Source: Opitutales bacterium | GTDB lineage: Bacteria > Verrucomicrobiota > Verrucomicrobiia > Opitutales > Coraliomargaritaceae | Direction: 5' to 3' | NCBI GenBank assembly: GCA_030729385.1 | Contig: JANQXM010000007.1 | Span: forward strand, 1 to 41,982 | Length of the DNA: 41,982 nt | Shown here: positions 1 through 41,982 of the stretch, piece after piece | Numbering within the stretch: the first letter of the stretch is position 1 | How the letters are laid out: each line of letters begins with the position of its first letter | The notes under the pieces: generated by a model | What the model was told of the DNA's origin: nothing | The model's input: the letters and a program-made list of their open reading frames with translations, nothing else | Database searches by the model: none | Program-made: the position numbers and the translations under genes

Positions 1-3538
<3,538 letters not shown>

Positions 3539-3611
3539 AATGGATGTCTGGGATGACGGTGTTAAACGATTAGTGAACTAGTGTTTGCCGATGCGAGATC
3601 GGCGGAAAGAC

Positions 3612-3660
3612 AAAAACAGCTAGGCGAGGCTCACCCGATTTGGATGAGCTCACCTAACTG
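3612..3660 (-). terminator. Hairpin plus U-tract between rplL and rpoB (probable attenuator)
   Basis: Read on the minus strand, CAGTTAGGTGAG and GAGGCTCA-side arms form a long imperfect stem (arms about 3644-3660 and 3617-3633, with G-U pairs and a one-base bulge) followed directly by TTTTTG. It lies between two genes normally transcribed together, so partial termination that lowers rpoB output relative to L7/L12 is the likely role. E. coli is known to have a partial terminator at the same place; the role here is inferred. Confidence 0.6.
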
Positions 3661-3702
3661 TGAAATATTGTGACTATTGAATATAATTCGGAGGTCCCGT
3701 GA

Positions 3703-4083
<381 letters not shown>

Positions 4084-4101
4084 GATGTTTTACCTTTCAA
4101 T

Positions 4102-4151
4102 GGTTAGCACCCCGGGAATCGGGATATTTAAGGGGTGAATTCCCCCTAACC
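4102..4151 (-). promoter_or_regulatory. Predicted RNA stem upstream of rplL
   Basis: In the minus-strand transcript GGTTAG (4146-4151) pairs with CTAACC (4102-4107), and inside it CACCCC (4132-4137) pairs with GGGGTG (4108-4113). The result is a two-part stem with a GGGGAATT side bulge. It sits just before the rplL ribosome-binding site. Possible roles are RNA processing, control of rplL translation, or mRNA stability. No family model was tested. Confidence 0.35.
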
Positions 4152-4225
4152 TTATATTTATGGTTATTGTTTGTTTTAAGCCGCCGCTCCTAAGAGCGGA
4201 CGACGAAAAGTTATGTTGATTTCGA

Positions 4226-4744
4226 TTACTCGCCGTTCTCTTTGCGGACTTTCGCCTGCAAGACATTGACGAGGCCTTGTGGAACAGCGTTGATAACGCG
4301 GACGAATCCGGTAGCTGGCTGTGTGAGAAGGCTGAGAAGTTGTGCACGAAGCACTTCGAGACCTGGCAGTTTTGCGAGGGCTTCGATTTCTTCTTTTGTG
4401 AGGGCACGCTCATTGACGATACCTGCCTTCATTTCGACCTTATCCTTCTTCTTGAAGAATTCGCCGATAACCTTAGCAACTCCGGATGGGTTGTTACCAC
4501 CAACGATGATCGCTGTTTGGCCAGTCAAGTGCTCACCCATATCTGGGAGATCCTTAGAAGCGGCAGCGACGCCGAAGATGCTGTTCTTCACAACGTGGAA
4601 CTCTGCATCGTGCTCAGAAAGTTGAGCACGAAGTTCCGCGATTTCTTCCACTGTGATACGCTCGTAATTCGTAAGATATACGTAGTCGGACTTGTCGAGG
4701 TGAGAGTTTAACTCTTCAACGAGATATTGTTTTTCTGGTCTCAT
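4226..4744 (-). CDS. rplJ: 50S ribosomal protein L10
   Basis: 172-residue L10, the base of the ribosomal stalk: the N-terminal domain binds 23S rRNA near L11 and the C-terminal helix carries the L7/L12 dimers. The N-terminus (MRPEKQYLVEEL), the GVAKVIGEFFKK stretch and the C-terminal LLSLLTQPATGFVRVINA segment fit the family, and length is typical. An AGGAG Shine-Dalgarno lies about 11 bases before the ATG. Only 18 bases separate it from the rplA stop, so there is no room for a classical L10 leader immediately upstream; any autoregulatory element must lie inside rplA or elsewhere. Confidence 0.97.
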   Translation of the reverse strand: MRPEKQYLVEELNSHLDKSDYVYLTNYERITVEEIAELRAQLSEHDAEFHVVKNSIFGVAAASKDLPDMGEHLTGQTAIIVGGNNPSGVAKVIGEFFKKKDKVEMKAGIVNERALTKEEIEALAKLPGLEVLRAQLLSLLTQPATGFVRVINAVPQGLVNVLQAKVRKENGE

Positions 4745-4762
4745 GTCGTGTAAGTCTCCTGG

Positions 4763-5464
4763 TTATTTGTTGTAGGATGTGGCTTCGACAGGAATGCCCG
4801 GGCTCATCGTCGCACTCATGGTGATGCTCTTGATGTATCTACCCTTGTGGCTGTCAGGACGTGCGTCAACGAGTGCCTTGATAGCAGCTTCCGCGTTTTC
4901 CGCAACTTGCTCAGGTGTGAAAGAACGCTTGCCGATAACAACGGCAACGTTGGCAGTCTTGTCCATTTTGAACTCAACTCGGCCAGCTTTCACAAGCTTG
5001 ATACCTTCAGCGATGTCGTCGGTAACAGTACCTGACTTCGGATTAGGCATGAGGCCACGGGGACCAAGCACACGAGCTACCTTACGGACGCTCTTCATAG
5101 CACTGGTTGTGGAGATCGCGACATCGAAGTCGACCCATCCGCCTGTGACTTTCTCGATCAAATCGTCGAGACCGGCTTCATCCGCGCCTGCTTCAAGAGC
5201 TTCGGCTGGATTTTCGGTGAATACGATGACGCGCACTGTTTTACCGCTACCATTAGGAAGCTGTAGTGTGCCGCGAACCATCTGATCGCTCTTGCGAGGA
5301 TCCACCGTGAGGTGAGCGTAGAGTTCAACGGTTTCGTCGAACTTCGCCTTAGGTAGGTTGTTTAATAACGCAGACGCTTCTGCGACCGAATAGGTCTTCG
5401 TCAAGTCAGTCATTTCGACTGCTGAACGATAGCGCTTGCTTCCCTTAATTTGCTGGGTGGCCAT
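4763..5464 (-). CDS. rplA: 50S ribosomal protein L1
   Basis: 233-residue L1, the 23S rRNA-binding protein of the mobile L1 stalk, which helps eject deacylated tRNA; in many bacteria it also represses its own mRNA. Family signatures are visible: KFDETVELYAHLTVDPRKSD near residue 41, the LGPRGLMPNPKSGTVT loop near 131 and GRVEFKMDKTANVAVVIGK near 158. Length matches the usual 225-235 residues. It follows rplK after 48 bases and precedes rplJ by 18, in one transcription unit. Confidence 0.97.
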   Translation of the reverse strand: MATQQIKGSKRYRSAVEMTDLTKTYSVAEASALLNNLPKAKFDETVELYAHLTVDPRKSDQMVRGTLQLPNGSGKTVRVIVFTENPAEALEAGADEAGLDDLIEKVTGGWVDFDVAISTTSAMKSVRKVARVLGPRGLMPNPKSGTVTDDIAEGIKLVKAGRVEFKMDKTANVAVVIGKRSFTPEQVAENAEAAIKALVDARPDSHKGRYIKSITMSATMSPGIPVEATSYNK

Positions 5465-5512
5465 GTTTTGTATATCTCTTTAGGTTAAGAAGCCGTATTG
5501 GCTTCGTGAAAT

Positions 5513-5938
5513 TTAGCCCTCGACTTCGAGGCCCATCGAACGGGCTGTGCCGGCGATGATATTGAAAGCTGCCTCTGGAGTAGTGGCATTCAAGTCATTC
5601 TTTTTGATCTCGCAGATCTCAAGCACTTGCTTGCGAGTGACCTTGCCAACTTTGTCGCGGTTTGGCACACCAGATCCCTTAGCGATACCAGCAGCCTTCT
5701 TCAAAAGAATCGCAGCTGGCGGTGACTTCAAGATGAAGCTGAAAGAACGGTCAGCATAAACGGTGATAACCACCGGAAGGATCATGCCTGCCTGATCTTT
5801 TGTCTTGGCATTGAACTCCTTACAGAAGCCCATGATATTAACACCCTGTGCACCCAATGCTGGTCCAACCGGAGGGGCTGGATTTGCGGCGCCTGCGGGC
5901 AGTTGTAAACGAATTTGTCCTGTGATTTTCTTAGACAT
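5513..5938 (-). CDS. rplK: 50S ribosomal protein L11
   Basis: 141-residue L11, part of the GTPase-associated centre with 23S rRNA helices 43-44, and the protein sensed by RelA-type stringent factors. The N-terminal domain has the family signature [20 protein letters not shown], including the prolines at the thiostrepton-binding face. The C-terminal RNA-binding domain has [20 protein letters not shown] and the final [12 protein letters not shown]. It starts six bases after the nusG stop and is followed by rplA, the standard arrangement. Confidence 0.97.
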
Positions 5939-5944
5939 GGCTGA

Positions 5945-6523
<579 letters not shown>

Positions 6524-6596
6524 TGTAACGTCTGTGGTAATATAAATTTAAGTGATACCGAGATACGGTAACGTTTCGTAAGGGTGACTCCCTAGC

Positions 6597-6803
6597 CTAG
6601 CCACGCACCCAAGTGGTGAGAAGCTCGACACCATTCATGAGCGAAAAGTCAGTAAGCGCGATAAAGGAACCGAGAATTGCCGTCGCGAGAAGGACAACGA
6701 TCGTCGAGTCGCGGAGTTCGGTTTTAGTCGGCCAAGAGGCTTTCTTGAGCTCGGCCATCGTCTCCTTATAAAAAAGACGAATACTTGTGAATGGATTTTT
6801 CAT
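6597..6803 (-). CDS. secE: Preprotein translocase subunit SecE
   Basis: 68-residue short-form SecE, the clamp subunit of the SecYEG channel in the inner membrane. It has an amphipathic cytoplasmic helix with the family motif FYKETMAELKKASWPTKTEL (residues 11-30) followed by a single membrane span (about 33-53). This one-span form is normal outside enteric bacteria. It is directly downstream of tRNA-Trp and upstream of nusG, as in many phyla, which supports the assignment of such a small gene. Confidence 0.95.
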   Translation of the reverse strand: MKNPFTSIRLFYKETMAELKKASWPTKTELRDSTIVVLLATAILGSFIALTDFSLMNGVELLTTWVRG

Positions 6804-6815
6804 TTATAAATAAAA

Positions 6816-6893
<78 letters not shown>

Positions 6894-6930
6894 GAGAAAA
6901 AATTGCGTTAAATTCGATTTAAACAGTGAA

Positions 6931-6958
6931 GCCGAGGGCCCTATTGAGAGCCCTCGGC
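6931..6958 (-). terminator. GC-rich hairpin after tuf
   Basis: A strong stem of GCCGAGGGC with its complement around an 8-10 base loop lies between the tuf stop and tRNA-Trp. The minus-strand sequence after it (TTCACTGTTTAAA) is only weakly U-rich, so this may be a leaky terminator or an mRNA 3'-end stabiliser rather than a full stop. Downstream tRNA-Trp and secE would then receive reduced read-through. Confidence 0.5.
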
Positions 6959-6984
6959 AAAAACTGAAAAGAGATACCTAAAGG

Positions 6985-8175
<1,191 letters not shown>

Positions 8176-8217
8176 GATTGTTGTTATTTAGTGTTGAGAG
8201 ATTGTTATAGATGAGAG

Positions 8218-8294
<77 letters not shown>

Positions 8295-8439
8295 ACATTG
8301 GGAAAGTTGATTGTGTCGACCTTCAACAACGCTTAGGGTTGAAAAAAGAAAGATGGGGAAAGTGGTGAGCGGGTATAGTGCAGTCAACACTTATTTAAAA
8401 AAAATCTATGCTTATTTTTCAGGTATGAATCGCCCTAAA

Positions 8440-9282
8440 TTAGCGGCTAAACAAGCATTTCGCCCCGTTGGAGATCAAGTATACCGCCGCGGCGAGCAAA
8501 ATGATCGAGGGTCCAGTAGGTAAATCGAGCGAAAAACTGAGCCCCAGACCGACAAAAACAAAGGCAATGTTCATCAAAATCGCCGCAAAGAGCATGCCTC
8601 CGAGGCTACGCGCCCTTAAAGCCGCAATTGCTGGGGGCAAGGTCAACAGGGCAATCACAAGCACCACGCCAACCAAAGATACCAATATCACCACGGTCAG
8701 AGCCGTCAGCAACAGCAGCAGCAAATAGATCCAATCCGCCCGCACACCACGGATCGAAGCAAACTCGGCATCGAAGCAAACCGCCACAATCTGACGATGC
8801 CAGCACAATAAAATTGCCAAAATTAGGGCACCTACCCCACCCGCAATCCATAAATCGAAGCTAGAAACGAGCAAGATATCCCCAAATAAGTAGGCCATTC
8901 CGTCCACATAGCCCGGCGTGCGGGCAATAAACAGTAGGCCGATCGCCATACCGGTCACCCAAATCGCTCCAATAACCGCGTCTTCACGCTGCTTTGAGTG
9001 CAATGAGACCCAACCAATCAGGCAGGCAGACAGCACTGCAGCCATCAGCGCCCCCAACATGGGGTGTAACCACGCCCAACCCAGCACCTCTCTACAATAT
9101 AGAGAAGCTCCAATGCCACCTAGCACAGAGTGAGCGATGGCCGCCGCAAGATAACTCACACGTCTCGCCACGACAAAAGTCCCCACCGCACCAAGTGGAA
9201 TACTGCCAATCAGCCCCAAAAACAGCGCATTTCGTAAAAATCCCATATCGGGATCCAATAGAGCACGTAGAAACTCAGCCAT
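8440..9282 (-). CDS. znuB: Zinc ABC transporter, membrane subunit ZnuB
   Basis: 280-residue permease of the ABC-3 (metal) family, forming the inner-membrane channel of a ZnuABC importer. About eight hydrophobic segments are visible, beginning at ALFLGLIGSIPLGAVGTFVV and including VVILVSLVGVVLVIALLTLP; the LTLPPAIAALRAR stretch is the cytoplasmic coupling region. I chose the ATG at 9280-9282 because GGAGGG sits seven bases before it; a second ATG five codons upstream lacks that spacing. The start overlaps the end of znuC by eight bases, indicating translational coupling. Metal specificity (Zn rather than Mn) is inferred from the His-rich partners. Confidence 0.9.
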   Translation of the reverse strand: MAEFLRALLDPDMGFLRNALFLGLIGSIPLGAVGTFVVARRVSYLAAAIAHSVLGGIGASLYCREVLGWAWLHPMLGALMAAVLSACLIGWVSLHSKQREDAVIGAIWVTGMAIGLLFIARTPGYVDGMAYLFGDILLVSSFDLWIAGGVGALILAILLCWHRQIVAVCFDAEFASIRGVRADWIYLLLLLLTALTVVILVSLVGVVLVIALLTLPPAIAALRARSLGGMLFAAILMNIAFVFVGLGLSFSLDLPTGPSIILLAAAVYLISNGAKCLFSR

Positions 9283-10078
9283 GATGATGCCCTCCATGAC
9301 TATCTAGGTGCTCGTGATCATGCTGCACCATGCGAACATCATGCCCGTAAAGCTGCCGAATGCGCGCATCCGTGAGCTCTGCGGTCGGATGCACGTGCAC
9401 ACAACGATTCACACAAACGACTTTAGGCACCGAGCGCGACACAAAGGCCAAGTCGTGGGAAACCGTGATCAGCGTCAAATTCGCGTCCAAAGCCTTCAGG
9501 CTCTTCATCAGGCGCTCTTCAGCCGCCACATCGACATGAGCCGTCGGCTCGTCCAAAAGGAGCACCTCCGCCTCTCCTGCCAGCGCCCGTGCGATCAGGA
9601 CCGCCTGTCGCTGGCCACCCGAAAGGCTGGCAAATGGCTCTTTCGCTTTAGCGACCAAGCCCATCTTATCCAACGCATCCATCGCCCGAGTCAGATCTGC
9701 CCGACTACGAAAACCAAAACTGCCCCGCCCTAAACAGCCCATCAGAACGACATCGAGTGCCGAGACGGGAAACAATGGATCAAAATTAATATGCTGGGGC
9801 ACATATCCCACCTGCGCACGAGCCTTTCGGGCCGAACCACCGAGTAGCCGAACCGAGCCCTTCTCTGGTTCCAAAAGCCCGAGCATCAGTTTGAGCAAAG
9901 TCGATTTGCCGCCACCATTCGGTCCAACCACGCAAACCGACTCTCCTTTGTATATATCAAAATCGGCATCTTCGATAATCAAAGAGTGACCATATCGGAA
10001 CGACACCCCCTCAAAACAAATCACCGGTTCGCCCGAATGACTCTTACAGCCACAGTTTTTATGCGCCACCTCAGTCAT
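9275..10078 (-). CDS. znuC: Zinc ABC transporter, ATPase subunit ZnuC
   Basis: 267-residue ABC ATPase energising the metal importer. Motifs occur in order: Walker A GPNGGGKST, Q-loop VGYVPQHINFD, signature LSGGQRQAVLIARAL, Walker B EVLLLDEPTAHVD and the switch His in ITVSHDLAF. The C-terminus is very His-rich (HDHEHLDSHGGHHHG), and the N-terminus has HKNCGCKSH; both could bind zinc. I chose the ATG at 10076-10078, which overlaps the znuA stop in the arrangement ATGACTGA; an upstream start would add ten residues inside znuA. It is part of the rnhB-znuA-znuC-znuB run. Confidence 0.93.
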   Translation of the reverse strand: MTEVAHKNCGCKSHSGEPVICFEGVSFRYGHSLIIEDADFDIYKGESVCVVGPNGGGKSTLLKLMLGLLEPEKGSVRLLGGSARKARAQVGYVPQHINFDPLFPVSALDVVLMGCLGRGSFGFRSRADLTRAMDALDKMGLVAKAKEPFASLSGGQRQAVLIARALAGEAEVLLLDEPTAHVDVAAEERLMKSLKALDANLTLITVSHDLAFVSRSVPKVVCVNRCVHVHPTAELTDARIRQLYGHDVRMVQHDHEHLDSHGGHHHG

Positions 10079-10919
10079 TACGAAAACTCTCCTCAATAAC
10101 TTGAGCAATCCACTTCAGGTTACCAATATAGTCCTCTGCTAGCGGATTCACTTCCACGACATCGACTTCTAGTGCCCGTGCCACCACAGAGGCACTCGAC
10201 TTACCAAATTCAGGCTGGGTAAAGACTGCACCCACACGATCCGCACGCGCGGCTTTTATCACCTCGGCAATACGACGGGCCGAAGGCGCTGTGCCCGCCT
10301 GCTCTAAAGAATGCTGCAACAAGCCATAGCGCTCTGCAAAATACCCAAGCGATGGATGATTGATATAAAATGCGCGCCCTTCATGAGACGTAAAACGCTC
10401 TGCCAAATCACGATCTAAAGCAGCTAACTCTGCTTTCAATGAGACCGCATTTGCTTCAAGGACTTCGGCGGCATCGGGCAACAATGCCGACAACAGTTCA
10501 CAGATTTGATCCACCTTAGATTGCATCGCTATCGGATCCATCCAGATATGCGGGTCCTGATCTCCATGCACACAACCTTCGTGATGCTCATGATGGTGCG
10601 CATCATTGAGCTCTCCGGTTTGCAAAACCCGAACCGATGACATCGAAGCCTCAATTCTGGGAATCACTTTATGCTCAACCGGCATGCCAATACCGATATA
10701 TGCATCGGCACGAGCCAACTGAGCCAACTGTGCTGCACTGGGCGCATACAACTCCGGGCTCTGCCCAGACTTCACTAAAACAGTCACCGAAACCAAGTCG
10801 CCGCCTATTTTTTCCACAAAAAACTTTTGCGGCGCAATCGTCACCCATACCTCCACTGCCTGCAGCGATGAAGCCTGCAAGGAGAGCATGAAGATAAAAG
10901 CTGTGAATAGTCGGCACAT
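10071..10919 (-). CDS. znuA: Zinc ABC transporter, periplasmic binding protein ZnuA
   Basis: 282-residue cluster A-I metal-binding protein. An N-terminal signal peptide (CRLFTAFIFMLSLQASSLQA) precedes the mature start near VEVWVTIAPQKFFVEKIGG. The metal-site histidines are visible in GMPVEHKV, in DPHIWMDP and in FYINHPSLGYFAERYG, with a C-terminal acidic region TQPEFGKSSA. A His-rich loop DAHHHEHHEGCVHGDQ lies before DPHIW, which is typical of zinc rather than manganese transporters. The ATG at 10917-10919 gives a clean signal peptide; a GTG six codons upstream (10937) is an alternative. It follows rnhB closely. I saw no clear Zur-type operator. Confidence 0.92.
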   Translation of the reverse strand: MCRLFTAFIFMLSLQASSLQAVEVWVTIAPQKFFVEKIGGDLVSVTVLVKSGQSPELYAPSAAQLAQLARADAYIGIGMPVEHKVIPRIEASMSSVRVLQTGELNDAHHHEHHEGCVHGDQDPHIWMDPIAMQSKVDQICELLSALLPDAAEVLEANAVSLKAELAALDRDLAERFTSHEGRAFYINHPSLGYFAERYGLLQHSLEQAGTAPSARRIAEVIKAARADRVGAVFTQPEFGKSSASVVARALEVDVVEVNPLAEDYIGNLKWIAQVIEESFRND

Positions 10920-10958
10920 AAAAACGATAAACTCCACTCACAACCGCGAATGCTCAAC

Positions 10959-11663
10959 TCACAACATCAAAATCTTTCTTAAAAACAACTCTCTATGCTC
11001 CACACATGGTCCCAACGATAGTAAAGCCGCACGGTGTTGAGCGGTGCCATACCCCTTATGCGTCTCAAAACCGTAACCTGGATGCATTACGGCAAGCGCC
11101 TTCATCAATCGATCACGCGTGACCTTCGCAGCGATACTCGCCATCGCAATGGAGAGCGATTTGCCATCACCTTTGACGATGCCTTCATGCAAATACGGAA
11201 ACGGTTTCAATGGTCTACCATCGACAATCACCTCCACCGAACTACCGCCGCCCGAAGAAAACAATGGATCCTCATCATACTGCGTCGACAGCTTCCAACC
11301 AGTAGCACGCCCAGCCAACGCTTCCATCGCACGTTGCATCGCTAATCGTGTCGCCCCGAGAATGTTCAGCGCAGCAATCTCCTCAACAGAACCGGAAGCC
11401 ACCGCGAAGTCTAAGAGACCTTCAGACTTCAGCTCCTCTAATAAACTGAACTGAGCCTCACGCGCCTCCGCACTCAATTGCTTCGAGTCATTAATCAAAG
11501 CACTGCGCTCGACCGCGGTGCGATCCACAAAGAAATCTTCTTTTAAAACACACGCACCAGCCACGACTGGTCCAGCTAAACAACCACGCCCCGCCTCATC
11601 GACACCTAATAAGTATAGCGAAGCCTTTAATCGCGACCGATCATGTAGCTGCAAGTCATTCAT
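10959..11663 (-). CDS. rnhB: Ribonuclease HII
   Basis: 234-residue RNase HII, which cleaves RNA in RNA/DNA hybrids and single ribonucleotides misincorporated in DNA. The DEDD active site is visible: GVDEAGRGCLAGPVVAGA (residues 20-37, Asp and Glu), INDSKQLS, VDGRPLKPFPYLHEGIVKGD with the third acidic residue, then SIAAKVTRDRLM and HKGYGTAQH with the last. Residues 141-163, rich in Asp, Ser and Gly, look like an extra loop. It heads the unit with znuA (39 bases to the chosen znuA start). A second type-2 enzyme, RNase HIII, is encoded at 17861-18853. Confidence 0.95.
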   Translation of the reverse strand: MNDLQLHDRSRLKASLYLLGVDEAGRGCLAGPVVAGACVLKEDFFVDRTAVERSALINDSKQLSAEAREAQFSLLEELKSEGLLDFAVASGSVEEIAALNILGATRLAMQRAMEALAGRATGWKLSTQYDEDPLFSSGGGSSVEVIVDGRPLKPFPYLHEGIVKGDGKSLSIAMASIAAKVTRDRLMKALAVMHPGYGFETHKGYGTAQHRAALLSLGPCVEHRELFLRKILML

Positions 11664-11709
11664 TCACAAAGCGCATCAAGCAAAGCGATGAGCACTCAGA
11701 AAATGGCGA

Positions 11710-13995
11710 TTAATCCTGCTCTTGGGTCAATACTTTGACAATAGCTTTTGCGGTCGCGTTACTGGAATTAACGACTTCCAAGTATAAACGAGACGACTCT
11801 TGCTCGTCGATAGTCGTGCCCAAGCCTCTAGCATAGCAAACCGCCAAGTTGGCATTGGCTTCCATGTGTCCTTGCGCAGCCACTTTCTTAAAGATACTGA
11901 AGGCCTTCTTCTCATCTTGAGCGACGCCCACACCACTGCTATAAGCAACAGCAACTTGGTTTTCAGCATCGAGATGTCCGCGAGCGGCAGCAGTTTCATA
12001 CCATTTAAATGCTGCATTCGGATCTTTTTGCACTCCATTGCCTGTAGCTAAACGTCTAGCGATTTGATACATCGCTTCGGTCTCGTCACGCTCAGCAGCT
12101 TCCAAGAAGTATTTTGAAGCCAAGGACTGGTCTTCACGAAGTGTGCCATCGCTGTATACAAAACCTAGCTTCAACAACGCCGAGCGGTCACCAAACTCAG
12201 CGGCACGTTGCAACCAAGAGACACCCGCAGAAGTATTGCTACTGCGCTGACCTCGACCCTGTAACATAGCCTCACCCAAGAAATTCATTGCAGACAAATT
12301 ATTGGCTTCCGCAGCTTTGGTATACCAATCAAGACCAGTTTTCAGATTCGCCTTCACGCTAATACCTTCCATGTAACAACGACCCATCTGAGCCATACCT
12401 TCAGTAGATCCGGTATCAGTCGCGCGCTCATACCAATTGAACGCTTTGTCTACATCCTTGTCCACGTGCAGACCAATCTCGTAGCAGTGCCCAAGCTTCG
12501 CCATGCCGATGGGATCTCCAATTTCAGCTGCTTTACGATAGTTATTAAACGCCTCGTATGGGTTCTTTTCGATATAAATCCCCTCTTCGTAAAGCTCACC
12601 CAGTAGCACCATTGAAGGTGGGTGATCTTTCTTAGCACCTTGTTGTAGGTTCTCGATCGCCATTTCGGTATCCTTATAGCCGATCCAACCATACAACTGC
12701 GCAAGCGCTAACGAATAAGTCGCACCAACTGATTTATCACGGAGAGCCTTCCAGACCTTAATGTTCTCATCCATGAACTCTTCATTACGATCCAAAGTAT
12801 ACTTATAGAAATCATAACCGTGATAGTTCACCACATATGGGCGGAAGCTACGTGTAATCACACACTTTTCCAAACCCGCCATTGTTGGCTCCAGACCGAA
12901 AAGCTTCAATCTGAATGCCAGCTCATCCTGTAAACTGATACCAGTTCCATTATCGATGGCACGCAGTTGTTGAAGCATATCAAGTTCGATAGGCTTAAGC
13001 TGTTCCGCCTCGGCCAGTTGAACAAGACTTAGAACATTCTCACTGAGTCCTTCACTACGACTCGCTAACAAAGTCGTCATCGCTGCATCACCCTTGTGTA
13101 TCGCCCAAAGCAGAGGTGTTAGCTCTTCGCCTGTGGCATCACCCATCGTCGAAGAGGCTCCGGATTCTAATAGAAATTTTGCACTCTCCTGCGCACCCTC
13201 TGCAGCTGCAACAGAAAGCGCAGTGAGCCCCTCACTGTTTGTTTGATTCGGATCGATTCCCTTCTCGATCAATTTCTGCAACATTGGAGTCAACACTCGA
13301 CTACGCTTAACCGCCAATGTGAGTGCATCGCCCTGTGTCTTACCATCTGGGACATAACCCGCTTCATAAAATCTTTCCATTTCTGAAACACCGCCGAGCT
13401 CAATGGTCTCCAAGAAATCTTCATTAGTCAGTGTCTTGCCGTCATCCATTAATTTGGCGGCAGCGTGATCACCTTCCACCAGCATACTTAGTGGAACGAC
13501 ATACTCTTGCCCTGTCTCTGCTTGAAGCGTCAACTTATCTCCATCCAGAGCAATAAAAAGTGCTGTTAGGCTTCGACCATCGAGATTCGTCCACTCACGC
13601 AGGAGACCGGTATCCGCAGCTTCCGACATTGTTCCGCGGCGCTTCTCTGCTTCTTCGTAAAGCAATCCCAGATTTTCTTCTGCGAGCTTCAACATGTCCT
13701 CGCCTTTAGCGATCTTCTGCTCACCAGCCTCACGCACGTGACTGTTATCAATGGTCTCATCCCTAAGCTTTGAATAACCATCCTTACGCTTCGCATCGTA
13801 CTCTCCGGATTCAATCAGCTTGAGACCTTCGCGTATACGCCCCTGCTCTCGACGCTCAACAGTAACCTCCTCAGCATTCAAAGCCAACCCCTCTGGACGC
13901 TTCAGCGTCGTCAGGTCGATACCGGCTACAGTCTCCGCAGGGAGCGCGTTTACAAAGAGGACTAATCCTAGGATAAGGGGCAATATTCGCGACAT
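11710..13995 (-). CDS. Exported SHD1 / ankyrin / Sel1-repeat protein
   Basis: 761-residue protein with a signal peptide (SRILPLILGLVLFVNALPA). It has a charged helical region (about 40-125), an SHD1-like domain (about 132-180, LREWTNLDGRSLTALFIALD and VPLSMLVEGD), two or three ankyrin-type repeats (about 220-310, EGLTALSVAAAEGAQESAKF and ELTPLLWAIHKGDAAMTTLL), and at least eight Sel1 repeats of about 36 residues (about 457-746, such as AMYQIARRLATGNGVQKDPN). Such repeats are protein-binding scaffolds; the partner is unknown. SHD1 modules are common in Planctomycetes and Verrucomicrobia. It has no obvious operon partner. The calls of domain type are good; function is not known. Confidence 0.85.
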   Translation of the reverse strand: MSRILPLILGLVLFVNALPAETVAGIDLTTLKRPEGLALNAEEVTVERREQGRIREGLKLIESGEYDAKRKDGYSKLRDETIDNSHVREAGEQKIAKGEDMLKLAEENLGLLYEEAEKRRGTMSEAADTGLLREWTNLDGRSLTALFIALDGDKLTLQAETGQEYVVPLSMLVEGDHAAAKLMDDGKTLTNEDFLETIELGGVSEMERFYEAGYVPDGKTQGDALTLAVKRSRVLTPMLQKLIEKGIDPNQTNSEGLTALSVAAAEGAQESAKFLLESGASSTMGDATGEELTPLLWAIHKGDAAMTTLLASRSEGLSENVLSLVQLAEAEQLKPIELDMLQQLRAIDNGTGISLQDELAFRLKLFGLEPTMAGLEKCVITRSFRPYVVNYHGYDFYKYTLDRNEEFMDENIKVWKALRDKSVGATYSLALAQLYGWIGYKDTEMAIENLQQGAKKDHPPSMVLLGELYEEGIYIEKNPYEAFNNYRKAAEIGDPIGMAKLGHCYEIGLHVDKDVDKAFNWYERATDTGSTEGMAQMGRCYMEGISVKANLKTGLDWYTKAAEANNLSAMNFLGEAMLQGRGQRSSNTSAGVSWLQRAAEFGDRSALLKLGFVYSDGTLREDQSLASKYFLEAAERDETEAMYQIARRLATGNGVQKDPNAAFKWYETAAARGHLDAENQVAVAYSSGVGVAQDEKKAFSIFKKVAAQGHMEANANLAVCYARGLGTTIDEQESSRLYLEVVNSSNATAKAIVKVLTQEQD

Positions 13996-14112
13996 AATGC
14001 TATCAGGTGGAATGATATGGGGATATTAATGTGATCACTGACTAGGACAGCCAGATTCAGATTAAGTTCTAATCTCGTTATTCAAGCCCTCGCATTCAAG
14101 CATGAATATCCA

Positions 14113-14147
14113 ATAAAACAAAAAGGCGCAGTCGAATTGACTGCGCC
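14113..14147 (-). terminator. Rho-independent terminator
   Basis: A nine-base-pair perfect stem (GGCGCAGTC at 14125-14133 with GACTGCGCC at 14139-14147) is followed on the minus strand by TTTTTGTTTTATT. It terminates transcription coming from the right, that is, from the now-broken mscS fragment. A short TTT on the other side could make it weakly bidirectional. Confidence 0.8.
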
Positions 14148-14167
14148 TTTCGCTAAACAGAGCTCAT

Positions 14168-14359
14168 TTACTCCGCTTTAAATAGATGCACATAGCGCTG
14201 TGAGAATGGGATAGTCACGCCCTCTTCATCAAAACGTATCTTAATACGTTCCTGTAGGTGGAAAAATAAGTCCCAATAATCTTCAACTTTCACCCAGGGG
14301 CGGAAAGCAAAATTAATCGAGCTGAGCAATGAAGGTAACAACTCCCGGCTACAAATCAC
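14168..14359 (-). pseudogene. MscS mechanosensitive channel, C-terminal remnant
   Basis: Only the last 55-60 residues of a small-conductance MscS channel remain: SSINFAFRPWVKVEDYWDLF, then RFDEEGVTIPFSQRYVHLF, matching the C-terminal alpha/beta domain of MscS (E. coli has LRPWV...DYWPVYF...GISIPFPQMDVHL). No transmembrane or pore part is found upstream in any frame before pilT; homology stops near 14345. The original terminator (14113-14147) is still in place just downstream. This is best read as a deletion remnant. It belongs to a different branch from the intact channel gene at 18968. Confidence 0.75.
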
Positions 14360-14543
14360 TTACCCACGCCGCAAGACTGTGCCCGGGATGAAGTTGGACT
14401 ATGCAAACTGGTTTAGTAACAGTTTGAGCGGCTGGATCGAAAACACCAACGAGAGCGTTGAATCCATCGACAGCGATTAACGGTTAAGATTGATCCCAGC
14501 TAGGCATCGCGAGCGACTCAAATTCTGACGCCACAACTATCGG
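14360..14543. other. Gene-free stretch beside the mscS remnant
   Basis: Between the remnant and pilT I find no recognisable gene. A plus-strand open frame ends at TAA 14478-14480 (in frame back to about 14349, with an ATG at 14388 and reading GMKLDYANWFSNSLSGWIEN). It could be the tail of another lost gene that met mscS at a deletion joint, but it may be chance. Confidence 0.3.
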
Positions 14544-15623
14544 CTACAATTCCCAAGGCTCTGGCTCGCGCGTGAGGAAGGGCAAAAACTTCTTCTTATC
14601 GATCGACTTATCAAAGGCCTCTTCAGGATCAATACGCCCCTCTTTTAGGTGCGCCATAATCGCATCATCCAAAGGCACATTGCCCTTCTTCTTACCGACC
14701 TCAAGCATACCTGGAATTTGGTGAGTTTTACCTTCGCGGATGAGATTAGCAATGGGGGTATCGACCACCAAAATTTCCAACGCAGCGACACGCCCGGGCT
14801 TGTCCACGCGTTTGAATAAATTCTGTGCGATCACGCCCTTCACCGCTTCCGATAGCGTAGTCCGAATTTGATTTTGCTGCCCGGCTGGAAAAACATCGAT
14901 AATACGGTCAATCGTTTTGGAAGCGCTCGGCGTGTGCAGCGTGCCAAACACCAAGTGTCCTGTGGCCGCAGCCTCAATCGCCAAGGTGATCGTTTCGAGG
15001 TCGCGCATTTCCCCGACCAAAATTATATCTGGATCTTCGCGTAATGCTCCACGCAGTGCGCTGGCAAAAGATTTTGTATGTAGGCCAACTTCTCGGTGAT
15101 TGATAAGCGCTTTATGGCTTTTATGCACAAATTCAATCGGGTCTTCCACGGTCAAAATATGCTCTGAACGGACCTTATTTGCGTAATCAATAATCGCCGC
15201 CAGCGTGGTAGATTTACCTGATCCTGTTGGTCCAGTGACTAGAACAAGTCCCTTCTTGAGCTTTGCAAACTTCATACAGATCTCTGGTAGACCTAATTGC
15301 TCCGCTGTAAGCACCTGAGAAGGAATCGTTCTGAAAACAGCAGCCACCCCCTCTTTCTGAAGAAAGAAATTAGCTCTAAAGCGTGCCTTGCCTGGCAACT
15401 CATAGCCGAAATCAACATCACCGGTTTCTAGAAATTGCTTTGCTTTATCTTCGGGGCAAATCTCCATGAGCATCACTTTGAGCTCATCGCTAACTAAGTT
15501 CGGCGCATCCAAACGCTCTAATTCTCCATTAATACGAATAATCGGCGGATTTCCCGTCGAAAGGTGTAAGTCAGATGCTTTGTGTTCCAGCATCGTTTCA
15601 AAATAAAGATCAATTTGTGGCAT
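14544..15623 (-). CDS. pilT: Type IV pilus retraction ATPase PilT
   Basis: 359-residue hexameric GspE/PilT-family ATPase that powers pilus retraction at the inner membrane. The N-terminal PAS-like domain begins MPQIDLYFETMLEHKASDLH, containing the ASDLHLS motif. Walker A GPTGSGKST is at 131-139, the Asp box is VEDPIEFVH, Walker B is DPDIILVGEMRD (about 197-208), and the His box is ATGHLVFGTLHTPSA. The C-terminal motif reads PIANLIREGKTHQI where enteric and pseudomonad PilT has AIRNLIRE; Ala at this Arg position also occurs in other phyla. No other pilus gene is nearby, which is common for pilT. PilU is the alternative, but the KTHQIP motif favours PilT. Confidence 0.92.
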   Translation of the reverse strand: MPQIDLYFETMLEHKASDLHLSTGNPPIIRINGELERLDAPNLVSDELKVMLMEICPEDKAKQFLETGDVDFGYELPGKARFRANFFLQKEGVAAVFRTIPSQVLTAEQLGLPEICMKFAKLKKGLVLVTGPTGSGKSTTLAAIIDYANKVRSEHILTVEDPIEFVHKSHKALINHREVGLHTKSFASALRGALREDPDIILVGEMRDLETITLAIEAAATGHLVFGTLHTPSASKTIDRIIDVFPAGQQNQIRTTLSEAVKGVIAQNLFKRVDKPGRVAALEILVVDTPIANLIREGKTHQIPGMLEVGKKKGNVPLDDAIMAHLKEGRIDPEEAFDKSIDKKKFLPFLTREPEPWEL

Positions 15624-15780
15624 AGAAATAAATAGAGAGAGGTAGGAACACAGGTCTATTTAAAATACACCTGCACAAGCCCCAACAATGCGAGAAAGGC
15701 ACATCATAGCGCAAGCTTGCAAATAACTCGCAAATTAACCCAAGCGCGCGCTTACACTTCAACCTTTAGATGCTAGGATC

Positions 15781-16605
15781 CTACACCGCCTCTGCAACGA
15801 ACTCGCGTTCATCCTCAGGAGACCGACTTGCCTCTTGAATCACATGGTTCGCTAAGCGTGCTTGAAAATCCTCATGCGACAGCACTTCCAGCGATCCATC
15901 CTGATGCTCCACAATTGATGTCATCGATTCCACCCAATCGCCGGAGTTCAGATAATGCACTCCATCGATCACCTTGTCATCAGGTGTATGGATGTGCCCA
16001 CACATAACTCCATCGCAATTCTTCGCCCGAGCTAGCTTTACGATCTGCTCCTCATAATTTGAGATAAAGCTGACCGCAGATTTCACACGCCCTTTGATAT
16101 ACTTACTCAAGGAGAAGTTCCCCTTTCCCTGCCAACGCCACCAGCGGCTATACAAACGGTTAAACCTCAGTAGCCATTGGTAACCAAAATCGCCGACATG
16201 AGAAAGTATCTTCAAATGTGTAGTCACTAAGTCAAAAACATCACCATGCAGCACCAAATACTTCTCCCCATTCAAGGTCCTATGTATGTAGTCTTCACGG
16301 ATTTGAATATTCATAAAATCCAACGGCATAAAGCGGCGTAGCACATCATCGTGATTCCCTCGAAGGTAGATCACCTCCGTGCCCTGCTTCTCCATCTTCT
16401 TCAAAATAAGACGCACGAATCGGGTATGACTCGTCTCCCACTTTCCGGAACGGCGCAACTGCCACGCATCAATAATATCACCATTCAAGATCAAGCGGTC
16501 ACAGTGCGTATATTTCAGGAACTCGTTAACCTCATCTACTTTACAGTGAGGCGTCCCCAAGTGAACATCAGACAGAATAATTGTCCTATATTTTATCTTT
16601 TTCAT
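15781..16605 (-). CDS. Calcineurin-like phosphoesterase (UDP-diacylglucosamine pyrophosphatase-like)
   Basis: 274-residue metallophosphoesterase. The five family motifs are clear: D-x-H in ILSDVHLGTP (residues 10-19), GD in LILNGDIIDAW, GNHD in YLRGNHDDV, H in VLHGDVFD and GHIH in GVMCGHIHTPD. The W-rich central stretch (RLYSRWWRWQGKGN) may form a membrane- or lipid-facing region as in LpxH-like enzymes. It is encoded 26 bases downstream of a GT4 glycosyltransferase, a pairing often seen for the YbbF/LpxH-like group, so a lipid or nucleotide-sugar substrate is likely. Whether it is the true LpxH of this organism cannot be decided from sequence alone. Confidence 0.85.
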   Translation of the reverse strand: MKKIKYRTIILSDVHLGTPHCKVDEVNEFLKYTHCDRLILNGDIIDAWQLRRSGKWETSHTRFVRLILKKMEKQGTEVIYLRGNHDDVLRRFMPLDFMNIQIREDYIHRTLNGEKYLVLHGDVFDLVTTHLKILSHVGDFGYQWLLRFNRLYSRWWRWQGKGNFSLSKYIKGRVKSAVSFISNYEEQIVKLARAKNCDGVMCGHIHTPDDKVIDGVHYLNSGDWVESMTSIVEHQDGSLEVLSHEDFQARLANHVIQEASRSPEDEREFVAEAV

Positions 16606-16631
16606 AACTTCTTAGTTTAAATAGATATCGA

Positions 16632-17783
16632 TTATTTAGAGAGTAACAGGGCATCTCGAAGCAGCAGATCTGCATCCTCCAAGTAGGCATTCACCACACT
16701 CGACCAGTTGAGCGAGCATGCCAACTGAGTCGCATTCGAGCGCAGTCTCTCACGTAAACCAACATTCACCACGACCTCGCGTGCCGCCTGAAGGAAGGTA
16801 GCTTCATCGCCCAACGGGGCTAACAATGCATCCACACCACCTGTGGCATATTCCTTAGCCGCCGCGTAGTCGTATGCGACACAAGCCAGCCCACTAGCCA
16901 TCGCTTCAGTCAAAACATTGCCAAAGGTTTCTGTCATACTAGGAAACAGAAAAATATCTGCGGTGGCATAGCACTTCGCTAGGGCTGCCCCTATCTTGAA
17001 ACCAGTGAAAATAAAATCCGGATATTGCTTCGACAATTTCTCACGCAAGGGGCCATCTCCCACTAGAACGAAGCGAGCATTAGGGCACTCGGCTTTAATC
17101 TGGTAAAACCCACGAATCGCCAGATCTAAATTCTTCTCGGCAGCGATACGCCCCACATAGAGCGCCACAGGTGCAGCTGTCCCGGCGCCCCATTCCTGCC
17201 GTAAGGCATCGCTACGTTTGCCGGGATCAAACAAATCGGTGTCCACACCACGACTCATCACGCGAACCCTCTTCATCCCTTGCTCCGTCAGTTGCTCTCG
17301 GATTACTGTGGTCGGCACAAAAGTCGCCAAAGTGTAATTGTGAAAGGCTTTCAAATAAGTCGTGGTGCAGGCCTCCAACAATCCGAAGCCATAGTGCTGC
17401 GCATACGAATTGAAATTTGTGTGATAGCTCGACAATACGGGAATCCCCAATGCACGCGCAGCAAACAAAGCACTCCAGCCCAAAGGTCCCTCCGTGGCGA
17501 TGTGCACAAAATCCGGCGCACACTGAGTCCATAAACGGCGCAGTCGTCGATACGACGGAAAGCCAAAACGCAAACCATCATAGCCCGGCAATGCCGCACC
17601 ACTCACCAGAACCAACTCTTCATGCGTGGCCGACTCTGCATGCGCAGTATCCGCACTCTGCTTTGGTCGAACCAGTTGCACGTGATGCCCCAAACGTAAC
17701 AGACCCGCGACTAAACGAGACAGCGTCATCGCCACACCATTTATCTCAGGAGGATAAGTTTCAGTAACTAAGGCAATTCTCAC
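16632..17783 (-). CDS. GT4-family glycosyltransferase
   Basis: 383-residue GT-B retaining glycosyltransferase, likely cytoplasmic or membrane-associated. The N-terminus VTETYPPEINGVAMTLSRLV (residues 5-24) is typical of the group including GDP-mannose-dependent alpha-mannosyltransferases and sulfoquinovosyl-type transferases (SqdX). Also seen are SYHTNF, SRGVDTDLFDP, the donor-site strand LYVGRIAAEKNLDLAI and the EX7E motif in SMTETFGNVLTEAMASG. The start is GTG (17781-17783), opening MRIALVTE. It is in one unit with the phosphoesterase downstream, suggesting glycolipid or envelope glycan synthesis. Donor and acceptor are not known. Confidence 0.88.
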   Translation of the reverse strand: MRIALVTETYPPEINGVAMTLSRLVAGLLRLGHHVQLVRPKQSADTAHAESATHEELVLVSGAALPGYDGLRFGFPSYRRLRRLWTQCAPDFVHIATEGPLGWSALFAARALGIPVLSSYHTNFNSYAQHYGFGLLEACTTTYLKAFHNYTLATFVPTTVIREQLTEQGMKRVRVMSRGVDTDLFDPGKRSDALRQEWGAGTAAPVALYVGRIAAEKNLDLAIRGFYQIKAECPNARFVLVGDGPLREKLSKQYPDFIFTGFKIGAALAKCYATADIFLFPSMTETFGNVLTEAMASGLACVAYDYAAAKEYATGGVDALLAPLGDEATFLQAAREVVVNVGLRERLRSNATQLACSLNWSSVVNAYLEDADLLLRDALLLSK

Positions 17784-17860
17784 GGCGCCTAAAATACACG
17801 CTGCCAGCTACAGTCATGTTTCAACCCCGTTACAATCGCGCAACATATGCTTCGAAAGCG

Positions 17861-18853
17861 TTAATATTTATACCAACTAGGCTTCGCGGGTGGCTCCAGG
17901 CCTTGCGCCTCGTAGGCGGTCTTAAAGTGCATTTTGGCAAAACCCGACAAGGCATCCACACCTTTCTCGTCGACGATCTTTTTCGCCTGCTCCAACACTT
18001 TCCCACTGGCACCTTTGACTAGTTCTTCACCGAGCTCATCGGAGAGCCGCTTCATCTCGCGCACATAAATCGCACGCGCCACAATCGAGGCCGCCGCCAC
18101 CACCGGATCTTCTTCCGCTTTGGTGCGACTAATTAAGTTGAAATCTTTGCGCTCCTTCACGTATGCATCGACCAGCTTCTGTTTGGTAAACTGATCAAGT
18201 ATCCCCCACGGTGCGGCACGCTTATCCAATGCTTCGTTCAGCGAGCGACCATGATACCAAGCCAGCAGCTTATTCAAATTATTGCCGAACTTCTTATAAA
18301 GCTCGTTGTATTTCGGCATCCGCGCAAAGGCGGTGGCGATCACCACGCCCTTGGTCTGACGAATCACCTTATCCAATTTCAAAATCGTGTTATCGGTGAT
18401 CTTCTTACTATCGCAAACACCCGCCTCGATCCAAGCACGCACCATATCACCGTCAGCCACGACACACGCCGTTACTAATGGTCCGAATAGGTCCCCCTTG
18501 CCACTTTCATCGCAACCAGCATGCAACTCATACCATTCGGAATGGTGCACCTCGTCGTAGCCCAGTCGCGCGTCGCCGGTGATCTGTGCTTCGACTACAT
18601 CGCGGACAAAGTCTTCCGTTTTCTTCCCCTGCACGACCAACTTGCCGCTCTGGTAACCCACCACATTCACGCCCTCTCCCTTAAATGCAAAAAGGGTATA
18701 AGCCACATCATAAGGAATCCAAGCACCCGAAGTGCTTTCTTCCAATAGGTCGGCGAGCTTATCCATCTGCTCATCGTCGAGTTTGATGGTATAAAGCTTC
18801 TTCACTTTAGGACCTTCGTCCTCGGCGGCTGGCTTGGATTTTTTCTTTGGCAT
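17861..18853 (-). CDS. rnhC: Ribonuclease HIII
   Basis: 330-residue RNase HIII. The N-terminal substrate-binding (TBP-like, DUF3378) domain covers about residues 18-105, with AFKGEGVNVVGYQSGKLVVQ; the catalytic domain starts at AGCDESGKGDLFGPLVTACV (about 112-131). Further active-site regions are GVCDSKKITD, and EEDPVVAAASIVARAIYVRE near 247. The C-terminus FAKMHFKTA carries the expected His-containing end motif. RNase HIII degrades long RNA/DNA hybrids and needs Mg or Mn. A lysine-rich N-terminus (MPKKKSKP) is present. It runs divergently from the mechanosensitive channel gene at 18968. Confidence 0.94.
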   Translation of the reverse strand: MPKKKSKPAAEDEGPKVKKLYTIKLDDEQMDKLADLLEESTSGAWIPYDVAYTLFAFKGEGVNVVGYQSGKLVVQGKKTEDFVRDVVEAQITGDARLGYDEVHHSEWYELHAGCDESGKGDLFGPLVTACVVADGDMVRAWIEAGVCDSKKITDNTILKLDKVIRQTKGVVIATAFARMPKYNELYKKFGNNLNKLLAWYHGRSLNEALDKRAAPWGILDQFTKQKLVDAYVKERKDFNLISRTKAEEDPVVAAASIVARAIYVREMKRLSDELGEELVKGASGKVLEQAKKIVDEKGVDALSGFAKMHFKTAYEAQGLEPPAKPSWYKY

Positions 18854-18967
18854 AGATTAAGCGATCTGAACTCGGATACTATGAGCCATTGCGAACCGAA
18901 CTGTCTACCTTTTCTAACTAAAAACCAGCTATTGAAAAATCCCGCAACTACCCTCATCACTGACAAC

Positions 18968-20236
18968 ATGACAACCGACACCCTTACGCAATGGTTTATG
19001 AACCGTGGTCTGAATCCCGAAATTGCTGAGATGATTGGCATCCTCAGCGCTTTCATCGTTCTAATCTTTTTGGCCCTGTTCGCGAACTATCTGGCGAAAG
19101 CATTCATCGCGCGTGTCATTCATCCCTTGATCCATAAGACCGCGATCGAATGGGACGACCTACTCATTGAGAAGCGCGTCATTGTCCGGTTCTCCCATAT
19201 CGTACCCGCAGTGATCATCCATATCTACGCGGGCACGATCTTTGCCAACTACCCAGAGATCGTCGCGAATTTCGGAGTTATCGTTAATACCTACCTCGTC
19301 GTCATCGTGCTCTTTATCATCGACGGTGTGCTCAACTTTCTGCGCGCGGTATGGGAATCTGGCCCAGTAGGCAAAAGCTACCCAGCCAAGAGTTTCACCC
19401 AAGCCGCGAAACTGGTCATCAATATGATCGGCATCATCTTCATCCTTTCGGCGGTCCTCGGCAAATCACCCCTCGTCTTCTTTTCCGGTCTCGGTGCCAT
19501 CACCGCCATCTTATTGTTGATCTTTAAGGACGCCATTCTCGGGCTCGTTGCCGGATTCCAGCTTTCCGTCAACAATATGGTCATGGTCGGCGACTGGATC
19601 GAAATGCCAGCTCGTGGCGCCGATGGCGATGTCATCGACGTATCCCTCACCACGGTAAAAGTGCAAAACTGGGATAAAACGGTCACCACCATACCGACCT
19701 ACGCACTGATCTCAGATTCCTTTAAGAACTGGCGCGGTATGAGCGAATCAGGCGGTCGCCGGATCAAACGTTCGATCTTCCTCGACATGCGAACGATGAA
19801 GTTTGCCGACGAAACACTACTCGAACGCTTCAAGCGCATCCGCATCTTACGCCCCTACTTAGAACGTAAGCTCGATGATATTCAAAAATACAACGCCGAC
19901 GTAGGCGAAGACCTCAACGAGCTGATCAACGGACGCCGCCTAACCAATGTCGGCACCTTTCGCGCCTATTGCGTGGCCTACCTGCGCAACCATCCAAAGA
20001 TCCACCAAAAAGGGATGACGCTGCTCGTGCGCCAGCTCTCAGCGAGTGAGAAAGGCCTGCCAATCGAAATCTATTGTTTCACCAACGACACCGCTTGGGT
20101 GAACTACGAGGACATTCAAGGGGACATCTTCGACCACCTATTTTCCATCCTTCCTGAGTTCGGCCTCAGCGTTTTCCAAGCTCCCAGTGGTGCAGACCTC
20201 GAAAAGGTCGGCGCTTCACTCCACCTGAAGGATTAA
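18968..20236 (+). CDS. Mechanosensitive ion channel, YbdG/MscS superfamily
   Basis: 422-residue inner-membrane channel that would open under osmotic down-shock. Five membrane spans are likely, beginning IGILSAFIVLIFLALFANYL. The pore helix region GLGAITAILLLIFKDAILGL (about 174-193) is followed by the beta-domain signature NNMVMVGDWIEMPARGADGD. The long C-terminal part, KNWRGMSESGGRRIKRSIFL and beyond, resembles YbdG (MscM) rather than classic MscS, and length agrees (E. coli YbdG 415). I chose the ATG at 18968, close to the hydrophobic start; an in-frame ATG at 18881 would add 29 polar residues. Its 3' end overlaps the convergent methyltransferase gene by 21 bases. Confidence 0.88.
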   Translation: MTTDTLTQWFMNRGLNPEIAEMIGILSAFIVLIFLALFANYLAKAFIARVIHPLIHKTAIEWDDLLIEKRVIVRFSHIVPAVIIHIYAGTIFANYPEIVANFGVIVNTYLVVIVLFIIDGVLNFLRAVWESGPVGKSYPAKSFTQAAKLVINMIGIIFILSAVLGKSPLVFFSGLGAITAILLLIFKDAILGLVAGFQLSVNNMVMVGDWIEMPARGADGDVIDVSLTTVKVQNWDKTVTTIPTYALISDSFKNWRGMSESGGRRIKRSIFLDMRTMKFADETLLERFKRIRILRPYLERKLDDIQKYNADVGEDLNELINGRRLTNVGTFRAYCVAYLRNHPKIHQKGMTLLVRQLSASEKGLPIEIYCFTNDTAWVNYEDIQGDIFDHLFSILPEFGLSVFQAPSGADLEKVGASLHLKD

Positions 20237-21364
20237 ACCTTTGAGAGTATTGCTTTCCGGCAAATTCAACAGTGTCGGGTAATCAAAAGGCTGACCAGTG
20301 CGGGCAAAAATACGCCCTTCTCGACCAGCGATTGCCGCAGCCGATGCAACAAAGCGCTCGAATTGATCTAGAGTAATCGAAGGCGAACGTGCATACGTCG
20401 CCAGCACGCCACCACTGGGCAAACAGCGAAACGCATCGACATGTATTTTGCGTAATTGATCGAAATCCGCTTCCGTCACCGACGGCGGATCGAGCACGAT
20501 ACAGTCAAAATCTCCTGCCGTGCGTTCTGCCAAAAAAGCACCCGCATCGCAGGCAATGGCTTCGACGAAGCATTCGTTCTTCTGAGCGTTCGCTCCGATC
20601 GCTTTCACACAAACTTCAGATTCATCCACCGCGACCACATGCTCGGCTCCAGCTTGCAGCGCATGCAGCGCAAAACCTCCGGAATGCGAATACGCATCCA
20701 GCACACAACGTCCTTCGCACAAGCTACCCACCAACAGATGTTGCTCTCGTTGATCTAGGAAAACACTCGGCTTTTCAGGGTGCATCCAATCCAAACGGTA
20801 AGCGACCTCATCGATCGTCACCCAGCGGGCCTTCAAATTATTACCGCTCAATGTTTGAATCACTCGCTCCAAGCCAAACGCTTCGCGCTCCGGTACATGG
20901 TTTAAGAAAACGATTTCCTGCGCGTGGCAGGATTCTTTAAGTATTTCAGCGATCAACGGCACATGTGTATCCACGGCCGCATTTTTGGCTATAATTGTGA
21001 GCACATCCTCATACTGCTCGACGATCAGCCCAGGTAAGTAATCCGCATCAGAATGAATCAAGCGTTGGCTACCCTCCTCGCCTCGGCGGGACAACGCTTC
21101 GTGAATCGCGGTCACGAGATAACTCTGATCAAAGGCCACGCCTTCAGCAAAACTGTAACGCCGCCATGCCGCCACTGGATCGCGCGGATCATAAATGCCA
21201 CTACCCAGCGACTGACCAGCGGCATCCACTAAATTCACCGCACTACCCGCTGGCACCGATGCATCTGCCACGAACGCGCTCGACTGCACCCAAGGATGCC
21301 CGTCATGGGCAGCATTCTCATTTAATTGCAAAGTAGGCAGCGCCTGTGGTGTGAGCATCTCCAT
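20216..21364 (-). CDS. RlmI-like class I SAM-dependent rRNA methyltransferase
   Basis: 382-residue methyltransferase. The N-terminal PUA-like RNA-binding part (about 20-75, HPWVQSSAFVADASVPAGSA and GSGIYDP) is followed by an EEHD-like middle domain and a Rossmann SAM domain. The SAM segment has VFLDQREQHLLV, motif I LDAYSHSGGFALHALQAGAE (about 219-238), AVDES and the catalytic DCIVLDPPSVTEAD (PP loop). This matches the RlmI family, which makes m5C1962 in 23S rRNA in E. coli, but related members have other targets. It starts nine bases after the upstream permease stop, forming a minus-strand pair. Its tail overlaps the convergent channel gene. Confidence 0.85.
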   Translation of the reverse strand: MEMLTPQALPTLQLNENAAHDGHPWVQSSAFVADASVPAGSAVNLVDAAGQSLGSGIYDPRDPVAAWRRYSFAEGVAFDQSYLVTAIHEALSRRGEEGSQRLIHSDADYLPGLIVEQYEDVLTIIAKNAAVDTHVPLIAEILKESCHAQEIVFLNHVPEREAFGLERVIQTLSGNNLKARWVTIDEVAYRLDWMHPEKPSVFLDQREQHLLVGSLCEGRCVLDAYSHSGGFALHALQAGAEHVVAVDESEVCVKAIGANAQKNECFVEAIACDAGAFLAERTAGDFDCIVLDPPSVTEADFDQLRKIHVDAFRCLPSGGVLATYARSPSITLDQFERFVASAAAIAGREGRIFARTGQPFDYPTLLNLPESNTLKGLILQVE

Positions 21365-21373
21365 AAATATAGA

Positions 21374-22486
21374 CTAGCGAGCTTTGCGAAAGAGCTGCAC
21401 AGACAACCCGAGCATTATTATATTAGGCAACCACGCCGCCAGTAGTGCGGGCACCATTCGCTGCTCTCCCATAATCGTAGTCACGATAATCAAAACATAA
21501 AAAAGTAAGAAGAAGCCCATACATTTGGACACTCCGATCATGGGATTAGTGCGCACTCCCGAGACCGCAAATGGCACTGCGATTCCGACGACGACCAAGC
21601 AACTAAAAGGCACTGCGAGCAATGAAAGATAACGAACGAGGTATGCATGCACTTTCGGATTCTCGCTCGGCGGCACCGTTTCTACGATTCGGCGTAATTC
21701 AAAGAGAGACAGTTCTTTGGGCTTTTTGTGCAAGGCTAGCATGAGACTCGGATCCTCGCCAAAGTCCTCAAATGTCTTCTCCTTAAAAGGCAAGGTGCGT
21801 AGCGGATCGCCCGTTTCGGAGTCTAGCATCAACTCACGCCCATCTAAAAAGACCCAATGCCCCAGCGTATCGTCAAAATAAGCTTCCTTCGCTGATATCC
21901 GACTGGTTTCCATGCCATCCTGATCGCGCGTATGCACATTCACCCCGAGTCCCAACCAAGCGCGCTCGCTGAATCGATTCATGAACCAAAGACGCCCGTC
22001 TTTACGGTTATCAAAGCCCAAATTATAAATCAGCCCGACATCCTTACTATCTTTCTGACTTTCAGCCGCAGCAAATTCCAAGTTATCAAAAAACGTGCGC
22101 GACTGCTCTACCGCCTTTGGCACAACCGAAGCAGTCAGATAAAACAACAAAGCAGACAAGAACAGCCCAGCACCCCAGAGTGACCGGCTGATACGAAACA
22201 AGCTAGCGCCAGTCGCCCGCATGGCGATGATCTCATTATTTCGATGCAGGCTACCGAGGGAAAAAAGCAACGAAACTAGGAACGCTATCGGCAAGATGGC
22301 GGGCAAATAAGTCGGCAACGCCAGCGCGTAGTAGAATACAATCTTCTGGAACCCGGCTTTTTGCGACAGCAAGTCCGGCAAGGTATCATACATATTTTGA
22401 AGGATCAGGATGCCCACAATCACCCCTAGCGTGAGGGCAAAGCCCACCAACCACTCCTTAAAAACATATCGATCGAGTAATGACAT
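21374..22486 (-). CDS. LptF/LptG-family LPS export permease
   Basis: 370-residue permease of the YjgP/YjgQ family; two such subunits with LptB extract lipopolysaccharide from the inner membrane. It begins LLDRYVFKEWLVGFALTLGV, the classic first helix. Spans 2-3 surround YLPAILPIAFLVSLLFSLGS and the NNEIIAMRATGASLFRI coupling helix. A periplasmic beta-jellyroll domain (about 140-290) precedes three C-terminal spans (SLLAVPFSCLVVVGIAVPFA, then GVSKCMGFFLLFYVLI). Whether it is LptF or LptG is not clear; the partner is not in the window. lpxB at 31783 supports a lipid A-based outer membrane. Confidence 0.88.
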   Translation of the reverse strand: MSLLDRYVFKEWLVGFALTLGVIVGILILQNMYDTLPDLLSQKAGFQKIVFYYALALPTYLPAILPIAFLVSLLFSLGSLHRNNEIIAMRATGASLFRISRSLWGAGLFLSALLFYLTASVVPKAVEQSRTFFDNLEFAAAESQKDSKDVGLIYNLGFDNRKDGRLWFMNRFSERAWLGLGVNVHTRDQDGMETSRISAKEAYFDDTLGHWVFLDGRELMLDSETGDPLRTLPFKEKTFEDFGEDPSLMLALHKKPKELSLFELRRIVETVPPSENPKVHAYLVRYLSLLAVPFSCLVVVGIAVPFAVSGVRTNPMIGVSKCMGFFLLFYVLIIVTTIMGEQRMVPALLAAWLPNIIMLGLSVQLFRKAR

Positions 22487-22610
22487 CTCACTGATCTAAA
22501 ACTGCGCACGATCTAAAGTCACTCCGATAGCGTGGTTTTTTTAGTGTAGGGAATTTACGTTGCAGAAAAACGCCCTGTTTCCATTCTCTCGACAGAACTA
22601 CCAGCCAGCC

Positions 22611-24146
22611 ATGCGATTCAAAAACATTCTACTCACTACATTTACCGCAATCCTCTATCATTTCTCTGCAAGTTGTGCCTGGGCACAGGAAAAGAGCTTG
22701 GATGCAACCATCAACGAGGCCGTCGCACCCTGGACTGATCGCATTTTCAAAATCATTTTCTTCGCGCCGATCACCATCGCGGGGCAACCAATTCCATTCA
22801 TTTTAATTTGGCTCGCAGGCACAGGCATCTTCCTGACCTTTCACTTCAAGTTCATTAACCTGCGCGCCTTGGGATTAGCCTGCCGCACCGTTCGTGGCAA
22901 ATACTCATCGCCTTCAGATCCAGGAGAAATCTCACATTTCCAAGCCCTCACCGCAGCCTTATCAGCCACGGTCGGTCTGGGAAATATAGCAGGCGTCGCG
23001 ATCGCCATTTCAAAAGGCGGGCCTGGTGCCGCATTTTGGATGATCGTAATCGGCTTTCTGGGGATGACTACAAAATTTGCCGAATGCACGCTCGGCGTTC
23101 GCTACCGCGATATTGATGCCAATGGTAAGGTTCAAGGCGGTCCGATGAAGTATTTGACCAAGGGCTTGGCTGAACGTGGCTGGGCAAAGTTAGGTAAGTT
23201 CCTCGGAATCACCTTCGCCATACTTTGTGTCGGAGCCTCGCTTGGTGGCGGTAACATGTTTCAAATCAATCAAGCCTGCTCGCAATTCGTAGAGATTAGC
23301 GGAGGCAGCGAAAGTATTCTAGCAAATTACCGCTGGGTTTTCGGTGCGGTTATCGCAGTGCTTGTCGCGGTAGTGATTATTGGTGGGATCCGCCGTATTG
23401 CAAATGTCACCTCACGCTTAGTGCCATTGATGTGTCTCACATACATCCTTGGCGCACTTGTGATCGTTGGCTTGCACCTAACCGAAGTCCCAGGCGCGAT
23501 TAAACTCATCATCGAACAAGCCTTCACACCAGACGCCTATGTCGGCGGCTTGATCGGAGCCATGCTCGTTGGTATTCAACGCGGAACTTTCTCTAACGAA
23601 GCAGGCATTGGATCCGCGCCGATCGCACACTCGGCAGTAAAAACGAGCAAACCTGCTAGTGAAGGTATCGTAGCATTATTGGAACCGTTCATTGACACGA
23701 TCGTCGTCTGCTCGCTGACAGCTTTGGTGATCGTCCTAACCGGCACATACGGTCCAGATCTCACAAGTGCCAACGGCATTGAAGTCACTTCACAAGCATT
23801 TGCTTCGGTCATCTCATGGTTTCCATTTGTTCTCTTCGTAGCAGTCACACTCTTTGCTATCTCAACCTTACTGTCTTGGTCATATTACGGTCAGCAAGCG
23901 TGGAACAGCCTCTTCGGCGCCGGCAAGGTTGCCGACCTTTCCTATAAAATACTTTTTTGCATCTGCATTGTGATCGGTGCAGCAGCATCACTTGGAGCAG
24001 TCACAGACTTCTCTGACGGGATGCTCTTGGGAATGTGTTTCCCAAATCTAATTGGCGTTTACTTTCTACTACCAGTTATACGAGAGGAACTGACGGCTTT
24101 TCAGTTATATGCCAAAGCGATCGACGGACAAGACGATCCTAAGTAG
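22611..24146 (+). CDS. Alanine/glycine:cation symporter (AGCS family)
   Basis: 511-residue sodium-coupled amino acid symporter of the AGCS family (TC 2.A.25), probably importing alanine or glycine. The family signatures are visible: ALTAALSATVGLGNIAGVAI near residue 110, then GGPGAAFWMIV and the hallmark GIQRGTFSNEAGIGSAPIAH near 325. About ten or eleven spans are predicted. The N-terminus (RFKNILLTTFTAILYHFSAS then CAWAQ) looks like a cleavable signal peptide, as in several AGCS proteins of this group. I chose the ATG at 22611; a TTG at 22560 would place extra polar residues first. It is divergent from the permease gene at 22486. Confidence 0.9.
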   Translation: MRFKNILLTTFTAILYHFSASCAWAQEKSLDATINEAVAPWTDRIFKIIFFAPITIAGQPIPFILIWLAGTGIFLTFHFKFINLRALGLACRTVRGKYSSPSDPGEISHFQALTAALSATVGLGNIAGVAIAISKGGPGAAFWMIVIGFLGMTTKFAECTLGVRYRDIDANGKVQGGPMKYLTKGLAERGWAKLGKFLGITFAILCVGASLGGGNMFQINQACSQFVEISGGSESILANYRWVFGAVIAVLVAVVIIGGIRRIANVTSRLVPLMCLTYILGALVIVGLHLTEVPGAIKLIIEQAFTPDAYVGGLIGAMLVGIQRGTFSNEAGIGSAPIAHSAVKTSKPASEGIVALLEPFIDTIVVCSLTALVIVLTGTYGPDLTSANGIEVTSQAFASVISWFPFVLFVAVTLFAISTLLSWSYYGQQAWNSLFGAGKVADLSYKILFCICIVIGAAASLGAVTDFSDGMLLGMCFPNLIGVYFLLPVIREELTAFQLYAKAIDGQDDPK

Positions 24147-24191
24147 TAACAAAGCCTTTCGGTCTCCTTTAAGAGCGCTAAACAATTGCCC

Positions 24192-24590
24192 TTAAATTCC
24201 AAATTCAGCCTGAAACGCGACGCACGCAGCTTCAAACTCTGAGCGTATCGGCGGGGCGCAGTCTGCAATTTGATTCAGCGCTCCGGTATCGACACTGCGT
24301 TCGATCGCGCGATAAAAAGCACTCAGTCGAGCCAATCCTAAATTACCCGCACTGCCTGCGACGAAGTGGACAACCCGACGCAATTCAGCCAGATCATTCG
24401 CTTCACAGACTCGATCTAAGCTTAGCAGTTTTTCACGGCTTTCTCCTTCAAATAAATCGAATAGCTCACGAATCAACGAGGTAGAGTCTTCGCCATCTTC
24501 AACCATTAACAGCATATCAATCTGCTCACGATCCATGATCGGAGTTTCAGAGTCATAAACCACTGAAGGAATCGATGGAGATGCTGACAT
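24192..24590 (-). CDS. Orphan histidine phosphotransfer (Hpt) domain protein
   Basis: 132-residue single-domain Hpt protein. The phospho-acceptor histidine is H75 in LRRVVHFVAGSAGNLGLARL, matching the Hpt consensus (H, then G-S-x-x-N-L-G). The surrounding helices fit a four-helix bundle: DSTSLIRELFDLFEGESREK before it and LSAFYRAIERSVDTG after it. It would shuttle phosphate between a hybrid kinase receiver and another receiver. No kinase or receiver gene is in the window, so partners are unknown. The gene starts 10 bases after the glycosyltransferase stop and is likely cotranscribed with it. Confidence 0.85.
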   Translation of the reverse strand: MSASPSIPSVVYDSETPIMDREQIDMLLMVEDGEDSTSLIRELFDLFEGESREKLLSLDRVCEANDLAELRRVVHFVAGSAGNLGLARLSAFYRAIERSVDTGALNQIADCAPPIRSEFEAACVAFQAEFGI

Positions 24591-24600
24591 AATGTTAATA

Positions 24601-25851
24601 TTAAGGCTTAGGAGTCACTGCGGAAGATATGATAGCTTCCACTTCGTCCAAATATGTATCCATGCTATGGCGATCTTGCAATCCCTCAATGCACTGCCTG
24701 GCAAGGCGCTCTCCCGCATCCGGAAAACTAATAAAGCGCTCCATAGCAGCGACTAGAGACTCAACGCTACCAGACTCAAACAAAATCGCCGTCTCACCAT
24801 CTGCGACCACTTCTCGAATACCCCCATCATTGGAAACGATGCACGGCAAACCAGACCACATGGCTTCAACTGGTGTCACTGGGAACGGGTCGTTGGCACG
24901 GCTAGTAAAGAGCAATGCATCATATTTTAAATATTTCCCTGCCAGTTGACCTGGTCGAATACCAACCATTTTCACGGAATCGCTCAGCCCCATCGCCACG
25001 ATATTCTCACGAAATGTTTTTCGCTCCAGAGGTTCACCCATTCCATAAATATCCAATGTGACTGGCACACCTTTCTTGACGAGGCATGCCACCGCATCCA
25101 AAGCGAGATCAGGCGCTTTGGTCTCTGATAGACGACCCGCCCACATGAATCGCATCGTTTTCGCATAATGCTCCTTTCGAATCAAATCCACCGGGTTCAA
25201 TGCGGAATATATGACTGGTCGATCAGTTAGGGATGTGAGACCTTCAGCAACCAACTTATCCCTTAAACAGGCACTCGCACACCATGCGTGCGACAAGTCG
25301 AGATTCGTAGCTAGGTGCACTGGCAGCTTACGTAAAATACGACGGCGGGCACCGACCCATGTCATCCACAATTTTCGAAATCCCACCGAAATTGATTTCT
25401 GCTTTCGCCACCACCAAAACCATGGGTCTCGTTCGTAGTTTTCCGACGCCAACCATTCATTGTGTAAATCATAGACAACAGGTACCCGCTTATTCTGCAG
25501 CCTCATGAATACCGAATTAGACAGGTGCATAGCATCCCAAACTAGAATGATGTCAGGTTTAAAACGTGTGACACGATAATCGACCACCGCCGCATTACCC
25601 AAATCCAAGGTCAACACTTCCTGATACGTCAGAGCCCGCAAATCGGCATCAGTATGATTTGCGCGTAGCGTTAAATCACGAAACACCCCTTTATCCGTCG
25701 CCACGCCCATAGGGGGCAACCGATGATTCGAAGTTAAAACCTGCAAGCGATGCCCTCGCTTCGACAATGCTTCAACAACTTGCTGACATCTAGCGTGGTG
25801 CCCACTACTCCCCAATGGGGGGTATAAGCTGGTTAGTATAAGGATTTTCAC
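24601..25851 (-). CDS. Glycosyltransferase, GT4-like
   Basis: 416-residue GT-B glycosyltransferase. The N-terminal acceptor domain begins KILILTSLYPPLGSSGHHAR. The Trp-rich stretch DPWFWWWRKQK (about 150) may touch the membrane. The C-terminal donor domain has MRFMWAGRLSETKAPDLALD, LDIYGMGEPLERK and the sugar-nucleotide site RANDPFPVTPVEAMWSGLPC, where the first Glu of the EX7E motif is replaced by Asp. The best start is GTG (25849-25851); a TTG nine codons upstream is possible. No wall or capsule cluster surrounds it, so its product is unknown. It is followed by the Hpt gene. Confidence 0.82.
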   Translation of the reverse strand: MKILILTSLYPPLGSSGHHARCQQVVEALSKRGHRLQVLTSNHRLPPMGVATDKGVFRDLTLRANHTDADLRALTYQEVLTLDLGNAAVVDYRVTRFKPDIILVWDAMHLSNSVFMRLQNKRVPVVYDLHNEWLASENYERDPWFWWWRKQKSISVGFRKLWMTWVGARRRILRKLPVHLATNLDLSHAWCASACLRDKLVAEGLTSLTDRPVIYSALNPVDLIRKEHYAKTMRFMWAGRLSETKAPDLALDAVACLVKKGVPVTLDIYGMGEPLERKTFRENIVAMGLSDSVKMVGIRPGQLAGKYLKYDALLFTSRANDPFPVTPVEAMWSGLPCIVSNDGGIREVVADGETAILFESGSVESLVAAMERFISFPDAGERLARQCIEGLQDRHSMDTYLDEVEAIISSAVTPKP

Positions 25852-26008
25852 TATGTAAGGTCGGGAAAACCACAGCAAACTAACGTAATCCTGTGAATCA
25901 ACCTAATATCACCGAAATGCAGAAATAAACCGCAAATACCGAGCAATTCACTACTGCCTACGTCAAAATCAAGCCGCGACTAAGCAATCTGCGCCAACCG
26001 CGATGGAC

Positions 26009-27772
26009 TTAGTGCACGAGTTCACCGAGGGCATCCAAACGAAAATTCTCGAGCAACTCCAAAATTTCAATCGATGAATTGGATTGAAGTGCTTTCTTCA
26101 CCAAGACCTTAGCGTCCTGAGAGTCCATCAGTCGGATCAAATATTTCACCTCTGGCAGTGAATTCGCAGTCAAACTCAATGAGTCTGCCCCCATCCCGAC
26201 TAGAAGTGCTGCAAAAATCGGGTCACCTGCGATTTCGCCGCAGACACTCACTGGGATATTTGCTTTCCGCCCACCATCGATAATTGCCTGTAAGGTGCGC
26301 AACACTGCCGGATGCGCAGGATCATAGAGGTGCGCAACACGGTCATTTAAACGATCGACCGCCATCAAATATTGAATCAAATCATTGGTCCCGATACTTA
26401 AAAAGTCTGTTTCGGCGGCGAGCAAATCGACAATGACAGCAGCGCTGGGCACTTCCACCATCGCGCCCACTTCAATCGCTTCATCAAAGGCTTGGCCTTC
26501 TTCCCTCAGTTCTGCCTTCACGGATTCAAGCACCTCATTCGCCCGATGAAGTTCAGGTAGTCCGCTGATCATCGGATACATCAATTTGACGTTGCCATGC
26601 GCACTCGCACGTAGAATCGCCCGCAACTGTGTCTTAAAAATCGTGATATTCTCGAGACAAAAGCGAATCGCGCGGAAGCCCATGAAGGAATTATCCTCCT
26701 TAACGGTTTCATCGCCAATCGTCTTATCGCCGCCCACATCTAAGGTTCGAATGATGACTGGGTTCTTTCCAGCCGCTTTGGCCACGGCTGCATATTCCTC
26801 GTATTGCACTGCCTCTGGCGGATAACCGTGGTGACGCAGAAAAATACCTTCCGTCCGAAAAAGGCCCACCCCGTCGGCATTCATCGCAAGAGCATGTTCC
26901 ATATCCTGCGTGCCCTCGATGTTTGCCATCAACTGAATCGGTGCGCCATCCTTCGTTTCGCTTGGCTGTGAAATCGCGGTTTGGTAAATGGCATCGAGCT
27001 TGCGGCGCTCATTCGCGAGCTTTCCGTATCTATACAGTCGCTCCTCAGAAGGATTGATGACGATCACGCCCTCATACCCATCGAGGAGAATCTGATCGCC
27101 GCTCTTGATTCGCTGAGTCGCATCACGCAGACCCACCACCGCAGGTATCCCGAGGGAACGAGCCATGATAACGGAATGGCTGGTTTTACCGCCAACATCT
27201 GTGGCGAAACCAAGCAACTTATTGCGATCCATATCCGCCGTGTCGGATGGTGTAATGTCTTCCGAGATAACGATACTGTCGTGTGGGATATGCCCCAAAT
27301 CGACTTTCGTCATCCCGATCAAATTATGCAACAGTCGGCGAGTCACATCCCGGATATCGGAAACACGCTCTTTTAGATACTCGTCTTCCATCGAGCTGAA
27401 AAAGGAAATATAACGCTGAGCGACATTATTATAACAATGCTCTACGTTCTTCTTAGAACTACGCACCTCAGCAATTACTTCTGAAATGAGCGCATTGTCC
27501 TCTAACACCATTAGGTGAGCATCAAAAATCGCTGCTTCGCCCTCACCCAAACTCTCTGCCACCTTATTGCGGACCGAGGTGATCTCCGAACGTGTTTCAA
27601 GAATGGCATGGTCCAAGCGTTCAATTTCTTGATCCACCGCACTCTCCTCCAAATCAAAAGAAGGTATGTCTAACTGCTTTTGCAGATACACCAAAGCAGT
27701 GCCATGAGCGACACCCGGCGAGGCCGGAATACCCTCTAGGATGATTTCTTCTTTGGATGTTGGATCAGACAC
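26009..27772 (-). CDS. ptsI: Phosphotransferase system enzyme I
   Basis: 587-residue EI, which takes phosphate from phosphoenolpyruvate and passes it to HPr. The N-terminal part includes EGIPASPGVAHGTALVY and the HPr-binding helices; the phospho-His is H199 in DVGGKTSHSVIMARSLGIPA. The PEP-binding barrel shows ADGVGLFRTEGIFL, FRAIRFCLE, LMYPMISG and the catalytic Cys (C511) in VSVCGEIAGDP, as well as SIGTNDLIQYLMAVDR. All key residues are present. The start is GTG (27770-27772). No HPr or EII gene is adjacent; in bacteria with few sugar EIIs the system may serve regulation, which would be inference here. Confidence 0.95.
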   Translation of the reverse strand: MSDPTSKEEIILEGIPASPGVAHGTALVYLQKQLDIPSFDLEESAVDQEIERLDHAILETRSEITSVRNKVAESLGEGEAAIFDAHLMVLEDNALISEVIAEVRSSKKNVEHCYNNVAQRYISFFSSMEDEYLKERVSDIRDVTRRLLHNLIGMTKVDLGHIPHDSIVISEDITPSDTADMDRNKLLGFATDVGGKTSHSVIMARSLGIPAVVGLRDATQRIKSGDQILLDGYEGVIVINPSEERLYRYGKLANERRKLDAIYQTAISQPSETKDGAPIQLMANIEGTQDMEHALAMNADGVGLFRTEGIFLRHHGYPPEAVQYEEYAAVAKAAGKNPVIIRTLDVGGDKTIGDETVKEDNSFMGFRAIRFCLENITIFKTQLRAILRASAHGNVKLMYPMISGLPELHRANEVLESVKAELREEGQAFDEAIEVGAMVEVPSAAVIVDLLAAETDFLSIGTNDLIQYLMAVDRLNDRVAHLYDPAHPAVLRTLQAIIDGGRKANIPVSVCGEIAGDPIFAALLVGMGADSLSLTANSLPEVKYLIRLMDSQDAKVLVKKALQSNSSIEILELLENFRLDALGELVH

Positions 27773-27807
27773 TAATTAGTTGAATGGAATGAAATGGAGG
27801 CGTGTAA

Positions 27808-27813
27808 ATTATA
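27808..27813 (-). promoter_or_regulatory. Possible -10 box for ptsI
   Basis: The minus strand has a perfect TATAAT 35 bases before the ptsI GTG, in AT-rich DNA between ispE and ptsI. No good -35 hexamer is found 16-18 bases upstream, so the promoter call is weak; ptsI may also be reached by transcription from ispE, which lies 76 bases upstream. Confidence 0.3.
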
Positions 27814-27848
27814 TTAGCTGGTGGTAAGCGAACACATTGATTTTTGAA

Positions 27849-28742
27849 TCAGCAGATGGAAGTTTCAACCCAAAATACCGAAGACCCCCACGCATTCCGA
27901 CATATTTCGTGCATTTGTGAAGGAGAAAGGCTGATTTCTTCAAGAAGAGCGAAACAACAGCTGCCACTACCACTCATTAAACAATTAATTCCTTGATTGC
28001 GAAGATCTTCCAATAAACAGGGCAGAGCCAAATACTTGCGACCAACCACAGGCTCGAAAGAATTGAATAATAATGCCGACAAGTCCTGTGATTCACTAAA
28101 TTGAGATAGCCGAGCTTCGGCCAAAGCCTCCGATTCATAGCGCTGCGGTGCTTGCGCCCGCAACTGACCGTAAGCCCAAGCGGTCTCCACCCCGAAATCC
28201 GGACGAAACAATGCCAAACGTTGCCCCTTCAGTTTGTTTGCCGCCTCCTCAGTCAAAGGCTCTATCACTTCGCCGCGACCACGCATGACCGATGGACGTG
28301 GATCTATGAAGAAAGGGCAATCAGAGCCAAGCTCAGCCGCGATCTCCATCAACTGCTGTTTCGAGAACGGCTGCTCCATGAGGGTGTTCATCCCTAGCAG
28401 GGCTGTGGAGGCATTACTGCTCCCCCCACCTAAACCAGCTCCCATCGGAATGTGCTTCTCTAGATCAAATTCAAAAAAAACGGACTGTCCGAGCTCACGA
28501 CGAAAAGCGGTCGCCGCTTTCATGACTAAATTCCCCATTCCCGTCGGCACCTGAGAATCAGTGCAACGGAGCAAGTCCGCCCCACCCGCCGCTTTGCGAA
28601 CGCTTAGGCGATCCCCAAAATCCAGAGCCACCACCACTGAAGTCAACGCATGGAACCCATCCGCCTGTGGTCCATGCACCGAAAGCATCAGGTTCACTTT
28701 GGCAGGAGATGCGAGCTCCACCGAATTTAGACAATCAGACAT
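27849..28742 (-). CDS. ispE: 4-diphosphocytidyl-2-C-methyl-D-erythritol kinase
   Basis: 297-residue GHMP kinase that phosphorylates CDP-ME at the 2-hydroxyl in the MEP isoprenoid pathway. Motifs occur in order: the substrate loop SPAKVNLMLSVHG near residue 13, the ATP-binding HIPMGAGLGGGSSNASTALL (about 99-118), the conserved DCPFF, and motif 3 LMSGSGSCCFAL near the C-terminus. The ATG at 28740-28742 opens MSDCLNSVELASPAKVN; a GTG nine codons earlier is less likely because it crowds the predicted promoter. ispD is 0.8 kb away on the other strand beyond pyrF, so two enzymes of one pathway are close. Confidence 0.95.
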   Translation of the reverse strand: MSDCLNSVELASPAKVNLMLSVHGPQADGFHALTSVVVALDFGDRLSVRKAAGGADLLRCTDSQVPTGMGNLVMKAATAFRRELGQSVFFEFDLEKHIPMGAGLGGGSSNASTALLGMNTLMEQPFSKQQLMEIAAELGSDCPFFIDPRPSVMRGRGEVIEPLTEEAANKLKGQRLALFRPDFGVETAWAYGQLRAQAPQRYESEALAEARLSQFSESQDLSALLFNSFEPVVGRKYLALPCLLEDLRNQGINCLMSGSGSCCFALLEEISLSPSQMHEICRNAWGSSVFWVETSIC

Positions 28743-28783
28743 TGCCACATATAGAAGCACCCTTTTCACGACGACCAGACAAA

Positions 28784-28812
28784 ATCATACTTTTGCACTT
28801 TGCCTCACTCAA
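28784..28812 (-). promoter_or_regulatory. Sigma-70-type promoter for ispE
   Basis: On the minus strand TTGAGT (28807-28812) and TATGAT (28784-28789) are separated by exactly 17 bases, in the 93-base gap between divergent ispE and pyrF. Transcription would start near 28777, about 35 bases before the chosen ispE ATG. The pyrF promoter was not clearly found. Confidence 0.55.
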
Positions 28813-28835
28813 AACTCCCTGCTACTACATCCATT

Positions 28836-29537
28836 ATGTCCGAAACCAAAAAATGCTCACTCATCTTAGCACTCGATGTAGAGACCCGCGAAGAAGCCTT
28901 CGCCATGTTAGATCGCTTGGGCGATTCCCTCGAATGGGTCAAAATCGGCCTCCAGCTTTTTACTGCCTACGGTCCCGACTTCGTGCGCGAAATAGCCGAC
29001 AAAGGCTATAAAGTATTCCTCGACCTGAAGCTCTACGACATTCCGAATACCGTCGCCAAAGCCGTCCAAAGCATCTCCACCCTCCCCGTGCAGTTGCTCA
29101 CGCTTCACGCATCTGGCGGCGGCGAAATGCTGGAATGGGCCAACAAAGCACGCGCCGACTACGCACCCAATCTCGACTTACTCGCGGTCACCGTGCTCAC
29201 CTCCATGAATGAGGCGCAGCTACATTCACTCAATATCAAGGCCAGCACAGAGGCTCAAGTCATCCACCTCGCCAACCTGAGTTTAAACGCCGGCATCCAA
29301 GGGCTCGTCTGCTCCTCGCTTGAACTCAACCCCCTACGTGCACGCTTCGGACAAAACCCGATCATCGTCACGCCCGGCATCCGTCCCGCTGGCAGCAGCG
29401 CTGACGAGCAAAAGCGCATCATGACTCCCCACGCAGCCGCCTGTGCCGGTTCTAGCTACATCGTCGTCGGACGCCCCATCCTAAAAGCAGACGATCCCGC
29501 GGCGGCCGCCAAAGCCATTCAAGCCGAACTCGTATAA
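28836..29537 (+). CDS. pyrF: Orotidine 5'-phosphate decarboxylase
   Basis: 233-residue OMP decarboxylase, the last step of UMP synthesis. The barrel signature is clear: ILALDVETREEAFAML near the start, WVKIGLQLF, the catalytic Lys/Asp cluster in VFLDLKLYDIPNTVAKAV, VTVLTS, and the phosphate-binding loop VTPGIRPAGSSADEQKR with VVGRPI near the end. The usual DLKFHDIPNT motif has Tyr in place of His (KLYDIP), a change outside the Lys-Asp catalytic pairs. The ATG at 28836 is preferred over an upstream TTG. It is followed by ispD after three bases, so the two are probably cotranscribed and translationally linked. Confidence 0.95.
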   Translation: MSETKKCSLILALDVETREEAFAMLDRLGDSLEWVKIGLQLFTAYGPDFVREIADKGYKVFLDLKLYDIPNTVAKAVQSISTLPVQLLTLHASGGGEMLEWANKARADYAPNLDLLAVTVLTSMNEAQLHSLNIKASTEAQVIHLANLSLNAGIQGLVCSSLELNPLRARFGQNPIIVTPGIRPAGSSADEQKRIMTPHAAACAGSSYIVVGRPILKADDPAAAAKAIQAELV

Positions 29538-29540
29538 GCA

Positions 29541-30242
29541 ATGCCCACCACAGCCATACTCCTTGCCGCTGGCAGTGGTCACCGCATGCAAGGCAGTGTC
29601 GAAGATAAAATACTGGCACCACTCAACGGCGAGCCCATCTTCCTACACAGCATACGCGCGTTTCTTGAGGCAGAGATTGTCGATCAATTCACCATCGTTT
29701 ATCGCGATGACGCGCAGCGTGATGCTCTGAACGAGGCACTCGGCCAACTGGATCTACAACACGTAAGCATCACTTGGACGATCGGCGGCGAGGAGCGACA
29801 AGACTCGGTTTACAACGCACTCGACCAACAGAACGAAGACTGTGATTACGTCTTCATCCACGACTGCGCTCGACCACTCATCAGCCCCAGTGCTCTGCAC
29901 GCACTCGATCAAGCAGTCCGCACCGACAACGCCGCCGTGCTCGCACACCCCGTCATTGATACGATCAAACGCACACCCATTGACGGCAGCACCAGACAAA
30001 TCGAACTCGAAGACCTCGAACGCAATCGCCTCTGGGCTATGGAAACACCACAAGCGTTCAGCTACACTCAAATTTTAAAGGCCTATAAAAACGTCCGCGC
30101 AAAAGGTCTAGCCATCACGGACGACACCGCAGCCGCAGCGACAATCGGGCTAAACACGACCATCGTCCCCAACGACCGCCCCAACCCAAAGATCACCACC
30201 CCCGCCGATCTCCAATACGCCGAGTGGCTTTGCCGTCAGTAG
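29541..30242 (+). CDS. ispD: 2-C-methyl-D-erythritol 4-phosphate cytidylyltransferase
   Basis: 233-residue IspD, which makes CDP-methylerythritol from MEP and CTP. The nucleotide-binding loop AILLAAGSGHRMQGSVEDKI (about 5-24) is followed by GGEERQDSVYNAL, VFIHDCARPLIS (usually HDAARP), and HPVIDTIKR. The later motifs are TPQAF, ITDDTAAA and PNPKITTPADLQYAE. All match the family. It directly follows pyrF. The sequence after its stop lacks a clear U-tract terminator but enters a repeat-rich region. Confidence 0.95.
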   Translation: MPTTAILLAAGSGHRMQGSVEDKILAPLNGEPIFLHSIRAFLEAEIVDQFTIVYRDDAQRDALNEALGQLDLQHVSITWTIGGEERQDSVYNALDQQNEDCDYVFIHDCARPLISPSALHALDQAVRTDNAAVLAHPVIDTIKRTPIDGSTRQIELEDLERNRLWAMETPQAFSYTQILKAYKNVRAKGLAITDDTAAAATIGLNTTIVPNDRPNPKITTPADLQYAEWLCRQ

Positions 30243-30254
30243 TCGATTATGGAG

Positions 30255-30274
30255 GGCGACGCTCCGTCGTCGCC
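30255..30274. repeat. Short GC hairpin after ispD
   Basis: GGCGACG (30255-30261) pairs with CGTCGCC (30268-30274) around a six-base loop, just after the ispD stop. No U-tract follows, so it is a hairpin or short palindromic repeat unit rather than a standard terminator. Confidence 0.55.
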
Positions 30275-30286
30275 GATTAATAAGTC

Positions 30287-30386
30287 GTGTAGCCACGTCA
30301 CTCTCTCGACCTGAGCTTGTCGAAGGTGTGACGTGTCATGTCCAACCCGTCTCCAACGATCGCCCCAGAGACTGGGGCGGCTACAC
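30287..30386. repeat. Palindromic element, copy 1 (100 bp)
   Basis: The ends are an 8-bp inverted repeat, GTGTAGCC and GGCTACAC. Inside are a CACGTCAC/GTGACGTG stem and a CGCCCC/GGGGCG stem with loop AGAGACT. Compared with copy 2, the loop of the first stem carries about 24 extra bases that contain CTGAGCTTGTCGAAGG, itself flanked by TCGAC/GTCGA. Confidence 0.8.
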
Positions 30387-30387
30387 A

Positions 30388-30492
30388 CAGGCACAAAAAA
30401 GCCCGCCGACTCGAAAAGTCTGACGGGCTAAAAATGGTGGGAGCTACAGAATTCGTTCCGAGGGAGCTACACGACCGACATGACCGGGCACT
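30388..30492 (-). repeat. Direct repeat A: terminator plus tRNA-Val tail
   Basis: 105 bp, nearly identical to repeat B. On the minus strand it holds a segment identical to the last 21 bases of tRNA-Val (30435-30455), then a terminator (stem 30401-30428, U-tract 30395-30400). The rest (GTTCCGAGGGAGCTAC and onward) does not match the tRNA. Confidence 0.8.
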
Positions 30493-30568
30493 GTGTAGCC
30501 ACGTCACTCTGTGACGTGTCATGTCCAGCCGTCCTTCAGAAACGCCCCAGAGACTAGGGCGGCTACAC
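30493..30568. repeat. Palindromic element, copy 2 (76 bp)
   Basis: Same family as copy 1: outer ends GTGTAGCC/GGCTACAC, an 8-bp CACGTCAC/GTGACGTG stem with a TCT loop, and a CGCCC/GGGCG stem. This is the compact form without the inserted loop. It sits exactly between direct repeats A and B. Confidence 0.8.
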
Positions 30569-30672
30569 AGACACAAAAAAGCCCGCCAACTCGAAAAGTC
30601 GACGGGCTAAAAATGGTGGGAGCTACAGAATTCGTTCCGAGGGAGTTACGCGACCGACATGACCGGGCACTG
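30568..30672 (-). repeat. Direct repeat B: terminator plus tRNA-Val tail
   Basis: 105 bp, differing from repeat A at only a few positions. The minus strand again reads the tRNA-Val 3' tail ending in CCA (30614-30634), followed by a terminator (stem 30581-30607, U-tract 30575-30580). It begins 180 bp after repeat A begins. Confidence 0.8.
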
Positions 30673-30731
30673 AGCTTGCGAAGGGAACCGGACCATCGAA
30701 GATGAGAATTCGAAACTGACAACACAGACAC

Positions 30732-30765
30732 AAAAAAAGCCCGCCAACTCGAAAAGTCGACGGGC
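30732..30765 (-). terminator. Terminator of tRNA-Val
   Basis: On the minus strand GCCCGTCGACT pairs with GAGTTGGCGGGC (stem about 11 bp, some G-U) and is followed by seven U residues. It begins six bases after the tRNA CCA end. Copies of it occur in direct repeats A and B. Confidence 0.85.
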
Positions 30766-30771
30766 TAAAAA

Positions 30772-30848
30772 TGGTGGGAGCTACAGAATTCGAATCTGCG
30801 ACCTCATCCATGTCAAGGATGCGCTCTAACCAACTGAGCTAAGCCCCC
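30772..30848 (-). tRNA. trnV: tRNA-Val (GAC anticodon)
   Basis: Cloverleaf on the minus strand: acceptor GGGGGCT/AGCTCCC (one G-U), D-arm AGCTCAGTTGGTTAGAGC, anticodon stem CATCC/GGATG around TTGACAT (anticodon GAC), T-arm GCAGA/TCTGT with loop TTCGAAT, discriminator A and an encoded CCA end. Its last 21 bases are repeated twice downstream. Confidence 0.96.
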
Positions 30849-30936
30849 GTGTTTGGGAAGGCGGAAATAAAGGTCTCGACCACAGCCAAAGCAAGAAAAA
30901 ATTTGAAGAAGTTCAAAACTTGTAAACTGTGTCCGC

Positions 30937-31740
30937 ATGGAAATAGTCAGGATACAAAACGCCGATGGAAACATCTACTACGGGGCCGAAGTCGGTAACC
31001 ATGTTTATCGTATCGAAGGCGATATCTATGGCGATTACGTCCAGACCAATGAACGCCTAGAGCCCGTCAAGCGACTCGCCCCGATCGAACCGAGCGCCAT
31101 TTTCTGTATCGGCCTGAATTACCGCGCTCACGCCGAAGAAATGGGCAGCGCCCTCCCCGAGCATCCCGTGGTTTTCATGAAAAATCCAGCTTCGGTCTGC
31201 CACCCAGATGATCCGATCTTACTCCCTCGGCACCTCCATAGCGACCAAGTCGATTACGAGGCCGAACTCGCGGTCGTCATAGGGAAACGCTGTAAAAACG
31301 TCTCCGTCGAAAACGCCTTAGACTACGTGCTGGGCTACACCTGCGCCAACGATGTCAGTGCCCGCGACTGGCAAAAATTTCACGGTGGCGGACAATGGAT
31401 CAAAGGCAAGAGCTTCGACACATTTTGCCCTCTCGGCCCAATTCTAGTCACTGCAGATCGGATCCCCAATCCTCAGATTCTACCGATCCGAGGCATCCTC
31501 AATAGCCAGATCCGCCAAGAGTCTTGGACCGGCGATATGATTTTCTCCGTCGCCGAACTCATTGCCTTTCTCAGCGGCAGCACGACTTTACTCCCCGGCA
31601 CCGTCATCCTCACCGGCACCCCACCCGGCGTGGGCATGGCCGCCGACCCTCAACGTTTCCTGAAGCAAGGCGACGAATTCACCGTCGAAATCACTGGTAT
31701 CGGGAGCTTGAGAAACAAGATCGAGGCTGAAGTGATTTGA
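30937..31740 (+). CDS. Fumarylacetoacetate hydrolase (FAH) family protein
   Basis: 267-residue FAH-fold enzyme. A short N-terminal domain (1-50) precedes the catalytic barrel, which begins [20 protein letters not shown]. The metal ligands are the two Glu in [12 protein letters not shown] and the Asp in [11 protein letters not shown]. Then come [35 protein letters not shown] and TGTPPGVGM. The family includes fumarylpyruvate and acylpyruvate hydrolases, oxaloacetate decarboxylase and ureidoglycolate lyase; nothing nearby points to one substrate. It starts about 90 bases from divergent tRNA-Val and converges with lpxB. Confidence 0.88.
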
Positions 31741-31756
31741 AGGACTCGTGTAGCGC

Positions 31757-31776
31757 AGCTGCAACCTACTGCAGCT
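31757..31776. terminator. Hairpin between convergent FAH and lpxB genes
   Basis: AGCTGCA (31757-31763) pairs with TGCAGCT (31770-31776) around a six-base loop, in the 42-base gap between two convergent stops. No long U-tract follows on either strand. A shared weak terminator is likely. Confidence 0.4.
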
Positions 31777-31782
31777 TACCAT

Positions 31783-32958
31783 CTAAAAGGTTCTCTCCAG
31801 CCAATCCGCAGCGGTCAGACCACTTTCGGTTTGCAGTAGTTCCTTTAGCTCGTCGGCTCCAGTGGCCGCCTCGGTGGCAGCCTCGGGTTGTTGTAATGCT
31901 CGAATCAAATGCTCGGCTAAGCGCTTCGGCTTGGCAGCATCTTGAATGAACTCCGGATGCAGCGGACGATCTAACAGCAAATTGGCGATACCGATATATT
32001 TCACCTTCACAAGGATCCGCCCAAGAAAGTAACTGAGCGGATTTAACCTATAAACAATCGCACCGGGAATCGCTGAAAGCGCACACGCGAGCGACATCGT
32101 TCCTGAACTCATCAGAACCGCGCTAGCGGGCAGCGCCTTATTTGAATTAGGGACAAACTCGACCGCGGCCTTCAAGTCTGGGTAGGTTTCTAGAATTGAT
32201 TGCAGCTGCTTGAAGATTTGCTCGCTCGGGTAAACCACGCGGGCTTTTAGATCAGAAATTTGTTTTTGAGCTGCCCGAAAACCTTCGAGCAAAACAGGGA
32301 AAATACGCCCCACCGCCGCCGTGCGACTACCAGGTAAAAGTAAAACCGGTGCCGTGGCATCGTAACGCAGGGGCAACTCATAGTCATCACGAACGAAGGG
32401 ATGCCCGACAAACTCCGTCGGCAATGTGGTATCGGCAAAGCAATCGACCTCGAAGGGAAAGATCACACCGAGCTGATCAATCAACTCGGCCATTTTAAAA
32501 CGGCGCTTGGCTTTCCACGCCCAAACTTGAGGACCAATATAATAGCTTAAGCCGATGTCGCCACCGCCCTTTTTACTCAAGCCACGCTCAAAGAGCTGCG
32601 CCGCAATGCGCAAATTAAACCCGGGGTAATCCACGAAACAAACATGCTTCGGCTGATAGCGCTCGATCCATTCAAGCGTGCGATCAAAGAGCGATTTAAA
32701 GAAATTATAATGACGCACCACTTCAACAAAACCCACGATGGAAACCGCAGTCAGATCGTAGAGTAGTTGCGCTCCGACCGCTTGAAGCTCTACCCCACCG
32801 AGACAGGCCACGCGTAGCTCTGGATTACGAGCTCGCAGATCTGCCACCACGCGAGCCGCATGCTCATCGCCCGAGTGTTCCCCCGCGATAATCAAGAGAT
32901 CGGGTTGCCCCCCGCTTGGCGCAGGAAAATCGGTGGTGACTGGGAGTTGGTCGCTCAT
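31783..32958 (-). CDS. lpxB: Lipid-A-disaccharide synthase
   Basis: 391-residue LpxB (GT19), which joins UDP-2,3-diacylglucosamine and lipid X to give the lipid A disaccharide at the inner membrane. Motifs: LLIIAGEHSGDEHAARVVAD (about 21-40), SIVGFVEVVRHYNFF, the substrate-binding VDYPGFNLRIAAQLF, YYIGPQVWAWKAKRRFKM, FPFEVDCF, FVGHPFV and LLPGSRTAAVGRIFP. The C-terminal part has SSGTMSLACALSAIPGAIVY and KVKYIGIANLLLDRPLHPEF. It lies 15 bases after the oxidoreductase gene in the same operon. Confidence 0.95.
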   Translation of the reverse strand: MSDQLPVTTDFPAPSGGQPDLLIIAGEHSGDEHAARVVADLRARNPELRVACLGGVELQAVGAQLLYDLTAVSIVGFVEVVRHYNFFKSLFDRTLEWIERYQPKHVCFVDYPGFNLRIAAQLFERGLSKKGGGDIGLSYYIGPQVWAWKAKRRFKMAELIDQLGVIFPFEVDCFADTTLPTEFVGHPFVRDDYELPLRYDATAPVLLLPGSRTAAVGRIFPVLLEGFRAAQKQISDLKARVVYPSEQIFKQLQSILETYPDLKAAVEFVPNSNKALPASAVLMSSGTMSLACALSAIPGAIVYRLNPLSYFLGRILVKVKYIGIANLLLDRPLHPEFIQDAAKPKRLAEHLIRALQQPEAATEAATGADELKELLQTESGLTAADWLERTF

Positions 32959-32973
32959 GCGAAGAAACGCGCC

Positions 32974-33903
32974 CTACTTCTCAGCGTGAATCAGCTCGGT
33001 GATTTGGATCGCGAGCTCGAGGGCGGATTTGCCGAGTTCGGCACCGACCTTGGGCTTGCCTGCTTCTTTCACGACTTGGGTGAAAGATTCGAGTTCGAGC
33101 TTAAGTGGTTCGTCCTTCTCGATTGGGATCTCTTCGCGAACGAGCTCTACGCCTTCTTTACGCAGGAAGTGCCCGCTCTGATTTTGAAAATCGAGGGAGA
33201 GATAATTCTGCGGTTGGAAGACGCGAATCTCGCGCACCTTTTTCATACTTACGCGACTGGTGTTGATATTGGCCACGCAACCGTTTTCGAAAGTAATTCG
33301 CGCGTTGGCGATATCTTCGGAATTGGAGAGCACATTCACTCCAACGGCATCGACTTGTTTGATTGGCGAACGAACCAGGGCAAGAATGACGCCGATATCG
33401 TGAATCATCAGATCAAGCACGACACCCACTTCGGTGCCGCGTGGATTGAAAGGCGCGAGACGATCCGCGGTAATGAACTGCGGTTTGGTCACCGCATTTT
33501 CGAGGTAACCCATAACTGGGTTGTAATGCTCAATGTGTCCGACTTGCACGATGCAGCCCTTTTCTTTGGCGGCAGATAAAATTTGCTCGGCTTCATCCAG
33601 ACTGGTGCAGAGCGGTTTCTCAATCAATAGATGACAACCACCCTTGAGCAGAGGCACTGCGACTTCGCAATGCTTGTCCGTCGGCACCACCACGCTGACC
33701 GCGTCGCAGGCTTCGGCGAGGGCCTGAGCCGTTTCGAAACGCTTGCAGCTATATTTCTCACACATCTCGGCAGCGCGCGCATCATCGGCCTCGACGATAC
33801 CGATCAGTTCACAATTAGGGAGCGCAGCATAGATACGCGCATGGTGTTGACCGAGGTAACCGGTGCCGACCACACCACAGCGAATTTTTGAATCTTCAGA
33901 CAT
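32974..33903 (-). CDS. Gfo/Idh/MocA-family oxidoreductase (possible GnnA)
   Basis: 309-residue NAD(P)-dependent sugar oxidoreductase. The Rossmann domain begins IRCGVVGTGYLGQHHARIYA (residues 7-26). The catalytic Lys is in LLIEKPLCTSLDEAEQ, and the second conserved motif is VVLDLMIHDIGVILALV with the active-site His. Gfo/Idh enzymes act on nucleotide sugars, inositols or bile pigments. Being directly upstream of lpxB, it may be the UDP-GlcNAc 3-dehydrogenase GnnA, which with a GnnB aminotransferase gives amide-linked lipid A. I see no GnnB here, so this is inference. The ATG at 33901-33903 is chosen; an upstream start would add 20 unlikely residues. Confidence 0.82.
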   Translation of the reverse strand: MSEDSKIRCGVVGTGYLGQHHARIYAALPNCELIGIVEADDARAAEMCEKYSCKRFETAQALAEACDAVSVVVPTDKHCEVAVPLLKGGCHLLIEKPLCTSLDEAEQILSAAKEKGCIVQVGHIEHYNPVMGYLENAVTKPQFITADRLAPFNPRGTEVGVVLDLMIHDIGVILALVRSPIKQVDAVGVNVLSNSEDIANARITFENGCVANINTSRVSMKKVREIRVFQPQNYLSLDFQNQSGHFLRKEGVELVREEIPIEKDEPLKLELESFTQVVKEAGKPKVGAELGKSALELAIQITELIHAEK

Positions 33904-34020
33904 GGCAGGTATCAAGTTGGAAAGGTCTGACCATGACAAGACGGTTCTACCGGAAGTTACCACAACAGTATTAAAGAATCATCTGAATCCTCGGCTCGAC
34001 GATTGAATCTCTAGCATTCT

Positions 34021-34042
34021 CGACTTTGATTAATCAAAGTCG
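34021..34042. promoter_or_regulatory. Perfect 22-bp palindrome, candidate operator
   Basis: CGACTTTGATT is followed directly by its exact reverse complement. It lies between the divergent oxidoreductase (start 33903) and HIT (start 34110) genes. A dimeric repressor or activator site is the likely meaning. A hairpin is possible but has no U-tract. Confidence 0.5.
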
Positions 34043-34088
34043 CCTGATTTACCCCCGCAAATAACCATCGACGGAAGCGCTACGTTTG

Positions 34089-34094
34089 TATAAT
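34089..34094 (+). promoter_or_regulatory. Possible -10 box for the HIT-phoH operon
   Basis: A perfect TATAAT lies 15 bases before the HIT ATG, preceded by TTG. No convincing -35 box is found. If used, the transcript would have a leader of only about nine bases. Confidence 0.35.
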
Positions 34095-34109
34095 TTCCCG
34101 GGTTCCATT

Positions 34110-34640
34110 ATGCCAGATTCCACACCAGAAACCACTCCTTCGGGGCTTTCCGCCTCCATGCAGCGGCTTCATGCCTATTGGCGCATGCCTTATATCCTCG
34201 CCCCGAAAAACCCGGACGAGGGCGGAAATCCGTTTACCCGCATCACTCAAACCGGCGACGATAAGAAGGAATACATTCTCTATCGCGGTAAGTGGAATTA
34301 TATCGTGCTCAACCGCTTTCCTTACAATGCAGGGCATTTACTCGTGCTGCCTTTTCGAGAAGTGCCTACTTTAGAAGAGCTGACCACGGAGGAACGTCAC
34401 GAGTTGATGGACCTTATAGTGAAAGCGCAGGAGATCCTCACCAAGGCACTACGCCCTGACGGTTTCAATACAGGCTTTAATTTTGGTAATGCGGCAGGCG
34501 CTGGCATCCCTTGCCATCTACACTGTCACGTCGTGCCACGTTGGGACGGCGACACAAACTTTATGCCGGTCATCGGCAATACACGCGTGCTTCCGGATTC
34601 AATGGATGCCATGTGGGAGCGCCTAAACGAAACGCTGTAA
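34110..34640 (+). CDS. HIT-family nucleotide phosphorylase/hydrolase
   Basis: 176-residue histidine-triad protein similar to Ap4A phosphorylase-type HIT proteins. The core has NRFPYNAGHLLVLPFREVPT, GFNTGFNFGNAAGAGIPCHL and the triad HLHCHVVPRWDGDTNFMPVI. The N-terminal MQRLHAYWRMPYI is also typical. The two zinc-binding Cys often found after it (C-x-x-C) are replaced here (GGNPFT), so this member has lost that zinc knuckle. Likely role is breakdown of dinucleoside polyphosphates or adenylated compounds. The ATG at 34110 is chosen over a TTG at 34086. It precedes phoH by 44 bases in a common arrangement. Confidence 0.88.
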   Translation: MPDSTPETTPSGLSASMQRLHAYWRMPYILAPKNPDEGGNPFTRITQTGDDKKEYILYRGKWNYIVLNRFPYNAGHLLVLPFREVPTLEELTTEERHELMDLIVKAQEILTKALRPDGFNTGFNFGNAAGAGIPCHLHCHVVPRWDGDTNFMPVIGNTRVLPDSMDAMWERLNETL

Positions 34641-34684
34641 GCGTAAGTCCCTCCACCAACCTTCACACTGACAAACGGTTTATT

Positions 34685-35638
<954 letters not shown>

Positions 35639-35662
35639 GATACGCAAAACTTCATCTCGATT

Positions 35663-38086
35663 ATGCCACTCTTTTCAAAAAACAAATCCAAACGCAGAAA
35701 TAAAGACTCCACCCAAAAGCGGAAGGATTCAGGCCGCGCCGCAGTAAAACAAGGCGCATCTCATTTCTTCGAGACCAGTAAACTAATCGAAGGCGGGCTC
35801 TTCTTTCTCTTTGCTGCGCTCATCATGATCATATGCTTTCTCGGTCAAAAACCGAAAGGGCCACGACTCATCATCAACCAGCCTGCACCCACACGTATCG
35901 TTTCGGAGTTTGCTTTTGAATACACCAGCAAAGTGCAAACCGAAGAAATGGCTACAGCCGTGCGCGCACAGGTACCTCCAGTTTTCCAGCGCAGCTTTGA
36001 GCCTTACGAGCTATTCCAAGATTTCATCAGCCAGCTAAAAACCAGCATCGCCAAGACGCAGATCGAATACGAAGCCGAAGGCCCAGAAGCGGTTAACATA
36101 CACTTAGAAGAAACAGTTAAAACTCTAGCTGAAACCTATTCGCTGCCGATAGATCCCGAGATCATCAGCGACCTCACTAATCACATCACCCCAAAGGAAC
36201 GCTCCGGTTTATTTACAGATGCGCTCTCAGTCCTAAAGCAGCTTTATGAAGATGGTATCTATTCCGCGCAAAGCACAGAGAAGTCTACCCCGCAAGTCAC
36301 CGTCATTCAGCTAGTCGATGAAGAGGGCCGCTACAACCTGCCCGATGCACGCTCACAAGTCGATGCACTCGTGGCGCTACGCGTGCGTATTAATGGGCTT
36401 TCCAGCGATAAAAACACTGCGCGTTCACTCTTCGAACTCTTTCGAACCGGTCTCACTTCAAACTTAGTTTACAGCGCCAGTGGAACGAATCGAGCGATTG
36501 AAAGAGCCATCACTCAAATCGAAGCTCCAGTCATCACCTTTCAAAAAGGTGACACCTTGGTAGAGCCCGGATCAATCGTATCGGAAATGAGCTTGGAGCG
36601 CATCAAAGCATACCGCGAAGTGGAACTCGAGCGCGGCAATAATTCTCTGGTATTCAATATTCTGTTCATCGAACGACTTGCGCTCACCTCAGTGCTACTA
36701 ATTGCGGTGCTGATCTATGTGCGCCAAGGCCTCAAAGAAATCCATAAACGCAATCGGGCCATCGCCATCACCGCGGTCAGCATTCTCCTCAATCTACTCA
36801 TCATACGCCTCATCATCGAAGTTGGCGAAATTGCTACAATCAACAGTAGCCCGAGCTTCAGTATGTTGCCCTACACCGCACCTTACGCACTAGCACCTAT
36901 TATTGTAGCGGTCCTCGTAGGCTCTTCTCCTGCCGTGCTTTCGGCGCTCATCATCGCGGTGCTCTTCGGTGTGATTCAAGGCAACTCTATAGAGTTTATG
37001 TTGATTGCATTCCTGTCCGGTGTAGTCGGCAGTTATGTTTCCTCCAACATCCGCAAACGTTCAAAACTCGTTCGCGCTGGATTGATTGCTGGAGCCACCG
37101 CCGCGATCGCCGGAGCCGCAGTCGGATTGATCAACGGTTTCACTTTGGGCCTAGTGGGGCAGCAGACGCTCATTGCACTCGTTGTGGGTGCGCTAACCGG
37201 CATCGTCGCGGTGGGCATCCTCCCTGTGTTCGAACAGCTCTTCAAAATCACCACCGAGATCACGTTGCTTGAATTAACCGACTTCAATCACCCGCTTCTA
37301 CGACGCATGCAAATGGAAGCACCCGGCACCTACCACCACAGTTTAATGGTAGCTAATCTGTCAGAAAACGCGGCGGCCGAAATTGGAGCCAGCCCACTGC
37401 TCTGTCGCGTCTGCTGTTTTTTCCATGACATCGGCAAATTGGTGAAGCCCGAATACTTCACTGAGAATCAACGCGACGGCATCAATCCGCATGATGAAAA
37501 AAATCCATCGATGAGCGCGCTCGTAATTAAAGCACACGTTAAAGAAGGCGTTGAGTTGGCTCGTAAATTTAAACTCCCGCGCGTGATTGAAGACGTCATT
37601 CGACAACACCACGGCACCACGCTGATTCAATATTTCTATCACCAGGCGCAACAAAAACAAAAAGGCGCCACGACGGCTCCCTTCCCTACCAAAAACGGCA
37701 AACCGCAGGAAGAAAAGAAGGTCGACGAGAGCACCTACCGCTATGACGGTCCGAGACCACGATTCAAAGAAAGTGCCATCATCTTCTTTGCCGACAGCGT
37801 GGAAGCGGCCAGCCGAACTTTAAAAAAGGTCACGCAGCCAGCGGTCGAGGAGCTCATTGATCGCATCTTTAAAGATCGTATCGAAGACGGACAACTCGAC
37901 GAGTGTCCGCTCACTTTCCATGAGCTCGCACTCATCCGCCGCAGCTTCACTTATACGGTTCTAAATATGTTGCATGCCCGCATCGAATATCCAAAGACCG
38001 ACAAAAAAGGCGAAGCTGATAAACCAGACCAACCAAACACTCCGGAAGATGCAGTCGATACACCTCGAAATCAACAACCAGTATAG
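35663..38086 (+). CDS. pgpH: 7TM-HD hydrolase, PgpH-type c-di-AMP phosphodiesterase
   Basis: 807-residue membrane enzyme. A Lys-rich N-terminus and one span (about 44-61) are followed by an extracytoplasmic 7TMR-HDED domain (to about 325), seven spans (about 326-515, such as LTSVLLIAVLIYVRQGLKEI) and a cytoplasmic HD domain. The HD motif includes GTYHHSLMVANLSENAA, FFHDIGKLVKPEYF (H588, D589) and VIRQHHGTTLIQYFYHQAQQ. Known homologues (PgpH) hydrolyse cyclic di-AMP, and the phoH-pgpH-ybeY order is widely kept. The tail is polar and low in complexity (TDKKGEADKPDQPNTPEDAV). It overlaps ybeY by 38 bases. A c-di-AMP cyclase is not in the window. Confidence 0.92.
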   Translation: MPLFSKNKSKRRNKDSTQKRKDSGRAAVKQGASHFFETSKLIEGGLFFLFAALIMIICFLGQKPKGPRLIINQPAPTRIVSEFAFEYTSKVQTEEMATAVRAQVPPVFQRSFEPYELFQDFISQLKTSIAKTQIEYEAEGPEAVNIHLEETVKTLAETYSLPIDPEIISDLTNHITPKERSGLFTDALSVLKQLYEDGIYSAQSTEKSTPQVTVIQLVDEEGRYNLPDARSQVDALVALRVRINGLSSDKNTARSLFELFRTGLTSNLVYSASGTNRAIERAITQIEAPVITFQKGDTLVEPGSIVSEMSLERIKAYREVELERGNNSLVFNILFIERLALTSVLLIAVLIYVRQGLKEIHKRNRAIAITAVSILLNLLIIRLIIEVGEIATINSSPSFSMLPYTAPYALAPIIVAVLVGSSPAVLSALIIAVLFGVIQGNSIEFMLIAFLSGVVGSYVSSNIRKRSKLVRAGLIAGATAAIAGAAVGLINGFTLGLVGQQTLIALVVGALTGIVAVGILPVFEQLFKITTEITLLELTDFNHPLLRRMQMEAPGTYHHSLMVANLSENAAAEIGASPLLCRVCCFFHDIGKLVKPEYFTENQRDGINPHDEKNPSMSALVIKAHVKEGVELARKFKLPRVIEDVIRQHHGTTLIQYFYHQAQQKQKGATTAPFPTKNGKPQEEKKVDESTYRYDGPRPRFKESAIIFFADSVEAASRTLKKVTQPAVEELIDRIFKDRIEDGQLDECPLTFHELALIRRSFTYTVLNMLHARIEYPKTDKKGEADKPDQPNTPEDAVDTPRNQQPV

Positions 38087-38516
38087 TCAACTGATCGAAC
38101 CTGAGGTCTACACCAAAGCACTCTTTCAGGCCATCGAAGTATCTGGACTGTTTCCAATTTCAAATGGTGAACTTTCCATCGCCTTCGTCGATGACGACAC
38201 CATTGCCCAAGTGCACGATGACTTCATGGACGACCCGACGCCAACTGATGTCATCACCTTTCCCGCTCAACCAGCGATGGAGTCAGCCGGGGAAATTATC
38301 GTATCTGTCGACCATGCACAAAGCCGTGCACTAGAGCTCGGCGAGCCATTCAGTCGTGAGCTTAGCCTCTACCTAGTGCATGGTTGGTTGCACCTAGCCG
38401 GCTATGATGATCGTAACGATACTGATCGTGCAGAAATGCGACGCGCGGAACAACGGGCACTCAACGTGCTAGACAAAGCCGACATCGCCTACGGCTTTAC
38501 GCTAGCAGATAAATAG
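38049..38516 (+). CDS. ybeY: Endoribonuclease YbeY, variant active site
   Basis: 155-residue UPF0054 protein, which acts in 16S rRNA 3'-end maturation and ribosome quality control. The fold is clear: LSIAFVDDDTIAQVHDDFMD, PTPTDVITFPAQ, GEIIVSVDHA and SLYLVHGWLHLAGYDDRNDT. The usual zinc motif is H-x3-H-x5-H (HGxLHLxGYDH). Here H111 and H115 are kept, but the third ligand is D121. The position of E. coli Arg59, before the PT(N/D)V strand, aligns with Met. The ATG at 38049 lies inside the pgpH end; an earlier ATG at 37974 would add 25 residues overlapping more. It ends the phoH-pgpH-ybeY cluster. Confidence 0.9.
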   Translation: MQSIHLEINNQYSQLIEPEVYTKALFQAIEVSGLFPISNGELSIAFVDDDTIAQVHDDFMDDPTPTDVITFPAQPAMESAGEIIVSVDHAQSRALELGEPFSRELSLYLVHGWLHLAGYDDRNDTDRAEMRRAEQRALNVLDKADIAYGFTLADK

Positions 38517-38619
38517 AAACCGCTCACCTCAATTGTAGAAGAAAGAGATTCCTTTTTCGCGAAGTCGTGTCTAACGATAATAAGTATTCATCAAATTCTA
38601 ATTCATTTACATATACCGC

Positions 38620-39564
38620 ATGCCGATTCGTCAAAAAATCGCTGAGAGTCTCTCTCAGAAAATTAAGACCACTGACTTTTGGTTTCACTGCGTCTTGTAT
38701 GCATGCCTCGGCGCGAGCCTCATGCCGATTACACTCTGGGTCGCTCACAATACAGAATCACAAAGCCGGCTCTTTAATGCACTCATTGTATTAACTTTTG
38801 CCTGCGTCATGCTCATACGATTCGGGCACGTGGAAATTATCAAACCACTGCAACTCAATCGCACTGCTCTAAGGTATTTATGGAGCGCCTACGGATTACT
38901 GTTGCTCAGTATCCTAGCTCAATTTTTTGCACCATTACAGGAAGGTCTGCTCGCCACTGTAATTTCTTTGCTAGCCATTCCCGCATACTGCTTCGCGCTA
39001 GGTTCCTTTATACTCTTTGTCTTCGGCGAAGGCACCAAGCGCGTAACAAAAACCGCGACGATCACTCTTTGCGCCTTTCTCTTACTAAGCATTTTCATGG
39101 AACCACTCGACTGGCCGCTGAGAACGCTTGCAGGTAAATGGAGTGGCGCAGCGCTGGCGACTATAGGTCAAACAGTAGAAATAGGCTTACAAAAATTGAC
39201 TGAAAGCGGCGCTCCAAATCTAATATTACTGGTGAATGGGCACCCCTTTAACGTCGCCGCCGAATGCAATGGCTTCGGCGTCATACTCACGAGCTTGTTG
39301 CTCGCGCTCTTGCTGGCGATCTATCGACGCCTCAGCATATTCGATACAGCGTTGAACTTAATCGCTGGGATTATTTTGGGCTTTATTTTCAACACACTGC
39401 GCATCGTCATCATTGTGCTACTTGCTCCCTCCCTGATGTCACATTATCACCTAATGCACGAAATTGTAGGTTTCATCACGTATTGGGGCTGCCTCATCCT
39501 CGTATGGCGGCTACTAAATGGTCCCGTAAACGATGAACCTGTTATGCCAACGAGCCAGCAGTAG
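38620..39564 (+). CDS. Exosortase / archaeosortase family protein
   Basis: 314-residue polytopic membrane protein with about eight spans. The catalytic triad of the family is visible: C216 in NVAAECNGFGVILTSLLLAL, R261 in GFIFNTLRIVIIVLLAPS and H280 in HLMHEIVGFITYWG. Exosortases cut and transfer proteins with a PEP-CTERM-type tail during export. The first 90 residues carry two spans of unclear role. It is not next to exopolysaccharide genes, and I find no PEP-CTERM-like tail on any protein in the window, so its substrate lies elsewhere or is atypical. The start is ATG at 38620, 103 bases after ybeY. Confidence 0.85.
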   Translation: MPIRQKIAESLSQKIKTTDFWFHCVLYACLGASLMPITLWVAHNTESQSRLFNALIVLTFACVMLIRFGHVEIIKPLQLNRTALRYLWSAYGLLLLSILAQFFAPLQEGLLATVISLLAIPAYCFALGSFILFVFGEGTKRVTKTATITLCAFLLLSIFMEPLDWPLRTLAGKWSGAALATIGQTVEIGLQKLTESGAPNLILLVNGHPFNVAAECNGFGVILTSLLLALLLAIYRRLSIFDTALNLIAGIILGFIFNTLRIVIIVLLAPSLMSHYHLMHEIVGFITYWGCLILVWRLLNGPVNDEPVMPTSQQ

Positions 39565-39605
39565 GGTTTGCTATTTCAAGCAATTGCACATAGGTTTTTG
39601 GCACA

Positions 39606-40415
39606 ATGAAAGCCCTTCTACTTTGCCTCACCCTTGCCTGCCCCGCTCTCATTTTCGCCGAAAACGTTGAGCTAAAAGTCGGACAAACCCTCAAAGAAAC
39701 CATCGCGCTACTCGGCAAACCAGTGGGAACCATTGAGCTCAGAGAAAAAACTCTTCTGCTCTACCCCCAAGGCGAAGTCGCTTTACGCAATGACTTAGTT
39801 GTCGAAATCGATTTAATGAGCGACGAAGCTTTTGCCGCTGATCAAGAGCGCCTTCGAATCGAGCGAGAGGAATGGCTTGTCCAAAAAGAACGTGATGCGG
39901 AAAGACGTATCGAGGAAGGTGAAAACCTAAAAGCCAGCAAAATGAAAAGCAGTGCCTTTGCTGCACTTCCCGCGAAAGATCGAGTCGACTACTGGCGTAG
40001 CTTTCAAATCCGTTTTCCAGAGATCGATGTCTCGGAAGAAATTTCCCGCGCCCTAGAAGGTTACGAATCCGAACTCGCTGAGTTAAAAAGCCAACACCGT
40101 ATCGCTGAACTCGAAGCTCGCGTCGCCCTAGCCGAAAAAGAGGCTGCCACCGCACGACTCGAAGCTCAAAAAGCGCAACAGCAAGCAGAAGCCAACAAAA
40201 ACTCCAATTACTACGGGCTGCGCTACTACACCGACCCAGTCATCAGAAAGCCCTACTACTACCGTCCTCCCACGGTCACCATTTACAGCAACGGCACCGT
40301 CACCACTACACACAACAAAAAGAATAACAATGTGTTTAGGTATGAGCGTTCTGAACAATCGGAAAGCACAGCCGAACGTGCGTCTCGCATACTTCAAGGT
40401 GGAACCACCGACTGA
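39606..40415 (+). CDS. Exported coiled-coil protein of unknown function
   Basis: 269-residue protein with a signal peptide (KALLLCLTLACPALIFAEN). Residues 20-70 read VELKVGQTLKETIALLGKPV and onward to LLYPQGEVALRNDLVVEIDL, which looks like a small BamE/SmpA-type lipoprotein fold without the lipid Cys. Charged helices with strong coiled-coil character follow (about 80-195, ELEARVALAEKEAATARLEA). Then comes a Tyr/Asn-rich part (NYYGLRYYTDP, YYYRPPTVTIYSNGTV) and a polar tail. I do not recognise a named family. It lies 41 bases after the exosortase gene and may be cotranscribed, but it has no sorting tail. Function unknown. Confidence 0.75.
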   Translation: MKALLLCLTLACPALIFAENVELKVGQTLKETIALLGKPVGTIELREKTLLLYPQGEVALRNDLVVEIDLMSDEAFAADQERLRIEREEWLVQKERDAERRIEEGENLKASKMKSSAFAALPAKDRVDYWRSFQIRFPEIDVSEEISRALEGYESELAELKSQHRIAELEARVALAEKEAATARLEAQKAQQQAEANKNSNYYGLRYYTDPVIRKPYYYRPPTVTIYSNGTVTTTHNKKNNNVFRYERSEQSESTAERASRILQGGTTD

Positions 40416-40491
40416 ACCGCCCGCATCGGACGGCGCGATCGCTAATGTATCGCATTGTTAAAACAGTTATACGCACCACTGTTTCGTAAAG

Positions 40492-40574
40492 TACCCGGGG
40501 CGGGACTCGAACCCGCACGCCATTACTGGCAAGGGATTTTAAGTCCCCAGCGTCTACCATTCCGCCACCCGGGC
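40492..40574 (-). tRNA. trnL: tRNA-Leu (TAA anticodon)
   Basis: Class II cloverleaf on the minus strand: acceptor GCCCGGG/CCCGGGT (one G-U), D-arm with GGCGGAATGGTAGACGC, anticodon loop CTTAAAA (anticodon TAA), a long variable arm TTGCCAGTAATGGCGT and T-loop TTCGAGT. The discriminator A is followed by CTT, so CCA is not encoded, unlike the other three tRNAs in the window. Confidence 0.95.
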
Positions 40575-40721
40575 ATACGTTTGTCGGCATAGACAAGCGC
40601 GGAAAAAAGCAAGCCCTTCGAAACTTGGCAAGTCTCTATCTTAGAATTGAGACAAAGACCGACCGATTTGTTTAGATTAAGGACTTGTGACCCACCACGA
40701 GCTACGTTACATCTGCCGCCT

Positions 40722-41774
40722 GTGAAAAAAGTCACCGATATAAATATTACCTCCAAGACGCTCCTCCCTACTCCGCTAGCACTTTGCGCGGAAGTTGAAA
40801 AAACCGAGGCAGCGGACAAATTAGTCGCCGAAAGCCGCGATGCGATCAACAAGATCATCTTTGGTGATGACCGTCGTTTGCTCGTGGTTGTGGGCCCTTG
40901 CTCGATCCACGACCTCAAGGCAGGTCGCGAATATGCCGAGAAGCTCGCGGTCCTAGCCAAAGAGGTAGAAGATCGGATGCTCCTCGTCATGCGGGTTTAT
41001 TTTGAAAAACCACGCACCACGGTTGGCTGGAAGGGCTTAATCATGGACCCGAAGCTCGATGGCACCAGCGACATCCCGGAAGGTTTGCGCATCGCTCGCC
41101 GTTTCCTTTTAGACGTGCTCGAACTAGGGCTCCCCACCGCCACTGAGCTACTCGACCCAATCACACCGCAATACATCGCGGACCTCATCAGTTGGTCGGC
41201 CATTGGCGCCCGCACCACAGAAAGCCAGACGCACCGTCAAATGGCCTCAGGCCTCTCCATGCCGCTCGGCTTTAAGAACGGCACCGACGGTGGCCTAACA
41301 GTCGCGATCAACGCCATCGAAGCAGCCAGCCAGCCGCAGACTTTCCTCGGCATTGACAATGAAGGCAAAGCCAACGCCTTGACCACCAAGGGCAACCCCA
41401 ATTGCCATATAGTGCTACGCGGTGGCTCCGGTGGACCTAACTATGGTGCGGACGACGTCGCGGTCGCCCGCGAAAAGCTGACCCAGGCAGGACTCATTCC
41501 AGCGATCATGACCGACTGTAGCCATGCCAACAGCAGCAAAGACCCCGCACGCCAACCAGCGGTTTTCGCCGAAATCGTGCGCCAGAGCCTGATCGACCCC
41601 AGCGTCATCGGCGCAATGGTCGAAAGTAATTTACACCACGGAAATCAAAAATTCCCGCAACCCATCGAAGACCTCCAATACGGGGTATCAATCACTGACG
41701 GTTGCATTGATTGGGAAACTACAGAGAAAATGATCCGCGAAGGCCATAGCGCCCTCGCTCCACTTTTTACCTAG
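40722..41774 (+). CDS. aroG: 3-deoxy-7-phosphoheptulonate (DAHP) synthase, class I
   Basis: 350-residue DAHP synthase, joining phosphoenolpyruvate and erythrose 4-phosphate at the start of aromatic amino acid synthesis. Motifs: VVGPCSIHD (metal Cys), MRVYFEKPRTTVGWKGLIMD, TELLDPITPQYIADLISWSA, the signature IGARTTESQTHRQMASGLSM, GNPNCHIVLRGG, and the metal-binding DCSHANSSKDP. The GTG at 40722 gives 350 residues, the same as E. coli AroG; an upstream TTG would add 25. It is the AroF/G/H type. Which amino acid inhibits it cannot be stated. It precedes the broken mdh by 53 bases. Confidence 0.93.
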   Translation: MKKVTDINITSKTLLPTPLALCAEVEKTEAADKLVAESRDAINKIIFGDDRRLLVVVGPCSIHDLKAGREYAEKLAVLAKEVEDRMLLVMRVYFEKPRTTVGWKGLIMDPKLDGTSDIPEGLRIARRFLLDVLELGLPTATELLDPITPQYIADLISWSAIGARTTESQTHRQMASGLSMPLGFKNGTDGGLTVAINAIEAASQPQTFLGIDNEGKANALTTKGNPNCHIVLRGGSGGPNYGADDVAVAREKLTQAGLIPAIMTDCSHANSSKDPARQPAVFAEIVRQSLIDPSVIGAMVESNLHHGNQKFPQPIEDLQYGVSITDGCIDWETTEKMIREGHSALAPLFT

Positions 41775-41827
41775 TGCCACGATCTGAGTCCTCCTGACCA
41801 TCCTTCAAAAAGCCAACATACAATACT

Positions 41828-41968
41828 ATGAGCAAACAACCCATCCGTGTCGCAGTTACTGGTGCAGCCGGTCAAATCGGCTACGCCCTTCTTTTCCGCA
41901 TAGCCTCTGGTGCAATGTTCGGTCCCGACTGGTCGAGGTTACCTGAAATGGACCACTTGAAAAGTTAG
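41828..41968 (+). pseudogene. mdh: Malate dehydrogenase, interrupted after codon 34
   Basis: The ATG at 41828 opens [20 protein letters not shown] and continues [14 protein letters not shown], the N-terminal Rossmann strand and NAD-binding loop (TGAAGQIGY) of cytosolic-type malate dehydrogenase. After Asp34 (codon ending at 41929) homology stops: the family would continue with a stretch such as QPV-L-L-E, but the frame reads [12 protein letters not shown] and then TAG at 41966-41968. The switch is abrupt, with no gradual decay. It indicates insertion of foreign DNA, or a joint at the edge of an assembled contig. Confidence 0.85.
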
Positions 41969-41982
41969 TCTGGATCCCTAGA
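41930..41982. mobile_element. Probable insertion-sequence end (partial)
   Basis: The 53 bases from the mdh break to the window edge begin TGGTCGAGGTTACCTGAAAT and continue with a GGACCACTTG segment. A TG start and a TGGACCACTT-like end are features of IS3-family termini. Only one end is visible, so the target duplication, transposase and orientation cannot be checked. Confidence 0.55.

Follow-up and report, generated by a model that had tools for sequence, protein, structure and literature searches.

A probable array of tRNA-linked repeats behind tRNA-Val in a verrucomicrobial genome

The DNA downstream of a tRNA-Val gene in an Opitutales bacterium is probably an array of tRNA-linked repeats (TLRs), short units that carry a copy of the 3′ end of the tRNA gene they follow. 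The basis is the anatomy of the unit, its recurrence behind other tRNA genes, its position in the T-loop, the complementarity of one arm to the particular tRNA and the constancy of the tail copies, all observed in the window (the whole stretch of 41,982 nucleotides analysed, from contig JANQXM010000007.1), elsewhere in its genome or in related genomes. The window elements classify as TLRs by layout, with a core and a host phylum that are new for TLRs; as far as the literature we found reaches, no elements of this kind have been described outside E. coli and related bacteria.

The tRNA-Val(GAC) gene lies on the minus strand at 30772..30848 with its CCA encoded (ARAGORN; RF00005). Sequence comparison identified its 21-nt tail, from C56 of the T-loop to CCA (30772..30792, minus strand; TGGTGGGAGCTACAGAATTCG on the plus strand), at two further minus-strand sites, 30614..30634 and 30435..30455, each identical at 21 of 21 positions. 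Three minus-strand intrinsic terminators accompany these tails, and all fold well: terminator 1 (30738..30766; −20.9 kcal/mol, z −6.4), terminator 2 (30580..30608), which is identical to it in sequence, and the slightly diverged terminator 3 (30400..30429, the stem at about 30400-30429; −19.2 kcal/mol, z −4.8). Tail and terminator together span 30733-30792 at the gene and match 30575-30634 at 60 of 60 positions and 30396-30455 at 77% over 60 nt, both ungapped, the terminator of the last being offset by one base. The original prediction that the tail, CCA included, and the terminator are present three times is thus confirmed. An exact 21-mer is expected by chance within 600 bp with a probability of about 1e-10, and a search of the whole 2.59-Mb genome at up to one mismatch found the 17-mer tail string GGGAGCTACAGAATTCG at these three sites only (reversed control, 0). 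The repeated unit is longer than the 105 bp at first proposed: the distal copies recur with a period of 179 bp, the spacing to the gene copy is 158 bp, and the duplication comprises 30287-30492 against 30493-30672, with a dispersed palindromic repeat included.

Read in the orientation of the tRNA, the units consist of an arm complementary to the T-arm, a small hairpin (of the type TCACC TGC GGTG), a core, a tail from C56 to CCA and a terminator. The core runs GTTCCGG TTCGC..GCG CCCGGTC WTGTCG, a hairpin and then CTCGGAA (abbreviated GTTCCGG...GCCCGGTC...CTCGGAA), and its insertion point is in the T-loop, exactly between TT and C56. Core hairpins b and a covary. A further possible core stem, GTTCCG/CGGAAC, was left unused because its columns are invariant and GGTCCGG variants disrupt it. 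Pairing between the left arm and the tail of the same unit averages −10.5 kcal/mol, as against −7.5 kcal/mol (sd 0.4) after exchanging tails at random between units and −5.8 kcal/mol for the arm in solo cores, which have no adjoining tRNA.

The window holds two such elements, the first of which starts about 55 nt past the tRNA-Val end. Its core, GGTCCGG...GCCCGGTCATGTCG...CTCGGAA (30635..30694, minus strand), was found by pattern match and scores 58.6 bits with R1, a covariance model built on 23 copies. Its left arm (30693..30718, minus strand) is a degenerate inverted T-arm copy, GAATTC-TC-ATCT, followed by hairpin c (CATC TTC GATG); this assignment comes from reading the sequence, and relatives have an arm at the same position and by the same rule. 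The tRNA-derived expectation is GAATTC-GA-ATCT, and the change from GA to TC also appears, on reading, in other units of the class. The fold of this proximal unit is no better than that of shuffles (z +1.4); the unit is complete yet decaying. In the distal element the core is reduced to its 3′ half, GCCCGGTC...CTCGGAA (30456..30492, minus strand; pattern match, only 15.4 bits with R1), and in place of the 5′ half of the element stands an inverted repeat with dispersed copies, GTGTAGCC...GGCTACAC (30493..30569). A second copy of this palindromic repeat, with a further insert, lies at 30287..30388; an arm of the repeat (GTGTAGCCACGTCACTC...GGCTACAC within the array, 30287-30388 and 30493-30569) occurs at about thirty other sites in the genome. 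The distal unit (30435-30490) also has TGTAGCTCCC in both its core hairpin and its tail, about 23 bp apart, perhaps by chance and perhaps by conversion. As part of the array explanation as a whole, the distal unit probably arose later by tandem copying, and the dispersed palindrome then took the place of its 5′ half.

Such a tandem duplication of the distal half at a later stage is the one part of the early suggestion of tandem terminators made by slippage that stood; nothing else at the locus fits it. In a stronger form, the terminators would be kept for tight termination, with tail and core as passengers of a slippage duplication. The three intact terminators of the window agree with this, as does the presence of dual terminators around a TLR at E. 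coli rrnB (PMC8144298), but we consider it unlikely: the tRNA-Ser(GGA) unit has an exact tail without a good second terminator, intact tail and core have already been seen without a terminator at some tRNAs, and a conserved, covarying core is left unexplained.

The same arrangement recurs at other tRNA genes of this genome. Among 31 judgeable tRNA genes, with loci taken individually, about 9 have a tail copy at a spacing of about 130–164 nt: His, Leu(AAG), Leu(CAG), Met, Phe, Ser(CGA), Ser(GGA), Val (twice) and, as the ninth carrier, Asp, which was read across a contig break. Searching the genome with the window locus itself returned a tRNA-Leu and a tRNA-Asp locus, where their own tails and terminators are duplicated and common sequence lies between. 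The pattern GCCCGGTC N(5-35) CTCGGAA has 5 matches in this genome and is present in 28 of 57 relatives; R1 matches 29 of the 57, with 1 to 13 copies each and nearly all in one family, and across the phylum it matches 8 of 194 sampled genomes, again nearly all of that family. In relatives the same layout, with its own tail in each case, follows tRNAs for Val, Leu (AAG, CAG, UAA, CAA, GAG), Asp, Gln, Met, Gly, Thr and Arg. The suggestion that a repeat family captured the tRNA end is therefore supported in substance, as a core family situated at T-loops with the tail of the host tRNA on its 3′ side.

Other core classes occur at His, Phe, Ser, Glu, Asn and Pro. The start of the His, Ser and Glu units resembles E. 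coli RtT (GGATGAGAA or similar), and a third kind of core belongs to the units at Phe and Asn, seen in this genome at tRNA-Phe (L270, 1556-1800) and in relative G010 at tRNA-Asn (L288, 1555-1850), where the variable loop and T-arm of the tRNA are copied in inverted orientation over 22 nt to form the left arm. In G010 a tail copy is found at about six or seven of 43 tRNAs, a duplicated tRNA-Lys/Thr pair being left aside. Draft contigs often end at units (L004/L002, L062, L068, L074, L075, L094), so short-read assemblies probably undercount them.

Repeats of a tRNA 3′ end had also been interpreted as traces of integration at a tRNA attachment site. Tyrosine integrases leave tail copies that start in the T-loop, and the window copies are exact over 21 nt and start there; the T-loop break point and the restored tRNA end are features shared with integrase attB/attP pairs at tRNA 3′ ends. 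That an island or phage once inserted site-specifically here, with the tRNA-Val 3′ end as its attB, and left a scar is nevertheless very improbable. Tail-to-tail intervals of 137–158 bp leave no room for an island, eight genes neighbouring the locus are housekeeping genes, and, as was seen at the outset, no integrase lies between the repeats and the terminator is copied as well. The structure moreover stands behind many unrelated tRNAs, and each time the tail, and often the terminator, is that of the tRNA concerned, a result that one integrase with one attP cannot give. In genus g3, tRNA-Val ends in the same tail and lacks the element, which agrees with the TLR reading; against that reading, the tail copy at tRNA-Val of the sister genome G002 has decayed to 5 mismatches and the core there is interrupted by another repeat. 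The comparison of filled and empty sites used tRNA-Val itself as the anchor and not lpxB synteny because tRNA-Val is not near lpxB in the named genomes; the window LpxB is at most 77% identical to Puniceicoccaceae and Coraliomargarita sequences, which places the genome in an Opitutales lineage of the Verrucomicrobiota.

Not every core adjoins a tRNA. Among 109 core matches examined, 40 lie at most 450 bp downstream of a same-strand tRNA and 4 more lie on the other side of tRNA-Ser or tRNA-Arg in the opposite orientation. At L053, L224 and L215, where cores lie upstream of tRNA-Ser or tRNA-Arg, the duplicate is the 5′ end of the tRNA as far as the D-loop, a mirror image of the T-loop case. An upstream copy of the right flank (at most 2 mismatches in 16) was found for 30 of 38 scored tRNA-linked cores versus 0 of 52 solo cores, in a table that was sorted by hand and omits a few units whose tRNA is lost to contig ends or N, as well as units with a tail-like flank and no recognised tRNA. 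Solo cores make up about half of the matches, with no flanking duplication seen, and the core itself therefore needs no tRNA. In two g3 species (L192 1501-1576 and L212 1501-1576) a solo core lies in frame in one long open frame with several UvrA-matching stretches, apparently close to the point where the two parts of a double-length UvrA join. Dispersal of the 105-bp unit away from tRNAs, which had been proposed as the finding that would make the tRNA match secondary, applies to tail-less cores and not to the full unit; wherever a tRNA adjoins the core, the tRNA match is primary. In 18 units the 45 bp that follow the tail have diverged to less than 75% (random expectation 49%), yet tail identity is still about 96%. 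The tail figure is biased upward because copies were found through tail similarity, and gene conversion could be another cause of the likeness; the decayed Val tail copy of G002 is a counter-example.

TLRs have been known since 1978. In E. coli there are 22 at ten loci, including the tandem repeats of tyrT and RrA, RrB and RrF behind rrnA, rrnB and rrnD; they have no established function, and an early claim for tyrT was retracted (PMC8144298). RrA, RrB and RrF are read-through transcripts between two terminators that bind Hfq and CsrA in vitro, and the 3′ end of RrB lies 3 nt past the tail copy (PMC8144298). In our analysis of MG1655, the tyrT repeats gave four RtT (RF00391) matches, one tyrT copy reads GGGGAAGG-TGA-GAACCTTCGACTAAGGTTCGA...core...AATCCTTCCCCCACCACCA, that is, inverted T-arm, hairpin, core and tail, and the rrnB unit sits between T1 and T2. 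The verrucomicrobial units share the element order of tyrT and the flanking by two terminators of rrnB. They too lie directly downstream of a tRNA (in E. coli, a tRNA or rRNA), here immediately behind the gene in its operon, and their 3′ ends are identical to that of the tRNA before them (over 18–19 nt in E. coli; over 21 nt here, 21/21 twice in the window). As in E. coli, where one to five units stand at each locus, there are tandem units at a single locus and units at several loci of the genome, with a tail specific to each locus (9 of 31 tRNAs here, with two units at Val).

By contrast, the cores are unlike and their models match in neither direction. The tail copy starts from C56 here and from AATCC there, the terminator is here often duplicated along with the tail, and the host belongs to the Verrucomicrobiota, with solo cores away from tRNAs common. 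RtT gave no match at the window locus or at 12 others at E values up to 5 and none above its gathering cut-off of 45 in 38 relatives; no Rfam family matched the window core at E values up to 5; and R1 found nothing on E. coli tyrT or rrnB. Homology between the window type of core (class B) and E. coli RtT was rejected on this reciprocal failure, so the likeness to RtT RNA is one of architecture, and the units represent a new TLR version in another phylum because covariance models do not identify their core as RtT. An RtT-like unit does occur outside Gammaproteobacteria, at tRNA-Pro of G002 (L097 1501-1627), with tail and terminator duplicated; it scores 33.3 bits over the full RtT model, under the gathering score of 45. 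REP/REPIN palindromic repeats resemble the cores in being short, two-hairpin and dispersed at low to moderate copy number, but differ in that the present units have a fixed T-loop position with tail copies, in a genome without a Y1 transposase. A search for Y1_Tnp found none in this genome (G000) or in G008, G012, G015 and G016, all of which bear cores, and a RAYT-driven REP element was rejected on this result.

We suggest that these units originate when a short core, able to sit in many places, enters a tRNA gene at the T-loop position. Duplication of the gene 3′ end and terminator would keep the tRNA gene whole, and selection would favour core entry that comes with such a duplication. The inverted T-arm copy may be made alongside, as by template switching at a hairpin. 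By analogy with E. coli TLRs, RNA polymerase would sometimes pass the first terminator so that the unit joins the pre-tRNA, the tail copy and left arm would pair as a T-stem mimic, and trimming at the tail copy, as at a tRNA, would yield a small RNA, with transcription stopping at the next terminator. Most likely, then, the unit would be copied in tRNA transcripts through terminator read-through and trimmed at its tail copy.

The main rival is a purely selfish element: selfish or neutral DNA in which a short mobile core lands at T-loop-like sites, the duplication of tail and terminator lets the cell survive, and any RNA is idle. This is possible, and several observations agree with it, namely the frequency of solo cores without flanking duplication, the core in frame inside a double-length UvrA in two species, the patchy tRNA-Val occupancy between sister genera and the decay of the window and G002 copies. 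We nonetheless find it doubtful, as tails and tRNA-specific left arms are still matched where neighbouring sequence has decayed, the terminator pair of tRNA-Leu(CAG) has diverged with its stems still paired, as read from the sequence, and no known mobilising enzyme is tied to the core, Y1 being absent from the genomes searched. An array of TLRs thus remains our preferred reading of the window locus.

More tentatively, TLRs may be bacterium-wide structured elements that break tRNA genes at the T-loop (or, from the other side, at the D-loop) and restore the end of the gene by means of one inverted and one direct copy, so making tRNA-tail-bearing small RNAs, with several unrelated cores sharing this layout in Verrucomicrobiota and Gammaproteobacteria. 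For annotators, repeated tRNA ends need not signify an integrated island, and assemblies break at repeats of the TLR type. TLRs have been treated as an enterobacterial matter in the literature we found, and they now have a second, distant lineage. It offers comparative material, with a unit at roughly one tRNA gene in three, several classes of core, sites that are filled or empty in sister species, and solo cores. With this material one can ask whether TLRs act as regulatory RNAs or as parasites on tRNA genes.
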